From Aneurinibacillus soli (GTDB lineage Bacteria > Bacillota > Bacilli > Aneurinibacillales > Aneurinibacillaceae): DNA of 64,000 nt. Both the position numbers and the translations under genes were made by a program. Of the stretch, positions 1 to 64,000 are shown piece by piece (within the stretch, counting starts at the first letter, position 1; each line of letters opens with the position of its first letter). The stretch is taken from assembly GCF_002355375.1 (NCBI RefSeq), contig NZ_AP017312.1:3785001-3849000 (forward strand), read 5' to 3'. The notes under the pieces were generated by a model. It was not told the origin of the DNA. It saw nothing but the letters and a program-made list of their open reading frames with translations, and made no database searches.

Positions 1-517
1 CCGAGAAAAAGCCGATCGCTGCAATTCCTGTATAAACTCCTCCATACACAAGCGCACCGGAAGCAACAAGCAACAGAAACATCAACGGATCGTACCAGGC
101 AACATCAAGTCCCATATTGGCCCCTGCATACACCATAATGACAATGCCCGTCACCGCCCCGACAAGCGACTGCGGGTCCATCGTTTCGAGCATAACTTGA
201 AACAAATTATGGGCAGGTCGCGTCAGAACCCGGTCCATCTCCCCGCGAATGATGTATTTCTCCTGAAACTCCCACAGATTGAAAAACGTCGTAAATACAG
301 CATACGGAACCAGGAAGAAACCATAAATAAAAATAATTTCATCGCGCGTCCAACCTTTGAGCACACTCGTATGTTGGAACACAACAAGAATAAAAATCAA
401 ATTCGTTGCCTGAAACACAAAATCCGATACGATTCCGTTCACAAAATCCATCCGATACGCCAGACGCATCTTGAAATACTGCTTCAAATAATCCCAGAAC
501 AGCGATAAATAAAACAT
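1..517 (-). CDS. ABC-2 family (DUF990-type) transporter permease, partial
   Basis: This gene runs off the left edge, so only its first 172 codons are visible. The protein begins MFYLSLFWDYLKQYFKMR and continues with alternating hydrophobic segments (roughly residues 30-50, 65-85, 120-140 and 145-165). That is typical of the integral membrane subunits of DUF990/ABC2_membrane_6 exporters. The ATG at 517 has an AGGAGAT ribosome binding site. The partner permease and ATPase lie at 8305-10099 on the same strand, but about 7.8 kb of unrelated DNA now separates them. By family analogy it should form the second membrane subunit of that exporter. The substrate is unknown. Confidence 0.85.
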   Translation of the reverse strand, partial: MFYLSLFWDYLKQYFKMRLAYRMDFVNGIVSDFVFQATNLIFILVVFQHTSVLKGWTRDEIIFIYGFFLVPYAVFTTFFNLWEFQEKYIIRGEMDRVLTRPAHNLFQVMLETMDPQSLVGAVTGIVIMVYAGANMGLDVAWYDPLMFLLLVASGALVYGGVYTGIAAIGFFS

Positions 518-575
518 GAACAGATCTCCTTTCGTTTATCATTGTTATGCTTTCTTTTACCGAAGTCAACATGCG

Positions 576-612
576 AAACCCCGGTCCGCTGTAGCAGACC
601 GGGGTTTTATTT
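576..612 (-). terminator. Rho-independent terminator of the SLH protein gene
   Basis: A ten-base-pair stem, AACCCCGGTC paired with GACCGGGGTT, is followed by a T-run on the minus strand. It lies directly after the stop codon of the S-layer-homology gene and before the partial permease. Confidence 0.85.
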
Positions 613-1743
613 TTATTTGATGCCGAGTTTTTCGAGAAGCTGTTTCGTGGCGAACAACTGAATGTCCGATGTATAAATCCGCCATTCGTTTGTTGTCGGA
701 TCTTTTTTCAGCATAACTACCCCTTTGAATTTCTCAACAGCCTTCCATTCCTCTCCATCTTTTTTAGCAGTAAGCGTATATTCAGCACCGTCCACTTCTA
801 CAAGTGCAATTCGGTTCCATTTACCAAGAACTTTTTCCGTCAATTCCCCTGTTCGGCTGATACTCACTTCATATCCCTGTTCTTTGGCCTTACGTAATAG
901 AAGAACTTCTACATTTTGAAGCGCCTTATAGTAGCCTGCATAACGTGCGTCAACAATTTCTTTCAGACGATTTGGGTCCACCGCAAGCAGTGCACGACTC
1001 CGCTCCTCTTCGATCGTCTTGACGAGGTCAAGAAGTGCCTTATCTGTCGGTACCGCATTTTCTTCTAAATATAGAGCATTATATAACATCGTCATCGCTT
1101 CGGCGCGTGTGGCATATTCAAATGGCTTGAATACATTTCCCTTATAACCACTAATGACTCCTGCTCGACTCGCCTTATCAATCTCTCGGCTAGCCCAGTA
1201 TGTGTTTCCTACATCTTTAAAATGCCTGGTCGTTCCTTCATCAAATGCAATCGTATACGCAAATGCCCGTACAAGCAAAGCTGCAATCTCGCCACGCGTA
1301 ATATACCGCTCCGGTCCAAACGATGATTCCGTAGTCCCGCTTACAATCCCAAGCGAGCTCGCAATTGTAACTGAATTGTAGTACCATTCACTCGAATCTA
1401 CATCTGAAAAGCTTTTCGGCTCACGATCCGGGGACTTTTTCAGTCCGAGCGTCTTTACGAGCAACTCCACGAACTCAGCCCGGGTGATTTTGCGATCAGG
1501 CCGAACGGTTACCGTGCCGCTAGCATCTGTGTAGCCATTTACATATCCGGCATGTACCATATCATAGACTTTGTTGCGCGCCCAATGCTTTGCAATATCT
1601 TCTGGAAGATAGCTATCCAGTACCTGTAACTCTTTTGTTTCATGCTGCGGGGCGGCAGATACAGGAGTTATTACACCTGTTCCAAGTACTGCACCTGCAG
1701 TCATAGCTATTCCCCATTTTTTCACAGTCCGTTGTATGTCCAT
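613..1743 (-). CDS. S-layer homology (SLH) domain-containing protein
   Basis: This is a 376-residue exported protein. It has a Sec-type signal peptide (residues 1-30, charged start, hydrophobic core, cleavage near VSAAP). Three SLH repeats follow at about residues 45-105, 108-165 and 170-230, each with the ITRAE or similar core (KITRAEFVELL, YITRGEIAALL, YATRAEAMTML). SLH triplets bind pyruvylated secondary cell wall polymer, so the protein should be anchored to the wall. The C-terminal 140 residues (about 235-376) do not match a family I recognise. It is monocistronic, with its own terminator, inside the foreign block that splits the ABC exporter operon. Confidence 0.88.
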   Translation of the reverse strand: MDIQRTVKKWGIAMTAGAVLGTGVITPVSAAPQHETKELQVLDSYLPEDIAKHWARNKVYDMVHAGYVNGYTDASGTVTVRPDRKITRAEFVELLVKTLGLKKSPDREPKSFSDVDSSEWYYNSVTIASSLGIVSGTTESSFGPERYITRGEIAALLVRAFAYTIAFDEGTTRHFKDVGNTYWASREIDKASRAGVISGYKGNVFKPFEYATRAEAMTMLYNALYLEENAVPTDKALLDLVKTIEEERSRALLAVDPNRLKEIVDARYAGYYKALQNVEVLLLRKAKEQGYEVSISRTGELTEKVLGKWNRIALVEVDGAEYTLTAKKDGEEWKAVEKFKGVVMLKKDPTTNEWRIYTSDIQLFATKQLLEKLGIK

Positions 1744-1976
1744 ATTTCCATTGTTCCTTTCTTGAAATCCCAGCGCCTGTACGCAGTATCTGGAAGGAAG
1801 AAACTCTAGTTCCTACAATATCCATAGTTATAAAGGCGGTATGTAAAATTAACCTCATGCTATGTTCTATTGTAAAAGATACTCGAATATGGAACTATGG
1901 TTATATTTTAGTAATAAAATTTGATTTTTTTTAATTTATAGGATCATTTAACCACCCTGCCTAAACAAAGGAGTGT

Positions 1977-2582
1977 CTAGGCAATCATTTCGTAAATGCC
2001 AATCAAAAATAATAAAACACCACCTATGATCCCTGAGTATTTCCCAAACCATGTACGTGCCATTACATATCCCACCTTAGAGCCAAAGCCAATAAAAATG
2101 AGGGAAAACAAACCAGCAAACATTGTTGTAAGTAACGGAGATACATTAGTCGCACCTGCACCGATCCCAATTGCTATATTGTTCATTGCCAATGCTACAC
2201 CTAACGCGACGGATTCCTTCATCGAAATGATATTATTTTTGTCAACATCAGCAGCATACGGATTTCGAATCGGATCACCTGAAGTCTCCTGGTGTGAAAC
2301 AAGAGTCTCTGCTCCGCCTTTCCGCCAATTATCTATAATTGTCCAAAGACCAATACCGGAAATCAACATCGCTCCTAGAAGATTAGCCACAAACTCCGAC
2401 ATATAGAAAGCCATAATCTCCCCGATTGTCATAGACAAATACGTGCCTACCATCGTAATCAAAGCAATAATGAAATTCGACATAATCGGTATCCTTGTAG
2501 AACGTACTCCAAAAGCAAGCCCGATTGCCAAATTATCCAAGTTAGACGCAAACGCAATCGCTAACACTGAAAGCCAATGCAT
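1977..2582 (-). CDS. MntP/YtaF-type manganese efflux or sporulation membrane protein
   Basis: The protein has 201 residues with about six membrane segments. The pair of related halves typical of MntP/YtaF is visible: an Asp-containing helix near the start (SNLDNLAIGLAFG) and a matching Asn-rich helix in the second half (LAMNNIAIGIGAGATN). MntP exports Mn(II); YtaF is the sporulation-associated branch. I cannot separate them by eye, although the Asn-rich second motif and the spore-forming host fit YtaF. I chose the ATG at 2582 because GGGAGGG lies five bases upstream. A longer reading from 2627 has no such site. Confidence 0.75.
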   Translation of the reverse strand: MHWLSVLAIAFASNLDNLAIGLAFGVRSTRIPIMSNFIIALITMVGTYLSMTIGEIMAFYMSEFVANLLGAMLISGIGLWTIIDNWRKGGAETLVSHQETSGDPIRNPYAADVDKNNIISMKESVALGVALAMNNIAIGIGAGATNVSPLLTTMFAGLFSLIFIGFGSKVGYVMARTWFGKYSGIIGGVLLFLIGIYEMIA

Positions 2583-2699
2583 GAAAACCCTCCCTTTCTG
2601 CTTACTAAACATTCGCCTATCTAACAATATGTAATAACTTGAAAATCAGTGCCGGTAGTACATTAAATTTAGCGAAAGAAGCAAGCTACACTGTTAGAC

Positions 2700-2743
2700 A
2701 AATAAAAACAACCGACCCGTCTCCAAGTCAGTTGTTTTTATTT
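2700..2743. terminator. Bidirectional terminator-like hairpin
   Basis: An imperfect inverted repeat (ATAAAAACAACCGAC and GTCAGTTGTTTTTAT) has A/T tracts on both sides. It abuts the left end of the IS4-type relic. It resembles the hairpins that follow the dif-like sites further right, but no dif-like site is recognisable next to it. Confidence 0.5.
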
Positions 2744-3417
2744 ACTCAACTTTCGCAGAGCGATAAGTTATGGAAATCCTTACTTTATAAGGGATAGGTA
2801 CAATTCCGCTGAAATATGAGCTGAAAGTCGAAAGAGGATTCGATCTTATTGGTATGGTAAAAGCAGATAAAAAGCACTATCAAGTGGGAGAACAACGCTT
2901 ATCCTTACAGGAACTTTACTATGTTGCAACGCCAATCTAAGGAAATAATAAAGGAATTCTACGTTCTGTTCACGCTCAATTAGCGGGAATTCCGATTACC
3001 ATGGTATTTGTTCGCCACCGTTCTAAGAAAAAAGAATGGCTGGCTATTTTGTGTACAGACTTATTTCTAACAGAAGAAGAAATTATTGAAACTTACGGGA
3101 TCCGCTGGGATATTGAAGTCTTCTTCAAATGCACGAAATCTTTGTTGCGCTTGCAAAAAGAGTTCCATGGGCGGTCGTACGACTTGCTTGTTAGTCATAC
3201 CACGATTGTATTTTCTCGGTATATTGTATTGGCTTGGCAGAACCGCCAAAGTACCGATCGACGTACATTGGGTGGTTTATTTCTTGCGCTTTGCGAGAAA
3301 GTCCAATAAGAAGATCGCAAAATTGATTCAAAGTCAACTTCAACAATGGATTTCGACTTTGCCTAGCTACATCGAGGCTTACTTGCCTGACTTAGGCTGC
3401 GAAAGTTTAGTAAATAA
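2738..3417 (+). mobile_element. IS4-family insertion sequence relic
   Basis: This is a 680-bp degenerate element bounded by near-perfect terminal inverted repeats. The left end at 2738-2758 reads TTATTTACTCAACTTTCGCAG. The right end at 3397-3417 reads as its reverse complement with one mismatch. Full-length IS4-type elements are about twice this size, so the 5' half of the transposase has been lost. It marks the left border of the small-gene cassette array. Confidence 0.85.
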
Positions 3418-3421
3418 CTAA
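2811..3421 (+). pseudogene. IS4-family transposase, C-terminal fragment, broken
   Basis: The reading frame carries the C-terminal part of an IS4-type DDE transposase. This includes the diagnostic Y-(2)-R-(3)-E-(6)-K signature in YGIRWDIEVFFKCTK at about 3092-3136. The frame is interrupted by a TAA at 2938-2940. Near 3300 it jumps to another frame (ESNKKIAKLIQSQLQQW), implying a small internal deletion. The N-terminal half, with the first catalytic Asp residues, is missing. The element cannot move on its own. Confidence 0.85.
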
Positions 3422-3450
3422 TGCCAGTCCTTATTTAAGGCTGGCATTAG
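3418..3450 (-). terminator. Terminator hairpin of the first cassette gene
   Basis: The inverted repeat CTAATGCCAG / CTGGCATTAG lies across the stop codon of the 3431-3718 gene. It corresponds in position to the hairpins that follow dif-like sites elsewhere in the array. Here the expected site would fall under the right end of the IS4 relic and is not visible. Confidence 0.6.
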
Positions 3451-3718
3451 CTTTACGAAATAAATATATTAATAAATCCAGTAAGAACCCATATAAAAAA
3501 GCTAGAGTGATATGCAATACATATCCTAAAGGGAGGATGCGACGAGTTACTTCATCAAAAATTAAGCTGCGGAAAGACTCTGTGTAAATAGCCTTAAACA
3601 TAATTGGCTCTATCCCTCCTGAAAAGAATAAAAGATGCTTATCATCGTTCCCTACATAGTCATTGATACAAATAACTAGGCTCGCAATAACAAACCAAAA
3701 TGCAAATTTTTTAAACAT
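3431..3718 (-). CDS. Small membrane protein of unknown function (cassette 1)
   Basis: The protein has 95 residues with two predicted membrane segments (about residues 4-22 and 66-88) and a polar loop between them. I do not recognise a family. The ATG at 3718 has a strong AAAGGAGTG site. The upstream ATG at 3739 has none. It is the leftmost gene of the array, between the IS4 relic and the first dif-like site. Confidence 0.6.
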   Translation of the reverse strand: MFKKFAFWFVIASLVICINDYVGNDDKHLLFFSGGIEPIMFKAIYTESFRSLIFDEVTRRILPLGYVLHITLAFLYGFLLDLLIYLFRKANASLK

Positions 3719-3761
3719 GCTCGCACTCCTTTTCCTCATTTCACCACGCAGGAAGGTGATT

Positions 3762-3789
3762 ATGTCCGGTAATCCCGGTTACGTTAACT
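3762..3789 (+). repeat. dif-like site 1
   Basis: Left 11-bp arm ATGTCCGGTAA, 6-bp spacer TCCCGG, right 11-bp arm TTACGTTAACT. The layout is the same as a Xer site, where the XerC arm ends in TAA and the XerD arm begins with TTA. The right arm differs from the dif-type TTATGTTAACT at one base. An A-tract and a hairpin follow at once. Confidence 0.75.
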
Positions 3790-3797
3790 GAAAAAAA

Positions 3798-3830
3798 CAA
3801 AGAGCCAATACCTCTAAGCATTAGCTCTTT
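3798..3830 (-). terminator. Hairpin after dif-like site 1; terminator of the DUF5316 gene
   Basis: The stem AGAGCCAAT / ATTAGCTCT is followed on the minus strand by a long T-run. It ends transcription of the DUF5316-type gene just upstream (3856-4152). Confidence 0.75.
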
Positions 3831-3855
3831 ATAGTTCGTTATGTTTTATAAAAGG

Positions 3856-4152
3856 TTACAACGTTGGTTTAACTACGTAGGCATAAATAATAATGCATGC
3901 AGCAAGGTTTATAGCACCAATAAGTAAAAGATGCCATCCCCAATTCATTCGCATTTTCCAATCTTCTTTATCCGAATAATTTGCCCGGATTCGATCGCCA
4001 CTCCCATCTGCTCCTGAAACCACAGCAGCTAAGGCTAAGAAAGCACCGCCTGTATAGCCTGCATACTTCATAGCCAATGCATAATCTTGAGTAACAGCGA
4101 AAATGAATAGTAGGATAATAAAGCCTATACCTATCGAAATTAGAGATTTCAT
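3856..4152 (-). CDS. DUF5316 family membrane protein (cassette 2)
   Basis: This 98-residue protein has three hydrophobic segments (about residues 5-22, 28-48 and 74-94). The central conserved stretch SGDRIRANYSDKED is what I recognise from DUF5316 proteins of Bacilli. The function is unknown. The ATG at 4152 has a GAGGGGGAAAG site. The gene sits alone between dif-like sites 1 and 2, with about 100 bp of AT-rich upstream DNA for its own promoter. Confidence 0.7.
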   Translation of the reverse strand: MKSLISIGIGFIILLFIFAVTQDYALAMKYAGYTGGAFLALAAVVSGADGSGDRIRANYSDKEDWKMRMNWGWHLLLIGAINLAACIIIYAYVVKPTL

Positions 4153-4249
4153 TTTCTTTCCCCCTCGTTTATTTAAGTAAAATTATTTCACTTAAATAAC
4201 TGAAATAAAAGGAAATAATATTACATTTTTATGGAAATTAAATCTTTTA

Positions 4250-4277
4250 ACGTCCGATAATTCACAGAATGTAAACA
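4250..4277 (+). repeat. dif-like site 2
   Basis: Left arm ACGTCCGATAA, spacer TTCACA, right arm GAATGTAAACA. The left arm matches the Bacillota dif arm ACTTCCTATAA at 9 of 11 positions. The right arm is the GAATGTAAACA variant also seen at site 8. The last bases of the arm belong to the following hairpin. Confidence 0.75.
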
Positions 4278-4305
4278 AGCCACCTTAAGTTAAGTGACTT
4301 GTTTT
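4273..4305. terminator. Hairpin overlapping dif-like site 2
   Basis: The stem AAACAAGCCAC / GTGACTTGTTT (one mismatch) begins inside the right arm of the site and ends in a T-run on the plus strand. It lies just after the stop of the 35-codon gene on the minus strand. Confidence 0.7.
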
Positions 4306-4311
4306 TCTCTT

Positions 4312-4419
4312 TTATTTTCTTAGTTTTTTAATCAAAAGGTATACGATATAAAATAAAGCACAGGTAAAGACGATGGCACCAACCTGAAAAATAGCTGTCA
4401 TCATACTGAATTCTTTCAT
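4312..4419 (-). CDS. 35-residue single-pass membrane peptide (cassette 3)
   Basis: The product begins MKEFSMMTAIFQVGAIVF, continues through one hydrophobic helix and ends in a basic tail, KKLRK. Its ATG (4419-4417) overlaps the TGA of the zinc-ribbon gene upstream in an ATGA arrangement. That implies translational coupling and a shared role with that protein. No family is recognised. The coupling is the main support that this short frame is real. Confidence 0.55.
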   Translation of the reverse strand: MKEFSMMTAIFQVGAIVFTCALFYIVYLLIKKLRK

Positions 4420-4769
4420 TGATACTCTCCCTTTTGAAGTGGAGTACCACAATGTGCGCAAAAATTGGCGCTCCGTTTATTCGTAGAATTACATTTTGGG
4501 CAGTGAATCTCTTCTCCTAATCCTTCTTGTAATCCCTGTCCCATTAGTTTCATTGAATCGCGGATTATATCACCATTTCGTTTTAACCAATAGCGCTGGA
4601 TATGGGGGCCAAGTAGAACGAATCCAAAAAATATAAGTGGCATACCGACAAAGGGAAGCCAAGAGAATCTCGGTATTTCCCACATGTCTAAAGTAAAGAA
4701 TTCAAACATTGAACTTACTAAACAAATAATGCCGACTGCCATCATACCTACTCCGAATGTTTTGCTCAT
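4416..4769 (-). CDS. Membrane protein with C-terminal zinc ribbon (cassette 3)
   Basis: The protein has 117 residues. Two membrane helices lie at about residues 8-25 and 38-55, followed by a cytoplasmic linker. At the C terminus is a zinc ribbon, CPKC-(10)-CAHC (residues 90-107). The ATG at 4769 has a perfect TTAGGAGGGTG site. It is the larger gene of a two-gene cassette between dif-like sites 2 and 3. The function is unknown; a membrane-anchored zinc ribbon suggests a scaffold or sensor, but this is inference. Confidence 0.75.
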   Translation of the reverse strand: MSKTFGVGMMAVGIICLVSSMFEFFTLDMWEIPRFSWLPFVGMPLIFFGFVLLGPHIQRYWLKRNGDIIRDSMKLMGQGLQEGLGEEIHCPKCNSTNKRSANFCAHCGTPLQKGEYQ

Positions 4770-4845
4770 ACACCCTCCTAAAAATTATCATTTGAATAAA
4801 TTAGCAGAAATAATAAGCATTAACTTCCGATTTCAAACCATTAAA

Positions 4846-4873
4846 ATATCCGATAATGTCGCTTATATAAAAA
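4846..4873 (+). repeat. dif-like site 3
   Basis: Left arm ATATCCGATAA, spacer TGTCGC, right arm TTATATAAAAA. This is the only site without a convincing hairpin immediately to its right. An A-tract and the next gene (plus strand) follow instead. Confidence 0.65.
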
Positions 4874-4945
4874 AAGGGGAATAGCTACTTGTAAAGAAAT
4901 CTGTTTTGTAGATTTTATCAAGGTAGTATTATGCCAACGGGGTGA

Positions 4946-5143
4946 ATGGTGTTGGGGAAAATATGTCCTAAATGCGAAACTGGACAAAAACGTGCTCACG
5001 TTGAAGGGATGCACGGAATGTTCGCTTTATCATTGAAAAAGAATAACTTTTTAGTTAGCACTACTAATTCAGTTGAAGTGATACCGTATGTTTGTCCAAA
5101 GTGCGGTTATGTAGAGTTCTATGCTTATGGGATTGAAGAATAA
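4946..5143 (+). CDS. Small zinc-ribbon protein (cassette 4)
   Basis: The protein has 65 residues with two CxxC knuckles, CPKC near residue 7 and CPKC near residue 50. Together they form a four-cysteine zinc ribbon around a hydrophobic core. It resembles the small nucleic-acid-binding-like zinc-ribbon proteins of Bacilli, but no specific function follows. GGGGTG precedes the ATG closely; the TTG two codons later (4952) is an alternative start with better spacing. It is one of only two plus-strand genes in the array. Confidence 0.65.
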   Translation: MVLGKICPKCETGQKRAHVEGMHGMFALSLKKNNFLVSTTNSVEVIPYVCPKCGYVEFYAYGIEE

Positions 5144-5162
5144 TTAAGAGGTAATATAAATA

Positions 5163-5190
5163 AAGTCCGGTAACCTCCGTTATGTAAGAA
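5163..5190 (+). repeat. dif-like site 4
   Basis: Left arm AAGTCCGGTAA, spacer CCTCCG, right arm TTATGTAAGAA. It lies 20 bp after the stop codon of the plus-strand zinc-ribbon gene. Confidence 0.75.
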
Positions 5191-5222
5191 GTAACTCCCT
5201 GACCCATGGGAGCTGCTTTTAT
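5188..5222 (-). terminator. Hairpin after dif-like site 4
   Basis: The stem AGTAACTCCC / GGGAGCTGCT (one mismatch) begins at the right arm of the site. It is placed to terminate the minus-strand genes of the next module. Confidence 0.6.
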
Positions 5223-5225
5223 GTT

Positions 5226-5340
5226 TTAGTTTTGAATTTGATGAGTTTGTATTGAGATATCACTTTTATATTTATAAAATGCCCAAATTCCTAAAATGGA
5301 GAAAAATACACCAAGTACAACAATAACGCTCTAAGCTGGT
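5226..5340 (-). pseudogene. Remnant of a small membrane protein (cassette 5)
   Basis: The frame encodes a hydrophobic helix (VIVVLGVFFSILGIWAFY) and a polar tail ending at a TAA at 5226. There is no credible start or ribosome binding site. In-frame stops separate it from the 49-codon frame upstream, which is in the same phase. It reads like the decayed end of a gene. Confidence is low. Confidence 0.35.
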
Positions 5341-5429
5341 TTGTTTACTTTTAGGGGTCTCGCCGCATGTAAGAATAAAAGATACCCTATATAGCTTAAC
5401 TATGTTAAATTCCCAAATTATAAATACAG

Positions 5430-5579
5430 TTACTTTGCTGCCGGTGACAACACTCCCGCCACTACTCCTATAAGAATAAAAATCATTGCAAGACCCATGA
5501 AAATCATTGTTATACATATAACTTTAAGCCAGAAACGATTCCATCCATCGGGTGAAACACCATATTTCCCAAAAATCAT
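5430..5579 (-). CDS. 49-residue membrane peptide or gene fragment (cassette 5)
   Basis: The frame starts MIFGKYGVSPDGWNRFW and contains one long hydrophobic helix. No ribosome binding site precedes the ATG, and the same frame continues beyond three stops into the remnant at 5226-5340. It may therefore be the intact front of a degraded gene of about 117 codons. I do not recognise the family. Confidence 0.35.
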   Translation of the reverse strand: MIFGKYGVSPDGWNRFWLKVICITMIFMGLAMIFILIGVVAGVLSPAAK

Positions 5580-5597
5580 ATAAGAGGGCGTACTTTT

Positions 5598-5711
5598 TTA
5601 AAATATGCTTAACTTTTCATTTACCTTATCTAGACTTTTCAATCCACTTATACCAATTGGTATAAGTAAAATAAAAATAATAGTAAGTAATATCTGACCT
5701 TTAGGTATCAT
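5598..5711 (-). CDS. 37-residue single-pass membrane peptide (cassette 5)
   Basis: The product begins MIPKGQILLTIIFILLIP and has one hydrophobic helix and a charged tail (KSLDKVNEKL). The ATG at 5711 follows a good GAGGGAG site, which is the main support. It is the first gene of the module between dif-like sites 4 and 5. No family is recognised. Confidence 0.5.
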   Translation of the reverse strand: MIPKGQILLTIIFILLIPIGISGLKSLDKVNEKLSIF

Positions 5712-5799
5712 TATTCTCCCTCGTTTTACTCTTTTCAAAAAATTGTACATAGAAATTTCTTAATAAAACAGCAAGAGAATTTTACAATTCTTACATTCA

Positions 5800-5827
5800 A
5801 CGTCCGATAACCTCAGTTACGGAAACT
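5800..5827 (+). repeat. dif-like site 5
   Basis: Left arm ACGTCCGATAA, spacer CCTCAG, right arm TTACGGAAACT. The final ACT of the right arm is already the first part of the hairpin stem that follows. Confidence 0.75.
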
Positions 5828-5854
5828 AGCCACTTCTAAAATACAGTGGCTAGT
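5825..5854 (-). terminator. Hairpin overlapping dif-like site 5
   Basis: The perfect nine-base stem ACTAGCCAC / GTGGCTAGT begins inside the right arm of site 5 and overlaps the stop codon of the 5850-6125 gene. The arrangement packs site, terminator and gene end into about 55 bp. Confidence 0.7.
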
Positions 5855-6125
5855 CAACATGAATCTGTGAAAGTGAATATAAAACAAGAAAGAAAACTAC
5901 CAAAAAAATAATGATATAAGTTTGTCTATCTTTGCCTAAGATTTCTGAAATAAAAGTGCCGACTATGGCGGATAATGTAAAGCTACTAATCCCTCGTAGT
6001 AGGTTCATTATGTATTCCTTTGTTGTGATTTCTGTAGTTGTAATCGTTTGAGGGATAACTAACGCCATGATTAACATTCCTAAAGCAAAGCCATATATTC
6101 CTGATTTAACTAACCTTTTTTCCAA
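5850..6125 (-). CDS. Small membrane protein of unknown function (cassette 6)
   Basis: The protein has 91 residues with three hydrophobic segments (about residues 8-26, 42-62 and 70-86). It begins with a TTG at 6125; the AGGTGGTGATC stretch a few bases upstream is an adequate ribosome binding site. It is the only gene between dif-like sites 5 and 6. No family is recognised. Confidence 0.6.
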   Translation of the reverse strand: MEKRLVKSGIYGFALGMLIMALVIPQTITTTEITTKEYIMNLLRGISSFTLSAIVGTFISEILGKDRQTYIIIFLVVFFLVLYSLSQIHVD

Positions 6126-6181
6126 AAGATCACCACCTACCCTTACTATATATTACCATAAAATTCGCTTTTAGGTGGTGT

Positions 6182-6209
6182 ACGTCCGATAATTTCACTT
6201 ATGTAAAAA
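6182..6209 (+). repeat. dif-like site 6
   Basis: Left arm ACGTCCGATAA, spacer TTTCAC, right arm TTATGTAAAAA. This is one of the closest matches in the array to a canonical Bacillota dif site (left arm 9/11, right arm 9/11 against TTATGTAAACT). Confidence 0.8.
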
Positions 6210-6241
6210 GCAGCTCTCTTGTATAGACCAGGGAGCTGCTT
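6207..6241. terminator. Hairpin after dif-like site 6
   Basis: A perfect ten-base stem, AAAGCAGCTC / GAGCTGCTTT, begins at the last bases of the right arm. No minus-strand gene ends here, so in this module the hairpin travels with the site and not with an obvious gene end. Confidence 0.65.
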
Positions 6242-6361
6242 TATTCTTAAAGTTGGCAACAAGACACCTATAAGGGAATTAACATCTCCCTCTCATCATG
6301 AGTAAAATAAAGGAAACTAACTTCTCTTCTGCACGTTTAGTTTGAGAAGGGGGGATTTATT

Positions 6362-6532
6362 TTGAAATCTATTCGAGTGTTAAGGTTTCTTCTTCTGGCA
6401 CTAGCTATTGTTACTTTAGTCAATATAGTCTTCATACATAGTGACTCCATTGTTTTTGCTGTTATAGAAATGATTGTCTATACAACAGCTTTTTTAATTT
6501 TAATTGTAACTCTCTTTACGCCGGATAAATAA
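6362..6532 (+). CDS. 56-residue two-helix membrane protein (cassette 7)
   Basis: The product begins (TTG)KSIRVLRFLLLALAIV and has two hydrophobic helices (about residues 5-25 and 30-52) and the tail TPDK. A run of G residues (AAGGGGGGAT) lies at the right distance from the TTG start. It is the second plus-strand gene in the array and lies alone between sites 6 and 7. No family is recognised. Confidence 0.5.
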   Translation: MKSIRVLRFLLLALAIVTLVNIVFIHSDSIVFAVIEMIVYTTAFLILIVTLFTPDK

Positions 6533-6565
6533 CTTTAATCTGGAAAAGAATTGTTCGTACAAATT

Positions 6566-6593
6566 ACCTCCGATAACCCCAGTTATCCTAGTG
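6566..6593 (+). repeat. dif-like site 7 (right arm diverged)
   Basis: Left arm ACCTCCGATAA, spacer CCCCAG, right arm TTATCCTAGTG. Only the first half of the right arm keeps the XerD-type sequence. The rest has become part of a perfect hairpin stem. The site may be inactive. Confidence 0.6.
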
Positions 6594-6620
6594 AATCAGT
6601 ATAACTGCTTAGGATAACTA
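6581..6620 (-). terminator. Hairpin overlapping dif-like site 7
   Basis: The perfect stem AGTTATCCTA / TAGGATAACT includes most of the right arm of site 7. It lies downstream of the 29-codon minus-strand gene. Confidence 0.55.
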
Positions 6621-6648
6621 CTTTTACTTTAGAATCTTAAATGGTTAA

Positions 6649-6738
6649 TCATTTCCACACTATAGACGTTGCTAGTACGATAGAAAGTATAACGAATACA
6701 AAAATGATGCTTGTAAACCATATAATAACCCTTTTCAT
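6649..6738 (-). CDS. 29-residue membrane peptide (cassette 8)
   Basis: The product begins MKRVIIWFTSIIFVFV, one hydrophobic helix after a short basic start. AGAGGCGG directly precedes the ATG at 6738. It is the only frame in the module between sites 7 and 8 with a ribosome binding site. Such short frames can arise by chance, so confidence is moderate to low. Confidence 0.4.
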   Translation of the reverse strand: MKRVIIWFTSIIFVFVILSIVLATSIVWK

Positions 6739-6783
6739 CCGCCTCTCTTTTTTTACTTATTTTAACAAAAAAAAAAAGACGGA

Positions 6784-6811
6784 GCATCCGATAATCTGCA
6801 GAATGTAAACA
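6784..6811 (+). repeat. dif-like site 8
   Basis: Left arm GCATCCGATAA, spacer TCTGCA, right arm GAATGTAAACA. From the end of the spacer into the hairpin it shares the 17-base stretch CAGAATGTAAACAAGCC with site 2, which lies 2.5 kb away. Confidence 0.75.
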
Positions 6812-6840
6812 AGCCGTTCCTTATTTAGAACGGCTTTCAG
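6810..6840 (-). terminator. Hairpin after dif-like site 8; terminator of the DUF3139 gene
   Basis: The perfect stem AAGCCGTTC / GAACGGCTT begins at the end of the right arm of site 8 and abuts the stop codon of the 6843-7154 gene. Confidence 0.7.
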
Positions 6841-6842
6841 CT

Positions 6843-7154
6843 TTATTTTTTGTGTTTTTTAGCATCGCCACTATATCCACTTTGGTTTACAAAGTTTTTA
6901 TTTTTATCATTCCAGCCATAATAATAGCGGGCTTCTGACTCGTCTTTAAAAATTACCTCAGAATCATACTTATATGGCAAAACCCCTGTCATAAAGTCAT
7001 ACCTAGATTTAATAGATGAAATGTCCTCTTTTTTATAACCTTCTTGCTGTAGTTTCCAAGTTGTAGCAGCGATAATTTCATCTCGCTCGATACTCTCTCC
7101 GGCAGTGAACTTGTATATACTTAATCGAATGATAACAAGCAAGAGAACGATCAA
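6843..7154 (-). CDS. DUF3139 family protein (cassette 9)
   Basis: The protein has about 103 residues, with an N-terminal membrane helix and an extracytoplasmic domain. The latter resembles DUF3139 (IKSRYDFMTGVLPYKYDSEVIFKDE, ending GYSGDAKKHKK). The function is unknown. The TTG at 7154 has no ribosome binding site. The reading frame continues upstream to a GGGGGG site at about 7190, but only ATA/ATT codons lie at the right distance. Either a non-standard start is used or the original ATG has been lost. It is the last module before the IS1634 relic. Confidence 0.6.
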   Translation of the reverse strand: MIVLLLVIIRLSIYKFTAGESIERDEIIAATTWKLQQEGYKKEDISSIKSRYDFMTGVLPYKYDSEVIFKDESEARYYYGWNDKNKNFVNQSGYSGDAKKHKK

Positions 7155-7223
7155 TAAAGATAGAATAAAAATTCGTTTTATTATATGTATTCCCCCCTTT
7201 TTATTTTCCTTATTTTATCATAT

Positions 7224-8235
7224 AACTCACATTCCGCACCCCTAGCTCTCTAAAAATGGGCCATTTCCGTGTATGTTAGAATCATTGATTACAGACTAAA
7301 GGAGCGGAAATCAATGATTCAAATCGAAGGCATCTATCAGGCTAACTATTTACACATCCTAAGCGCCATTATGGATGACTTGAAACTCACCCAACAAATG
7401 GACCACTGGTTTGAGAGAGCTACGGAGCATGAAGGTCATGCATTGTCTGAAAGATGCGGAAGCGGCGTGGGACACATGGGTAGAAAATCAAAAGCTTCGG
7501 TTTCATCATGTATCTGGCTTGATCACCGAACAGGAAGTCGTTCGTAAGGAACGTGGACGTCCGAAGCAGGACGCTCAACCAGAGACGGATACGTTGTATG
7601 TGTTAAACCTGATTTATACAGAAGAGGAGGCGTTAGTTCAACAAGCGAGGCGGAAAGCTTCCCGGTTTGTGTTAGCTACGACACTCCCAAAGGAGTGGCA
7701 TAACGAATTGATGGATGGGACAGCCGTACTTGGACTGTACAAGGGATAGATTCATATCGAGATGAATTTTTCATTTTTAAAAGATCCTGTCTATACGGAT
7801 GAAATCTACCTAAAGAAGCCTGAGCGTGTAAAGGTACTTGGCTACCTGTTTCTCCTTGCACTTACCGTGTACCGGGTATTTCAACGCCGCATTCGCCAGC
7901 ACATTACCGAGCAACAACCGATGCGTGGAGCCGGAGGCCGCATTCTAAAAAAGCCAACGGGAGAAGCCATTTTTCACATTTTCAAATATCTACAAGTTGT
8001 CGTATTACGAGGTACAAACGGAACACGAATCCGCCAATTTGATCAGTCGTTAACGAAAGAACAAAGACGTGTATTAACTTCCCTCGATCTAGACGAATCG
8101 ATTTATCTTGGATAGTTGCATACTTTCTACAGCGATGGTTATCTACGGAAAATAGCCATCGCTTGTTGTCGTCTCTTCTCAAATGCTTTCAAAATTCACC
8201 TTCTGCCCTCATACGGAGGGTGTGAAATGTGAGTT
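7224..8235 (+). mobile_element. IS1634-family insertion sequence relic
   Basis: This is a 1.0-kb remnant bounded by inverted repeats. The left end at 7224-7241 is AACTCACATTCCGCACCC. The right end at 8218-8235 is its reverse complement with two mismatches. Intact IS1634 elements are almost twice as long, so an internal deletion has removed much of the transposase. It forms the right border of the cassette array. Confidence 0.85.
7314..8115 (+). pseudogene. IS1634-family transposase, deleted and frameshifted
   Basis: The intact start (ATG 7314, AAAGGAG upstream) encodes an IS1634-like N terminus (MIQIEGIYQANYLHILSAI). After about 35 codons an internal deletion joins it, out of frame, to the C-terminal part of the transposase (7430-7749). 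That part ends at a TAG at 7747, replacing what is probably a CAG codon. The C terminus resumes at 7750 in the same frame and runs to 8115. It is non-functional. Confidence 0.85.
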
Positions 8236-8248
8236 CTAAAGAGAAAAA

Positions 8249-8288
8249 GAAGAGAGAAATCCTTATATATCAAGGCTTTTCTCTCTTC
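8249..8288 (-). terminator. Terminator of the ABC permease gene
   Basis: The stem GAAGAGAGAAA / TTTCTCTCTTC is followed by a T-run on the minus strand, just after the permease stop codon. It would stop transcription of the ATPase-permease pair before the distant second permease at 1-517. Confidence 0.75.
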
Positions 8289-8304
8289 ACAAAAATCCAT
8301 ATGG

Positions 8305-9099
8305 TTATCCACCCTGTATGATCACATTTCGTCTAGCCTGCCACCACATTAGAGAAATCGGAATCAGAAGTGCCACCACCCATACACTCTGAATGAACAA
8401 TGCATGATAAAGCTTCTCTCCGGTTAATACACCTGTAAATATGACACCTGGCACGTAGCTGATCGCCTGAAACGGAAGATACTGCAAAATATGCTGCGCC
8501 CACAACGGATAAAAGCTAATCGGCAGAATTAAACCAGAGAACAGGTCCACAATAACCCGCTTGGCGTGCATTAGCCCTTCATTGTTATAAAAGAAAAACG
8601 TCAACAGCCCAGTAATCAGGTTAATCTGGGTGTTGATAATAAAACTGAATACAAGACTAACTGCATACCAGCTCCAGATCAAAACATCGGACGGAAAGCT
8701 GATCGGAAAGATAAAACTGACAATGACCATGCCTGGAATCGAGAAGAACAACAATCGGAAAATCCCTTCTCCAAGCCCCTGCATCATTTTGACAACCAGA
8801 TAGTTATAAGGTCGAATCATTTCAATAGCCACTTTGCCTTCTTTAATGTCCTGCGCCATCTCCCGGTCAATGTTATTGAAGTAAAATGCACGAGCCATCC
8901 AGCTAATCGCCACATACGTCACCATCTGATGCGCGGTCAACCCGCCCATCGTAGGCTGTCCACCATAAATCGCGTTCCACAGAAAGTAATATGCGCCGAT
9001 ATTGATCGCATAAATAATGATGCCGCTGTAGTAATTCACACGGTACGCCAGCATCGTCAAAAACCGGATGCGGATGATTTCCGCATACATGCTAAACAT
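8305..9099 (-). CDS. ABC-2 family (DUF990-type) transporter permease
   Basis: The protein has 264 residues with about six membrane segments. It is of the ABC2_membrane_6 type found in two-permease exporters, and the cytoplasmic turn with EGKVAIEMIRPYNY is typical. I chose the ATG at 9099 because it overlaps the ATPase stop by 8 bp and is preceded by GGAAGGGATC. The longer frame extends into the ATPase gene. It forms a complex with the ATPase at 9092-10099, and probably with the permease at 1-517. The substrate is unknown. Confidence 0.88.
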   Translation of the reverse strand: MFSMYAEIIRIRFLTMLAYRVNYYSGIIIYAINIGAYYFLWNAIYGGQPTMGGLTAHQMVTYVAISWMARAFYFNNIDREMAQDIKEGKVAIEMIRPYNYLVVKMMQGLGEGIFRLLFFSIPGMVIVSFIFPISFPSDVLIWSWYAVSLVFSFIINTQINLITGLLTFFFYNNEGLMHAKRVIVDLFSGLILPISFYPLWAQHILQYLPFQAISYVPGVIFTGVLTGEKLYHALFIQSVWVVALLIPISLMWWQARRNVIIQGG

Positions 9100-10099
9100 G
9101 ATTGATCCCTTCCTGATAAATATTGCGCACAATTTCCTCCGTACTGACAGCTTCAATGGAGATATCTTTTACTTCATAGTGCGGAATAATCCGAGCCAGC
9201 AGATCCGATACGGCCAGATCCCCTTCGCTAATCAGAGCGTGGAATCGCACATCATTTTCTTTTTCCCACACAACGGGCAGCGGTCCGGTTAACTGCTGCA
9301 ATCGCACAACATCCGCCGGGTGAACGAATTCCATCACAATCCGCTTTTGATCTCCCCATGTTGTCCGAAGCTCATTCAGCCCGCCATCATAAATAATCTT
9401 GCCACTATCAAGCATCACAACGCGGGAAGACAACGCTTCAATGTCAGACAGATCATGGGTGGTGAGCAGAATCGTTGTTCCGTACGTTTCGTTCATTTCT
9501 TTCAGGAAATCACGGATGTTCAGTTTTACGAGTACATCAAGCCCGATCGTCGGCTCATCAAGAAACAAGAGCGGCGGATTATGAATCAAGGCTGCCGCTA
9601 ATTCACAGCGCATCCGCTGGCCAAGACTGAGCTTACGTACCGGCTTCGTCAGCAATTCATCAATATTCAGTACATCAATGACATGCCCCATATGTTTTTT
9701 GTACTGCTCATCTGGGATGCGATATACCTTTTTGAGTAGGCTGAATGATTCTTGTACAGCAATATCCCACCAGAGCTGGCTACGCTGGCCAAACACGACC
9801 CCAATCGTCTGCACGAATTTCTCCCGTTCCCGGTGAGGGTCCATGCCATTTACACGCAAGTACCCAGATGTCGGCATGAGAATCCCGGTGAGCATTTTGA
9901 TCGTAGTCGATTTTCCAGCTCCATTCTCCCCGATGTAGCCGACAATCTCACCGGGTTCAATCTGTAGATCAATGCCGTCCACCGCCCGCATCGTTTTATA
10001 TTGACGGTTAAACAAATCACGGAACGCCCCGGAGAGACCCGGACGGCTTGTATATGATTTAAACTCTTTTGTCAGTCCTTTGCTTTCAATTCGTAACAT
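9092..10099 (-). CDS. ABC transporter ATP-binding protein
   Basis: The 335-residue ATPase drives the DUF990-type exporter. Visible motifs are Walker A (GENGAGKST, about residue 57), the signature LSLGQRMR, Walker B LLFLDEPTIGLD and the switch His in LLTTHDLSD. A C-terminal extension after about residue 250 is typical of this subfamily. The ATG at 10099 is preceded by AAAGGGAG; an upstream ATG at 10144 has no such site. It is the first gene of the operon. Confidence 0.93.
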   Translation of the reverse strand: MLRIESKGLTKEFKSYTSRPGLSGAFRDLFNRQYKTMRAVDGIDLQIEPGEIVGYIGENGAGKSTTIKMLTGILMPTSGYLRVNGMDPHREREKFVQTIGVVFGQRSQLWWDIAVQESFSLLKKVYRIPDEQYKKHMGHVIDVLNIDELLTKPVRKLSLGQRMRCELAAALIHNPPLLFLDEPTIGLDVLVKLNIRDFLKEMNETYGTTILLTTHDLSDIEALSSRVVMLDSGKIIYDGGLNELRTTWGDQKRIVMEFVHPADVVRLQQLTGPLPVVWEKENDVRFHALISEGDLAVSDLLARIIPHYEVKDISIEAVSTEEIVRNIYQEGINHV

Positions 10100-10226
10100 A
10101 CAAACTCCCTTTCTCCCACAAATACTTACTGCGTGGTAACACACTACTAGCTATCATACCGCTTTTACAACTTCTTTTCATTAATGGTACAGTAAGATGG
10201 ACACATTCAACGAGGAGGAATCACCA

Positions 10227-11516
10227 ATGGATTTTACACGTTCTGAACAAATATACGACGACGCTCTTGATGTTATTGTCGGCGGCGTGAATAGCCCGTC
10301 GCGCGCTTTTAAGGCAGTAGGCGGTGGCGCACCCGTTACGATGGAACGGGCACAAGGTGCTTATTTCTGGGATGTTGACGGCAACAAATATATCGACTAC
10401 CTTGCCGCATACGGTCCTATCATTACCGGACATGCTCATCCCCATGTAACAGCAGCGATCACACATGCTGCCGAAAACGGGGTCCTGTACGGAACTCCAA
10501 CTCCATGGGAAACGATATTTGCCCGTAAAATTCGTGAAGCAATCCCTTCTATGGAAAAAATCCGCTTCAACAACTCCGGTACCGAAGCTGTCATGACTAC
10601 CATTCGCGTAGCCCGCGCTTACACAGGACGCAACAAGATCATGAAGTTTGCCGGATGCTATCACGGTCATTCAGACCTTGTACTCGTCGCAGCAGGCTCC
10701 GGTCCATCCACACTCGGCATCCCAGACAGCGCTGGCATCCCGCAATCAATTGCAAGTGAAGTGATCACGGTTCCATTTAATGATGTTGCCGCTTTTAAAG
10801 ATGCCATTGCGAAATGGGGCGAGGAAGTCGCTGCCGTACTCGTTGAACCTATCGTTGGTAACTTCGGTATTGTAGCACCGGAAGAAGGTTTTCTGGAAGA
10901 AGTGAAGCGCATCACACACGAAGCAGGCGCTCTTGTCATTTTTGATGAGGTAATTACCGGCTTCCGCTTCTTATACGGCGGCGCACAAAACCTGCTTGGT
11001 ATTGAACCTGACCTGACTGCACTTGGCAAAATCATCGGGGGCGGTCTTCCGATCGGTGCATATGGCGGCCGCAAAGAAATCATGGAGACAGTCGCACCGC
11101 TTGGCCCAGCCTACCAGGCAGGTACTCATGCTGGTAATCCAATCTCTATGCAAGCCGGTATCGCCTGCCTAGAGGTGCTCGAACAACCAGGAGTCTATGA
11201 AGAAATGCATCGTTTCGGCAAAATGCTCGGGGATGGGCTGAAGCAGGCTGCAGAAGAAACAGGCGTTGCTGTAACTATTAATCGTGTTGTCGGAGCTCTC
11301 GCTATGTACTTCACCGATCAACCGGTAAAAAATTATGAAGACGCCCTCGCTGCTGATGGAGAAGCGTTTGCTCGTTTCTTCCGCGCTATTCTCGAAGAAG
11401 GCATCTGCCTAGCTCCTTCGAAGTATGAGGCATGGTTTATTACAACGGCTCATACAGAAAACGACATTATCCGCACCATTGAAGCAGCAAAAAAATCATT
11501 CATAAAGATGCAATAA
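10227..11516 (+). CDS. hemL: Glutamate-1-semialdehyde 2,1-aminomutase
   Basis: This 429-residue PLP enzyme converts glutamate-1-semialdehyde to 5-aminolevulinate in the C5 haem pathway. The PLP lysine is seen in [17 protein letters not shown] (about residue 268). The N-terminal [12 protein letters not shown] and the HGHSD-type motif in [17 protein letters not shown] are family hallmarks. GAGGAGGAATCACC precedes the ATG at 10227; the ATG at 10197 lacks a site. It is monocistronic. Spore formers often have two paralogues (HemL and GsaB), and I cannot tell them apart with certainty. Confidence 0.93.
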
Positions 11517-11546
11517 ATATAATAAATATACATTTGATTCACCGAT

Positions 11547-11577
11547 AAAAGGGCGCTAATGCAATAGCGCCCTTTTA
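11547..11577 (+). terminator. Terminator of hemL
   Basis: The perfect stem AAAAGGGCGCTA / TAGCGCCCTTTT ends in a T-rich tail 30 bp after the hemL stop codon. Confidence 0.9.
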
Positions 11578-11683
11578 TATTGGCACAAATATTTCAAAGA
11601 AATCATTATAATGTCATGCAATATAACATTTAGTATTCTCACATCTTCACGCATACAAAAGAATGTGAAATGCAGTTTCGCAT

Positions 11684-11720
11684 ACGAACATTAACATGTA
11701 TTTTCTTAATTAATGTTCGT
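11684..11720. promoter_or_regulatory. Perfect inverted repeat, PurBox-like
   Basis: ACGAACATTAA at 11684-11694 and its exact complement TTAATGTTCGT at 11710-11720 face each other across 15 bp. The CGAAC and GTTCG cores are 25 bp apart, close to the spacing of paired PurR boxes in Bacillus. It lies about 310 bp upstream of gltB in a 510-bp gene-free stretch that is otherwise AT-rich. A second small palindrome (TTTCG-TACA-CGAAA) lies at 11907-11920. Assignment to PurR is only a suggestion. Confidence 0.35.
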
Positions 11721-11997
11721 GTAAAAGAACCAGTGCTTTATATTCTAATTTTTTAATCAATTCAATTTTGACTTAAATAAATCGCTTTCATATGAATATT
11801 TAATCATTTTCTATATTGTAGCGTTCGTCATTTCATGATATTCTATAAATACTTTTCCGACAGTTCAGTTTACTTTCATTTTGTCGAACTGCCCCGGAAG
11901 TTTGGTTTTCGTACACGAAACGGCATGCATATAAATAGAAAATAGCCGTGGATTTACCTCGATTCCGATAAGGACAGCGAGAGATTTATTGTTTATT

Positions 11998-12033
11998 GGG
12001 AGGTGAAGGTCAGTTTAGCTGACCGAAACGATG
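11998..12033 (+). promoter_or_regulatory. gltB ribosome binding site separated from the start by a hairpin
   Basis: The Shine-Dalgarno sequence GGGAGGTG (11998-12005) lies 25 bases upstream of the ATG at 12031, too far for direct use. Between them, GGTCAG-TTTAG-CTGACC (12009-12025) can fold into a six-base-pair hairpin. If formed, it brings the two to a normal distance of about 8 bases. In-frame TGA (12004) and TAG (12016) codons rule out an earlier start. Confidence 0.6.
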
Positions 12034-15000
12034 AAGAGAGCAGATTTCGGTAATTTTCGCAATCATCTGGCTGAAGAACATGATAGCTGTGGGATTGTCG
12101 CCATTATTGAGAAGAACGGACAACCGCATCGTGATAATATTTCCAAGATCATTGATGCGCTAATTAAGATGGAACACCGTTCCGGTTTTATCGACGGTGA
12201 AGGTGATGGTTGCGGGATTGTCGGTGATATCCCACGTGAATTGTGGGCAAAGAAGCTTGCCGCTGCCGACAATTCAACCGAACTGGCTTACTCTTCTTCC
12301 TTTGCTGTAGGTCATATCTTCATTCCGACTACAGGACATGATGTAGAAGATGTGAAAGCAGGTATTCGTGCTATGTTTGCATCTGCTTCGCTTACCATTG
12401 AGCTTGAACAAGCGAGTGCAGTGAACAGCCATGTGCTTGGCAAGAATGGTCGGGCAGACGAGCCTGTATTCTGGCAGATCGCATGCCAATACACCGGATC
12501 AAACAAGATCGAAAACGAACTGTTTGAGCTACTCATTACGATTGAAGAAACCTACAACGTACATGTTGCTTCCTTAAGCAACCACTCAGCTTCCTATAAA
12601 GTTATGGGGGCGGCAAACATTTTACCAGAATATTTCCAGGATATTCAGCAGCCAGAGTTTGCCTCTTCTGCTACGATCGGACATAATCGCTATTCTACTA
12701 ATACATTATCCAACTTCTTCCGTGTGCAGCCATTTACGCTTCTTGGCCACAACGGAGAAATCAATACGATCCGTAAACTTGAAAATGAAGCGGAAATGCT
12801 TGGCGTTAGCCTCGTAAAAGGCGGAAGTGATTCACAAAACATGAATCGCACGGCAGAATCGCTCATTCACCGCTACGGCCTTTCCTTATTCGAGGCGATG
12901 GAAATGATCTTCCCGCCAATTATTAATGAAATGAAAAACCTGCGCCCAGAACTGCAGGATTTATACGTATACTACCGTCAGACATGGGGCCATTATGCAC
13001 AAGGTCCAGCCGGAATCGTATCACGCTACGGCAATGAATGTATTTTCAGTGTCGATGCACTCGGTCTGCGTCCAGTATGGATGGTTGAAAGCGAAACGTC
13101 CTTATATTTCTCCTCTGAACAGGGCGTAATCCCGGTTTATGAGATGGTGCGTGAACCGAAGGCACTTGCTCCAGGTGAGAAAGTCGGCGTACAGCTCAAT
13201 CCAGGACAGCCGATTACCGTTCTCTCCCACAGCGACGTGCAAAATCTCATTCTAGAACGATCTGGAAAACGTGCAGACTTCGCAGGCTTCCGCACCCAGC
13301 TTTCGTTCCCGAAAATAGCCAAAGCAAAGGCACCATTTGAGATTCTTGAATCCGTAAGCAATCAGCAGTATGCAGCATTTGGCTGGGAGCGCGAACACAT
13401 TCAGCTTGCTGAGCAGATGTCTACCAATGGCGCGGAACCAATTCGTTCTCTGGGCCATGATGCACCACTTGCAGCAATTTCCAGTGCTCGCCAGAATCTC
13501 GCTGACTTCATTAAAGAAAGCGTAGCGGTCGTTACCAATCCGGCGATTGACCGCGAACGTGAGATTGAGCATTTCTCGACGCGCATGGTACTCGGCGGAC
13601 GCCCTGATCTGTTCCCACAAAATGGAACGCTCACTGCTAGCATTGAAGTTCCGTCTCCGATCTTGCTCGAAGGTACGGAAGCGCAAGAACTCGCTGATCA
13701 GCTGAATACCGTTTCTGTTGAACAATTAATGGAGCATTTCGGCGATCATGAGCATATCCTTCCCGTGTTTTTCACAGCAGGCGAAACGATTCCTCAAGCA
13801 CTCGAACGCATTGCAACTAGTGCGATACAATCCGCACAAGTGGGCGCTCGTGTCATTTTGCTTGATGATAGTGCCTCTCATCAAGATGAACAGTACTGGA
13901 TTGATCCGCATCTGGTCATATCCAAAGTAGATCAGGCACTCAAAACGGCTCCATCCGCATCCGGCAATCTACGCCGTCAGGTAAGTCTTGTGCTCCGTTC
14001 TGCTGCGATTCGCAACCTGCATGACCTTGCGATTTCATTCGGTCTAGGAGCTGATGCGGTGTCTCCATACCTCCTCTTTGCTGCTGCATATGCAAAAGGA
14101 AACGTACAGGCGGTAGGAAACCTGTATAACACGCTGACAAAAGGTCTTGAAAAAGTTATTTCAACGATCGGGATTCATGAACTTCGTGGCTATGCCCGCC
14201 TGTTCTCCTCCATCGGCCTGCATACAGAAGTTGCTGACGTACTAGGCATCGTAAACTTCTGCGGCAGTAACACAGCCGGTACATCATTTGCCGATCTGGA
14301 AGCAGACAGCAAAGCACGTTATGAAGAATTCGGCATGGATGATGCACGTCCGGCGAAGATTTTCCACATGTGGCCGCGCGTCTGGAAATCAATCGGAGAG
14401 GTAGCGTCCGGCAGCCTGCCGTACCGTGAATTCGCCGATAAATTGATCGAGCAGGAAAAAGAAAATCCGCTCTCCATTCGTCATCTGGCCGACTTTACTA
14501 TAGAAAAAGCAGAAAAATCGGTCGACTCAGCAACAGTAGATACAGCGATCGGTGAACACAGTCTGCCGTTCCTCATCTCTTCGATGTCGTTCGGTTCACA
14601 AAACGAAACTGCATTCCGCGCTTATGCCGAAGCAGCTGACCAATTAAACATGATCAGCCTCAACGGTGAGGGTGGCGAAATTAAAGATATGCTCGGCAAA
14701 TATCCACGAACACGCGGACAACAGGTTGCATCCGGACGCTTCGGAGTAAACGTTGAGCTTGCTAACTCGACCAACCTGCTTGAGATCAAAATCGGTCAGG
14801 GGGCAAAACCAGGTGAAGGCGGTCACTTACCAGGTAGAAAAGTAACCGCAAAAGTTGCCGCAGCCCGCAACGCTACCCTTGGTTCTGACTTGATCTCTCC
14901 ATCGAATAACCACGATATTTATTCGATTGAAGATCTGGCACAAATTGTAACGGAGTTAAAAACAGCGAACCATCAGGCTAAAGTGTGTATCAAAGTACCG

Positions 15001-16515
15001 ATTGTACCGAACATCGGAACCATCGCAGTCGGCGTTGCCAAAGCGGGTGCAGACTACATCACACTCAGCGGGTTCGATGGGGGTACCGGAGCAGCCCGTG
15101 TCCACGCCATTCAACACGTAGGTCTTCCGGTTGAGATCGGCGTAAAAGCGGCTCATACTGCTCTGATCGAAGCTGGATTACGCGATCAAGTAGAACTGTG
15201 GGCAGATGGCGGTGTTAAAGGTGCACACGATGTAGCAAAACTTATCTTGCTCGGTGCTAACCGCGTTGGCTTCGGTACACTGGCTATGCTGGCTGTTGGC
15301 TGTACAACATGCCGCGGCTGTCATCTCGATACATGTCATGTCGGGATCGCAACACAGATCGAGTCGGTAGAAGAAGCGCAAGAGCATGGCCTGCGTCGAT
15401 TCGTACCGCGTGTATTTGACGTAGCAGTTGGAAATCTGAAGCGCCTGTTTACATCGATTGGTGAAGAACTTTGTGCGATTACAGCTGAACTTGGCTTCGA
15501 CCGTGTACAGGATATGGTTGGTCGTGCGGATATGCTGGTACAAACTCGTGGCCTGACACAAATGGATCTGTCCGCTATGCTGACAAGCGCTCCATTCGCC
15601 CTTGCTGAGCCAGTTGAAGCTCGTGTGCTTGTTGCGCCGAATGGTGAAGTCATCGAAGAAGAAGACAGCTATGCCTCACCGAATGCGCCAATCAACGAGA
15701 CTTTCACAAACGTATTAAGTGACCAGCGTGTGCTCGGAAGCCGTTATTCCGGTGCCCGTGTCAAGCCATATCTGGATGGCAGCTATGTGAATCTGCCGGA
15801 AGTCTCGCTCACATTCGCAAACGGCTGTGTACCAGGCAACGGCCTCGCAGCTTTCAATGCAGAAGGCGTATCAATCCGCGTACATGGCGGTGCACAAGAT
15901 GGCGTCGGTAAAACTGGATTCGGTGGACGTGTGGCGATTATGAAATCACCAAATACACGCGGCGAATTCATCAACGGCTCCGTGGGCAAAAGCTTCTGCT
16001 ATGGCGCACAAAAAGGTTTGTACATCGTACAGGGTAATGCAGATGCACGCGCCTGCATTCGTCTCTCCGGAGCCGATGTCATTATTGGCGGAGAACTTAC
16101 ACAACCTGTAAACGACGTAGCTGGCGGTATCGGCGCACGCGCCAATATCAAAGGTTTTGCGTTTGAATATATGACCAATGGCCGCGCACTCGTAATGGGT
16201 GATCCAGGTCCGTGGATGTGCTCTGGCATGACTGGCGGTACTGTATACCTTCGCATCCAGCCAGAATTAGGACTCGACGAAGCAGCAATTACACGCCGTC
16301 TGGCCAAAGCGGCCAAAGTAACCATCCAGCCGCTGAATGCAAAAGGAAAAGAAGATATAGCCTACTTGCTTGGCGAATACATCGCGGAGCTTGAGGCAAG
16401 CGGACAGCCAGAAAAAGCAGCAGACATCGCATGCCTGCTTGCAGATGCAAGCGAGCACTTTATGATGCTGACGCCAGTGAAAGAACAGGCTGATCCATCG
16501 ATTGCCACTGAATAA
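12031..16515 (+). CDS. gltB: Glutamate synthase, large (alpha) subunit
   Basis: The 1494-residue enzyme makes glutamate from glutamine and 2-oxoglutarate. Cys20 in HDSCGIVA is the nucleophile of the class II amidotransferase domain, so 19 residues should be cleaved off. It is followed by the central domain, the FMN-binding barrel (about residues 830-1200, with SGFDGGTGA) and the 3Fe-4S cysteines CTTCRGCHLDTC (about 1090). The C-terminal GXGXG helix is at about 1250-1430. The length is normal for the family. No gltD (NADPH subunit) is adjacent, which is unusual compared with B. subtilis gltAB. Confidence 0.96.
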   Translation: MKRADFGNFRNHLAEEHDSCGIVAIIEKNGQPHRDNISKIIDALIKMEHRSGFIDGEGDGCGIVGDIPRELWAKKLAAADNSTELAYSSSFAVGHIFIPTTGHDVEDVKAGIRAMFASASLTIELEQASAVNSHVLGKNGRADEPVFWQIACQYTGSNKIENELFELLITIEETYNVHVASLSNHSASYKVMGAANILPEYFQDIQQPEFASSATIGHNRYSTNTLSNFFRVQPFTLLGHNGEINTIRKLENEAEMLGVSLVKGGSDSQNMNRTAESLIHRYGLSLFEAMEMIFPPIINEMKNLRPELQDLYVYYRQTWGHYAQGPAGIVSRYGNECIFSVDALGLRPVWMVESETSLYFSSEQGVIPVYEMVREPKALAPGEKVGVQLNPGQPITVLSHSDVQNLILERSGKRADFAGFRTQLSFPKIAKAKAPFEILESVSNQQYAAFGWEREHIQLAEQMSTNGAEPIRSLGHDAPLAAISSARQNLADFIKESVAVVTNPAIDREREIEHFSTRMVLGGRPDLFPQNGTLTASIEVPSPILLEGTEAQELADQLNTVSVEQLMEHFGDHEHILPVFFTAGETIPQALERIATSAIQSAQVGARVILLDDSASHQDEQYWIDPHLVISKVDQALKTAPSASGNLRRQVSLVLRSAAIRNLHDLAISFGLGADAVSPYLLFAAAYAKGNVQAVGNLYNTLTKGLEKVISTIGIHELRGYARLFSSIGLHTEVADVLGIVNFCGSNTAGTSFADLEADSKARYEEFGMDDARPAKIFHMWPRVWKSIGEVASGSLPYREFADKLIEQEKENPLSIRHLADFTIEKAEKSVDSATVDTAIGEHSLPFLISSMSFGSQNETAFRAYAEAADQLNMISLNGEGGEIKDMLGKYPRTRGQQVASGRFGVNVELANSTNLLEIKIGQGAKPGEGGHLPGRKVTAKVAAARNATLGSDLISPSNNHDIYSIEDLAQIVTELKTANHQAKVCIKVPIVPNIGTIAVGVAKAGADYITLSGFDGGTGAARVHAIQHVGLPVEIGVKAAHTALIEAGLRDQVELWADGGVKGAHDVAKLILLGANRVGFGTLAMLAVGCTTCRGCHLDTCHVGIATQIESVEEAQEHGLRRFVPRVFDVAVGNLKRLFTSIGEELCAITAELGFDRVQDMVGRADMLVQTRGLTQMDLSAMLTSAPFALAEPVEARVLVAPNGEVIEEEDSYASPNAPINETFTNVLSDQRVLGSRYSGARVKPYLDGSYVNLPEVSLTFANGCVPGNGLAAFNAEGVSIRVHGGAQDGVGKTGFGGRVAIMKSPNTRGEFINGSVGKSFCYGAQKGLYIVQGNADARACIRLSGADVIIGGELTQPVNDVAGGIGARANIKGFAFEYMTNGRALVMGDPGPWMCSGMTGGTVYLRIQPELGLDEAAITRRLAKAAKVTIQPLNAKGKEDIAYLLGEYIAELEASGQPEKAADIACLLADASEHFMMLTPVKEQADPSIATE

Positions 16516-16574
16516 TTGTGTTTCCTTTTCACCTGCACAGCTCCCAACTTGCAGTGTGAGTTACCACCTTTACC

Positions 16575-16612
16575 GGCAGCCGCTCTCTCCCAGGAGCGGT
16601 TGCCTTTGTTTT
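16575..16612 (+). terminator. Terminator of gltB
   Basis: The stem GGCAGCCGCTC / GAGCGGTTGCC is followed by TTTGTTTTTT. Confidence 0.85.
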
Positions 16613-16690
16613 TTCATCTGAATAAACTCCTTACGTCTATCCATATTTCGTGGTACTATACATTATTAGACAACTATATAGGGAGGATCT

Positions 16691-17758
16691 ATGCGAGTCG
16701 GAGCCCGTATTATCAAAACAGCCATTGCCCTCATCGTCGCTCTGTTCGTCTGCAACTGGTTCGGACTAAAGCCGCCAGCCCTTGCTGCAATCGCTGCTAC
16801 GCTCAGTATTCAGCCAACACTGTACCGCACCTGGAAACAATTACGTGAACAGTTAGAAGCGAATGCAATCGGAGCTGTGCTCGGTGTGGCTGCTGCGTAT
16901 TACCTAGGGTCAGAACCGATCATTGTCGGTGTCGTCGTCATGATCGTCATTCTGATTAATTTACGCTTAAAACTCGAAGAGAGTCTTGTTCTTAGTATCG
17001 TAACGGTTGTATCTGTTATGGAGACACAGACAGGCAACGATTTGATGTTTGCGTGGAACCGTTTTTCTCTAACCATCATCGGGATTTTCTCTGCGGCACT
17101 CGTGAATGCCGCATTCTTGCCACCTCGCTATGAGAAGCGCCTGCTTGACGAGGTAACACAGCTGAGTGAGAAATTCTCCTTGCTTATGCGAACTCTCATC
17201 CATAATGAAATGGAAGAAAAGGCGTTCCGGGCTGAAAAAATCAAGATTAAAACAGGATTTAAAAGCGTAGAAACGCTGTATGACCTATACACAGAAGAAG
17301 TAACTCGCTTCCGCAAAGTTACCTATTCTAGCAGCAAAAAACTGGTCATATTCCGGCAGATGCTGGTCGTACTCTATAAGGAAATGGATATGCTCCGCAC
17401 CTTTGAACGGCATATTTATTCTTCCTTTGAGACGGATCATCATTTGTTCCCGCTCATCCAGAAACAGATTGAAGAATTAACTACGTATCACCAGGACATT
17501 CTCATGCTGTATGAAGGAGTACTCAAGCCGCGTGATACCGGACAGATGCCAGAGTCTATTTATGAGGAAAACCAGCGTCTTCTGCATGAATTCATGTCTC
17601 TCTATCCAAAAGTTAAACATACACCAGAGGAAGAAGATGACGGGCACTGGCTCCATCTATTCCCGGTCGTATCCGAGATGCTCGAGTATGCCACTCAGCT
17701 CGAACATTTAAACAAGCTTGTATACGCTTATCACACACATACCGGGGAAGAAAATTGA
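16691..17758 (+). CDS. Aromatic acid exporter family (DUF939/ArAE-type) membrane protein
   Basis: The 355-residue protein has an N-terminal block of about five membrane helices (residues 5-140). The opening RVGARIIKTAIALIVALFVC followed by SIQPTLYRTWKQLREQ identifies the ArAE_1/DUF939 family of Bacilli. The C-terminal half is a soluble, helix-rich cytoplasmic domain. The role is inferred as export of aromatic or similar organic acids; the substrate is unknown. TAGGGAGGATCT precedes the ATG. It is monocistronic between the gltB terminator and the S-box riboswitch. Confidence 0.85.
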   Translation: MRVGARIIKTAIALIVALFVCNWFGLKPPALAAIAATLSIQPTLYRTWKQLREQLEANAIGAVLGVAAAYYLGSEPIIVGVVVMIVILINLRLKLEESLVLSIVTVVSVMETQTGNDLMFAWNRFSLTIIGIFSAALVNAAFLPPRYEKRLLDEVTQLSEKFSLLMRTLIHNEMEEKAFRAEKIKIKTGFKSVETLYDLYTEEVTRFRKVTYSSSKKLVIFRQMLVVLYKEMDMLRTFERHIYSSFETDHHLFPLIQKQIEELTTYHQDILMLYEGVLKPRDTGQMPESIYEENQRLLHEFMSLYPKVKHTPEEEDDGHWLHLFPVVSEMLEYATQLEHLNKLVYAYHTHTGEEN

Positions 17759-17827
17759 AAAAGATAGTTGACACATTATTCTTTACCACTTAGAATTTGA
17801 AATATAATTTCAAATCGTACGAAAACG

Positions 17828-17946
17828 CTTATCGCGAGAAGGCTGAGGGACTGGCCCTATGACGCCCGGCAACCTGCTAGCTCACCATTCTTGGTGAAAA
17901 GGAAAGGTGCTAATTCCTACAGAATGGGTTCATTCTGAAAGATAAG
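17828..17946 (+). promoter_or_regulatory. SAM-I (S-box) riboswitch upstream of mtnW
   Basis: The leader has the conserved S-box cores GAGGGACTGGCCCTATGA, CGGCAACC and AAGGTGCTAATTCC, enclosed by the P1 helix CTTATC (17828-17833) / GATAAG (17941-17946). A terminator follows at 17972. S-box RNAs bind S-adenosylmethionine and cause early termination, so the salvage genes are expected to be on when SAM is low. Confidence 0.97.
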
Positions 17947-17971
17947 ATTGACGCCTTTATTTTGTATGTTA

Positions 17972-18006
17972 GCGCCCTCTTTCTTTCTGAAGGAGGGCGT
18001 TTTTTG
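17972..18006 (+). terminator. Riboswitch-controlled terminator before mtnW
   Basis: The stem GCGCCCTC / GAGGGCGT followed by a T-run lies between the S-box aptamer and the mtnW start. It is the expression platform of the riboswitch. Confidence 0.92.
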
Positions 18007-18040
18007 TATACCATTCCGTGCGAAAGGCTGGTTATAAACT

Positions 18041-19234
18041 ATGAGTGAATTCATTACAGTGACGTATCAGACAGAAGGTAAAGATTTATATAAAAAAGCA
18101 CAAGGTATCGCGGTTGGTATGACAGTTGGCAGTTGGACCGATCTCCCGCTTGCCCGCCAGGAACTGCTCGCATCCTATCTCGGAAATGTGGCGGATGTGC
18201 GGATTGAGCGCGAAGCAAATGGCATCCAACAAGGAACGATTGCGATCAATTATCCAGCTGGCAACATTACAGCCGATATTCCGGCTCTGCTCACAACCGT
18301 GTTCGGCAAACTGTCGATGGATGGAAAAATCAAACTGCTGGACATTGAGTTCCCACCTTCCCTGCTTGCTCAATTTCCTGGACCGAAATTCGGCATTACG
18401 GGCATCCGGGAGAAGCTCGGTGTGTATGACCGCCCGCTTCTGATGAGCATCTTTAAATCGTGTCTCGGACTACCGCTTGAAGACCTGGAAACGCAGTTCG
18501 CCGCACAAATTGAAGGTGGCGTTGATCTTGTTAAAGACGATGAAATCTTTTTTGTTGATAATCGTGCCCCGCTGAAAGAACGCCTGGCTGCTTATAATCG
18601 AATCATTGAACAGGCTGGACGTCCTGTGCTGTACGCAGCGAATCTGACTGGTCCGGTACACGAGATTGTTGACCGTGCCAAATATGCGATTGAGAACGGA
18701 GCGAACTGCCTCCTGCTGAATGTGCTGCCATACGGCTTTGACATTTTGCATCGTCTCGCTGCCGACCCGGATATTACCGTGCCGCTGATGGCGCATCCGT
18801 CACTTGCCGGTGCCTTCTATCAAGCAGCGGATTACGGCATCGCCTCTCCGCTTCTGCTCGGCAAGCTAAACCGCCTTGCAGGCGCAGACTTCATCCTGTA
18901 TCCATCTCCGTATGGCTCGGTAGCACTCGAACGTGAAGAAGCACTGGCCATCGCTGATTATGCCCGAACCGAACAAAGCGCAGGTGCTCCCGCCTTCCCG
19001 GTTCCATCCGCTGGCATTCATCCGGGCCTTGTGCCACAACTATATGAAGATTTCGGTACGGATGTCATCATTAATGCAGGCGGCGGTGTACACGGTCATC
19101 CGAATGGAGCGACTGACGGTGGTCGAGCATTCCGCGCTGCCATCGATGCAGTCGTGAATGGTCAGACATTACAAGAAGCAGCTACAAACAATGCTCCGCT
19201 CGCGGTTGCTCTCGATAAGTGGGGTGGCGCATAA
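18041..19234 (+). CDS. mtnW: 2,3-diketo-5-methylthiopentyl-1-phosphate enolase (RuBisCO-like)
   Basis: This 397-residue RuBisCO-like protein enolises DK-MTP-1-P in methionine salvage. The active-site region GGVDLVKDDEIFF (about residues 160-172) has the KDDE metal-binding motif of the superfamily, and the C-terminal NAGGGVHGHPNG loop is present. It is the first gene behind the S-box riboswitch, and the next gene (mtnX) begins two bases after its stop. The length is as expected for MtnW. Confidence 0.95.
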   Translation: MSEFITVTYQTEGKDLYKKAQGIAVGMTVGSWTDLPLARQELLASYLGNVADVRIEREANGIQQGTIAINYPAGNITADIPALLTTVFGKLSMDGKIKLLDIEFPPSLLAQFPGPKFGITGIREKLGVYDRPLLMSIFKSCLGLPLEDLETQFAAQIEGGVDLVKDDEIFFVDNRAPLKERLAAYNRIIEQAGRPVLYAANLTGPVHEIVDRAKYAIENGANCLLLNVLPYGFDILHRLAADPDITVPLMAHPSLAGAFYQAADYGIASPLLLGKLNRLAGADFILYPSPYGSVALEREEALAIADYARTEQSAGAPAFPVPSAGIHPGLVPQLYEDFGTDVIINAGGGVHGHPNGATDGGRAFRAAIDAVVNGQTLQEAATNNAPLAVALDKWGGA

Positions 19235-19235
19235 C

Positions 19236-19913
19236 ATGAGCAAAAAAATTGTGATCTTTTGCGACTTTGATGGCACTATCACTGAGAAAGACAACATTAT
19301 TGATATCATGGCCGAATTCGCTCCGCCAGAATGGAAAAGTATCGTAGATGATATGTTTGCGAAAAAACAAAGTCTGCGCGCTGGCGTCCATGCGCTTTTC
19401 GCCCTGATTCCAAGCGAGAAGCGTCAGGAGATGACTGACTTCGTATTACAGCGCGCCGTCGTTCGCCCTGGCTTCGGAGAGTTCGTGGACTTCTGTCATG
19501 CACATGAAATTGAACTGCTTGTGACCAGCAACGGCATCGACTTCTTCATTGAACCGATTCTTGCCCCGTATGCAGATCGCATTCCGAAAATTTATTGCAA
19601 TAAAGCGGACTTCACAGGCGAATATGTCAACATCATCTATCCATATACATGTGATGAGCACTGCGATGTGGACTGCGGCATGTGCAAAACAACCGTGAAC
19701 CGCAGCTATCGTAACGACGACTATTTCAAAGTCGTTATCGGAGACAGCATTACCGACTTAGAAGGCGCAAAAATCGCGGATGCGGTAATCGCCCGTGCGT
19801 ATCTGGAAGAAAAATGTGAAGAGCTTGGCATCGCATACGACCGCTTTGCTGATTTTTATGACTGTATCGACGCACTGAAACGACTTCAAGTAAAAACGGA
19901 GGGAACATCATGA
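19236..19913 (+). CDS. mtnX: 2-hydroxy-3-keto-5-methylthiopentenyl-1-phosphate phosphatase
   Basis: The protein has 225 residues. It is a HAD phosphatase with the nucleophile motif DFDGTIT near the N terminus, SNG (motif II) and GDSITDLEGA (motif IV). It also has the C-terminal cysteines CDEHCDVDCGMCK typical of MtnX. It removes the phosphate from the enolase product. The ATG at 19236 lies directly after the mtnW stop; a longer frame would run into mtnW. Its TGA overlaps the mtnB start (ATGA). Confidence 0.95.
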   Translation: MSKKIVIFCDFDGTITEKDNIIDIMAEFAPPEWKSIVDDMFAKKQSLRAGVHALFALIPSEKRQEMTDFVLQRAVVRPGFGEFVDFCHAHEIELLVTSNGIDFFIEPILAPYADRIPKIYCNKADFTGEYVNIIYPYTCDEHCDVDCGMCKTTVNRSYRNDDYFKVVIGDSITDLEGAKIADAVIARAYLEEKCEELGIAYDRFADFYDCIDALKRLQVKTEGTS

Positions 19914-20557
19914 GCACATTCACACATGAAGCCCGCCAACTGGCATTTCAACAGCTTGATCAAGCCAAACTTACCTTCGCTGCCCGAGGCTGGTTCCCAG
20001 GTACAAGCGGCAATCTCTCAGTCAAAATTAGCTCTTCTCCTCTGCTAGTTGCCGTAACAGCCAGCGGAAAGGATAAAACCATCTCGACGCCAAATGATTA
20101 CCTTGTCGTCGATGCTGAAAACAAGCCGTACGAAGCGACATCGCTCAAACCGTCGGCTGAAACACAAATTCATACCGCGATCTATCGTAACATTCCGAAA
20201 GCAGGAGCTGTATTCCACGTTCATACGATTGCAAACAATCTCATCTCTGAGCTATACGGCGATGTCAGCTATGTAACCTTACGTGATCAGGAGCTGATCA
20301 AAGGTCTTGGTATCTGGGAAGAAGGAGCGGAGATTCGCATCCCGATCGTCGAAAACTATGCAGATATCCCAAAACTTGCGAATGCTGTGGAAAATGTTCT
20401 CGATCCACGCATCCCTGGAGTCTTAATTCGCAATCATGGCATTTATGCCTGGGGCGGCAATGACTTCGAAGCAAAACGTCACCTTGAATCATTTGAATTT
20501 TTGTTCTCATATCATCTTCAGTGGCTGCAAGTGCGCCACTTAGCCGTACAGGCATAA
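19910..20557 (+). CDS. mtnB: Methylthioribulose-1-phosphate dehydratase
   Basis: This 215-residue class II aldolase-fold enzyme dehydrates methylthioribulose-1-P. Metal ligands are seen in VFHVHTIAN and IRNHGIYAWG. GTSGNLSVK and ASGKDK form the phosphate site. It overlaps mtnX by four bases, implying coupled translation. mtnA and mtnK, which supply its substrate, are not in the window. Confidence 0.95.
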   Translation: MSTFTHEARQLAFQQLDQAKLTFAARGWFPGTSGNLSVKISSSPLLVAVTASGKDKTISTPNDYLVVDAENKPYEATSLKPSAETQIHTAIYRNIPKAGAVFHVHTIANNLISELYGDVSYVTLRDQELIKGLGIWEEGAEIRIPIVENYADIPKLANAVENVLDPRIPGVLIRNHGIYAWGGNDFEAKRHLESFEFLFSYHLQWLQVRHLAVQA

Positions 20558-20588
20558 TCCTATTACTTTTATACAGGGGGTATTAACG

Positions 20589-21122
20589 ATGGCATACATT
20601 ACATTCCGTGATACACAGGAGCAAATCGTAACAGGACACGAAGTTACTGAGTACCTGCAAACACAAGATGTTATTTATGAAAATTGGGGCGTAGAGCGTC
20701 TAACCGGCGAGCTGAAAGAAAATTACACGCTCACCGGTGAACAAAAACAACAAATCATTGAATCGTTCCGTCCGGAAATTGCTGAACTGAGCGCACGCCG
20801 TGGTTATCAGACAGAAGACATCATCGTGCTCTCTGATGCTACTCCAAATCTTGATACCCTCCTCGATAAATTTAAAGCAGAGCACCACCATACAGATGAT
20901 GAAGTGCGCTTCTGCGTGGATGGACACGGCATCTTTACGTTGAAAGCTACGGATGGCCGCTACTTCGATGTTGTAATGGAGCCAGGCGATCTGATTTCGG
21001 TTCCGGCTTATGCGCGTCACTGGTTCACGCTATGCGACGACCGCAAAATCAAATGCATCCGAATTTTCGTTACACCAGCAGGCTGGGAAGCGATCTATGA
21101 GGAGCCGGGCACTCACGCATAA
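20589..21122 (+). CDS. mtnD: Acireductone dioxygenase
   Basis: The 177-residue cupin-fold enzyme turns acireductone into the keto acid precursor of methionine. The metal ligands are in EHHHTDDEVRF (His, His, Glu) and in ARHWFTL. GVDVEV-type cupin strands surround them. AGGGGGTATTAACG precedes the ATG. It is the last gene of the mtnWXBD operon. Confidence 0.95.
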   Translation: MAYITFRDTQEQIVTGHEVTEYLQTQDVIYENWGVERLTGELKENYTLTGEQKQQIIESFRPEIAELSARRGYQTEDIIVLSDATPNLDTLLDKFKAEHHHTDDEVRFCVDGHGIFTLKATDGRYFDVVMEPGDLISVPAYARHWFTLCDDRKIKCIRIFVTPAGWEAIYEEPGTHA

Positions 21123-21135
21123 CATTCTGTACAAC

Positions 21136-21180
21136 AAAAAACAGGAGGATTCTTCTTTACGAAGAACCCTCCTGTTTTCG
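21136..21180. terminator. Bidirectional terminator between mtnD and the multicopper oxidase gene
   Basis: The long stem AAAAACAGGAGG-TTCTTC / GAAGAA-CCTCCTGTTTT, with T/A tails on both strands, serves the two convergent transcription units. Confidence 0.88.
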
Positions 21181-21201
21181 TTTCTTCAATAGATTATCAT
21201 C

Positions 21202-22716
21202 TTAATCCGGGAAGTTACCTGATTTTCCGCCGACACGATATGGGGTACTGACACCTTCATAATTCATCATCGTACTCATGCCATATGTAGCATGCGGCAA
21301 GTTGTGACAATGCAGCATCCATAGACCCGGATTTTCCGCTTTGAGCATAATCTCATACGTTTCACCCGGACGTACGAGGATATTATCCATATACAACGGA
21401 CTTCCGCTGATTGGCTTCCCGTTCCGGGTTAATACTTTGAATGCATGACCGTGTAGATGCATCGGATGATCAAGCTTACTCGGATTGCGGAATGTCATTT
21501 TGACTACATCACCTTTTCTAACCATTAAGTGCGGAATGTCCATACCTGATTTTCCGTTGATCGTATACACAAGCTTCGGATTGCCGTTCTCATCTTTTAC
21601 GATCGCATCTCCTAGCGTCATATCATACGAACGAGTAGGCTTCTTGATTGCGGAGAGCGCATCGACTTTTGGTTTTCCGTATGCATAAATATCAACCATC
21701 GGGTATGAGGCGATCTTCTCCGCAGAGGCCCCTGCACTTCCCTCACTACTGCCAAAATTCATGCGCAGTAACTGACGCGCTTTCTCTTCCGTATCTCCGC
21801 TTACGACTTGTACAGACCCACTAGCTGGCATGCGAAACAAGAAGTCCATTCGCTGGCCTGCACCAATGGCAACCAGCTTGTTCTCAATTTTAGGTGGTTC
21901 GTTCAAGTCGAACCCGTCAATGGAAAGAAGTTGGTACGGGGCACCAACGACTGTCATATTATGCGTGAAGTTATCCGCATTGATGAGACGAACACGAACC
22001 ATTTCACCTGGCTTCGCCGCAAATGTCTGGACTTTTTCTTTTCCATCTACCATGTAGTACGTATCCAGAAGCTTTAGCAGCATGACCGCATAATCTCGGT
22101 CATATTTCTTTTCTTTTGGCTCGATGATTAACTTGCCTGCCAGCCCTTTTTTGGCCTGTTCAGCACTATACTGATGCGAATGATACCAGAATGTTCCGGC
22201 ACGTTGGGCGACAAATTCGTATGTATAGCTCTCTCCTTGCTTCACCGCATCTTGTGTAATGCCCGCTACCCCATCCTGAGAGCATGGAAGTTCTACACCA
22301 TGCCAGTGAATAGCTGTTGATTCTTTCATTTCGTTTTTCAGATGAACGCGGACACGATCCCCCACCTGCACACGTAACTCCGGTCCAGGAACTGTGCCGT
22401 TGTAAGTCATCACTTCTACTTTTTCACCGGAAGCAAGCTGAATGGTCTTCGTCTGCGCGACCAGTGTAAATTCTTTTACCGGACGCTTTATGGTATCCGG
22501 CACAAATTCTGTACACGGTGTAACATGCTCCATCCCCTCATGTTCTCCACTCTCCGAATGTGCTGACGCATGTGTACCTGACATGTCCATGCCTTCTTCT
22601 GGCATTCCACCGGACTTTGCGGTGTACGTGTACATCCAGTATCCACCGACAGCAATCAGGACAGCACATAGAGCAGCTCCAAGCCACATGCGTGTTGTGC
22701 TGCTGAATCGATTCAT
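21202..22716 (-). CDS. Multicopper oxidase (laccase-like), membrane-anchored or secreted
   Basis: The protein has 504 residues with an N-terminal hydrophobic segment (about residues 10-28) acting as signal or anchor. The four copper-binding signatures are all present: HWHG, WYHSHQ, HPMHLHGHAF and HCHNLPHATYGM. The enzyme should therefore have intact type 1 and type 2/3 copper sites. A His/Met/Glu-rich stretch follows the anchor. The likely role is oxidation of metals or phenolics at the cell surface. The ATG at 22716 follows GGGGGGTATAG. Confidence 0.93.
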   Translation of the reverse strand: MNRFSSTTRMWLGAALCAVLIAVGGYWMYTYTAKSGGMPEEGMDMSGTHASAHSESGEHEGMEHVTPCTEFVPDTIKRPVKEFTLVAQTKTIQLASGEKVEVMTYNGTVPGPELRVQVGDRVRVHLKNEMKESTAIHWHGVELPCSQDGVAGITQDAVKQGESYTYEFVAQRAGTFWYHSHQYSAEQAKKGLAGKLIIEPKEKKYDRDYAVMLLKLLDTYYMVDGKEKVQTFAAKPGEMVRVRLINADNFTHNMTVVGAPYQLLSIDGFDLNEPPKIENKLVAIGAGQRMDFLFRMPASGSVQVVSGDTEEKARQLLRMNFGSSEGSAGASAEKIASYPMVDIYAYGKPKVDALSAIKKPTRSYDMTLGDAIVKDENGNPKLVYTINGKSGMDIPHLMVRKGDVVKMTFRNPSKLDHPMHLHGHAFKVLTRNGKPISGSPLYMDNILVRPGETYEIMLKAENPGLWMLHCHNLPHATYGMSTMMNYEGVSTPYRVGGKSGNFPD

Positions 22717-22863
22717 TTTATCTATACCCCCCAGACCATATATACTCGTCATTCTATGGAATTGGACAGACTAGGTCAAGTTATAATCGTGTGAACACCA
22801 TGTCTTCAACTTTAGACGTCATAAGATGTGGTAATATATAGGGAAGAGGTAGGAGGAATAGAG

Positions 22864-23457
22864 TTGGAGGCAAAACGATTGCGGCAGCTACGCCGAAAAG
22901 AACTGATTATCCTGAATATGTTTAGCATTTTTGTCATTCTTTTATCAACAACCCTGCCAATGATCTCGATCAAGTATTTTCAAGTTGGATTTGGAACGTT
23001 CATCATGCTAGACTCTCTGCTAAAACTTCTTCCCTATCCATATGCATCACTTGGTATTTTCTTTTGCTTCTTTCCATCCCAGCGTGAACTTCATGATTAT
23101 GAATTGAATCGCTTCGGTCTAGAGTGGAGGCGAATTTCAAAAAATGGTCTTATCATGTCTTGCTTAACTGGTGCCCTGTTAATCGGAGTTGGACTCATGC
23201 AGAAGCCTTCCGCTCAAAATTTTGGTGAGTTTGAAATGCCGTGGGGCTTCTTTATTCTGCTGCTTTTCATTACACTGCCAATGCTTAACTGGTTCTCGAT
23301 TCGTCATACAAAAAAAATCGACCAATTCACGCGGGAAGAAGGGCTCGCCTATTTACAGAGACAAAACCAACCGTTATGGAAGACGATTCTCCTCGGTCTG
23401 CTACTTGCTCTCTTTGGTTTTTGGGCTATTCTCTTTTACATTCTACATACACTATAG
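22864..23457 (+). CDS. Four-helix membrane protein of unknown function
   Basis: The protein has 197 residues with four hydrophobic helices (about residues 17-37, 48-68, 100-120 and 172-194) and basic connecting loops. I do not recognise a family. I chose the TTG at 22864 because GTAGGAGGAATAGAG precedes it at ideal spacing; the frame open from 22828 includes the ribosome binding site. It stands alone, upstream of the ABC transporter operon. Confidence 0.65.
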   Translation: MEAKRLRQLRRKELIILNMFSIFVILLSTTLPMISIKYFQVGFGTFIMLDSLLKLLPYPYASLGIFFCFFPSQRELHDYELNRFGLEWRRISKNGLIMSCLTGALLIGVGLMQKPSAQNFGEFEMPWGFFILLLFITLPMLNWFSIRHTKKIDQFTREEGLAYLQRQNQPLWKTILLGLLLALFGFWAILFYILHTL

Positions 23458-23515
23458 TACCAAACACTATCCTTTCTCGCACGCTGAGATACAGGATAGT
23501 GTTTTTCTATTCTTA

Positions 23516-23559
23516 TTGACCACCCCACGAAACTAGTGTACTATATAACTAATACACTA
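23516..23559 (+). promoter_or_regulatory. Promoter with overlapping GntR (YtrA-type) operator
   Basis: TTGACC (23516-23521) and TACTAT (23539-23544), 17 bp apart, make a sigma-A promoter. The inverted repeat TAGTGTA (23534-23540) / TACACTA (23553-23559) overlaps the -10 region. A GntR-family regulator is encoded in the same operon, so autorepression is likely. Confidence 0.65.
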
Positions 23560-23580
23560 AAACAAAAAGGAGTGATATAC

Positions 23581-24354
23581 GTGCAAGCATTTGTTGGATA
23601 CATCAAAAAAGAAGGACGTATGATGCGAACATTTCTTATCATTATGCTCGGACTACTAGCAGGGTTGATTATTTTCAGCCTGTATACGTCTAGTAAAGCA
23701 AACGGAATAGACATACATGCGGCCAAGCTTATCGCAGCCTTCATTCTGTGTGGCATACACATCGGCTATTTACCGATATACATGATAAAGAGCCTGGGCA
23801 ACGAAAGCAATCGCATGCATCTATGGCTAACGCAGCCACAGCCAGCATGGCAGCTACTTGGAGGTAAGCTTCTCACTGGTCTAGGAGGATTTGCTCTTTC
23901 TTTTCTTATTAGTCTGGGCTATCTGTTAATTGCAATTCAACCGCTAAAAGGAATCATCATGAATACGAGCGTCGAAAATGTATATACGTTGATCGGCAGC
24001 GTTGCACTCTTTATTGCGCTAGCAAGCTTATATTTGGCGATCGGCTATCAATTTGCCTGGTCCATTTACAAAACACTATACAGTCGTTTGAAAAGCTGGA
24101 GTGTCGTCGTAACGCTTATCGTTCTCATTGCATTGATGATGCTGCTAGAAAAAATCAGCCAACTACCTGGATTACATGAACTGAACAGCCTCACAGTCGA
24201 CTTTCCCACTTTGCACACCTCAACACAGCAAATTAGCATACAAGCAGAATCAATCGGACAATTCCCAATTGGCTGGCTCCTATTTGGCATTATAAAAGCC
24301 ATCTTACTGTTCGCCACATCCTGCTACCTTCTGGAGCGAAAAGTGGAGGTCTAA
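23581..24354 (+). CDS. ABC transporter permease-like membrane protein
   Basis: The protein has 257 residues with about six hydrophobic segments and is an ABC-2-like membrane subunit. It precedes a GntR regulator and an ATPase in an operon, a common arrangement in Bacilli (YtrABC-like). The GTG at 23581 has AAAGGAGTG upstream; the frame open from 23536 starts inside the promoter region. The substrate is unknown. Ytr-type systems are often induced by cell wall stress, but nothing here proves that. Confidence 0.75.
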   Translation: MQAFVGYIKKEGRMMRTFLIIMLGLLAGLIIFSLYTSSKANGIDIHAAKLIAAFILCGIHIGYLPIYMIKSLGNESNRMHLWLTQPQPAWQLLGGKLLTGLGGFALSFLISLGYLLIAIQPLKGIIMNTSVENVYTLIGSVALFIALASLYLAIGYQFAWSIYKTLYSRLKSWSVVVTLIVLIALMMLLEKISQLPGLHELNSLTVDFPTLHTSTQQISIQAESIGQFPIGWLLFGIIKAILLFATSCYLLERKVEV

Positions 24355-24357
24355 TTC

Positions 24358-24741
24358 ATGGATACATTCAGCACAGAAAAACCGATCTACTTACAAATTT
24401 CCGATCATATCACCTGGCAAATCGTCAGAAATGAGCGGAAACCTGGTGACAAGCTACCATCCATTCGAGATATGGCACTTGAATTCAAAGTAAATCCCAA
24501 TACGGTATCAAGAACCTATCAGGAGTTGGAACGTATGGAAATCGTCGAAACACGCCGCGGACAAGGTACATTTGTAACAGAGAATCTAGAAAGTATCGTT
24601 CAATGGAAAGAAAAGTTAAAACAGGAGCACACCCGGAAGTTTATCCATGACATGAAACAGATGGGGTTTACAAAAGAAGAAACGATGCGATGTATCGACC
24701 AGCTTTTTGATTCTAACGAGGGAGGACAGCGACATGATTGA
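24358..24741 (+). CDS. GntR family transcriptional regulator, YtrA subfamily
   Basis: The protein has 127 residues. An N-terminal winged helix-turn-helix (KLPSIRDMALEFKVNPNTVSRTYQELE, residues 35-65) is followed by a short dimerisation tail. The small C-terminal part, with no ligand domain, is typical of YtrA-type regulators that control linked ABC transporters. It starts three bases after the permease stop and overlaps the ATPase gene by eight. Its probable operator is at 23534-23559. Confidence 0.92.
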   Translation: MDTFSTEKPIYLQISDHITWQIVRNERKPGDKLPSIRDMALEFKVNPNTVSRTYQELERMEIVETRRGQGTFVTENLESIVQWKEKLKQEHTRKFIHDMKQMGFTKEETMRCIDQLFDSNEGGQRHD

Positions 24742-25423
24742 GCTGCAAAACGTCAGCAAACGCTACATCACCCAAAGCGCATTGACTAATATTTCTCTGA
24801 CACTGCCAAAGGGAAAAATCATCGGCATTATCGGGGAGAACGGGAGCGGCAAGTCCACGACACTAAAGCTCATCGCTGGACTGATCCAACCAACAAGCGG
24901 AACTATACTCGTAGATGGTATTCCGGTTACGCGACGAATTAGTCAGTATGTTGCTTATTTATCAGAGCTTGATCAACTGTATGATTTTTATACGGTCCAG
25001 GAAATCGTCAAGTATTACGCTTCCCAATACCCGGACTTCGATCAGAATAAAGCACAGGATATGATTCAGTTCTTCAAGCTTGATCCAACTAAAAAAGTTG
25101 CGCATCTTTCCAAAGGGAATCGAGGAAGGGTCAAGCTTGTACTTACGCTGTCTCGTAACGTACCGTATATTTTGATGGATGAGCCGCTGTCTGGTCTTGA
25201 TCCACTCGTGCGTGATTCTGTCATTCGCAGTCTCATCTCATTCATTAATTTCGAGGAACAAACGGTGATCATCACCACACACGAAATCGCTGAAATCGAA
25301 CCATTGCTTGATTATGTAATTATGATCAGCAACGGTCAAGTGCTTGCCAGTACGGAGGTCGAACAAATCCGCGAGCAAAAACAACAAAGTTTGCTAGAAT
25401 GGATGAAGCAACTATCCTCCTGA
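24734..25423 (+). CDS. ABC transporter ATP-binding protein
   Basis: The protein has 229 residues with Walker A GENGSGKST, signature LSKGNRGRVKL, Walker B YILMDEPLSGLD and the His switch in IITTHEIAE. It powers the permease encoded two genes upstream. The ATG at 24734 overlaps the regulator gene and follows GAGGGAGGACAG. It is the last gene of the operon, with a terminator at 25457. Confidence 0.93.
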   Translation: MIELQNVSKRYITQSALTNISLTLPKGKIIGIIGENGSGKSTTLKLIAGLIQPTSGTILVDGIPVTRRISQYVAYLSELDQLYDFYTVQEIVKYYASQYPDFDQNKAQDMIQFFKLDPTKKVAHLSKGNRGRVKLVLTLSRNVPYILMDEPLSGLDPLVRDSVIRSLISFINFEEQTVIITTHEIAEIEPLLDYVIMISNGQVLASTEVEQIREQKQQSLLEWMKQLSS

Positions 25424-25456
25424 AACACTTAGCTTGAGATAGGGTAATCACGATAG

Positions 25457-25492
25457 AAAGAAGCTGTCCTTTATCATAGGACAGCTTCTTCT
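25457..25492. terminator. Bidirectional terminator between the ABC operon and glnS
   Basis: The stem AAGAAGCTGTCCT / AGGACAGCTTCTT has T/A tails on both strands and separates two convergent units. Confidence 0.9.
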
Positions 25493-25510
25493 TTTTGCTT
25501 GATATTCTTA

Positions 25511-27172
25511 TTATTTCTTCGGCAATTTAAAAGAACTCTTCAGCGATACAATCAGATTGAATACAAGCTCATCTGCTGTCGTATCTTTCGGATCAACATT
25601 GAAATAACCGTGGCGGAAGAACTGGAACTTATCATGTGCTTTCACATCTTTCATGTTCGGCTCGACAAATCCTTGCACGACTTCCAGTGAATTCGGATTG
25701 ACGTTCTCTAGGAACGATTTCTCCTCATCTTCCTGCTCATCGAGGATAAGCGGTTCGTACAGACGGAATTCAGCCGGGACAGCCTGTGTCGCTTCTACCC
25801 AGTGGATCGTTCCTTTCACTTTACGAGCATTAAAATCTGATCCGCTTTTTGTCTCCGGGTCGTATGTGCAATGCAGTTCCACTACATTGCCATTCTCGTC
25901 TTTGACGAAGTCATTACACTTAATGAAGTACGCATGCTTTAAGCGCACTTCATTACCAGGGAACAGGCGGTGGTATTTGCTCGGTGGCACTTCCATGAAA
26001 TCATCTTGCTCCACGTAAATCTCGCGGGAGAATGGAATCTGACGAATGCCCATCTCCGGGTTTTCCGGGTTAATCTCTGCATCTAGCATCTCGACCTGTC
26101 CTTCTGGATAGTTCGTGATCACCACTTTGAGCGGACGAAGCACACCCATCGTACGTGGCACCTTGAGTTTCAAGTCTTCGCGAATAAAATGTTCGAGTAG
26201 CTTCTCATCTACGGTACTGTTGCTGCGAGCAACACCGATCTCACGGCAGAATGTACGAATCGCTTCCGGTGTATAGCCGCGGCGGCGCAGACCGGAGATG
26301 GTTGGCATGCGAGGGTCATCCCAGCCATCAACATGCTTCTCATCTACAAGAAGTTTAAGTTTACGCTTACTCATTACCGTATTCGTCACGTTCAGACGAG
26401 CAAATTCGTACTGACGCGGGCGAGCTTCCATCTCGCATTCTTCGATGACCCAGTCATACAATGGACGGTGATCTTCAAATTCCAGCGTACAGATGGAATG
26501 CGTCACGCCTTCGATAGCGTCTTCGAGTGGGTGCGCGAAATCATACATCGGATAGATGCACCATTTATCACCTGTATTATGATGTTCCGCATGAGAAATA
26601 CGGTACAGAACTGGGTCCCGCATATTCATATTCGGGGAGCTCATATCGATTTTGGCACGAAGCACTTTCTCGCCGTCTTTGAACTCACCTTTACGCATCC
26701 GCTCAAACAAATCGAGATTTTCTTCCACGGTACGATTGCGATACGGGCTCTCCTTACCTGACTCTGTCAGCGTACCACGCATTTCGCGCATTTGCTCAGG
26801 CATAAGCTCACATACGTACGCCTTCCCTTTTTTGATAAGCAGCACCGCACGATTGTACATTTCTTCAAAGTAATCGGAAGCAAAGAACATGCCGTCCCAT
26901 TCAAAACCGAGCCATTTCACATCTTCTTTAATCGATTCCACGTATTCCACATCTTCTTTCAGCGGGTTCGTGTCATCAAAGCGTAAATTCGTCTTGCCTT
27001 TGAATTCATCAGCCAGCTCAAAGTTCAGGCAGATGGACTTTGCGTGTCCGATATGTAAATAACCGTTTGGCTCCGGCGGAAAGCGAGTTACAACTGTATC
27101 GACCTTCCCGGATTGCAGGTCGTCGGTGACAATATTTTTAATAAAATTCGATGTCCCTGGATTCGTTTCCAA
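25511..27172 (-). CDS. glnS: Glutaminyl-tRNA synthetase
   Basis: This 553-residue class I synthetase charges tRNA-Gln with glutamine. The HIGH motif is in [15 protein letters not shown] and the KMSKS-type motif is VMSKRKL. The length matches E. coli GlnS, with no YqeY extension. Most Bacillota make Gln-tRNA by amidation (GatCAB), so a direct synthetase here is probably an acquired gene. The TTG at 27172 follows AAAGGTGATTCAA; no ATG with a site exists upstream. It is monocistronic. Confidence 0.95.
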
Positions 27173-27280
27173 TTGAATCACCTTTCTCCATGTAATGTAA
27201 AATAACATACGTTTTTTTATCTATCATAGCGTCTACGCTGCGAGACTTCAACCGTATGAGAAAAGATCCATCCAGCCGTA

Positions 27281-29029
27281 TCAACTCTCATCCAAATTTT
27301 GTACTGTGAACAACTTGTAGTACGCCCCATGCAGTGCCATAAGCTCCGCATGAGTTCCCTGCTCACGAATCTGTCCATTCTCGATCAACACAATCACATC
27401 TGCATGCGTGATCGTAGACAGGCGGTGTGCGACAATAAAGGTCGTACGGTTATACGCGAGCTTCTCAAGCGCTTGCTGGATGAGATGCTCCGACTCGAGA
27501 TCCAGCGCAGACGTTGCTTCATCGAGAATGAGAATGCGCGGGTTTTTGAGAAACACACGTGCAATCGCGATGCGTTGCTTCTGCCCGCCGGAAAGCTTGA
27601 CGCCGCGCTCACCAATCTCCGTATCATAGCCGTCTGAAAGCTCTAGAATGAAATCATGTGCATTCGCTGCTTTCGCGGCTGCGATTACTTCTTCCTCGCT
27701 CGCCTCTGGATTGCCCATCAGGATATTCTGCCGGATCGAATCACTGAACAAAATATTGTCCTGCAAGACCATACCAATCTGGCTACGCAAGCTCTTCATC
27801 GTTACATCCCGCACATCGTATCCGTCAATCCGAATGCTGCCGCTCTCTACATCATAGAAGCGCGGAATCAGACTGATCAGCGACGATTTCCCCCCGCCGC
27901 TCATCCCAACAAGTGCCACCGTTTTCCCCGGTTCTACGGTCAGGTTAACACCGCGCAGCACGTCTTCTCCCTCATCGGCGTAACGGAAGCGTACTCCGTC
28001 AAATTCTACCCGACCTTCGATGCGTGGCAATTCATGTGCACCTGGCTTATCGGTAACATCATACTTCTCATCGAAAAACTCAAATACACGGTCCATCGAC
28101 GCATATGCCTGCGTCATTGTAGTCGAGGCATTGACCAGACGGCGAAGCGGCGCATACAACCGATCCAGATACGCATAGAACGCAACCAGTTCTCCGACTG
28201 TCAACGTTCCGTTCACAACCCGATAGCCTGCCACCATAATGACAAGCAGCGGTGCAATGTCGGTAATCGTATTCACCGTCGCAAATGTTTTGGCATTCCA
28301 ACTCGTATGGTCAAGCGCTCTAGTCAGGAAATTCTGATTGCGCGCATCGAACTGCCCCTGCTCATGCTCTTCTAACGCGAAGCTTTTAATAACCGGCACG
28401 CCCTGGACACGTTCGTGCAGATGCGCCTGCAAAGTGGCGAGCGCCTGCGAGCGGGTGCGCGTTAAACCTCGCAACCGGGAGTAAAAATATTTGATCGAAA
28501 ATCCATACAGCGGGAACATACAGATCGAGACAAGCGTCAGCCATCCGTCCATTGACATCATAATGGCTACAGCGATAAGCAAGGTGACCAGATCGAGCCA
28601 AATATTCATCAGGCCCGTATCCACGAAGCTCTTCGTCTGCTCTACGTCGTTAATAACCCGGGAAATGACTTCTCCTGCCCGATGATTATGAAAATACCGC
28701 AACGATAACTTCTGAATATGATCAAATGCTCGACTGCGGATATCGTACAATACACGGTTCGATACTGACTGCGCCAAATACTGCCGCCAGTACTCAATCG
28801 GCCAGCGCACAACCGTAAAAATAAAAAATACCCCCACCATAATCCAGCTAAGCTGCGTAAGCTTGGCATGAGCATCGCCCGACACAAGCAAAATATCATC
28901 CACTACATATTTCAGCAGCAGCGGCATAATAAGCGGAATGCCGAATTTTACGATACCGATCGCAATCGTGGTAATAATGCGCGTCCAGTATGGTTTTACG
29001 AACAGCAAATATCGCTTGATGCTTTCCAT
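27281..29029 (-). CDS. ABC transporter, fused permease and ATPase (multidrug-type exporter)
   Basis: This is a 582-residue half-transporter. A six-helix membrane domain (residues 1-320) is followed by a nucleotide-binding domain with Walker [10 protein letters not shown], signature KLSGGQKQR, Walker [13 protein letters not shown] and the His in FIVAHRLST. It would act as a homodimer or a pair. It resembles YknU/BmrA-like exporters of Bacilli; the substrate cannot be inferred. AAGGAGGGGAAGC precedes the ATG. It is probably co-transcribed with the DUF402 gene upstream. Confidence 0.92.
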
Positions 29030-29093
29030 GCTTCCCCTCCTTACTTTTACAGCTGAAATGATAAAAAACTCCTTTCCACAAAGAAAAGGAGTC

Positions 29094-29621
29094 TTACTGA
29101 TTCTTCAGCTGCAAATACCGTTCATACCAGCGCTCAACAAAACCGGGATGAAACGGCCCCCTCCGTTCTTGTATCCAGGTTACAACTTCCTGAACACCTT
29201 TGTGTACAAGCTGAATTACATCCTGCGGATACTGCATGCGGCGGCTGTGCAGCGCGAACTCTTCCTTATCCAGAATGTTATAGCTCATATCCGGATACAC
29301 CTTCACATCAAGATCATAGTCGATGTAGGTAAGCAGATCATTACGGAATAAAAACGGTGAGCCAATGTTGCAGTAGTAATAGATGCCATCTGTCCGAATC
29401 ATCGCAATCGTATTAAACCACTGTCCCCGTCCAAATGTACAGATCGCCGGTTCACGCGTCCGCCACTCCCGCCCGTCCGATTCTGTTACACGGACGTTAT
29501 CATTGCCGCCAATCAGCACGGTATCACTTCTGTGAAGCAAGATCGTTTTATCCCACGAACGGTGGAATAGCTGGTCGTGCTTATAGCTTTCAATGCGAAA
29601 TGGAGTGCCGGGTGATGTCAT
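29094..29621 (-). CDS. DUF402 family protein (YgaC-like nucleoside tri/diphosphate phosphatase)
   Basis: The 175-residue protein has the DUF402 fold signatures: [25 protein letters not shown] and [11 protein letters not shown]. The acidic residues of the last motif bind metal in this family. The staphylococcal member hydrolyses nucleoside tri- and diphosphates. The ATG at 29621 has AAGGAG at six bases; the GTG directly upstream is too close to it. Confidence 0.88.
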
Positions 29622-29673
29622 CACGCTCTCCTTCCTTTTTCTTCATAATATATGGACTGTGTTTCTCACTCAT

Positions 29674-30102
29674 TCAGCCCACTTCAGATTCTGGATCAAT
29701 TTTCTTGGATAACGTGATGTACTCCTTTATGTCATACCCTAATGAACTGTAGAAAGGAAGCACCTTCTTATTATCCTGATTTACCATAATAAACACTCTC
29801 GTGACGCCGCGCTGGCGGAACCGTTTCTCGAGCGCCTCGACAAGTTTGCGCCCCAGTCCGTGCCCCTGAAGCTTCGGGTCCACTGCCAGCCGATAGAAAT
29901 AACCGCGCGTGCCGTCGATCGTCCCAACGATAACGCCAGCTACCTGGCCTTCGTATTCAGCAATCATCACAAGATCACTGTCCCATGCTAGCTGTCTGGC
30001 TAACGCGTCAAGCGTTTCGGTTTCTGTTTGTTCGAGCCCTGTTTCTTCCCAGATGCGAGTGATAAATGCATAATCCCCTAAGCGAAACGACCGTATTAAC
30101 AC
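29674..30102 (-). CDS. GNAT family N-acetyltransferase
   Basis: The protein has 142 residues. The acetyl-CoA binding motif is visible as LAVDPKLQGHGLGRKLVEALE (Q/RxxGxG/A type), followed by VFIMVNQDNKKVLPFYSSLGY. This arrangement is typical of YpeA-like single-domain acetyltransferases. The substrate is unknown. It begins with GTG at 30102 after AGGGAGGACATAG. Confidence 0.9.
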   Translation of the reverse strand: MLIRSFRLGDYAFITRIWEETGLEQTETETLDALARQLAWDSDLVMIAEYEGQVAGVIVGTIDGTRGYFYRLAVDPKLQGHGLGRKLVEALEKRFRQRGVTRVFIMVNQDNKKVLPFYSSLGYDIKEYITLSKKIDPESEVG

Positions 30103-30191
30103 GCCTATGTCCTCCCTGCTTTTTATCTCCTCTTATTTTACACTACCTGTAGAAAAATGTCGCGTGCGAAAACGTACAGGCTATTCATGAA

Positions 30192-30221
30192 CAAAAAAGC
30201 CTGCCGTATACCGGGCAGGCT
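30192..30221 (-). terminator. Terminator of the 30227-30517 gene
   Basis: The stem GCCTGCC / GGGCAGGC is followed by a T-run on the minus strand. Confidence 0.85.
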
Positions 30222-30226
30222 CCTAA

Positions 30227-30517
30227 CTATACCCCACAGGAATGAACGACATTCCATTCGCTGTACATGCGGTGAACTTCTTCTTCCTGCTCATTTATCG
30301 TTATACAAGCTGCTTCAATCATTTCCTCAATTTGAAACAGGGCTTCATCTACCTGATTCAGAGTCAATGTATCAATATGTTCCCCTCCAAGAAGTATTGT
30401 ACGGCGATCCGTTAAATCCATTCTCATCCATCTATAGACAGATAGCATCTGGCGCTGCTCCGCCAGACGATCAGACATTTCCGCTTCCCAGGTCAATACT
30501 TCTTCTAGAGGGTACAT
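30227..30517 (-). CDS. Conserved small protein of unknown function
   Basis: The 96-residue soluble protein is rich in Glu, Met and Leu, with long predicted helices (about residues 5-32 and 50-85). I do not recognise a family. AAAGGGGCAATGAATC precedes the ATG. It has its own terminator, and upstream is an AT-rich stretch with likely promoter sequence before palindromic repeat A. Confidence 0.65.
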   Translation of the reverse strand: MYPLEEVLTWEAEMSDRLAEQRQMLSVYRWMRMDLTDRRTILLGGEHIDTLTLNQVDEALFQIEEMIEAACITINEQEEEVHRMYSEWNVVHSCGV

Positions 30518-30672
30518 GATTCATTGCCCCTTTCATTATTCTGTTTTTTTCATTTATTCAATCAATTTAATTGAAAACCCTTTCATAAAATGAGTGATTT
30601 GTGAACATTCCTTGAAAACCTACCAATATATTTAATTAGTATATGCAGTAAGACAGCAGAAAAGAAGGCATA

Positions 30673-30958
30673 GCATAGCAAAGCTCAGCCTCTTGATATT
30701 GCTTGATGGTTTTCATCCAAAGTATGCTAGGAGCGGGATCGGGTGGGGCAACGGAACGCCTGTACTCGACTCCCCAGCGGAAGGAGCTAGGTGAACGGGC
30801 TTTTGCCCACAATACTTCGATGCACATACATCGTGGGTCCTCTTTTGTGGGCGAGTTCACCTGGCTCCTGGAGCGGACAGTCCCAACTTCTCCGTAAGCG
30901 TACCGAAGTGACGAGGTCCCGCCCGATCCCGCTCCTCCACCACACTTTGGAGAAAACC
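30673..30958 (+). repeat. Long palindromic repeat, copy A
   Basis: A 286-bp element folds back on itself. The ends GGAGCGGGATCGGG and CCCGATCCCGCTCC pair. The middle pairs around TTCGATG-cacata-CATCG and GGAGC(TAGG)TGAAC / GTTCACC(TGG)CTCC. Copy C (41707-41990) is nearly the same sequence in reverse orientation, including about 50 bp of outer flank. Copies B and D share only the inner 220 bp. No protein-coding signal is convincing. This fills the gene-free stretch before the broken fabL. Confidence 0.85.
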
Positions 30959-30971
30959 GCATCAAATCTGC

Positions 30972-31680
<709 letters not shown>

Positions 31681-31819
31681 ATGGATAACTCACCCTTTCT
31701 GTTGTTTACTGCCTCTTCATATGTATTCTCCCGATTATATCATACGTTTTCTCACCATGTTTAACTGCCGCCAGACAGGGAACGTTAGTAAGAGAACCCG
31801 CCTTAGGAGGTGAGCAACC

Positions 31820-32044
31820 GTGTACATTGGGCGAAAATTTGATGAACTTGATAACGTTCCCCTTTCCGAGTGGGATATGAAAGAGCTTCTGTACCATCAC
31901 GATATGATGGACGATCTTGTTTCGTACTTGAACACGCAAGGAAATAGTCGCCACAAGCAAATCATTGCCGAAATTGAAAAACGTGGCGGACGTAGCGGCG
32001 ACCGCGGGGCCTGGGATCACAGCTCGCGCATTATTTACGATTAG
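31820..32044 (+). CDS. Conserved small protein of unknown function
   Basis: The 74-residue charged soluble protein begins (GTG)YIGRKFDELDNVPLSEWDM and ends in a basic, Gly-rich stretch (KRGGRSGDRGAWDHSSRIIYD). A very strong AGGAGGTGAGC site precedes the GTG, which settles strand and start. The overlapping minus-strand frame has none. No family is recognised. Confidence 0.7.
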   Translation: MYIGRKFDELDNVPLSEWDMKELLYHHDMMDDLVSYLNTQGNSRHKQIIAEIEKRGGRSGDRGAWDHSSRIIYD

Positions 32045-32079
32045 CACACTATTTATTATACTTTTTTATTTGTATTGTA

Positions 32080-32107
32080 TTGAAATATGGAATGAGTACG
32101 CTATAAT
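32080..32107 (+). promoter_or_regulatory. Sigma-A promoter of sodA
   Basis: TTGAAA (32080-32085) and TATAAT (32102-32107) are separated by 16 bp and lie about 50 bp upstream of the sodA start. Confidence 0.75.
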
Positions 32108-32155
32108 AAATATGGAAAGCAAACTCGTTACCAAATTTTGAAGGAGGAATTTATC

Positions 32156-32764
32156 ATGGCTAAATTCGAATTACCAGCTCTTCCTTATTCTTTTGATGCT
32201 CTTGAACCGCACATTGATGCACAAACAATGGAGATCCACCACGATCGTCATCATGCAACATACGTGAACAACCTGAACGCAGCACTCGAAGGTCACGCTG
32301 AACTCGCAGGCAAATCTATCGAGGAACTGCAAAACCTTGACAGCGTACCAGAAAGCATCCGCACAGCGGTTCGCAACAATGGTGGCGGTCACTACAACCA
32401 CAGCCTGTTCTGGGAAATCATGTCCCCGAACGGTGGCGGTGCGCCAACTGGCGAAGTAGCAAAAGCTATCGAGGCTTCTTTCGGCAGCTTCGACAAAATG
32501 AAAGAAGAATTCGCAAAAGCAGCAGCAACTCGCTTCGGTAGCGGTTGGGCATGGGTTGTTGTTGACGGCGACAAACTGGCTATTACAAGCACTCCGAACC
32601 AAGATAACCCGCTGATGGAAGGTAAAACTCCAATCCTTGGTCTCGATGTTTGGGAGCATGCTTATTACCTGAAATACCAAAACAAACGCCCGGATTACGT
32701 TGGTGCATGGTGGAACGTAGTAAACTGGGATGAAGTGAACAAACGCTACGCGCAAGCGAAGTAA
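32156..32764 (+). CDS. sodA: Superoxide dismutase (Mn/Fe family)
   Basis: The 202-residue enzyme dismutates superoxide. The metal ligands are visible: His in [11 protein letters not shown], His in [10 protein letters not shown], and Asp and His in [12 protein letters not shown]. The [14 protein letters not shown] context suits the Mn-type Bacillus enzyme. AAGGAGGAATTTATC precedes the ATG at 32156; the ATG at 32138 is upstream of that site. It is monocistronic with a strong promoter. Confidence 0.96.
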
Positions 32765-32786
32765 TTATACTTCCTTTGTGCAAGAG

Positions 32787-32822
32787 TAAGAGGACAGTCA
32801 TTGTGGCTGGCCTCTTTTTTGT
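32787..32822 (+). terminator. Terminator of sodA
   Basis: The stem AGAGG-CAG / CTG-CCTCT (with bulges) is followed by TTTTTT. Confidence 0.8.
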
Positions 32823-32852
32823 GAGCTCGGAAGTTATGTTTTTGAGAATCGA

Positions 32853-33080
32853 GTAAGGTTGGTGGTGGGAGTAGAGAAGAGAGAAGCCGTTCGCTTCGGT
32901 ACGCTTTACAGAGAAGTGATGGCTGGCCGCTCCAGGAGCCCGGCGAACGTGCCCGCAAAAGAGGACCCGCGATGTTTTTCATTGAAGTATTGCGGGCAAA
33001 AATCCGTTCGCCGTTCTCCTTCCGCTGGGTAGAAGCGTATAGGCGCTCTCTTGCTTCTCTCTCCTCTCCTCCCAACAACG
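32853..33080 (-). repeat. Long palindromic repeat, copy B
   Basis: Read on the minus strand, this copy aligns with A and D through the internal motifs AGCGGAAGGAG, TTTGCCCGCAATACTTC, GGAGCGGCCAGCC and GCGTACCGAAGCGAACGG. The outer stem is different (GGGAGGAGAGGAGAGAGAAGC paired with its near-complement) but still fully pairs. It lies between the sodA terminator and an AT-rich stretch containing a gene remnant. Confidence 0.85.
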
Positions 33081-33086
33081 CTCTGA

Positions 33087-33260
33087 TTTCAAAAAATCAA
33101 AACCCAGTATGTACGTGAATTAGCAACCATACGGGAAGTGTATGGACAAGCTTGGGCAAATAACATTGATCTCCCTTCTTCTTTTAGGCAAGGAAGTAAA
33201 ATCAATTACCAGGAAAGTACAGTTAACTTAATAACAAAAGACCTCCGTTCCAAACTCTAA
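33087..33260 (+). pseudogene. C-terminal gene remnant of unknown origin
   Basis: An open frame of 57 codons begins exactly where palindromic repeat B ends and stops at 33260 (contains QYVRELATIREVYGQAW and INYQESTVNLITKDLRSKL). It has no start codon with a ribosome binding site. The composition is protein-like, suggesting the tail of a gene whose front has been lost. I do not recognise the family. Confidence 0.35.
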
Positions 33261-33302
33261 TTTATTTGTTCAATTGTTGGAACATTAAGGTGAGGTGTAA
33301 AG

Positions 33303-34001
33303 ATGAAAAAATCTATTGTACTTAACATTGTCTTATTCTTTTTGATTATGAATATATCTCACTTCGTTATTGCTGAAGAAATAGATAAAAAGAAGGAAGA
33401 ACGACAAAAATGTTCAAAATATGAATGGCATGGCTGGAACGAAGGATACGATATTGGACTCACAAGTGGAAAAATGATTGAAAAAAATGAGACGATTAGA
33501 CGTTTACTCAATGCAGGTTTTACAGACAAGGACATAATGAAATATGCAGATGTATCAGCAAAAGACTTGGAAAATATGAAACGTGTATTGGAAGAAACAA
33601 ATGGAAAATTGCCAGAAGACCCTGATTATAGTCGTTGGTTGGAAAAGCATTGGTGGAAATGGAAGTACGGGGTTGATGTTGAAGTTAGGTGGCCACGAAC
33701 AGCACGAGAAGTAAAAATGGAGCGAGTGATTATGTCCAATCTATCTCCTGCGATTCAAAGGGCTATACAAGAGCATTATGGGAAACCCAAGCCATTTGAG
33801 TGCCCACAGCTTATCGAATTAGAGCCCCTGCCTGAATACGGAACTGAAGATGGAACATTCAAATTCAAACTCAAGGTGCGTGTACGGGCTGAACAGGATG
33901 AAGTTATGATGTGGTTTGACAACGCACATTCCAATTATTATAAATTATTGAGTATCCAAACACGACATTTAAAAGAGCAAGAACCTATTCCATGTCATTG
34001 A
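33303..34001 (+). CDS. Secreted protein with DUF3888-like C-terminal domain
   Basis: The protein has 232 residues. A signal peptide (residues 1-24, cleavage near VIAEE) is followed by a Trp-rich middle region (WLEKHWWKWKYG). The C-terminal domain starts LSPAIQRAIQEHYGKP, a pattern I know from DUF3888 proteins of Bacilli. The function is unknown. AAGGTGAGGTGTAAAG precedes the ATG. The gene is more AT-rich than its neighbours and lies between two copies of the palindromic repeat, consistent with acquisition. Confidence 0.6.
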   Translation: MKKSIVLNIVLFFLIMNISHFVIAEEIDKKKEERQKCSKYEWHGWNEGYDIGLTSGKMIEKNETIRRLLNAGFTDKDIMKYADVSAKDLENMKRVLEETNGKLPEDPDYSRWLEKHWWKWKYGVDVEVRWPRTAREVKMERVIMSNLSPAIQRAIQEHYGKPKPFECPQLIELEPLPEYGTEDGTFKFKLKVRVRAEQDEVMMWFDNAHSNYYKLLSIQTRHLKEQEPIPCH

Positions 34002-34005
34002 TAAA

Positions 34006-34080
34006 CAGGCCCAACTGTCGGTAGGCGCGGAGAAGGAAGGAGGCTGGCGCACAGATTTTTGCCCATAACCCTTCTGTGAA
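34006..34080 (+). repeat. Fragment of the long palindromic repeat (copy E)
   Basis: About 70 bp downstream of the DUF3888-like gene resembles one internal arm of copies A and D (GGAGAAGGAAGGAG..., TTTTGCCCATAACCCTTCTG). The matching complementary arm is absent, so this is a truncated copy. Confidence 0.5.
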
Positions 34081-34155
34081 AATTTCGAAACTAGAAATCT
34101 TTGGATAACGTATACTATAGTATAGAAGTAAAAACTTATCGTGAGGTGACCAACT

Positions 34156-34836
34156 ATGAACTTAACTGGTGTTATTACAGAACAGCGTCGCTACATGCAG
34201 CGCGTTTTTTCGTGGATGTTCGCCGGACTTCTTATGACGGCAATTGTGGCATATGCACTAAGCCTCAATCATAATGTCTTAGCCTATTTCTCCGCGAACC
34301 CGTTTGCACTGTTTGGGATTATTATTGCTGAACTCGTTATGGTCTTTTTCCTTTCTGCCCGCGTTCAGAAGCTGTCTATTACTACAGCGATGCTGTTATT
34401 TTTCGTCTATGCAGCACTAAACGGGATTACATTCTCTCTTGTGTTCGCCGTGTATACGACAGCATCCATTGCCACGACTTTTCTCGTAACAGCCGGGATG
34501 TTTGGGGCAGCCGCCCTGTACGGTTATGTTACGAAGCGCGATCTGTCTCGTATGGGTTCGATTCTGACCATGATGCTGATTGGTCTTCTGCTGGCGACTC
34601 TGGTGAACTTCTTTCTTGCTAGCTCCGCACTGTACTGGCTTACAACGTATGCTGGAGTCATTATTTTCACGGGTCTGACTGCATATGACATTCAGGCCAT
34701 TCGAGAAGCGAATATCATCGGCAATGAGGGCACAGATGACGATACGAAAGAAGCGATTATGGGCGCGCTCATTCTGTATCTCGACTTCATCAACTTGTTT
34801 CTTTACCTGCTGCGCATTTTTGGCAATCGTAATTAA
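34156..34836 (+). CDS. Bax inhibitor-1 (BI-1/YccA) family membrane protein
   Basis: The 226-residue protein has seven hydrophobic helices. The family hallmarks are the start YMQRVFSWMFAGLLMTAIVAY, the middle TAGMFGAAALYGYVTKRDLS and the end FTGLTAYDIQAIREA followed by ALILYLDFINLFLYLLRIFGNR. Bacterial members act as calcium leak channels (BsYetJ). GTGAGGTGACCAACT precedes the ATG. Confidence 0.93.
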   Translation: MNLTGVITEQRRYMQRVFSWMFAGLLMTAIVAYALSLNHNVLAYFSANPFALFGIIIAELVMVFFLSARVQKLSITTAMLLFFVYAALNGITFSLVFAVYTTASIATTFLVTAGMFGAAALYGYVTKRDLSRMGSILTMMLIGLLLATLVNFFLASSALYWLTTYAGVIIFTGLTAYDIQAIREANIIGNEGTDDDTKEAIMGALILYLDFINLFLYLLRIFGNRN

Positions 34837-34847
34837 GCAACGACAAG

Positions 34848-34888
34848 AAAAGGCAGGCGATCCGCAACATGGATCACCTGCCTTTTTC
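34848..34888. terminator. Bidirectional terminator between the BI-1 gene and the PilZ gene
   Basis: The stem AAAAGGCAGG-GATC / GATC-CCTGCCTTTTT separates the two convergent genes. Confidence 0.88.
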
Positions 34889-35261
34889 ATTTATCTCCCT
34901 GCCTGTGTTCTTTGTGATATTCTTTCAGTTCACTCAGCAGCTCCGATTCACGGTAACTGTCCGCAAGGAACGTCATCCCATACACTTGCCGCCCCATCTT
35001 TTCCTGCTGCCATTTTAAAATTCCCCGGATGTCGAATGGTTCATGATACAGAGTAAAGTGCAGGCTAACCTCAAGCTCTCCTCGATAAAGCGGGAGATCA
35101 AGAGCGGTTGAAAATTTGGCACCTTTGGGACTAATATCGTGAATAAGGGCGTCCCCCTCCCTACTGTTCACATTTTTCTCTTCCAGGCGCAAAATACGGA
35201 ATGTCCCGGCGAGTCCATCCGGAAACGCTAGTCGAAATCCTTCTTGTCGTTTATACTGCAT
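34887..35261 (-). CDS. PilZ domain protein
   Basis: The protein has 124 residues. The c-di-GMP binding elements are an N-terminal Arg pair (KRQEGFR) and the DxSxxG motif in IHDISPKGAKF (about residues 40-50), followed by beta-barrel strands. It is a single-domain PilZ protein, a likely c-di-GMP receptor for motility or surface behaviour. AGAGGTGAGAGT precedes the ATG. No partner is adjacent. Confidence 0.85.
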   Translation of the reverse strand: MQYKRQEGFRLAFPDGLAGTFRILRLEEKNVNSREGDALIHDISPKGAKFSTALDLPLYRGELEVSLHFTLYHEPFDIRGILKWQQEKMGRQVYGMTFLADSYRESELLSELKEYHKEHRQGDK

Positions 35262-35285
35262 ACTCTCACCTCTGCATCAAAATGA

Positions 35286-36425
35286 TTAAAGTAAACTTCC
35301 CTGGAATCCTTCGCGAAGCCCGTCTGCAATTTTTTTATGAGATACAGGGAACGGATACACATCCATTTCCTCCGGTCGCACCCACTTCATACGCTGCTTC
35401 TCTTCCTCCACCCCCGCATCTGGCACTTCTCCCTCATACGTGCATATATATGTCTGCATATTCCATTGTAGGTGAGAGAAAATATGGCTATGTTCCATCA
35501 CTCGTTCACGCGGGATGGCTCGTATGCCAAATATCTTATATAAGTATACACTCAGCTCTTCTCGCATGTGCACCTCATTCGCATATTCGATATGGGGAAA
35601 CTCCCACAAATCTGCAAGCAACCCCGTATCAGGTCTGCGATGAATAAGCCACGTACCGTCCGGTCTGCCAATAAGCGCAACGGCGCGCTGTTCGATTCGG
35701 CCCTTCTTTGCTTTGGACTTAATCGGCAGCTCCTTCTGTATACCAGCTGCTCGCGCCCGACAATGAACCGCTACCGGACAACTTTCACAGCGTGGTGAGC
35801 GCGGAATGCAGATTAATGCCCCTAGCTCCATCAATGCCTGATTAAAGAAAGACGGATTATGCTCGGCAATAATGACCCGGATAATGGCTTCAAATAACTT
35901 GCGCGTAGAAGGCTTCGCGATGTCGTCTTCGATTAGCAAAATGCGTGAGAGCACCCGCATCACATTGCCATCCACCGCTGGCTCTGGCAGACCGTATGCG
36001 ATGCTGAGAATGGCTCCGGCTGTGTACGGACCGACACCCTTCAGTGCGTGTACATCCTCAGGTGTATTCGGTACGTCCCCGCCGTATTTCTCCTGCACTT
36101 CCTGTACAGCTGCATGCAGATTGCGAGCACGGGAATAGTAGCCCAATCCTTCCCAGTACTTATACACTTCCTCAAGCTCGGCTTCTGCCAGATCACCTGC
36201 AGTCGGGAATCGTTCCATAAATCGTTCGTAATAAGGTATTACAGTGTCTACTCGCGTCTGCTGGAGCATGATCTCTGAAACCCATACGCGATACGCATCA
36301 CGATTTTTTCGCCATGGCAGAATACGCTGCTCACGCTCAAACCAGTACAGCAAATCATTTTGAAAAGCGTCTATTGCAAAATCTCCGATACTCTCCAGAT
36401 GTCTATCATGCTGTTTTTTGACCAT
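35286..36425 (-). CDS. mutY: A/G-specific adenine DNA glycosylase
   Basis: The 379-residue enzyme removes adenine mispaired with 8-oxoguanine. The HhH motif is LKGVGPYTAGAILSIAYG with the catalytic Asp in EPAVDGNVMRVLSR. The 4Fe-4S cysteines are C-(6)-C-(2)-C-(5)-C in CIPRSPRCESCPVAVHC, and a C-terminal NUDIX-like 8-oxoG recognition domain follows. It starts four bases after the upstream gene stops, so the two are co-transcribed. Confidence 0.95.
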   Translation of the reverse strand: MVKKQHDRHLESIGDFAIDAFQNDLLYWFEREQRILPWRKNRDAYRVWVSEIMLQQTRVDTVIPYYERFMERFPTAGDLAEAELEEVYKYWEGLGYYSRARNLHAAVQEVQEKYGGDVPNTPEDVHALKGVGPYTAGAILSIAYGLPEPAVDGNVMRVLSRILLIEDDIAKPSTRKLFEAIIRVIIAEHNPSFFNQALMELGALICIPRSPRCESCPVAVHCRARAAGIQKELPIKSKAKKGRIEQRAVALIGRPDGTWLIHRRPDTGLLADLWEFPHIEYANEVHMREELSVYLYKIFGIRAIPRERVMEHSHIFSHLQWNMQTYICTYEGEVPDAGVEEEKQRMKWVRPEEMDVYPFPVSHKKIADGLREGFQGSLL

Positions 36426-36428
36426 ATC

Positions 36429-36755
36429 CTATGCATCCTCTCTACGTATCGGGGCGAATGCCCACATATGAAGCTTCTCTGTCCCGCCAACAATACAGTC
36501 ATTGATTGTCTGCCAGAACACACCCGGTGCCGCATTCTCATCACAACGCTTCCGCTTGATCTTCTCATACGCTTCTACTGTCGGCACATGAAACATCTCC
36601 ACAAACAAATTTGGCTGGTCTACTCCTTCATATACGTCGAAGTCATGAACACCAATTTGCTCCATGGCCATACTTACCTGTTCAATTTTATCCAGATAAT
36701 CTTGACGTTTTTCAGGAATAATCTTATACTCAGCAAACACCTGAATTTTACTCAT
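36429..36755 (-). CDS. Small protein of unknown function upstream of mutY
   Basis: The protein has 108 residues. The alternating strand/helix pattern (IQVFAEYKIIPEKRQDYLDKIEQV and LFVEMFHVPTVEAYEKIKRKR) resembles a dimeric alpha/beta barrel (ABM/NIPSNAP-like) fold, but I cannot name a family. It probably shares a transcript with mutY. Confidence 0.65.
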   Translation of the reverse strand: MSKIQVFAEYKIIPEKRQDYLDKIEQVSMAMEQIGVHDFDVYEGVDQPNLFVEMFHVPTVEAYEKIKRKRCDENAAPGVFWQTINDCIVGGTEKLHMWAFAPIRREDA

Positions 36756-36902
36756 CGTTGCACGCTCCTCTATGTGATAATCATATGTTTTATGTAAAGT
36801 AGCTACACTTCTTGACGATTTTCCTTTATAATAAATGATAGTACGCTATACAATCCACGAAAAAGAAAATTTCACATTATATAAAATGGGAGGAATCTAT
36901 TT

Positions 36903-37895
36903 TTGGATACTGCTACCCACATTGCTATGGGGTTTGGTCTTGCAGGTCTCGCGTTTTTGGACCCGGCGGTAGCGGCGAACCCGCATCTCGCGGACGCTGT
37001 TCTGTTCGGCACGTTACTTGGTTCTCATGCACCTGACTTTGACACTGTGTTGAAGCTACGCGGCAATGCCACGTATATTCGCAACCATCGTGGGCGCTCT
37101 CACTCCATTCCCGCTATCCTTCTCTGGACCGGATTGATCAGCGGCGGTGTATATGCGTTTTTCCCGAGCGTATCCTTCCTTCATCTAATGCTGTGGACGC
37201 TTTTAGCGATTGCCGTTCATGTTACGATTGATTTGTTCAACTCGTATGGAACACAGGCTGCACGTCCCTTTACGAAACGATGGATTTCGTTTAATGCACT
37301 TAACATTTTCGACCCATTTATTATGGGCATTCATATAATCGGCTTCTTGCTCTGGAACGCCGGAGCCAATCCAGGTTATGTGTTTGCTGCCGTATACAGT
37401 GTCATGATTACGTATGTAATTCAGCGTGTAATGACATACCGAAGCCTCGTTATACAAGCGAAACAAAGTCTAGGTCAGGATGGACAGTTTATCCTCCTGC
37501 CGACGATTCGCTGGACGCGCTGGGGCGTTGTCGCTCATACCGAGATCGCTTCGTATGTCGGTGAGATCCGCAATGGTGAATTCATCTGGCATGATACGTT
37601 CTACAAGAAAGAGACGAATGATGTCATTGCCGAGGCGATGAAGGATGATAATGTGCAAGCGTTCCTATCGTTTACCCGTCATCCTCACGTTTATACAACG
37701 AAGCGTGAATTCGGCCATGAAGTGCGTTGGATTGACCTGCGTTACCGAACCAAAACACACTATGCGTTTATTGCCATTGTCCATCTCGATGAAGAGCTGA
37801 ACGTTATCGATTCTTACACCGGCTGGGAATACCGGGAGCATAAGATCGAAGAGAAGCTTGCCGCACCGGAGTGGATGCTTGAACGAACACACTAA
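36903..37895 (+). CDS. Metal-dependent hydrolase, YfhP/YdjM-like membrane protein
   Basis: The 330-residue protein belongs to the family of LexA-binding inner membrane-type putative hydrolases. It has an N-terminal His in DTATHIAMGFG, the HAPDFDTVLK motif, HRGRSHSIPA and HVTIDLFNSYGTQ, all likely zinc ligands around four or five membrane helices. In B. subtilis yfhP lies next to mutY, as here, which supports the assignment. A TTG start at 36903 follows GGGAGGAATC. Confidence 0.87.
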   Translation: MDTATHIAMGFGLAGLAFLDPAVAANPHLADAVLFGTLLGSHAPDFDTVLKLRGNATYIRNHRGRSHSIPAILLWTGLISGGVYAFFPSVSFLHLMLWTLLAIAVHVTIDLFNSYGTQAARPFTKRWISFNALNIFDPFIMGIHIIGFLLWNAGANPGYVFAAVYSVMITYVIQRVMTYRSLVIQAKQSLGQDGQFILLPTIRWTRWGVVAHTEIASYVGEIRNGEFIWHDTFYKKETNDVIAEAMKDDNVQAFLSFTRHPHVYTTKREFGHEVRWIDLRYRTKTHYAFIAIVHLDEELNVIDSYTGWEYREHKIEEKLAAPEWMLERTH

Positions 37896-37928
37896 AAAAA
37901 GCAATGCGAACATGCCGCATTGCTTTTT
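37896..37928. terminator. Bidirectional terminator after the YfhP-like gene
   Basis: The stem AAAAAGCAATGCG / CGCATTGCTTTTT separates the convergent hydrolase and yneF genes. Confidence 0.88.
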
Positions 37929-37929
37929 C

Positions 37930-38160
37930 TTATTTCTTCTTTTTTCCCGCGCCTGATTTCGGCTGCGTTTGCATTTTACGAGATAACTGGTTCATTTGTT
38001 TCTGGTTCAGATTCATCCCCATTGAACGGGCGATTTGCTGAATTTGTTTTTCATCCATTTGCATGTTTGTCATCTGATTTTTCAGGTACCATACTCCAAT
38101 AGCGAAGCCTCCGGCCAACCCGAGAATCAGCGTCAGAACAGGGGTAATATACTGCCACAT
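37930..38160 (-). CDS. yneF: YneF family small membrane protein (UPF0154)
   Basis: The 76-residue protein has one N-terminal helix, GGFAIGVWYLKNQM, the conserved middle MDEKQIQQIARSMGMNLNQKQMNQL and a basic tail. The function is unknown, though the family is conserved in Bacillota. The ATG at 38160 follows GGAAGGGAAGATC; the longer frame begins before that site. Confidence 0.9.
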   Translation of the reverse strand: MWQYITPVLTLILGLAGGFAIGVWYLKNQMTNMQMDEKQIQQIARSMGMNLNQKQMNQLSRKMQTQPKSGAGKKKK

Positions 38161-38249
38161 AACGATCTTCCCTTCCTTACGTAATTTTCCGGCAATCAAG
38201 TCATATTTTACTTTGCTTATACATGCATGTCAAAGCATTCTTAGCAGTA

Positions 38250-39296
38250 TTATGGAGCATAAAAGTGCTGTGTATAGTATGTACCGTATACTCCGGCTCC
38301 AATTTTTTTGAATTTTGGGTTTAGGAGACTCTTGCGATGCCCCACACTGTTCATCCAACCGAATACTGCTTCGATGCTGTCTGTGTAGCCCATCGCAATA
38401 TTTTCTGCCGCTATGGTGTACCGAATATTTTCTGCTGCCATTAAATCAAACGGAGATTTGCCGCTATGGGTAGTATGTGAGAAATATTTATATACACTCA
38501 TATCTTTACTATGCTTATAAGCAGATGTAGCTGCCTTATCACTCCAGGCAAGTTCACCAAGTTTATGCTTTGTTCGCTCCTGATTAGAAAGAAGCTGCAC
38601 GCCACGCGCTGCATCATGATCGACCTGCGTTGTATCGGTCTTGTACGTCGGAATAGACGGCTGACGATAATACACATAGCGGTAACTGAAGTAACGCTTG
38701 TATACTAGTTCCTCTGGATTTACAATCCGAACCCCGAGTAGCTTTTTATTATCCAGCGTATCATAATATGCAATTATCGCCTGTGATCCGCTTTTGTAGA
38801 GCACTTTTTCCTGTTCTTTGTTCTCAAATGTAAACTTCGCGCCAAACAATTCCCATTGTGGCGCAACCTCATAGCGCAGCTTCTTCTCGACTGTACTGCG
38901 CGTACTGCCAATCTTCACGCCACCTAGCGACATAGACGGATGACTTGTAAAGATCTCGATAACCTTGCCATCACGGAATCCGATCCAGTATGTATCATAA
39001 ATCCACCATTTTGTCTGATTTACCCCGACAAGCGTAGAGCGGTACGTACCTAGCTTCGTCTTTACCGAATCCCAGCGCTCGCCCAGACCGATTTTAAAAC
39101 CAGTCGATGTGGCAGTGGCAACACTTGCGCCTGGCGCTTCTGTTTCTGTTACCCTCTCTGGCATAGCTGTTGGCTGTATGATCGAGGAAATCTGCTTTTT
39201 CCACTCGTCTGCCTTCCATACTCCAGTGACAGCCCCGAACGTAAAAGCCGCTGTCAGAGCAAGTGCTGTCAGTCCGGCCTGTTTGATGTGTCCCAT
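38250..39296 (-). CDS. CAP domain protein (YkwD/SCP-like) with CAP-associated N-terminal domain
   Basis: The protein has about 348 residues with a signal or anchor helix (residues 6-25). A CAP-associated domain follows (GLGERWDSVKTKLG..., about residues 85-210), then a C-terminal CAP/SCP domain. The latter contains HDAARGVQLLSNQERTKHKLGELAWSD, HSKDMSVYKYFSHT, AENIAMGY and GHRKSLLNPKFKKIGAGVY. Secreted CAP proteins are common in spore formers (YkwD). AAGGAGTGAACACG precedes the GTG-ATG pair. The longer reading runs into the azoR terminator. Confidence 0.9.
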   Translation of the reverse strand: MGHIKQAGLTALALTAAFTFGAVTGVWKADEWKKQISSIIQPTAMPERVTETEAPGASVATATSTGFKIGLGERWDSVKTKLGTYRSTLVGVNQTKWWIYDTYWIGFRDGKVIEIFTSHPSMSLGGVKIGSTRSTVEKKLRYEVAPQWELFGAKFTFENKEQEKVLYKSGSQAIIAYYDTLDNKKLLGVRIVNPEELVYKRYFSYRYVYYRQPSIPTYKTDTTQVDHDAARGVQLLSNQERTKHKLGELAWSDKAATSAYKHSKDMSVYKYFSHTTHSGKSPFDLMAAENIRYTIAAENIAMGYTDSIEAVFGWMNSVGHRKSLLNPKFKKIGAGVYGTYYTQHFYAP

Positions 39297-39351
39297 CACG
39301 TGTTCACTCCTTCTTGCTTTTTGCGTTCTGCATACGGCAGTTACACGGAGA

Positions 39352-39400
39352 AAAAAAGCGTCCATCCCTTATACAATGATAAGGATACAGGACGCTTACT
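39352..39400 (-). terminator. Terminator of azoR
   Basis: The stem AAGCGTCC / GGACGCTT, with an inner helix, is followed by TTTTTTT on the minus strand. It lies between azoR and the CAP gene. Confidence 0.8.
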
Positions 39401-39450
39401 ACATCAAAATGGTACCACTCCAAAGTGGGAATGTCTATCAGACAACAGAT

Positions 39451-40083
39451 TTATTTTGCAAATTCAGGAGCAAAGTCACGCGCTTTTTGCTCGGCTTCCG
39501 CAAGAATGTCTTCCGCTTTATCCGGTGCTGCCGCCATACCTTCTACAACAAGATGGTTGTAATCGGCAATGCCGATGAAGCCCAGCACACCACGCAGATA
39601 TTTGTCTGCGAACTCGAATGCAGCCGCCGGACCTTGTGAATAAACGCCGCCTGTTGATTGAATGTGCAGAACACGCTTGCCACCTGCGAGGCCTTTTGGA
39701 CCTTCTGCGGTATACGCAAATGTTTTGCCTGCGATTACGATGTTATCGATGTATGCTTTAAGCATTGGTGGGTAGCTCAAATTCCACATCGGGGTAACGA
39801 AGATGATTTTATCCGCAGCCAGGAACTGCTCAAGCAGCTCGTTCATACGGCCAAGTACTTTTTTGTCTTCTGCTTCCAGTTCGATATTTTGTGCAGAACG
39901 ACCCCATGCACTTAATACACGCTCGTCAATTAACGGAATGTCTTCTTTATACAAATCAAGGTGTTGAACCGTATCATTCGGTGCTTGTGTTTGATACGCA
40001 TTGAGGAAGGTTTTGCCGAGGCGCAGGCCATATGAAAGTTCCACTGGTTTCGGATTAACAGTTACGTAAAGAACAGTTGCCAT
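39451..40083 (-). CDS. azoR: FMN-dependent NADH-azoreductase
   Basis: The 210-residue flavodoxin-like quinone/azo reductase has the P-loop-like FMN site near the start (VNPKPVELSYGLRLGKTFL), FVTPMWNLSYPPMLKAYIDNI and the STGGVYS loop. It protects against quinones and azo compounds. AAAGGAGAGAATCAACG precedes the ATG. It is monocistronic, with a promoter and operator-like repeat upstream. Confidence 0.93.
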   Translation of the reverse strand: MATVLYVTVNPKPVELSYGLRLGKTFLNAYQTQAPNDTVQHLDLYKEDIPLIDERVLSAWGRSAQNIELEAEDKKVLGRMNELLEQFLAADKIIFVTPMWNLSYPPMLKAYIDNIVIAGKTFAYTAEGPKGLAGGKRVLHIQSTGGVYSQGPAAAFEFADKYLRGVLGFIGIADYNHLVVEGMAAAPDKAEDILAEAEQKARDFAPEFAK

Positions 40084-40126
40084 CGTTGATTCTCTCCTTT
40101 TATTTCAAATCATTATTACTAACTTA

Positions 40127-40155
40127 ATAATACTTCATTATTTTTAGTAAGTAAA
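40127..40155 (-). promoter_or_regulatory. azoR promoter with overlapping inverted repeat
   Basis: On the minus strand TTTACT and TATTAT are 17 bp apart. The -35 side (TTACTTACTAA) and the region just downstream of the -10 (TTAAGTTAGTAA) form an imperfect inverted repeat. That would suit a DUF24/MarR-type redox regulator such as those controlling azoreductases in B. subtilis. The regulator is not in the window. Confidence 0.45.
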
Positions 40156-40217
40156 GTTTTATTTTCTTATTCACACACTTTCCTTACTATATTCATTTTA
40201 TTCTTTTATTATTTCAC

Positions 40218-41564
40218 TCATTGGCGTGATCCCGTTATTCGAACCTGTTGCCAGCGTCCAAAACGATAATACAGCATAACAAGTGCCGCGCTTAGCAAGA
40301 AGCTTACTCCCATTCCGTACGCAATCCCCGATTCGCCAAGCCAGCGAGAGAATAAGGCACTTAATGGATACCGAAGAACCCAGAATGAAATAAAATTCAG
40401 TACAAGTACAGCCAACATCGCACCGGCTCCCCGGATTACGCCATTCAATACAAAGTTGATGCCCAGAAACGGATAGAAAAGACAAACCGTACGCAAGTAA
40501 TCAGCACCGAAGCGAATCGAGGCAGGTGTCTCCACAAACCAGCCCAGCATAGTAGGGGCAAATATATACACCACAACTGCCATTATTGCTGAAACACTCA
40601 TAATCAGCCTAATCCCACTGCGTGTGACATCACTCACTCGCTCCCATTTGCCCGCGCCGATATTCTGGCCTGCCATACTGGTAACCGCTGAGCCAAGTGT
40701 AAGAATCGGTAGCATAATCAGACTATCCATCCGCTGCGCCGCGCCGAATCCCGCCACCACATCCTCGCCAAAGCTATTAACGATACTAATCACCGCCATC
40801 ATCCCGCCCGAGATGAGCATCATCTGAAGACCTGCCGGTATACCAAGTCGAAAAATAGCCACTGCATATTGTTTATCTGGACGATGTGGCTTCGTAAACG
40901 GGATTTTCCCCGTCTGCTTTGTATAAATGAGCGCATACACGAATGACAAACCCTGCGATAAAATCGTCGCAGCCGCCGCACCGACAACACCCATATTGAA
41001 GCCTGCAATAAACAACGGGTCAAGTACAGTATTCAAAATAACTGCTGCAAGTACAAATCGGATCGGTGTCCGACTGTCTCCAAGCGCACGTAACACTGTA
41101 CCGATGAAATTATAACCAAATAGAAAAACAATACCGAGTGCATTCACCTGAAGATACTGGGTGGCTAGCTTATGAATCGTATCCGGTGTCCCAATCCATG
41201 TCAGGATATATGGAGATAATACATACCCGACGAGACCAAGACTGATCGCCAGAAGCGCAAATACGACAACAAACGCATTCAGTGATTCCTGCAGGCCGCG
41301 TTCATCTCCAGCTCCCTTACGCTGTGCCAGAATGGTCAGCGTCGCCCCGTTCATCCCGATGATGAAGGATAAAATCGTAAAAATAATTGTCCCCGATACT
41401 GAAACGGAAGCAAGCGCATTAGAACCAAGCAGATTCCCCACCCACAGGCTGTCGACAAACTGATACGATGCCTGCAAAACATTCGTTAAAAAAATCGGCA
41501 AAGAATACGCCACCATCTGGCGCAAAATATTTCCTTCTGTAAAATCAAACCGACGTACCGTCAT
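40218..41564 (-). CDS. MATE family efflux transporter
   Basis: The 448-residue protein has twelve hydrophobic helices in two related halves. The first half starts GNILRQMVAYSLPIFLTNVLQASYQFVDSLWVGNLLGSNALASVSV, a classic MATE opening. It exports cationic drugs or metabolites using an ion gradient. The ATG at 41564 follows AAGAGGGGAAATG. The upstream extension of the frame lies in palindromic repeat C and is not coding. Confidence 0.92.
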   Translation of the reverse strand: MTVRRFDFTEGNILRQMVAYSLPIFLTNVLQASYQFVDSLWVGNLLGSNALASVSVSGTIIFTILSFIIGMNGATLTILAQRKGAGDERGLQESLNAFVVVFALLAISLGLVGYVLSPYILTWIGTPDTIHKLATQYLQVNALGIVFLFGYNFIGTVLRALGDSRTPIRFVLAAVILNTVLDPLFIAGFNMGVVGAAAATILSQGLSFVYALIYTKQTGKIPFTKPHRPDKQYAVAIFRLGIPAGLQMMLISGGMMAVISIVNSFGEDVVAGFGAAQRMDSLIMLPILTLGSAVTSMAGQNIGAGKWERVSDVTRSGIRLIMSVSAIMAVVVYIFAPTMLGWFVETPASIRFGADYLRTVCLFYPFLGINFVLNGVIRGAGAMLAVLVLNFISFWVLRYPLSALFSRWLGESGIAYGMGVSFLLSAALVMLYYRFGRWQQVRITGSRQ

Positions 41565-41642
41565 GCATTTCCCCTCTTTTCCTCTCACCCTCCTTCCTAT
41601 CTTATCATGTACAAGAATGGTTCCGCCTATTTTGCTACACAT

Positions 41643-41694
41643 CAGAAAACAGGCTTTCCTAAAATCCAGAACATGGCGACTGAGGCAGCCTCTT
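41643..41694. repeat. Repeated hairpin with conserved loop, copy 1
   Basis: On the minus strand the hairpin reads AAAGAGGCTGCC ... GCCATGTTCTGG ... GGAAAGCCTGTTTT. The same hairpin, loop included, occurs at 42330-42378 and 56149-56203. It lies directly outside copy C of the long palindrome. Confidence 0.65.
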
Positions 41695-41706
41695 TGTCTT
41701 GGGGGA

Positions 41707-41990
41707 GGTTTTCTCCAACGTATAGTGGAGGAGCGGGATCGGCGGGGCCTCGTCACTTCGGTACGCTTACGAAGAAGTTGGAACTGTCCGCTCCAGGTGC
41801 CAGACGAACTCGCCCACAAAAAGAGCCTATGATGTATTTACATTGAAGCATTGTGGGCAAAAGCCCGTTCGCCTGTCCCCTTCCGCTGAGGAGTCGCGTA
41901 CAAGCGTTCCTTTGCCCCGCCCAATCCCGCTCCTAGCATACTTTGGATGAAAATCATCAAGCAATATCAAGAGGATGAGCTTTGCTATGC
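41707..41990 (-). repeat. Long palindromic repeat, copy C
   Basis: This copy is the reverse complement of copy A with few differences, including the outer flank (GCATAGCAAAGCTCA and CCTCTTGATATTGCTTGATG). The terminal stem is GGAGCGGGATCGG / CCAATCCCGCTCC. It occupies most of the gene-free stretch between the MATE gene and copy D. Confidence 0.88.
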
Positions 41991-42079
41991 AGGTAAAAAA
42001 TAAGGAAGCTGTCTTTCGAAAAGCCAGTGGCTATCGAGCAAATCCGTTCTGGCGTCGCGTGTTTTTTTGTAAACCGAAA

Positions 42080-42305
42080 CGCTGTGCGGGGAGTGGAGAA
42101 GGGATGAGCAAGAGAGCGCCTGTACGCGCCTACTTAGCGGAGGAAGAACGGAGAACGAGCCTTTGCCCGCAATCCTTCGATGATTCAACATCGTAGGCCT
42201 TTCTTTGCGGGCGCGTTCGCCGGGCTCCCGGAGCGGACAGCCGCCGCTTCCCTGCAAGCGTACCGAAGCGAACGGCTCATCCCTTCTTCCACTCCCTCAC
42301 CACCA
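42080..42305 (+). repeat. Long palindromic repeat, copy D
   Basis: In the same orientation as copy A, it shares the internal motifs GCGCCTGTACGCG, TTTGCCCGCAAT, CTTCGATG-attcaa-CATCG, GGAGCGGACAG and GCGTACCGAAGCGAACGG. Its outer stem is GGGAGTGGAGAAGGGATGAGC paired with its complement, unlike the outer stem of A. Confidence 0.87.
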
Positions 42306-42329
42306 AACGTTGTCAATTCTACAAAAAAG

Positions 42330-42378
42330 AGGCCACCCCGTTCGCCATGTTCTGGCTTTTAGGACAGCCTCTTTCTTC
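42330..42378 (-). terminator. Terminator of cysC; repeated hairpin copy 2
   Basis: On the minus strand GAAAGAGGCTGTCC and GGTGGCCTCTTTTTT flank the loop sequence AAAAGCCAGAACATGGCG. It directly follows the cysC stop codon. The same hairpin family is seen at 41643 and 56149. Confidence 0.75.
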
Positions 42379-42379
42379 A

Positions 42380-42994
42380 TTAATAAGTAGTCGAAATCAC
42401 TCCGCTACGTTCTAGATAAGCAATCACCTGATCGACTGATTGCTCCAGCGTCTGTCCGGTGGTCTCCACAATCAGCTCAGGCTGATCCGGCTCCTCATAC
42501 GGGGAAGAGATGCCTGTGAACTCCGGGATCTCACCCGCACGCGCCTTTTTATATAACCCCTTCGGATCACGCGCTTCACATTCTTCCAGCGCACAGCGCA
42601 CATAAATCTCGATGAACTCGCCTTCTTCTACCAGCTGGCGGGCAAGTGCCCGATCTGCTAAATACGGAGAGATAAAAGCCGTCAGCACGATTGCTCCTGC
42701 ATCAACAAACAGCTTCGCCACTTCCCCGATGCGGCGGATGTTTTCCGTCCGGTCTTCCGGGCTAAAACCGAGATCACGATTAATCCCATGCCGAATGTTG
42801 TCTCCATCAAGCAGGTACGTACGTAAATTCCGCTCGTACAAGCGCTGCTCTACCGCATTCGCAAGCGTCGATTTACCTGCGCCGGACAAGCCGGTAAACC
42901 ATAGCACCGCACTTCCGTGTCCATTCAGCTTCCGTCGGTCTTCTTTTGTCACGGCAGCTGTGTGCCAGACGATATTCTGATTATGTTCAGCCAT
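42380..42994 (-). CDS. cysC: Adenylylsulfate kinase
   Basis: The 204-residue kinase phosphorylates APS to PAPS. Visible are the P-loop [36 protein letters not shown] and [10 protein letters not shown], all APS-kinase motifs. GGGGAGGTCTAAGATAG precedes the ATG. It is the last gene of the sulfate assimilation operon, five bases after sat. Confidence 0.95.
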
Positions 42995-42999
42995 CTATC

Positions 43000-44157
43000 T
43001 TAGACCTCCCCATGTGATGCCACTGCGATTTTCATACCGCGAATGAGCACATCGACAACTTCCGGGCGGCTGAATTCTGGCGGCGGAGCTTCGCCATTAC
43101 TGAGCATCTCACGAACTTTCGTACCGGAGAGAATCAAGCGGTCTTCCGCACCGTGCGGGCATGTTTTGGTAGAAGCCATGTTCCCACATTTTTTGCAATA
43201 AAAGCTATGTTCAAAGAAGAGCGGCGTAATACCGAGTTCTTCTGCTGTAAAATTGCCGAAAATAAGCTGGGCATCATATGTGCCGTAGTAATTGCCAACG
43301 CCAGCATGATCGCGTCCGACGATGAAGTGTGTGCAGCCATAGTTTTTGCGAACCATGGCGTGGAAAATCGCTTCACGCGGGCCTGCGTAGCGCATTGCTG
43401 CCGGGAATACTGCGAGGAATACACGGTCAAGCGGGTAGTAATTCTCAAGCAGTACCTGATAGCTTTCCATTCGGATGTCCGCCGGAATATCGTCTGATTT
43501 GGTTTCCCCAACAAGCGGGTTCAAGAACAGACCATCGACAATTTCAAGTGCCGTTTTCTGAATGTATTCATGGGCGCGGTGCACCGGGTTGCGCGTCTGG
43601 AATCCTACTACCGTTCTCCAGCCACGCTCGGCAAATGCAGCACGTGTCTCGGTCGGATCAAGATAGAAAGAAGCGAACTGTTCTTTCTCCGGGCGATTCA
43701 CAAGGGTAATCGAACCCGCCACATATACATCCGGGCGCTCAAGCAGTTTCGCTACACCTGGATGAGCCGTATCGGCTGTGCCGTATACGTTTTCCGCTTC
43801 TTTTTGTTTATCTGGTGTGTACAGTTCAGAAATCTCGATTACACCATACACCGTACCATTGTAGACGAGCTTTGCTTTTTCACCTGCTTGTAGACGTTGT
43901 GCTTTGTCCTCCGTAACAGGAAGTGTGATCGGAATGCTCCACACCGTTCCGTCTGCGAGGCGCATCTCCTGCACAACTCGCTCATAATCGGCTTTGTTCA
44001 GAAAACCTGTTAGCGGGCTGAAAGCTCCGATTGCCAACAGTTCGAGATCAGATAGCGCAAATGCATCCAGTTCAATTTCTTGTGTAATGGCTGTTGTGTT
44101 GTAAGAAAGATCAACTCGGTTTATCAGTTGACCACCATGTGGTTGACTTGTACTCAT
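43000..44157 (-). CDS. sat: Sulfate adenylyltransferase
   Basis: The 385-residue ATP sulfurylase activates sulfate to APS. The nucleotide-binding motifs are [12 protein letters not shown] and [11 protein letters not shown] zinc site, CKKC-(8)-CPH, lies near residue 330. GAAGGAGCGGAGAAT precedes the ATG at 44157; the longer frame overlaps cysH. Confidence 0.95.
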
Positions 44158-44177
44158 ATTCTCCGCTCCTTCTATAT

Positions 44178-44885
44178 TTATAAATGCAATCCGCATTCGG
44201 TCTTGCCTGTGCCGCTCCAACGTCCGTCGCGAGAGTCTCCCCCGCCTTCTACTTGTTGCGTACATGGGGCGCATCCGATGCTCGGATAATTTTGATCATG
44301 CAGTTTGTTATATGGAAGCTCATATAATCGGATATAGTTCCATACGTCTTCCCATGTCCAGTGAATCAGTGGGCAGATCTTAATCGAATGGAAGCGATTG
44401 TCCTGATTGATAAATTGCGTGTTTGCCCGTGTCGGTGACTGCTCACGGCGCAGACCAGACAGCCAGGCGACAGCGCCTGTCAGTGCGTCTTCTAACGGTT
44501 TGATCTTGCGCAGACGACAGCACACATTAGGGCTACTCTTCCACAATTCAGCTCCATGCTGTTCTTCTTGCTCGGCAAGGGTCAGATCCGGCTGCTTCAT
44601 TTCAATCTGCAATTTCGGATATTTCGCCCGCACTTCTGCAATCACGTCATACGTTTCTGTAAAATGAAGATTCGTATCAAGGAACACAATGTGCGCATCC
44701 GGTTTGACCCGGCTGATCAGATCAATCAGTACCATTCCTTCTGCACCGAAGCTACAGGCATATACCAGATCGTCCTTAAACTGTCCGTACGCCCATTTCA
44801 ATACATCGAGCGCGTCTTTATTTTGAAGCTGATCATTCAGCTCCTGGTAATGCTCCTCAGTAAGCGTTTCATACGATACACTCAT
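44178..44885 (-). CDS. cysH: Phosphoadenylyl/adenylyl-sulfate reductase
   Basis: The protein has 235 residues. The CC ([11 protein letters not shown]) and CxxC (IGCAPCTQ) cysteine pairs bind a 4Fe-4S cluster, as in APS/PAPS reductases of Bacillus. The C-terminal TECGLHL carries the catalytic Cys. It reduces activated sulfate to sulfite. The ATG at 44885 follows GGAGGAATTTGAGG, just after the cysP stop. Confidence 0.95.
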
Positions 44886-44887
44886 CC

Positions 44888-45967
44888 TCAAATTCCTCCT
44901 CCCTGATCATGAACGGTACTTTTTTCCTGTCGGATAGTACGGGACAGACTGAGTAAACCAATAGTAGCAACAAATACACTTACGATCACAATCAATACAT
45001 ATGGATTCGGCTGTAATAACAGATTCACCATCGCATACGATACGACAAGCGATGTGACAGGGGAGACGATCCACACCTTTATAATCTGGCGGATCACATT
45101 TTTCTGCCATAGACGGAATCCATTCTCCGCCGTACCAACACCAAGAATGGCACACGTTGTAGCCTGGACAAGCGGCACCGGAATCCCAAACACGGAGGCA
45201 ATAATGACCAGTAGTCCACCTGTGAACGAGACGGCACTTCCTTGAAGAAGAGACAGCGATGTAATCTTCTTGCCATTCGTCTCCAGCACTTTGCCACCAA
45301 GCAGAATCGCCCCTACGGCTACGAACAGGCCGCCAATCCAGATGCCTGCCTCCGTCGTCATGATTTTGGCACCGACAAGCGGACCAACGGCATTCGCTAC
45401 ATTGTTCATCCCAGCTGAGAATGCTTCAACCGCACCACCCGTTATCAGCAGATAACTAAGCCAACGCCGCCAGCTTCCCTGCCCCCGCAAAGCTGGCCAC
45501 TTCCGCTCGGCTCTCCCAATCAGCTTGCCAAATGTAAAGGCAATCCCAAATGCTACGATTGGAACGAGAATCCAGAACGAGACGATAACCGCTAGATTGG
45601 CGACGAACAGCTCCCGATAAGCAAGCCCAACCCCTACAATCGAGCCGACCGTTACCTCACTCGTTGAGAGCGGTATTCCCATCATATTGGCGAAAAACAG
45701 CGTTAGCGTGGCAGAAGCGAGAATTACGATAACCGTCTGTACACTAAGCAGATGGGTCGGAACAATGCCACCGCCAATTGTTTTCACAACTTCTCCGCCA
45801 CCAATCACTGCGCCCAACAGCGCTGCTACTGCCACAATAACCATCGCCAGACGCTTATTACGGATGGCCCCACCGCCATATGCAGCACCCATCGAAGCAG
45901 CGGTTCCGCTCGCTCCGATATTCATAGCAAAAAACAGTCCGACTCCGATGGCAATATACGTAAGCAT
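44888..45967 (-). CDS. cysP: Sulfate permease of the PiT (inorganic phosphate transporter) family
   Basis: The 359-residue protein has about ten hydrophobic helices and the repeated GANN-type motif of the PiT family in both halves ([16 protein letters not shown] and [19 protein letters not shown]). In B. subtilis the PiT member in the cysH operon, CysP, takes up sulfate, and the same context applies here. Its ATG overlaps the preceding TAA (TAATG). Confidence 0.9.
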
Positions 45968-46170
45968 TATGCTTCCACCACGTAGCCGCGCCCCGGACCT
46001 GCCGGTTTCTTCTCGATAATCGCAAGCTCCCTCACTGGCTTGTTTGGAATAAAGTAACGTTCCAGTTCATTCTGTGCACTATGGAATGCTTTTTCTTCAC
46101 TTTCATGCAGGATGACAAGCCCTGCTGTTGTTCCATCCGCGAAGGTTGCTTCAAATTTGTACAGAAACAT
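45967..46170 (-). CDS. DUF3906 family protein
   Basis: The 67-residue protein begins MFLYKFEATFADGTTAGLVILHESEEKAF, which I recognise as DUF3906. The function is unknown. It lies inside the sulfate assimilation operon and is translationally coupled to cysP (TAATG). That suggests a role in sulfite/sulfate metabolism. AAAGGGGGGGAGAACC precedes the ATG. Confidence 0.85.
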   Translation of the reverse strand: MFLYKFEATFADGTTAGLVILHESEEKAFHSAQNELERYFIPNKPVRELAIIEKKPAGPGRGYVVEA

Positions 46171-46209
46171 GGTTCTCCCCCCCTTTTCATCACCCGCTAT
46201 TCGATTCAG

Positions 46210-47829
46210 TTATGGCAACTGCTGAAGCACAGCTTCTACTCGCTCAGAGAATGGCTCCGTGCCAACTCGTTGCGCGAAATGGAAGAAACTTTCCCCTTCC
46301 TGCTTCTCTTCTTTATAGAACGCCACAAGCTGCAATACGACATGCGGCAGTTTCTCCGCCAGAATGCGCCCTTTGAGCTTCTCGTTAAACTTAGCTTCCA
46401 GCCCTAATGTACCGCCAACAAAAATATCGAACGCCGCCTGCATGCCATCTTCTGTCTTCACCAGCGCACCCTGGAATCCGATATCAGCAATATTGCGCTG
46501 GCCGCAAGAATTCGGGCAGCCGATCATATGCATGCGGATCGGTTCATCCAGCTCAATGTTTTCATCCAGGAATGAAGCAAGCTGGCGCATTCTTTCTTTT
46601 GTCTCCACAAGTGCGAGATTACAGAACTCGTTGCCCGTGCAAGAAACCGCAAAAGCTGTGAAGTGCTTCGGTTCCGGCGTCAGACGCTCAAGCGCACGCT
46701 CTTTCAAAAGTGCCGGCACGCTCGCATCCGGTATATCTGCAATCACAATGTTCTGGGAATTACATGTGCGAAGTGAACCATTGCCATACTGATCTGCCAG
46801 ACGTGCCAGCTCTTCCAGTTCATTCGCATCCAGACGACCAACCGGAACCGAAAGCCCAACATAGTTCAGCCCTTCCTGACGCTGTTTGTGAACACCCGTG
46901 AAGTAGCCTGCATTCCAACCGATTGTCCGGTCATCTCCGGCAGTTTCTAGCTCACCTGTTTTCTCCTTCAATACAGCCAGGAACTTCTCAGCTCCCCAGT
47001 CCGCTATAAGGAACTTGAGCCGTGCGTGATGACGCTTCTCACGATAGCCATAGTCACGAAAAATCTCCGTAACCGCAACCGATACTTCCACAACTTCCTC
47101 TGGACGGATAAAAGCGTCCAGCTTTTGTGCCAAATACGGACGTGCTGACAATCCGCCACCGACCCAGATATGGAAGCCGATCACTTCTTCCCCATTGATC
47201 ACTTTAGAAGCCGGGGTAAAGGCCAGGTCATTAATTTCTGCATGACCTGCATTGTATACATTAGATGAAATAGAAATTTTGTATTTACGCGGCAGATTCG
47301 AGAAATCGCGGTTCCCAAGGAATGTATCGCTCAACTGCTTTACAAGCGACGTTGTATCAATCAACTCATACGGATCAATTCCCGCCAGCGGATTGCCGAC
47401 AATCGTCCGTGGACAATCGCCACATGCTTCAAATGAAGACAAATCAACCGCTGCCAATCGATCAAAAATATCCGGCAATTGTTCTACTGTAAGCCAGTGA
47501 AACTGGATCGCCTGCCGCGTTGTGATGTCAACAAGATCACGGCCATAATCACGGGCAATCCCTGCGAGCGTACGTGCCTGCTCTCCAGACAGAATACCGG
47601 ACGGAATCCGAACCCGCATCATGAAGTAGCCATCGCTTTTTGGCTTCTGCTGATAAACCCCTGCCCATTTAAACAAATCCATGTCTTCAGCTGGAATGGA
47701 GTCAAATCCGTTTTTGGAAAAGTTGTCCCGGATGTCCTCAATAATATCCAGGCCGTCTTTTTGAAGCTTCACGATTTCCATCTTGTTCAGCTTCTCCTTG
47801 TTCGCTTCCCATACTGGTTTGTATCCCAT
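46210..47829 (-). CDS. Assimilatory sulfite reductase (nitrite/sulfite reductase family)
   Basis: The 539-residue enzyme carries siroheme and a 4Fe-4S cluster. The cluster cysteines are in CTGNEFCNLA and GCPNSCGQ. Arg/Lys-rich substrate motifs (MMRVRIPSG, VDITTRQAIQFHW) are present. The single-subunit form probably accepts electrons from ferredoxin. In the sulfate operon it reduces sulfite to sulfide. I chose the second ATG (47829), six bases from GGGAG. Confidence 0.92.
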   Translation of the reverse strand: MGYKPVWEANKEKLNKMEIVKLQKDGLDIIEDIRDNFSKNGFDSIPAEDMDLFKWAGVYQQKPKSDGYFMMRVRIPSGILSGEQARTLAGIARDYGRDLVDITTRQAIQFHWLTVEQLPDIFDRLAAVDLSSFEACGDCPRTIVGNPLAGIDPYELIDTTSLVKQLSDTFLGNRDFSNLPRKYKISISSNVYNAGHAEINDLAFTPASKVINGEEVIGFHIWVGGGLSARPYLAQKLDAFIRPEEVVEVSVAVTEIFRDYGYREKRHHARLKFLIADWGAEKFLAVLKEKTGELETAGDDRTIGWNAGYFTGVHKQRQEGLNYVGLSVPVGRLDANELEELARLADQYGNGSLRTCNSQNIVIADIPDASVPALLKERALERLTPEPKHFTAFAVSCTGNEFCNLALVETKERMRQLASFLDENIELDEPIRMHMIGCPNSCGQRNIADIGFQGALVKTEDGMQAAFDIFVGGTLGLEAKFNEKLKGRILAEKLPHVVLQLVAFYKEEKQEGESFFHFAQRVGTEPFSERVEAVLQQLP

Positions 47830-47846
47830 CGTCATCTCCCTTTCTT

Positions 47847-48683
47847 CTATTGAATATTTGCCGAGCCGACTGTGGCTTCGACTTGTGGCAGGTGGCGTAT
47901 CAGCCCCTGCCCGCTGCTTTGGAATACGTGCTGCTTAGACTCGAACCAGGCCAGTTTCTCCCGCAGCTTTACCACATCACCCACGATAATAATAGCCGGC
48001 GAGGTGAAGCCCGCACGCTTTACATCATCTATAATAGTAGCAAGCGTTCCAACAAGCGTATCCTGCTGATCGATGTACGTTCCCCAACGAACGAGTGCTA
48101 CCGGTGTATGATCTGCACGACCATGGAACAACAATGCACTCACAATCTCAGGAAGATTCCCTACTCCCATATAAAAAACAAGTGTATCAACCGCTGTCGC
48201 AAGCTTTTCCCACTCAATCGTTGTTGGCTGGCCCGCCTTTGCATGACCGGTAACGATTGCAAATGATGAGCCGTACTCCCGATGTGTCACCGGGATACCT
48301 GCATATGCTGGGGCAGCGATGCCTGCCGTAACACCCGGTACAATTTCAAACGGAATGCCTACTTCTACACAAGCTTCCGCTTCTTCACCACCGCGTCCGA
48401 ATACGAACGGATCGCCACCCTTCAGTCGTACGACTTGCTTGCCTGCCTGCGCATAGCGCACCAGTTCCTGATTAATCTGCTCCTGTGGCATGCTGTGATT
48501 ACCCGATAACTTCCCACAGTACACAAGCTTTGCTTCATTCCGGGCGTATGTCAGCAGATGAGGGTGAACAAGCCGATCATATACGATCACATCTGCCTGT
48601 TTGATCAACTCTGCACCCCGTATCGTAATTAACTTTGGATCTCCTGGGCCTGCTCCTACCAGGTATACTTTTCCTGTTCGCAT
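47847..48683 (-). CDS. cobA: Uroporphyrinogen-III C-methyltransferase
   Basis: The 278-residue SAM-dependent enzyme makes precorrin-2 for siroheme, the cofactor of the neighbouring sulfite reductase. Motifs are VGAGPGDPKLITIRG at the N terminus, RLKGGDPFVFGRGGEE and PGVTAGIAAPAYAGIPVTHR. It is the first gene behind the minus-strand S-box riboswitch. GAGGGAGAAAG precedes the ATG. Confidence 0.95.
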   Translation of the reverse strand: MRTGKVYLVGAGPGDPKLITIRGAELIKQADVIVYDRLVHPHLLTYARNEAKLVYCGKLSGNHSMPQEQINQELVRYAQAGKQVVRLKGGDPFVFGRGGEEAEACVEVGIPFEIVPGVTAGIAAPAYAGIPVTHREYGSSFAIVTGHAKAGQPTTIEWEKLATAVDTLVFYMGVGNLPEIVSALLFHGRADHTPVALVRWGTYIDQQDTLVGTLATIIDDVKRAGFTSPAIIIVGDVVKLREKLAWFESKQHVFQSSGQGLIRHLPQVEATVGSANIQ

Positions 48684-48738
48684 CTTTCTCCCTCATTTCT
48701 TCAAGTAAGTTTATAAGGTTAATGTGTTTATAACGTGC

Positions 48739-48770
48739 AAAAAGCCCTTCCTCGTAAAAGAAGAAGGGCG
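48739..48770 (-). terminator. Riboswitch-controlled terminator before cobA
   Basis: On the minus strand GCCCTTC / GAAGGGC is followed by a T-run. It lies between the S-box aptamer and cobA. Confidence 0.85.
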
Positions 48771-48794
48771 TAATCACCGTAACGGCATCCCCCT

Positions 48795-48905
48795 CTTCCT
48801 CATCTTCAAGCATGCGCTTCTGGAGTTGGCACCGTTCAAACCGCTATGGTTTAATGGTTGCCGAGGCATCATCGGGCCAGTCCCTCTGCCTCTCTGGATA
48901 AGAAA
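48795..48905 (-). promoter_or_regulatory. SAM-I (S-box) riboswitch upstream of the sulfate operon
   Basis: The minus strand shows the S-box core AGAGGGACTGGCCCGATGA, CTCGGCAACC and GGTGCCAACTCC. These are closed by a P1 helix between CTTTCTTATC and GATGAGGAAG. The terminator at 48739-48770 is the expression platform. When SAM is abundant the whole cobA-to-cysC operon should be switched off. Confidence 0.96.
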
Positions 48906-48947
48906 GAAGAAATCATATTTGTTTAATGGGATTTATAACTGAGTCTG

Positions 48948-48976
48948 ATTATATACTCACTTTTCGGAAACATCAA
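48948..48976 (-). promoter_or_regulatory. Sigma-A promoter of the sulfate operon
   Basis: On the minus strand TTGATG (48976-48971) and TATAAT (48953-48948) are 17 bp apart, about 45 bp upstream of the S-box aptamer. Confidence 0.8.
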
Positions 48977-48995
48977 GTTTTTATTTAATTCATAA

Positions 48996-49014
48996 ATGAC
49001 GAATTTTAAGTCAT
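48996..49014. promoter_or_regulatory. Candidate upstream activator site for the sigma54 regulator
   Basis: The inverted repeat ATGAC-N9-GTCAT is centred about 75 bp upstream of the sigma54 -24 element of gabT. It is a suitable position for the enhancer-binding protein encoded at 52002-53657. It also lies just upstream of the divergent sulfate promoter. Confidence 0.5.
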
Positions 49015-49074
49015 AATAGAATTATATTATGATGGTTTTACGTGAAAAATCGTTATTTTCTCTGTGTTTTAAAG

Positions 49075-49092
49075 TTGGCATCATTATTGCAT
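49075..49092 (+). promoter_or_regulatory. Sigma54 promoter of gabT
   Basis: TTGGCA and TTGCAT carry the essential GG and GC doublets with exactly ten bases between them, the -24/-12 spacing required by sigma54. The site is about 45 bp upstream of the gabT start. Confidence 0.85.
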
Positions 49093-49132
49093 AACCTTTA
49101 TTGTAATTACACATATAGGAGGTCCTTACCCC

Positions 49133-50488
49133 ATGTCTTATAAATTTGCCAATGTAAAAACACCAGTACCAGGCCCGAAAGCACAAGAACTGCTCAACCG
49201 TCGCCAGCAGTATGTTCCAAAAGGCGTCAGCTATGGCATCCCTACATTTGTAGAACGCGCGGAAGGCGCACTCCTTACTGACGTAGACGGCAACACATTC
49301 ATCGATTTCGCAGGCGCAATCGGTACAATCAACGTTGGTCACTGTGCACCAGAAGTTGTCGAAGCCCTGCACGATCAAGTTGACAAATACATTCATACAG
49401 GCTTCAACGTTATGATGTACGACTCATACATTGAACTTGCAGAGCGTTTGGCTAAACTCGCACCAGGAGATCATGATAAACAAGTTATGTTCCTCAACAG
49501 TGGCGCAGAGGCAGTGGAAAACGCTGTTAAAATCGCTCGTAAATATACAAAACGCCCGGCTGTTATCGTATTCTCACGTGGTTTCCACGGTCGTACGCTG
49601 CTGACTATGTCAATGACAAGTAAAGTAAAACCTTACAAATATGAATTCGGTCCATTCGCATCTGAAATCTATAAAGCACCATACCACTACTCATACCGTC
49701 GTCCAGAAGGCATGACAGAGGAAGATTACGACACATACATCCTCGATGAGTTCAAAACATTCCTCAAAGGCGATGTTGCACCAGAAATGGTCGCAGCTGT
49801 TGTTATGGAACCTGTACAAGGAGAAGGCGGTTTCGTCGTTCCATCACAAAAATTCGTACAAGGCGTAGCTAAGATTTGTAAAGAACACGGCATGCTGTTC
49901 GTAGCGGATGAAATCCAAACAGGCTTCTGCCGCACAGGTAAAACATTTGCCATCGAACACTTCGATGTTGTACCGGATCTGATGACAGTTTCTAAATCAC
50001 TAGGTGCAGGTGTACCGATCAGTGGTGTTATCGGTCGCAAAGAAATCATGGAAGCAGCAAACCCAGGCGAACTCGGCGGCACATACGCAGGAAGCCCACT
50101 CGGTTGCCGCGCAGCACTGGCTGTACTCGATATCATTGAAAAACACGATCTCAACAAAAAATCAAACGATGTCGGTGCTAAAGTTATGGAGCGCTTCGCC
50201 CGTCTTGCTGAGAAATACGATATAATTGGAGATGTGCGTGGCCTTGGCGCGATGTGCGCAATTGAGTTTGTTATGGACCGTGCAACACGCGAACCAAACA
50301 AAGACGTTGTAACTCACCTCGTTGCTGAAGCTAACAAACGTGGACTTATTACATTAAACGCTGGTCTATTTGGCAATGTGCTTCGCGTATTAATGCCACT
50401 CGTAATCACAGATGAGCAGCTTGAAGAAGGCCTCGATATCATCGAAGAATCACTCGCAGTCGCTGTGTCCGCACTACAAAACCGCTAA
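49133..50488 (+). CDS. gabT: 4-aminobutyrate aminotransferase
   Basis: The 451-residue class III PLP aminotransferase converts GABA and 2-oxoglutarate to succinate semialdehyde and glutamate. The PLP lysine is in TVSKSLGAGVPISGVIGR. NSGAEAVENAVKIAR, GFHGRTLL and DEIQTGFCRTGK are family motifs. ATAGGAGGTCCTTACCCC precedes the ATG. It is the first gene of a catabolic operon with an aldehyde dehydrogenase. Other omega-amino acids are possible substrates. Confidence 0.92.
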   Translation: MSYKFANVKTPVPGPKAQELLNRRQQYVPKGVSYGIPTFVERAEGALLTDVDGNTFIDFAGAIGTINVGHCAPEVVEALHDQVDKYIHTGFNVMMYDSYIELAERLAKLAPGDHDKQVMFLNSGAEAVENAVKIARKYTKRPAVIVFSRGFHGRTLLTMSMTSKVKPYKYEFGPFASEIYKAPYHYSYRRPEGMTEEDYDTYILDEFKTFLKGDVAPEMVAAVVMEPVQGEGGFVVPSQKFVQGVAKICKEHGMLFVADEIQTGFCRTGKTFAIEHFDVVPDLMTVSKSLGAGVPISGVIGRKEIMEAANPGELGGTYAGSPLGCRAALAVLDIIEKHDLNKKSNDVGAKVMERFARLAEKYDIIGDVRGLGAMCAIEFVMDRATREPNKDVVTHLVAEANKRGLITLNAGLFGNVLRVLMPLVITDEQLEEGLDIIEESLAVAVSALQNR

Positions 50489-50514
50489 TTGATCAGACGA
50501 AAGGAGCGTAACCC

Positions 50515-51951
50515 ATGACTCAAACCGTAGAAAAGAAACACCTGTATCTTGCAGGCGAAAAGAAGGAAGCCTCTTCCTACAAACAGCTCCGCTCCCCACA
50601 TACTGGGGAGGTTATCGCTGACGTGGCCGTTGGAACACGTGCGGACATGAAAAAAGCGATCGACCATGCGGACATCGCTGCGAAAGAAATGGCAAAAATG
50701 CCGGCCCACCGCCGCGCTGCTATCCTGCAGGAGGTATCTCGCCTGCTCGCTGAGCGAAAAGAAGAAGCTGCACGTATTCTTGCTCTTGAAGCGGCGAAGC
50801 CAATCACGGTTGCACGTGGCGAAATCGCCCGTACAGTCGAAACGTATCAGTTCGCAGCTGACGAAGCACGCCGCCTGCATGGTGAAACCATTCCTCTCGA
50901 TGCGTCTGCCATGGGTGAGAATCGCGTAGCGTACACCGTTCGTGAGCCGCTTGGCGTTGTAGGTGCTATTACACCTTTCAACTTCCCGTTCAACCTGGTA
51001 GCACACAAACTTGGACCTGCATTCGCAGCTGGCAACGTTGTCGTTCTCAAACCAGCCGATCAAACACCGCTATCTTCTTACTTCATCGCGGATCTATTTG
51101 AAGAAGCAGGGTTGCCAGCAGGCGCTCTTCAGGTCATTCCTGGACCGGGCAGCGAAGTAGGCGATGAGCTGACAATCGATCCGCGTGTGAAGCTTGTTAC
51201 GTTCACAGGTAGCCCGGAAGTCGGTACGCTGATCCGCCAGAAAGCAGGACTGAAACGCGTGGTGCTTGAACTTGGTTCGAACTCTGGTCTGATCATTGAC
51301 GAAGGTTATGATATCGACCGTATTGTGAAACGCACCGTAACAGGAGCATTCACATTCATGGGCCAGGTATGCATCTCCCTGCAGCGCATCTATGTACATC
51401 GTTCACTGTACGATGCATTTGTCGAAAAATTCGTAGTGGAAACAAACAATCTTCGCATCGGTGATCCGCTTGATGAGAGTACAGACATCTCAGCTCTGAT
51501 CTCACAACGCGATGTAGACCGGATTGCGGAATGGGTAGACGAAGCCCACAAACTTGGCGCACGCGTGCTGACAGGCGGTACAGAAGGCAGCATCGTGAAG
51601 CCAACTGTGATCGTCGATGTTCCACCTCATGCTAAAGTAAGCTGCCAGGAAACATTTGCCCCAGTTGTGGTCATCAGCCCATACGATGAGCTAGATGAAG
51701 CAATCGACGCGGTGAACGATTCCCGTTTCGGACTGCAAGCTGGATTCTATACCAATGATATCGAACGTGCTTTCTATGCATCAGATCGCCTTGAAGTGGG
51801 CGGCGTGATGATTAACGACTTCCCTACTTTCCGTGTTGACCAAATGCCATACGGCGGTGTAAAAGAAAGCGGAATGGGACGCGAAGGCATTAAATATGCA
51901 ACAGAAGAAATGACCGAGATGAAGCTGATCTGCTTTAACCGCAACCGCTAA
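50515..51951 (+). CDS. Aldehyde dehydrogenase, probably succinate-semialdehyde type
   Basis: This 478-residue NAD(P)-dependent enzyme has the catalytic Cys in GQVCISLQR and the general base Glu in VLELGSNSG. The Rossmann motif TFTGSPEVG and the PFNFPFNLVAHKLGPA stretch are also present. By position after gabT it should oxidise succinate semialdehyde to succinate. The sequence alone does not prove that substrate. AAAGGAGCGTAACCC precedes the ATG. Confidence 0.88.
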   Translation: MTQTVEKKHLYLAGEKKEASSYKQLRSPHTGEVIADVAVGTRADMKKAIDHADIAAKEMAKMPAHRRAAILQEVSRLLAERKEEAARILALEAAKPITVARGEIARTVETYQFAADEARRLHGETIPLDASAMGENRVAYTVREPLGVVGAITPFNFPFNLVAHKLGPAFAAGNVVVLKPADQTPLSSYFIADLFEEAGLPAGALQVIPGPGSEVGDELTIDPRVKLVTFTGSPEVGTLIRQKAGLKRVVLELGSNSGLIIDEGYDIDRIVKRTVTGAFTFMGQVCISLQRIYVHRSLYDAFVEKFVVETNNLRIGDPLDESTDISALISQRDVDRIAEWVDEAHKLGARVLTGGTEGSIVKPTVIVDVPPHAKVSCQETFAPVVVISPYDELDEAIDAVNDSRFGLQAGFYTNDIERAFYASDRLEVGGVMINDFPTFRVDQMPYGGVKESGMGREGIKYATEEMTEMKLICFNRNR

Positions 51952-52001
51952 TCGCGAAGCGCTTGTCAATGACGGCGCCCTGCACATAAAGGAGACGTCT
52001 C

Positions 52002-53657
52002 ATGACAACAAAGTTTGATCCTGCACCATTTCTTGACCAATTTGCTCTCGGCTTTTGCCGGCTTGACGAAGATGTTCTCCAGTACAACGAACGGATTAAA
52101 GAATGGTATCTTATGAATGGCTGGACGGTGGATACGCTTGCCGGGCATATCCATCGTCGCCTGACAAGTGGTGACACACAGTTTGCACTCGATGGGTATC
52201 TCTGGGAAGGACATATTCCAGCAGACACTCATGCTTCCATATGGGTCGTATTCCCACATGAGACAAAAATCTTGCATGCACCAGAAGAATATGAGCATCT
52301 GTACGCTGAATTACAAAGCGTATTTGACGCTTCGTATGACGAGATTTTCGTTACGGATGGCGCAGGCTACACCGTTCGGGTCAATAGTGCGTGCGAACGC
52401 AATTACGGACTTGCAGCCGAAGATATCATTGGACGACACGTTAATGATCTTGTCGCAGATGGCATTTTTTCACGCTCCGCGACCCTTGATGTCATCAAGA
52501 AGCGAGAGCGTATTAACCTCATTCAAGAGACGCAGAACGGACGGAAGTTACTGGTTACCGCAACACCCGTGTTCTCATCAGATGGTGAAGTCATCCGGGT
52601 CGTTAGTAACTCACGTGACATTACCGAGCTTCTACACCTGCGTGAACAACTAGACCAGCTGCAAGAGAGGGTCGAAAGTTACGAGGAAGCTCTCCAAAAC
52701 CAGGAAGCATCCTCCGGCATGACACTGACTGTACGCAGTCCAGCCATGCTGAAAATTCTAGCTAAAGTAGAAAAAGTAGCCCGGGTAGACAGTACGATTC
52801 TTCTGCTCGGTGAATCGGGTGTCGGTAAAACCCACCTCGTTCACTACCTGCACAATTTAAGTGCACGCCGGGCTGCCCCACTTCTTTCTATCAACTGTAG
52901 TGCCCTGCCGGAATCACTCATTGAATCCGAGCTGTTCGGCTATGAGTCCGGTGCTTTCTCCGGTGCGTTGCAGAAGGGTAAAAAAGGGTTGTTTGAAGCG
53001 GCAAACGGGGGCACGTTGTTCCTTGACGAGATCGGAGAGCTGCCGTTAACTGTACAGGCTAAGCTGCTTACTGCCCTGCAGGAACGGAAGTTTTTCCGCG
53101 TCGGCGGCACCACCCCTGTTCATGTAGATGTACGTATCATCGCCGCCACGAATCAAGATTTAAAACAAAAAGTGGAGACCAAGACGTTCCGCAGCGACCT
53201 CTATTACCGGTTAAATGTCATTCCCATCACCGTTCCCCCACTGCGCGAACGACGGGAGGATATTGTCCCACTAGCCTTACGCTTCCTTGATGAATTCAAG
53301 GAGCAGTACGGCATCGCTAAGCGCCTTACTCACACAGGTGCAGAGGAGCTTAGGCGGGCGTCCTGGCAGGGAAACATCCGGGAGCTGCGTAATTTTCTTG
53401 AGCGTCTGGTCGTCACCGTTGACGAGGACGAGCTAACAGCGGCACACATCGCAGGCGCCTTAGCCGACGAACGCAATGAAGAGCCACCGGCACAGGTTTC
53501 CACCCTGCCGTTGAAAGAGCAGCTTGACTGGTACGAAGGCCAGATTGTACGACGGGCGTATGAGACATGCCGCAGTACGTACGAACTCGCCGAACTGCTG
53601 GGCATCAGTCAGTCCAGCGCGGTACGAAAAGTGAATAAATACGTAAAGGAAATATAA
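52002..53657 (+). CDS. Sigma54-dependent activator with PAS domain
   Basis: The protein has 551 residues. A PAS domain (about residues 105-215) is followed by a short coiled linker and the AAA+ domain. The AAA+ domain has Walker A GESGVGKT (near 270), the sigma54-contact loop GAFSGA (a variant of GAFTGA, near 318) and Walker [14 protein letters not shown]-terminal HTH ([21 protein letters not shown]) follows. It probably activates the upstream sigma54 promoter of gabT in response to a substrate sensed by PAS. AAAGGAGACGTCTC precedes the ATG. Confidence 0.93.
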
Positions 53658-53658
53658 G

Positions 53659-53922
53659 ATGCGAGTCACAATACACGGGAAACAATCATCTGAAACGATG
53701 GACATCCACCTGGACCGCTCTCATACGGTCGGCTCCATCATTCAGATTATCCTTGCGATTCATCCATGGCTGTATCAAGAAATTCCGCCTGGCCGGGACC
53801 GGAATTCTCTCGAACAGATTATGACCGTCCGGACAGCTGACCACCCCGCTCTTATGTTTGATGATTCCGTGGAAAACGATGTTGAACTAGAAATAACTTT
53901 CCATGATATTGTAGAGTCATAA
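53659..53922 (+). CDS. Small protein of unknown function after the sigma54 regulator
   Basis: The 87-residue protein has a strand-rich N terminus (MRVTIHGKQSSETMDIHLD) and an acidic C terminus ending in VELEITFHDIVES, which suggests a small beta-grasp-like fold. I cannot assign a family. Its ATG lies one base after the regulator stop, so it is translated from the same transcript. Confidence 0.6.
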   Translation: MRVTIHGKQSSETMDIHLDRSHTVGSIIQIILAIHPWLYQEIPPGRDRNSLEQIMTVRTADHPALMFDDSVENDVELEITFHDIVES

Positions 53923-53976
53923 TCATAACCGGGCGGATACATTCCGGTTCATGATGAACGAATAATTGCCGATTAT

Positions 53977-54006
53977 AAAAGCACCGGGGAATCCCGGTGC
54001 TTTTAC
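53977..54006 (+). terminator. Terminator of the gabT operon
   Basis: The perfect stem AAAAGCACCGGG / CCCGGTGCTTTT has a four-base loop. Confidence 0.92.
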
Positions 54007-54091
54007 TCTATTATTACCAATACTTTATACCCATCATTTGTGTTATAATTAAGAAAAACAAAATATTCAGCAATTACATGGGGGGAATTCT

Positions 54092-56140
54092 ATGAGATTC
54101 TCAAGCATTAAACTACGTACTATGCTTTCCATTCTTCCAGTGACCATCCTTACACTTATCGCTCTTGTTTTCATCTCTTATTTTTATTCCCGCTCCCTCA
54201 TCGAAAATGAAATTTCCCAGAAAATGAATTATCAACTGGACAGCGTCAGTACAGCTTTACAAAACCGAATTACGGCTCACAGTAAGGTAACAGAAGGGCT
54301 GGCACGTTCTATAGAAGTAAGTGCTGCCTCCCTCACACCGGACCAGTATATCGCTATGCTGAAAAATAATGTAGGGATAAATGAAGATACATTCGGTCTG
54401 GGTGTTTTCTTTGAACCGTACCACTACCGTCCAGGTCTCAAATACTTCTCGTACTATGCGTATCGCAATAACGGCTCTATCTCCCATACAGATGAGTACA
54501 GCAAAGAAGCGTACAATTACCCTAATCAGGACTGGTACAAAGCGGGCAAGGCTTCTAAAGATCCCGTTGCCTATACCGCTCCTTATTTTGATTCTGTGAC
54601 CCAGGTTTCCATGGTAACCGCATCTGTTCCTCTTTACGACCGGAACAAAAACTTTATCGGTGTAGCAACAGGCGATATTAATTTAACTAACTTGCAAAAA
54701 ATCGTGACCGAAACAAAAGTCGGGTCTACCGGGTGGGCATTTCTTCTCGACAGCAATGGCACCTATCTCGCACAACCTGATGCAAAGAAAGTAATGACCA
54801 CAAAGTTGAATCAAGATCCAAATGCGTCACTGGCCAAGCTAGCCAACAGCATGCTTACCGAACAAAAAGGGAGAGCTTCTTTCACCGATCAAAACGGGAC
54901 AAACGATCTGTTCTTCACAAAAATCCCTCATACAAACTGGGTACTCGCTATGGTGATGCCGGAAAAAGAACTGTTTGCTCCACTGCAATCGCTGCTTAAC
55001 CGCTTACTGCTCATCAGTGTCATCTCCATTTTTGTCATTGTGGCCGTTATTTTACTGTATAGCCGCTATATTACATCGAATATTAAAAAAATTAATGACG
55101 CTTCCCTGGTGCTGGCAGAAGGAGATTTCACACAGACGATTGCCGTTAACTCAGCGGATGAATTTGGTCAGATGGCTCAAAACTTCAATGATATGACAGG
55201 AAAAATACGTGATCTGATGGGTCATGTATCCAATAACTCTCACCATGTAGCCGCGACCGCTGAGCAACTGACAGCGAGCGCAGAACAGACAAGCCAGGCA
55301 ACCGAACAAATTGCCGTCTCGATTCAAGAAGTTGCTTCCGGGGCTGATACTCAATCAAAAATCGTATCGGATACAAACCGCCTCGTAGAAAATGTATCCG
55401 ACCGCATGCAGCTTATCACGCAAAAGATCCAGAGTGTAAACGGAGCTTCTCATCATGCAGCCAGCACTTCTACCACAGGGATTGAAGTCATGGAAAACAT
55501 GCGGAAGCAGATTACGACCATTCACGAAAAAGTCCACCGCTCTTCTGATGTCGTCAATACTCTCGGACAGAAGTCGGAAGAAATCGGAAATATTCTATCA
55601 TTAATTACATCTATCGCTGAACAAACCAATCTGCTTGCTCTTAACGCTGCCATTGAAGCAGCACGTGCTGGAGAACACGGGAAAGGCTTCGCAGTTGTGG
55701 CGGATGAAGTCCGCAAACTGGCCGAACAATCGGCCAATGCAGCCGGTGAAATTCATACACTGATTACACAAATTCAAACAGAAAGCGGAAATGCAGTAGA
55801 AGCCATGCAGGAAGGAAGTACAGCTGTAAACGAAGGCATCACGATGGTCAGCAACGCTTCTCATGCTTTTGAAGAGATTCGTACCGCTGTTGGAGGCGTG
55901 TCTACTCAGATTGAAGAAGCTACTGATTCATTTATAAAGATTCAGTCCGGCATTACCCAAATCGTACAAGCTATGAACGATCTTACTCATACCTTTGAAC
56001 TGGCTGCTGAGAATACGCAGCACGTAGCGGCAGCTGTAGAAGAACAGACTGCTTCTATGGAGGAAGTGGCGAGCGCTTCTACCCTGTTGTCACGATCAGC
56101 AGAAGAGCTGAATGAAGTTGTAAGTCGTTTTAAAGTCTAA
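54092..56140 (+). CDS. Methyl-accepting chemotaxis protein
   Basis: The 682-residue receptor has TM1 (residues 10-30), then an extracellular double-CACHE ligand domain (about 35-295, with [14 protein letters not shown] and [10 protein letters not shown]). TM2 lies at about 303-325, followed by HAMP (to about 380) and a long cytoplasmic signalling helix pair. The hairpin tip [40 protein letters not shown] (near 510-548) contacts CheA/CheW. The ligand is probably an amino acid or organic acid by family analogy. It is monocistronic. Confidence 0.94.
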
Positions 56141-56148
56141 TCGTAAGA

Positions 56149-56203
56149 AAGAGGCTGCCTCAATGCCATGTTCTGGCTTTTTGGACAGCCTCTTTCTCTT
56201 TTT
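56149..56203 (+). terminator. Terminator of the chemotaxis receptor gene; repeated hairpin copy 3
   Basis: AGAAAGAGGCTGCC and GGACAGCCTCTTTCT pair around a loop containing GCCATGTTCTGG. It is the same hairpin, loop included, as those at 41643 and 42330. Confidence 0.8.
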
Positions 56204-56208
56204 CCCTG

Positions 56209-56739
56209 CTATTCCTGACCGCTCAATCGCCGCAATGACAGCACTGTATGATCCACAATGCTCACAAGATCTTCTACATTATCTTCGTTAATCTTACGTC
56301 CAAAATCAAGCGTCACCGTATTCTCGTACCGGATCGGAGCTCCCTCAGGATCGTATACAAAAGACAGAGACTGCCTAATCTCCGGTCGTCCCCCCCATAC
56401 GTCTACGAGCATGTCCGCAATCTCTTCACATTCTGCCAGGCTGTCCACATACAGGGCAAATGACACGCGCAGCAGGCAACCAAGGCGCTCGATCGGCGCA
56501 AGCTCCAGCACTTCTCCCGCAAGATCAGACGCGCTTGCAAGCAGCGTCATACGCGCAGCAGGCTTCTCGCCTCCTCTTGCTTCCCGATCCTGAAACTCAA
56601 TCCGGTATTCACGGGACATCGTCGCCAGGTCCACACGATCTTTCCGTGCTGTTACCAGGATAGCACCCGCAAGGTCAAGATCATACACGGCTCCTTCAAG
56701 GGCAACTTTCATATTCTCATAAATCGTCGGATCAAACAT
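56209..56739 (-). CDS. Conserved protein of unknown function
   Basis: The 176-residue soluble protein has an alternating alpha/beta pattern and no membrane segments or recognised motifs (begins MFDPTIYENMKVALEGAVYDLD). I chose the ATG at 56739, which follows GCAGAGGCC. A GTG at 56751 in frame is the alternative. The TnpB element ends almost at this start, so its original promoter may have been displaced. Confidence 0.65.
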   Translation of the reverse strand: MFDPTIYENMKVALEGAVYDLDLAGAILVTARKDRVDLATMSREYRIEFQDREARGGEKPAARMTLLASASDLAGEVLELAPIERLGCLLRVSFALYVDSLAECEEIADMLVDVWGGRPEIRQSLSFVYDPEGAPIRYENTVTLDFGRKINEDNVEDLVSIVDHTVLSLRRLSGQE

Positions 56740-56769
56740 GGCCTCTGCCACTTAAAACATAGACAAACG

Positions 56770-56892
56770 TCTATGTTAAGAGTTTTCCTGCTTCATCCTG
56801 CCCCGTCTCGCCACTTGCCCGCTACTACGGTTTGTTTGACAGTCCACAGGCGTAAATTCCCGACTAGCCATCGGTACATATACACCGCTTCG
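56770..56892 (-). ncRNA. Probable omega-RNA (reRNA) scaffold at the right end of the TnpB element
   Basis: In this family the guide RNA is transcribed from the 3' end of tnpB through the right end, and its guide comes from the flanking DNA. The 120 bp after the tnpB stop are non-coding and contain several short complementary stretches (for example AGCGGTGTATATGTACCG and CGATGGCTAGTCGG). The flanking guide would be the sequence at the start of the 56209-56739 gene. The RNA is inferred from the family and not proven. Confidence 0.5.
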
Positions 56893-58050
56893 TTAGGTTA
56901 ATACGGTATATTCCGTTGCTTGTTTCAGATTCAAGGATGCGTTGAAGTCACGATCTAAGCTTATTCCGCAGTTTTCACAGATGAAAGTACGCTCACTTAG
57001 GGAGAGTTGTACCTTTTTATGCCCACAGCAACTACATAGCTTAGACGATGGATAAAACGCACCGACTTCTCGCACTTCAATCCCGTACTTCCTACATACG
57101 GATAGAAGTTTCAACTTGAAATCATAGAATCCCTGATTGGAAACGGCTCTTGCTACATGTCTGTTCTTGACCATTCCTTTTACGTTTAATTTCTCCAATG
57201 TGATAAATGCTGGCTTGGTTTTCACCAGCATACTCACAACATAGGAACGGTACGCTGAACGTATATTAGCAAGTCGCATGTGCAACGTTTGCACTCTCAA
57301 CACAGCTTTGCGTATGTTACTTCCGCGATAAGTGGCAGACTTTTCACCTCTCTTTCGTTGCTCATATTTTCTTGATAACGCACGTTGCGCTCGTTTCAGT
57401 CGCTTTTCTGTGCGCTTAATTGCGGAAGTTTTGTTGATATTGCCGAATACTTGCCCGTCACTTTCACTCATAAAATCTTTTACTCCCACGTCAATTCCAA
57501 TGCCGTCTCCTCGTTCTGCTTGCTCATAACGCTCCTGTACGTCAATCAATACACTAACAAAATATCGACCTGCTCTTTGTGATACTGTGCCACTTCGTAC
57601 CTTTGCGTTTACCGGGATATAGCCCTTTTCTTTCAGGCGTACCCATCCAAGCGTAGGCATCTTTATGCGATGCCGTTCTACCGTCCAGTCTGTTTGGTTG
57701 TTCTTAGGGAAATAAGCTTTTACATCCTGATTCTTTTTCTTCTTGAAGCGTGGATACTTGGCTAATCCCTTAAAGAACTTTTTGAACGCTTTCTCCCCGT
57801 TCACCATCGCCTGTTTAACCGCTTTGGATGATACTTCCTTCATCCACTTATACTCATCTTGCTTAGAAATATCATGATTTACAAGTTTGGAAAAGTCGTT
57901 GGCTGTAAGGAACGTCTTATCTTTCTCGTACTGCTCTTTATTCTTGGAAAGATACAGATTGTAAATAAATCGACACGTCCCAATGGTTCGGTTGATCTTG
58001 TCCGCTTGCTCTGGTGTAGGATAGATTTCCGTCTTACATCCACGTAACAT
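56893..58050 (-). CDS. tnpB: TnpB, RNA-guided endonuclease of IS605 family
   Basis: The 385-residue protein appears full length. The RuvC catalytic residues are visible: Asp in GIDVGVKDF (near 186), Glu in ITLEKLNVKGM (near 290) and Asp in LDRDFNASLN (near 367). The zinc finger is CSCCG-(15)-CENCG. The N-terminal MLRGCKTEIYPTPEQADKINRTIGTCRFIYNLYL is typical. TnpB cuts DNA next to a short motif using the omega-RNA. GGGGGTGAAAGTAG precedes the ATG. Confidence 0.95.
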   Translation of the reverse strand: MLRGCKTEIYPTPEQADKINRTIGTCRFIYNLYLSKNKEQYEKDKTFLTANDFSKLVNHDISKQDEYKWMKEVSSKAVKQAMVNGEKAFKKFFKGLAKYPRFKKKKNQDVKAYFPKNNQTDWTVERHRIKMPTLGWVRLKEKGYIPVNAKVRSGTVSQRAGRYFVSVLIDVQERYEQAERGDGIGIDVGVKDFMSESDGQVFGNINKTSAIKRTEKRLKRAQRALSRKYEQRKRGEKSATYRGSNIRKAVLRVQTLHMRLANIRSAYRSYVVSMLVKTKPAFITLEKLNVKGMVKNRHVARAVSNQGFYDFKLKLLSVCRKYGIEVREVGAFYPSSKLCSCCGHKKVQLSLSERTFICENCGISLDRDFNASLNLKQATEYTVLT

Positions 58051-58230
58051 CTACTTTCACCCCCAAAAGAACTGAAAGAGTAATTGCAGGAAGAGGCGAA
58101 AAAGGAACACCGGTCTTTATCCAATTACATTATGACGTTGCTTCAAAATCGCATCACTCCGAAATAATGGAGTGGTTTTTCTATGTTTGTAGATGGTTGT
58201 CTACGTTTTTAAGAACTGTTCTACATCTCC

Positions 58231-58434
58231 TTACCGCGACCGCTGCTTCAGTTGCTTGCGCCGCTGTTCATCTTCCAACGAATTTTTCGCAGCGATCGCA
58301 TCATAATCAACGCGCAGGTTGCCACGAACAGTCTGCGTAATCGCCGTCACAATCCCACCGAAAAATACAATCAAAATGATAACACCTATAATAAAAAGCA
58401 TAATCATAGCTGGACTTGAAAACATAACAGACAA
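58231..58434 (-). CDS. Small single-pass membrane protein
   Basis: The 67-residue protein has one long hydrophobic helix (residues 8-32) followed by a charged cytoplasmic tail (KNSLEDEQRRKQLKQRSR). A TTG start at 58434 follows AGGAGGGATTACGT at good spacing. No family is recognised. It is convergent with the TnpB element and divergent from the germination operon. Confidence 0.6.
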   Translation of the reverse strand: MSVMFSSPAMIMLFIIGVIILIVFFGGIVTAITQTVRGNLRVDYDAIAAKNSLEDEQRRKQLKQRSR

Positions 58435-58609
58435 ACGTAATCCCTCCTAACCTCTTCTGTATTTTTTTATTATACCCTAATTTCCGACTTACTCAGAGTG
58501 TTTAAGAGAAGAGAGAACACATGTCTGATTGCAAAAATTTTCTTTAAGGAAATAAAAAATACGTTTCAGGAAACATTACACATAAGCCGCTTACAGAAAG
58601 AGGGGTACG

Positions 58610-59701
58610 ATGCAAAACTCGGAGTCGATTACGATATTTCATATGACATTGCTAAGCATGACGGCAATTGGGTTCAAAAATCATGTACTAATCATCCCTC
58701 CCTTGCTGCAGAGCGCTGGCCGTGATGCCTGGATTTCCTTACTTATTGCGCTTATTTTCAGCTTACTCTGGGGCTTATTGTTGATATACATCCATAACGG
58801 AATGCAACAACAACACATTACTCAGTGGCTCACACAGCGAATTGGAAAATTTTTCACCATCATTATCATAGCTATGATTTGTATCTATATCACTTTACAA
58901 GCTGCTTATACATTACGAGATACAATTATATGGATAAAGATAAATTTTCTACCAAGCACACCACTTCCATTCGGAGGAGTTATACTTGGCTCGCTTTGTT
59001 GTCTGGCAGCAGCATCTGGATTGCGCACCTTATCCATTGTTAACTTTTTTTTGTTAGCAGTCGTGCTTGTTCTAGGTTTTTTTGTCGCGATTGTTAATCT
59101 GCAATTTAAAGACTATTCGTTGCTGTTACCTGTATTAGAGAACGGATTCAAACCTGTTTTGAAAGCATCTATTTATCCACAATCTGGAATAATAGAGCTT
59201 ATTCTGTTTATCTTGCTTCAACAAAAAATTATGACTCCCTTTCGCTACCGCCATATTGTGGTGAATATCTTGCTTCTTGTCGGACTTACCCTGGGTCCAC
59301 TAATCGGAGCCATTGCTGAATTCGGTCCCGTGGAAGCTTCCAAACAACAATATCCGGCCTATGAAGAATGGGGGCTGGTGCAAATCGGTCAGTTTGTTGA
59401 ACATCTCGATTATTTATCGATTTACCAATGGTTCTCAGGGGTGTTTATTCGAACTTCCTTATTACTGCTTGTCATGATCGAATTGCTCAATATCCAGAAG
59501 AAACGCAATCGAAACATCTTATGGTTTGTCACTTTTGTCGTTGTTGTCATACTTACACAGCTACCAATTAGTGATATGAAGTTACACACCCTTCTCAAAG
59601 ACGTGTTACTGCCAATGACTGTATTTTTTATGATCGGATTATCTCTCTTACTCACCCTGCTTGTACGTATCACACGCAAGAAAGGAAGCACGCAACAATG
59701 A
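58610..59701 (+). CDS. Spore germination protein, GerAB/GerKB-type permease
   Basis: The 363-residue protein has ten hydrophobic helices of the amino acid permease (spore) family (opening FHMTLLSMTAIGFKNHVLIIPPLL, later GRDAWISLLIALIFSLLWG). It is the B subunit that binds germinants in the inner spore membrane. AGAGGGGTACG precedes the ATG. It is the first gene of the receptor operon, and its TGA overlaps the next ATG. Confidence 0.92.
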   Translation: MQNSESITIFHMTLLSMTAIGFKNHVLIIPPLLQSAGRDAWISLLIALIFSLLWGLLLIYIHNGMQQQHITQWLTQRIGKFFTIIIIAMICIYITLQAAYTLRDTIIWIKINFLPSTPLPFGGVILGSLCCLAAASGLRTLSIVNFFLLAVVLVLGFFVAIVNLQFKDYSLLLPVLENGFKPVLKASIYPQSGIIELILFILLQQKIMTPFRYRHIVVNILLLVGLTLGPLIGAIAEFGPVEASKQQYPAYEEWGLVQIGQFVEHLDYLSIYQWFSGVFIRTSLLLLVMIELLNIQKKRNRNILWFVTFVVVVILTQLPISDMKLHTLLKDVLLPMTVFFMIGLSLLLTLLVRITRKKGSTQQ

Positions 59702-61128
59702 ATGAGCAAACGCTACGAGGCTTGTTTCATAAGTGTGAAGACATTACATTCCAACGATTTCATTTCGACCAGCATGTTGTGTTGTTCATATATTGCCAGG
59801 GCATGGTGAAAAATGACAGCATCAATACGGTCATTCTGGGGCGGCTACACCAGTTTTTTCAACACGAAAGCACCGTATCTAAAAATACGATTCAAGCACG
59901 TTTACATGTATCAGGTCTGCAAGAAATCAAAACGAAGGAGCAAGCAATAGATGCTGTGTTTTCCGGGAAGTTGCTTGTTGCATTCATGCAGGCTAACGTA
60001 CTGTTTGCCATCGATATTGCTGATGTTCCCCAACGACAACCAGAAGAAACAAAAACCGAAGTGACCATCAATGGCCCACGCGATGATTTCATCGAAGACA
60101 TCACCGTAAATGTAGCGCTTATTCGCAAGCGTCTGCGTACTACTACATTGTCATATGAACGCTTTATTGTCGGCAAACGCACGAAAACGACTGTGGGCGT
60201 GCTGTATATGAGCGACATTGCCAGTCCAGCTATTTTGCAACAAATCAAAGAGCGCTTACAGGCGATTGACGTTGACGGTATTCACAGCGGCAATCAACTA
60301 CAAGAATTACTTAACGATCACCCGTACACGTTATTTCCACGCTATCAGTATACCGGGCGTCCTGATTTTGCCGTTCAGGGATTGCTAAGCGGACGATTTC
60401 TTATTCTCGTGGATGGGATCGCCTATGTTATTATCGCACCGGCAAATTTATTCTTATTATTAAAAGCAGGAGAAGATAACGAATATACCTTTCTATACAA
60501 TTCATTTGAACGAGTTATGCGTATTTTTGGCGTACTAGCGGCAACTCTATTGCCCGGATTCTGGGTAGCACTTACATCTTTCCACCAAAACCAAATCCCA
60601 CTTACGTTACTTGCTACCGTTGTCGAATCTCGCAGAGGTGTGCCGCTGCCAAGTGGATTGGAAGCGATATTAATGCTACTTTTATTTGAGCTCTTTCGTG
60701 AAGCAGGCATGCGATTGCCGATGGCTATTGGTCAAACACTTAGCGTAGTCGGTGGTTTAATTATGGGGGATGCAGCCATTCGTGCTGGTTTGACGAGTCC
60801 GGCAATGCTTGTCATTATTGGTGCCTCAAGCGTTTCTACATTCACCCTTGTGAATCAGCCGTTAATTGGTACCATTACATTGCTGCGATTTTTTATTCTG
60901 ATCCTCTCATCCATATTCGGTTTTCCCGGATTTTTCTCAGCTTCTTTCTTTATCTTGCTGTACGTCGCCAGAATCCGGACATTTGGTGCGCCTTATTTAG
61001 GATTAGCGACCCGTGTAAACGTACAAAATATATTGCGGGCGGTATTTCGTTTGCCCGCTCAAAAGTATACTCACCGTCCTTCGGCACTTGATCCACAAGA
61101 CCCAACCCGGACCGGAGAGAACTCATGA
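59698..61128 (+). CDS. Spore germination protein, GerAA-type
   Basis: The 476-residue A subunit has a soluble N-terminal half and five or so membrane helices. The family motifs are FIEDITVNVALIRKRLR, GRPDFAVQGLLSGRFLILVDGIAYVIIAPA and PLPSGLEAILMLLLFELFREAGMRLPMAIGQTLSVVGGLIMGDAAIRAG. It forms the nutrient-gated channel of the germinant receptor. It overlaps both neighbours by four bases. Confidence 0.95.
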   Translation: MNEQTLRGLFHKCEDITFQRFHFDQHVVLFIYCQGMVKNDSINTVILGRLHQFFQHESTVSKNTIQARLHVSGLQEIKTKEQAIDAVFSGKLLVAFMQANVLFAIDIADVPQRQPEETKTEVTINGPRDDFIEDITVNVALIRKRLRTTTLSYERFIVGKRTKTTVGVLYMSDIASPAILQQIKERLQAIDVDGIHSGNQLQELLNDHPYTLFPRYQYTGRPDFAVQGLLSGRFLILVDGIAYVIIAPANLFLLLKAGEDNEYTFLYNSFERVMRIFGVLAATLLPGFWVALTSFHQNQIPLTLLATVVESRRGVPLPSGLEAILMLLLFELFREAGMRLPMAIGQTLSVVGGLIMGDAAIRAGLTSPAMLVIIGASSVSTFTLVNQPLIGTITLLRFFILILSSIFGFPGFFSASFFILLYVARIRTFGAPYLGLATRVNVQNILRAVFRLPAQKYTHRPSALDPQDPTRTGENS

Positions 61129-62294
61129 TGCTAAAACAGATCATGGTAACACTGCTTATTCCCCTCCTTCTTTTATTGCCGGGGTGCTGGGATGGGAATG
61201 AACCCGAACGCATGGTGTATTTACACGGAATGGGCGTTGACTACAAAAACGGGCACTATATCGTCTATTTACAAATTATAAATGTGGGAAAATTAGCTAA
61301 ATCAGAATCAGGAGGCGGAGGCGAACCTGCCCAGGTCGAAATCGGTCACGCTTCAGGCGAAAGTATAGATCAGGCGATTTTTAACTTGTATAAGTCTACA
61401 CAACGGCGCGTATTCTGGGGACATCTAAGCTTCGTTGTCATGACTGAAGCCGCACTCAAGCAAGGAATAAACCCTGTCATTGACTTGATGGATCGCTATC
61501 GGGAAACACGCTATCGCATATGGATGTTCGGTACGAAAGGCTCTGGTAAGCATACAAGTTCGCTCCGGGACATACTATTATCGTTACCTATGATTGAGTT
61601 CTCCACAGCGTTAAACAAAGTTTCTGAACCCTACAATAATTACAATCAAAGCTCTTTCATTCGCCCGATTAACATGCGTGAGCTTATTATGCAATTAGAC
61701 GAACCCGGACATGATGCAATTATTCCAACAGTAAGCATGACAAAAAATACATGGGAATCTAATGACAAACCTCGATCTGCCATTAAAGTAGACGGTGTAA
61801 CCATTATTACTCCCAAACAATTCAAAGGGTTTTTACACGGAAATGAGACAGCCGGAATGCGCTGGATGACCAAAAAGTCAAAGCGGAACGAGCTTATTAT
61901 AAAAAAGAACGGAAAGTCAATTGCTGGCCTGGTCATTGAGAAAACTAACGTTCATATTCACCCACGTATATCGGGGAAAACCGTTCAATTTGATATTAAA
62001 ATAAAGACTAAGGCCACTATTAATGAATTTGATCAAAATAACGACATTGATTTTTTACAGAAGCAGGCAAGCCAAATCATTGAGAAAGAAGTGCAACATA
62101 CCTATCAAAAAGCATTGGAATTACATGCGGATGTGTATCAATTATCCGAGACATTATACAAGCGAGAAATCAAAACGTGGAAACAAATCGAAAAAAATGG
62201 AGCCATTCCATTATCTAACGACTCTATTACTGTGCATGCTGAAGTGTTCATCACCGACTCCGGTAAACAACTTCCACTACAAACGATCGAGTAA
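61125..62294 (+). CDS. Spore germination lipoprotein, Ger(x)C family
   Basis: The 389-residue protein is a lipoprotein with the lipobox LLPGC (Cys near residue 23), followed by WDGNEPERMVYLHGMGVDY and the conserved GHASGESIDQAIFNLYKSTQRRVFWGHLSFVVMTEAAL. It is the C subunit of the receptor. Its ATG overlaps the GerA stop (ATGATG context). The gene order B-A-C is less common than A-B-C. Confidence 0.95.
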   Translation: MMLKQIMVTLLIPLLLLLPGCWDGNEPERMVYLHGMGVDYKNGHYIVYLQIINVGKLAKSESGGGGEPAQVEIGHASGESIDQAIFNLYKSTQRRVFWGHLSFVVMTEAALKQGINPVIDLMDRYRETRYRIWMFGTKGSGKHTSSLRDILLSLPMIEFSTALNKVSEPYNNYNQSSFIRPINMRELIMQLDEPGHDAIIPTVSMTKNTWESNDKPRSAIKVDGVTIITPKQFKGFLHGNETAGMRWMTKKSKRNELIIKKNGKSIAGLVIEKTNVHIHPRISGKTVQFDIKIKTKATINEFDQNNDIDFLQKQASQIIEKEVQHTYQKALELHADVYQLSETLYKREIKTWKQIEKNGAIPLSNDSITVHAEVFITDSGKQLPLQTIE

Positions 62295-62337
62295 TAGGAC
62301 ATCCAGGACGACAAAATTTAAAGTTGAGTAAAATGAT

Positions 62338-62371
62338 AAGCCCCTGAAAACAGTATGTTCCAGGGGCTTAC
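62338..62371. terminator. Terminator of the germination operon
   Basis: The stem AAGCCCCTG / CAGGGGCTT lies 45 bp after the GerC stop. Confidence 0.85.
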
Positions 62372-62424
62372 TTATGTCATTACGCTATGCTCATCGCACC
62401 ACCAGACACAAACCGGAATACTCC

Positions 62425-62721
62425 TCAGGATGAAACACGCTTGCGCACGGCAAAAGCTAGAGCTTCATTATCAAACGCCAGCAATACATTCAACAGCGTG
62501 CCGGTTTCAATTTCACCCGCTTCTTCTTTAGGTACCGTTAACTCCAGCATACCGACAAGCTCGGGTGGAACTCCCTGATCGGGGTACGCTTCTCTGTATA
62601 ATTCCATTGGATCAAGCTCATGGTTTACACACCACTGCGCAAAAATAAGCACCATCGCGTTTGTATCACGGCGATAACTATCTGCAAGCTGTCCTTCCAG
62701 ACCCTTTTGTTTATCTTCCAT
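62425..62721 (-). CDS. Conserved small protein of unknown function
   Basis: The 98-residue acidic, helix-rich soluble protein begins MEDKQKGLEGQLADSYRRDTNAMVLIF. I do not recognise a family. The ATG at 62721 follows AAGGGGGGATTTTG. Confidence 0.65.
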   Translation of the reverse strand: MEDKQKGLEGQLADSYRRDTNAMVLIFAQWCVNHELDPMELYREAYPDQGVPPELVGMLELTVPKEEAGEIETGTLLNVLLAFDNEALAFAVRKRVSS

Positions 62722-62840
62722 CAAAATCCCCCCTTACTCTTTACTGTCCGCCAAGTCATTTGCGAATAAGACGAACGCTTCCTGCCCATTATAAACAAGA
62801 ATGCATCTACTGTCACAATACCACTTTCCGGAAAATGTGA

Positions 62841-62846
62841 TATAAT
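62841..62846 (+). promoter_or_regulatory. Extended -10 promoter element
   Basis: TGTGATATAATG contains TATAAT with an upstream TGTG, 30 bp before the 53-codon zinc-ribbon gene. Confidence 0.55.
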
Positions 62847-62876
62847 GTAGGAGTAACGTGAAGGGAGGACGACCGC

Positions 62877-63038
62877 ATGAATCTGTATGTATGCCTCTCC
62901 TGCTTTCAAGTAAAGCGGGGAGATCCCCACCGTGTCGACCTGAATGTATGTGAAAATTGCGCCCAGCTCTCTGAAAACGTTGCCATTGAACCCAAAAGTA
63001 CAAATGATGATTCATATCCATCGGTAAGGGGCTGCTAA
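62877..63038 (+). CDS. 53-residue zinc-ribbon protein
   Basis: The product begins MNLYVCLSCFQVKRGD. Its two CxxC knuckles (Cys6/Cys9 and Cys25/Cys28) can bind one zinc ion, and the acidic tail ends in SVRGC. GGGAGGACGACCGC precedes the ATG and a TATAAT element lies upstream, which support a real gene. No specific family is recognised. Confidence 0.6.
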   Translation: MNLYVCLSCFQVKRGDPHRVDLNVCENCAQLSENVAIEPKSTNDDSYPSVRGC

Positions 63039-63136
63039 AGCAGTCCCATTATACTGTCGGTCTATGATTTTTTGACTGTCCATGCCTTCACTGTGGTAAA
63101 ATGCTAACTAAACAAAAACATATAACGAGGTGAAGC

Positions 63137-63625
63137 ATGAGCTATTTTCGTCGCTCAATCCCAAATAGTTTTACACTCGGCAACCTTGTATGCGGAATTT
63201 TTTCGCTGACATTTGCCATGAACGAATATTACCGCATGGCCGCTCTGTTGATTCTTCTGGCCGCTGTATGTGATCTGTTTGATGGAAAACTCGCCCGCAT
63301 GCTAAAAGTAGACAGTCCGATGGGAGTCGAGCTGGACTCACTCGCAGATATTGTCAGTTTCGGCGTTGCTCCAGCTATTTTGATGCACACAATGGAACAA
63401 CCTTCATTTCTTGTCACACTTGCGTTTATCGCCTTTCCAATCGCAGGTGCCTGGCGGCTTGGCCGGTTTAACATCCAGCCGACGATTGGCTACTATATGG
63501 GAATTCCGATCACCTTTGCCGGGTTGCTGGTGGCTTTTCTGGCCCTTTTCTCGTTTTCCAGCCCGCTTCTTACCCTTGTCCTGGCTATCTTGATGGTCAG
63601 CCCGATTCGTGTTCCCAAGCTATAA
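63137..63625 (+). CDS. pssA: CDP-diacylglycerol-serine O-phosphatidyltransferase
   Basis: The 162-residue membrane enzyme makes phosphatidylserine. The CDP-alcohol phosphotransferase motif is seen in full as D-G-(2)-A-R-(8)-G-(3)-D-(3)-D within DLFDGKLARMLKVDSPMGVELDSLAD (residues 44-69). The opening FRRSIPNSFTLGNLVCG is typical of PssA. ATAACGAGGTGAAGC precedes the ATG. It is monocistronic. Confidence 0.94.
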   Translation: MSYFRRSIPNSFTLGNLVCGIFSLTFAMNEYYRMAALLILLAAVCDLFDGKLARMLKVDSPMGVELDSLADIVSFGVAPAILMHTMEQPSFLVTLAFIAFPIAGAWRLGRFNIQPTIGYYMGIPITFAGLLVAFLALFSFSSPLLTLVLAILMVSPIRVPKL

Positions 63626-63632
63626 TCTACAC

Positions 63633-63665
63633 AAAGAAAACCACCTTCAAAGGCGGTTTTCTTTG
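63633..63665 (+). terminator. Terminator of pssA
   Basis: The stem AAAGAAAACC-CCTT / AGG-GGTTTTCTTT lies 10 bp after the stop. Confidence 0.88.
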
Positions 63666-63732
63666 TTTTAGAGCCACTTACATAACGAGTATGATATGAT
63701 ACACGAAGACTATTCAGCGAAAGGATTGTAGT

Positions 63733-64000
63733 ATGAGAATCAATAAATTTATAAGCGAAACCGGGATTTGTTCGAGACGGGAAGCGGACAAATGGATCGA
63801 AGCGGGACGCGTTACCATCAATGGGGTGCGGGCTGAACTCGGAAGTATAGCGGAAGCGGGGGATGATGTTCGCGTGGACGGCAGACCGATCGGGACCAAA
63901 AAAACATCGGTCTATATCGCCCTGAACAAGCCAGTGGGCATTACATCCACAACCGAGAATAAAATTAAGGGCAATATCGTCGATTTTGTCAACCATCCAG
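63733..64000 (+). CDS. rluF: Pseudouridine synthase, RluF type, partial
   Basis: Only the first 89 codons are in the window. An N-terminal S4 RNA-binding domain ([31 protein letters not shown]) leads into the catalytic domain start [15 protein letters not shown]. The TSTTE context and overall start are typical of RluF, which modifies 23S rRNA U2604; RsuA/RluB-type relatives differ there. GAAAGGATTGTAGT precedes the ATG. Confidence 0.88.

Follow-up and report, generated by a model that had tools for sequence, protein, structure and literature searches.

A region of the window, the whole 64,000-nucleotide stretch of the Aneurinibacillus soli chromosome that was analysed, is quite probably an array of small gene cassettes. 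The cassettes appear to be bordered by Xer sites with spacers unlike that of dif, and XerC and XerD are the most likely enzymes. Seven strong dif-like sites with 11-6-11 layout and one half-degenerate site are arranged head-to-tail within 3.05 kb, all eight on the plus strand.

Sites, hairpins and small genes of the array

The sites are listed with left arm, spacer, right arm and matrix score.

3762..3789, plus strand, dif-like site 1: ATGTCCGGTAA-TCCCGG-TTACGTTAACT; 28.2
4250..4277, plus strand, dif-like site 2: ACGTCCGATAA-TTCACA-GAATGTAAACA; 34.2
4846..4873, plus strand, dif-like site 3: ATATCCGATAA-TGTCGC-TTATATAAAAA; 34.5
5163..5190, plus strand, dif-like site 4: AAGTCCGGTAA-CCTCCG-TTATGTAAGAA; 31.5; spacer as in site 5 at 5/6
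5800..5827, plus strand, dif-like site 5: ACGTCCGATAA-CCTCAG-TTACGGAAACT; 35.1
6182..6209, plus strand, dif-like site 6: ACGTCCGATAA-TTTCAC-TTATGTAAAAA; 38.6
6566..6593, plus strand, dif-like site 7: ACCTCCGATAA-CCCCAG-TTATCCTAGTG; 8.4; right (XerD-type) arm degenerate, 5/11
6784..6811, plus strand, dif-like site 8: GCATCCGATAA-TCTGCA-GAATGTAAACA; 33.5

Eight direct repeats with a spacing of 218-637 bp had been described in the sequence-only reading. All of them are present and the spacing is correct, with the qualification that 6566 is only a left half-site. Its score of 8.4 compares with 28-39 for the other seven, and it is probably a left half-site or inactive; seven window sites are therefore solid. 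The dif-type layout (28 bp, 11-bp arms with the inner inverted symmetry ATAA...TTAT and a 6-bp centre) was found in these seven, while 6566 deviates in the right arm. With 3 or fewer mismatches allowed, the core pattern gave 7 matches in the 64 kb compared to 0.46 expected, and none of 100 shuffles reached 7. All 7 matches are on one strand and inside the 3.05 kb.

The 6-bp spacers of the window sites differ from dif and from one another. No two of them are identical; 5163/5800 and 5800/6566 agree at 5/6 positions. Several right arms are weak. The assignment of the right arm as XerD-type holds for the consensus, which is dif-like, but individual arms match TTATGTAAACT at just 8-9 of 11 positions.

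Hairpins or inverted repeats accompany most of the sites:

3797..3832, minus strand, terminator-like hairpin right of site 1
4273..4304, unstranded, hairpin overlapping the end of site 2
5187..5220, unstranded, hairpin right of site 4
5825..5854, unstranded, hairpin right of site 5 (z -4.1)
6207..6242, unstranded, hairpin right of site 6 (z -5.9)
6581..6619, unstranded, inverted repeat AGTTATCCTA/TAGGATAACT that overlaps site 7 in its degenerate right arm (read from the sequence)
6811..6836, minus strand, terminator-like hairpin right of site 8

Over 62 sites the right side folds more strongly than the left side (p=1.4e-4). The genes of the cassettes and the elements at the edges of the array are the following:

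2745..3421, plus strand, transposase-like remnant at the left edge, outside the cassettes, broken reading frames (recognised by eye)
3431..3718, minus strand, small 95-aa protein of membrane type; leftmost gene of the cassettes, without Pfam match
3856..4152, minus strand, DUF5316 protein, 98 aa (E 2.7e-22)
4312..4419, minus strand, short ORF of about 35 aa, hydrophobic, located at the end of the zinc-ribbon gene, without Pfam match
4416..4769, minus strand, 117-aa protein with C-terminal zinc ribbon
4949..5143, plus strand, 64-aa zinc-ribbon-like protein (CxxC motifs in sequence), one of two cassette genes in opposite orientation
5430..5579, minus strand, hydrophobic ORF, 49 aa
5598..5711, minus strand, hydrophobic ORF, 37 aa
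5850..6125, minus strand, hydrophobic protein, 91 aa; a weak relative adjoins a double site in relative G005 (L097)
6362..6532, plus strand, hydrophobic protein, 56 aa
6843..7154, minus strand, DUF3139 protein, 103 aa, rightmost cassette gene (E 1.3e-9)
7250..8190, plus strand, transposase-like remnant at the right edge, broken reading frames (recognised by eye)

A typical unit would comprise a small gene or two followed by a hairpin terminator and finally the site, with the gene usually pointing to the hairpin and the site. Promoters of the cassettes were not demonstrated, since matches to the promoter consensus in the array equal the shuffled expectation, and no known RNA family (Rfam) was detected in the region. 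DUF5316 homologs in three relatives have no strong site nearby. A plasmid origin was rejected: at the DNA level none of 72,556 PLSDB plasmids matches the array, and the DUF5316 protein has no match there either. The same applies to a viral origin, as this protein has no relative in IMG/VR. The array regions are rich in insertion sequences.

Comparison with the true dif and with arrays of relatives

The true dif of the host, TTGTCCGATAA-TATATA-TTATGTTAACT, is located near C1:2579498, nearly opposite dnaA (353 kb) on the chromosome and 1.21 Mb from the array. No strong site other than this one and those of the array is present in the 4.1-Mb genome: the site model gave nine matches at E<=0.05, seven being the window array and one more the true dif. 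Sites scattered over the genome without a link to cassettes, which would speak against the cassette reading, were not seen. The left arm had been likened to ACTTCCTATAA; it is indeed dif-like, but the CCGATAA of the array is nearer to the host dif, because the left arm of the latter is TTGTCCGATAA. Other dif sites of Bacillota (AACGTCCGATAA-TATACA-TTATGTAAACTAA) are near the consensus of the array family except for the spacer, and the agreement of the arm consensus with Bacillota dif includes bases beyond the core.

In several other genomes of the Aneurinibacillaceae, among them the complete chromosome of Aneurinibacillus sp. Ricciae_BoGa-3, similar sites form loose arrays, often with a hairpin after the site. 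Such clusters were not found in about 780 other sampled Bacillota genomes. When the genomes of about 85,000 species were scanned for the pattern, the matches listed were mostly isolated dif-like sites from other phyla, with different spacers, and not arrays; the site of Myxococcus, for example, is AACGTCCGATAA-CATGCG-TTATGTAAACTAA. Viral contigs with the pattern had single sites, except for one contig where a weaker second site was present.

Neighboring sites have the same orientation in 30 of 32 pairs. Three pairs of units bounded by Xer sites were present in different contexts, all in arrays of relatives and not in the window array. Identity inside the units is 97% for L066:6527-7593 and L069:3048-4110, 90% for L066:6053-6527 and L066:7593-8058, and 87% for L066:6053-6527 and L095:9734-9267, while the flanks of all three pairs are at random level (0.38-0.52; random 0.49). 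Pairs conserved on the left match through the left arm and then diverge, and in pairs conserved on the right the match starts at about spacer position 4. As judged from these alignments, such a breakpoint within the site, near the boundary of left arm and spacer, is the footprint of site-specific recombination. Ends of repeated DNA were located within 18 bp of sites in 29 of 416 cases, compared to 4.6 by a global or 8.2 by a local null model, and the maximum of 2000 shuffles was 20. The complete chromosome G010 has two loci 1.6 Mb apart with common blocks in different order. For the arrays of relatives, this supports the earlier view that gene units are exchangeable at their borders: changes between copies do fall inside the sites.

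At the DNA level, the cassettes of the window have no counterparts in relatives, save for short matches of site plus hairpin. Site 6 with its hairpin shows 84% identity over 84 bp with a site in relative G007 (L068:9492-9575). In the nearest relative, G006, the array is absent, because the corresponding slot, from mntP to ABC permease, holds other genes and no dif-like site. A clean empty site is unreadable there, since transposase-like remnants edge the array.

Candidate recombinases and alternative explanations

XerC and XerD normally act at dif in chromosome dimer resolution. Relatives of both are present in 11 of 11 family genomes, none of the 11 encodes an integron integrase over the TIGR02249 cut-off, and none of the recombinases of the host genome is next to the window array. 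For these reasons XerCD is the likely enzyme. The arms resemble dif and no other candidate is shared, which points in the same direction.

Real cassettes might also be recognized in trans by a tyrosine recombinase other than XerC/XerD, which we consider unlikely. Besides XerC and XerD, the host genome encodes one more full-length Xer-like protein (C1:2310009-2310851), additional Xer-like and paired tyrosine recombinases were found in relatives, and spacers unlike dif could mark the sites of another enzyme. However, this protein is missing from the ten other family genomes, some of them with arrays, no recombinase gene of the host lies near the window array, and the arm consensus fits dif even outside the core.

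The site with its hairpin could instead be a self-spreading dispersed repeat or terminator, which as a hot spot of homologous recombination would mimic cassettes. The hairpin may indeed stay conserved while the gene beyond it differs (L060:11308 compared to L060:18173; window 6182 compared to L068), double sites 69 bp apart enclose a hairpin alone (L088, L097), and the regions are rich in insertion sequences. The breakpoints are, however, sharp within the spacer region, homologous recombination is unlikely over about 30 bp in which the spacers diverge, and the resemblance to both dif arms would have to be accidental. This makes such a repeat quite improbable. It is very improbable that the sites are scars of serial integrations of phages or elements at Xer sites (IMEX). 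Two relatives (G007:C42, G008:C3) do have Xer-like genes next to their true dif, but the array is 1.21 Mb away from dif and lacks the dif spacer, the small genes of the window intervals have no match to phage families, and entire site-to-site units recur. A mobile integron with degenerate attC sites would explain the resemblance of a small-gene array with 3' recombination sites to integron cassettes, but hardly deserves consideration given the dif architecture (11-6-11), a hairpin that stands beside the site and does not form it, and the lack of IntI over the cut-off in all 11 family genomes.

If host XerC and XerD act on Xer-bordered cassettes, recombination of two sites would release the intervening DNA as a circle with one site, because all sites point the same way. 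The circle could then insert at another compatible site of the same or another molecule. Within the 6-bp spacer, the exchange would occur on the side facing the left (XerC-type) arm. This arm would therefore stay with the left neighbor, and the right arm with the last part of the spacer would stay with the right neighbor. The action of XerC/XerD, the circle intermediates, any continuing activity and a benefit to the cell are inferred. At a distance of 1.21 Mb from dif, activation of XerD by FtsK is not expected. Xer recombination usually requires identical or near-identical spacers (PMC13141974, PMC11705084), and plasmid sites of A. baumannii in direct repeat with equal spacers showed no excision in an E. 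coli test (PMC11705084). We put forward only tentatively a chromosomal, integron-like gene capture in Aneurinibacillaceae, in which housekeeping XerC/XerD may insert and remove single terminator-tagged cassettes for small membrane-type and spore-type proteins. This would occur at dif-like sites with relaxed spacers and by XerC-side exchange, far from dif and for this reason probably without FtsK. Tolerance of divergent spacers and action far from dif without FtsK are two questions open to test. Because of the resemblance of the arms to those of the host dif, there are known candidate enzymes for immediate testing.

Relation to known systems

The array shares its arm consensus with Bacillota dif. 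Unlike a true dif used by XerCD for dimer resolution, which is present in single copy near the terminus with a TATATA-like spacer, it has many copies away from the terminus, other spacers and a link to gene units. IMEX such as the CTX phage (PMC5357621, PMC4246890) are similar in that host Xer recombinases would be used on non-identical centers, but the window array has many consecutive sites, small-gene cargo and no phage genes. Like sedentary integrons, it consists of tandem small-gene cassettes, each with a single site at the gene's 3' end, in mostly uniform orientation and with mostly unknown or membrane-type genes. In contrast to them, it has no IntI over the cut-off, and by alignment its sites are of the duplex 11-6-11 dif type and probably not attC.

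The closest parallels are with dif (pdif) modules, described as characteristic of Acinetobacter (PMC6449649). The sequence-only reading knew of no chromosomal equivalent in this group, and none was found for Bacillota in the searched literature. The idea is nevertheless not unprecedented, because chromosomal "dif module islands" were reported in 2026 for Acinetobacter sp. M10 (PMC12907356). Both systems have 28-bp 11-6-11 Xer sites with conserved arms, variable spacers and accessory gene units (PMC13141974, PMC6449649, PMC12907356); in both, unit content varies between replicons with breakpoints at the sites, and it is chiefly the center that distinguishes the additional sites from the main dif. 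The Acinetobacter modules belong to Pseudomonadota and reside on Rep_3/OrfX plasmids or matching chromosome islands, whereas the array is from Bacillota and chromosomal, with no plasmid carrier in PLSDB. Its sites are nearly all head-to-tail (30/32) and do not bound units in inverse orientation as in alternating C and D modules, a hairpin terminator is attached to the site, and the window units hold one or two very small genes. If Xer-bounded cassettes do occur in spore-forming Bacillota, gene capture by this route would be wider than Acinetobacter, and would be possible on the chromosome without a dedicated integrase, in a head-to-tail and terminator-tagged form.

Sites of the array and the dif site of A. 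soli

All eight direct repeats proposed in the sequence-only reading were found on the same strand, at 3762, 4250, 4846, 5163, 5800, 6182, 6566 and 6784. Not all of them are full sites as claimed, since site 6566 has a good left (XerC-type) arm but a poor right (XerD-type) arm (5/11). A search of the window for the core pattern TCCGRTAA-N7-TAYGTAAAC, with up to three mismatches allowed, gave seven matches compared to 0.46 expected, all confined to 3.05 kb; none of 100 shuffles reached seven.

The top-scoring matches in the genome of 4,116,770 bases were five array sites and TCCGATAATATATATTATGTTAAC at 2,579,501. The latter was taken to be the true dif of A. soli, because an identical copy recurs in most related genomes and the site lies near the antipode of dnaA (at 353 kb, 2.23 Mb away on the 4.12-Mb circle). 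The distance from the array is about 1.2 Mb to dif and about 0.7 Mb to dnaA.

We built a site matrix and a sequence model from 30 sites of A. soli and three relatives (G001, G007 and G010). Array sites scored about 23-40 with the matrix, and no score of 13 or more occurred in 1 Mb of random sequence. When applied to other Bacillota families, the same model returned nearly exclusively single dif sites, e.g., AACGTCCGATAATATACATTATGTAAACTAA. Outside the spacer, the array consensus is close to this Bacillota dif, as the sequence-only reading stated for the arms, and the agreement includes the outer bases. The difference lies in the spacer, which leans towards T, C/A, T, C/T, C/A, A/G in the array versus TATATA in dif. 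In Acinetobacter, too, it is mostly the center that distinguishes the extra sites from the main dif (PMC6449649).

Unit structure and exchange at the sites

Neighboring sites at a distance of up to 3 kb had equal orientation in 30 of 32 pairs. Stable hairpins were more pronounced to the right of the sites than to the left (mean z -2.3 vs. -0.8, paired p = 1.4e-4, 62 sites). Candidate genes in the window mostly point to hairpin and site (exceptions: 4949-5143 and 6362-6532), and in the two cases examined the right arm ends in an A-rich stretch that, on the gene strand, forms a terminator's T run. Based on gene direction, hairpin and T run, the unit between two neighboring sites has the order gene, terminator, site, which resembles that of an integron cassette and its attC. 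Gene-less units (site, hairpin, site; 69 bp apart) were seen at loci L088 (6915-7014) and L097 (6277-6376). A recurrent site subfamily with a right arm ending in GGTAAAC or similar was present in three species (L084:13896, L084:16245, L089:2457, L098:4600), in most cases with a conserved hairpin, AAAACCCG...CGGGTTTT, after the site.

The cassette genes of the window encode small hydrophobic or zinc-ribbon proteins, including DUF5316 and DUF3139. Site-linked genes in G010 (Aneurinibacillus sp. Ricciae_BoGa-3) and G007 include those for gerPA/gerPF-like, DUF2642 and YjcZ-like proteins, which would be spore-type proteins judging by Pfam family.

In the array loci of the family, 29 of 416 distinct ends of repeated DNA were within 18 bp of a site, compared to 4.6 after global shuffling and 8.2 after local shifting (maximum 20 in 2000). 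Three site-to-site unit pairs showed 97%, 90% and 87% identity inside (over 1,060, 468 and 468 bp), with both outer flanks at random level. We regard these whole-unit pairs, two of which share one cassette type and are thus not fully independent, as decisive for cassette behavior. Repeated DNA ends at sites far more often than expected by chance, in agreement with the cassette shuffling proposed in the sequence-only reading.

Reading base by base, pairs with the left neighbor in common matched across the left arm and diverged in the spacer, and in pairs with the right neighbor in common the match ran on from about the fourth spacer base. That exchange occurs inside the site is clear from these alignments. 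The limits of the match, from a handful of events, place the exchange point within the spacer, towards the left, XerC-type arm; as to which strand was exchanged first, these few events are only suggestive. Two loci of the complete G010 chromosome, at 1.98 and 3.60 Mb, have several blocks in common in changed order.

Candidate enzymes

Considering the dif-like arms, XerC and XerD would be the simplest choice for enzymes acting on the array. Their genes (C1:1768168, above the TIGR02224 cut-off, and C1:3227106, above the TIGR02225 cut-off) are both remote from the array in the A. soli genome. A third, full-length Xer-like protein (C1:2310009-2310851; L103, L267) is similar to XerC/XerD but below both cut-offs, and was found in A. 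soli and in none of the ten family relatives. No integron integrase scored above cut-off in the family genomes.

Two reports argue for caution regarding XerC/XerD. Xer exchange normally requires equal or near-equal spacers (PMC13141974), and A. baumannii plasmid sites arranged as direct repeats showed intermolecular exchange but no excision in a test system (PMC11705084). By analogy to the latter, intermolecular exchange followed by a second exchange may be the route at the array. Sites 5163 and 5800, with 5/6 spacer bases in common, would be the best candidates for excision in the window.

In G007 (C42:38636-39446, 271 aa) and, as fragments, in G008 (C3:119169-120269), a Xer-like recombinase ORF lies close to the true dif, at a distance of about 220-280 bp, which suggests an integrated element using dif. 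G010 harbors at least seven copies of paired large tyrosine recombinase genes (353 and 644 aa) resembling the Tn554 type.

Locus, distribution and comparison with known systems

The array is flanked by mntP and an ABC permease gene and bordered by two transposase-like remnants. G007, G008 and G010 have an intact ABC transporter operon (ATPase, permease, permease), and the equivalent slot of G006 is filled with other genes and has no site. The array is thus specific to the A. soli lineage among the species compared. The cargo between mntP and the ABC permease gene differs by species. The operon is split by an S-layer-domain gene and the slot in A. soli and several others (window 1-9156, L279-L287).

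Among 11 family genomes, one per species, clustered sites were found in A. soli, G010, G007 and G005, more loosely in G001, and scattered ones in G003; G006, which is the nearest relative and has a complete genome, had dif and no further site. Among 399 genomes from the class and 398 from the phylum, none outside the family had more than two matches at E ≤ 0.002 under strict filters, which arrays of weak sites would escape. A contig of a Myxococcales MAG (CALENB010000301.1) carries two identical dif-like sites with spacer CGAGTG 7.1 kb apart (L149:111 and L149:7223). A contig also listed as viral by IMG/VR (G199:C7; L306, of equal length) has a second dif-like site at 88846 with spacer GAAAGC, possibly a Xer-type attachment site.

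The sequence-only reading knew of no described chromosomal equivalent in this group. The literature searched, from which most subscription papers were missing, likewise gave no Bacillota case; chromosomal dif-module islands are already on record for Acinetobacter (PMC12907356). The array works in a manner like the Acinetobacter dif modules, but its sites are direct instead of alternating in orientation and it has no link to Rep_3 plasmids. It likewise resembles integron cassette arrays in its working, but without IntI. Because of the direct orientation and the lack of a Rep_3 plasmid link and of IntI, the array is outside the definitions of both the Acinetobacter dif module and the integron.
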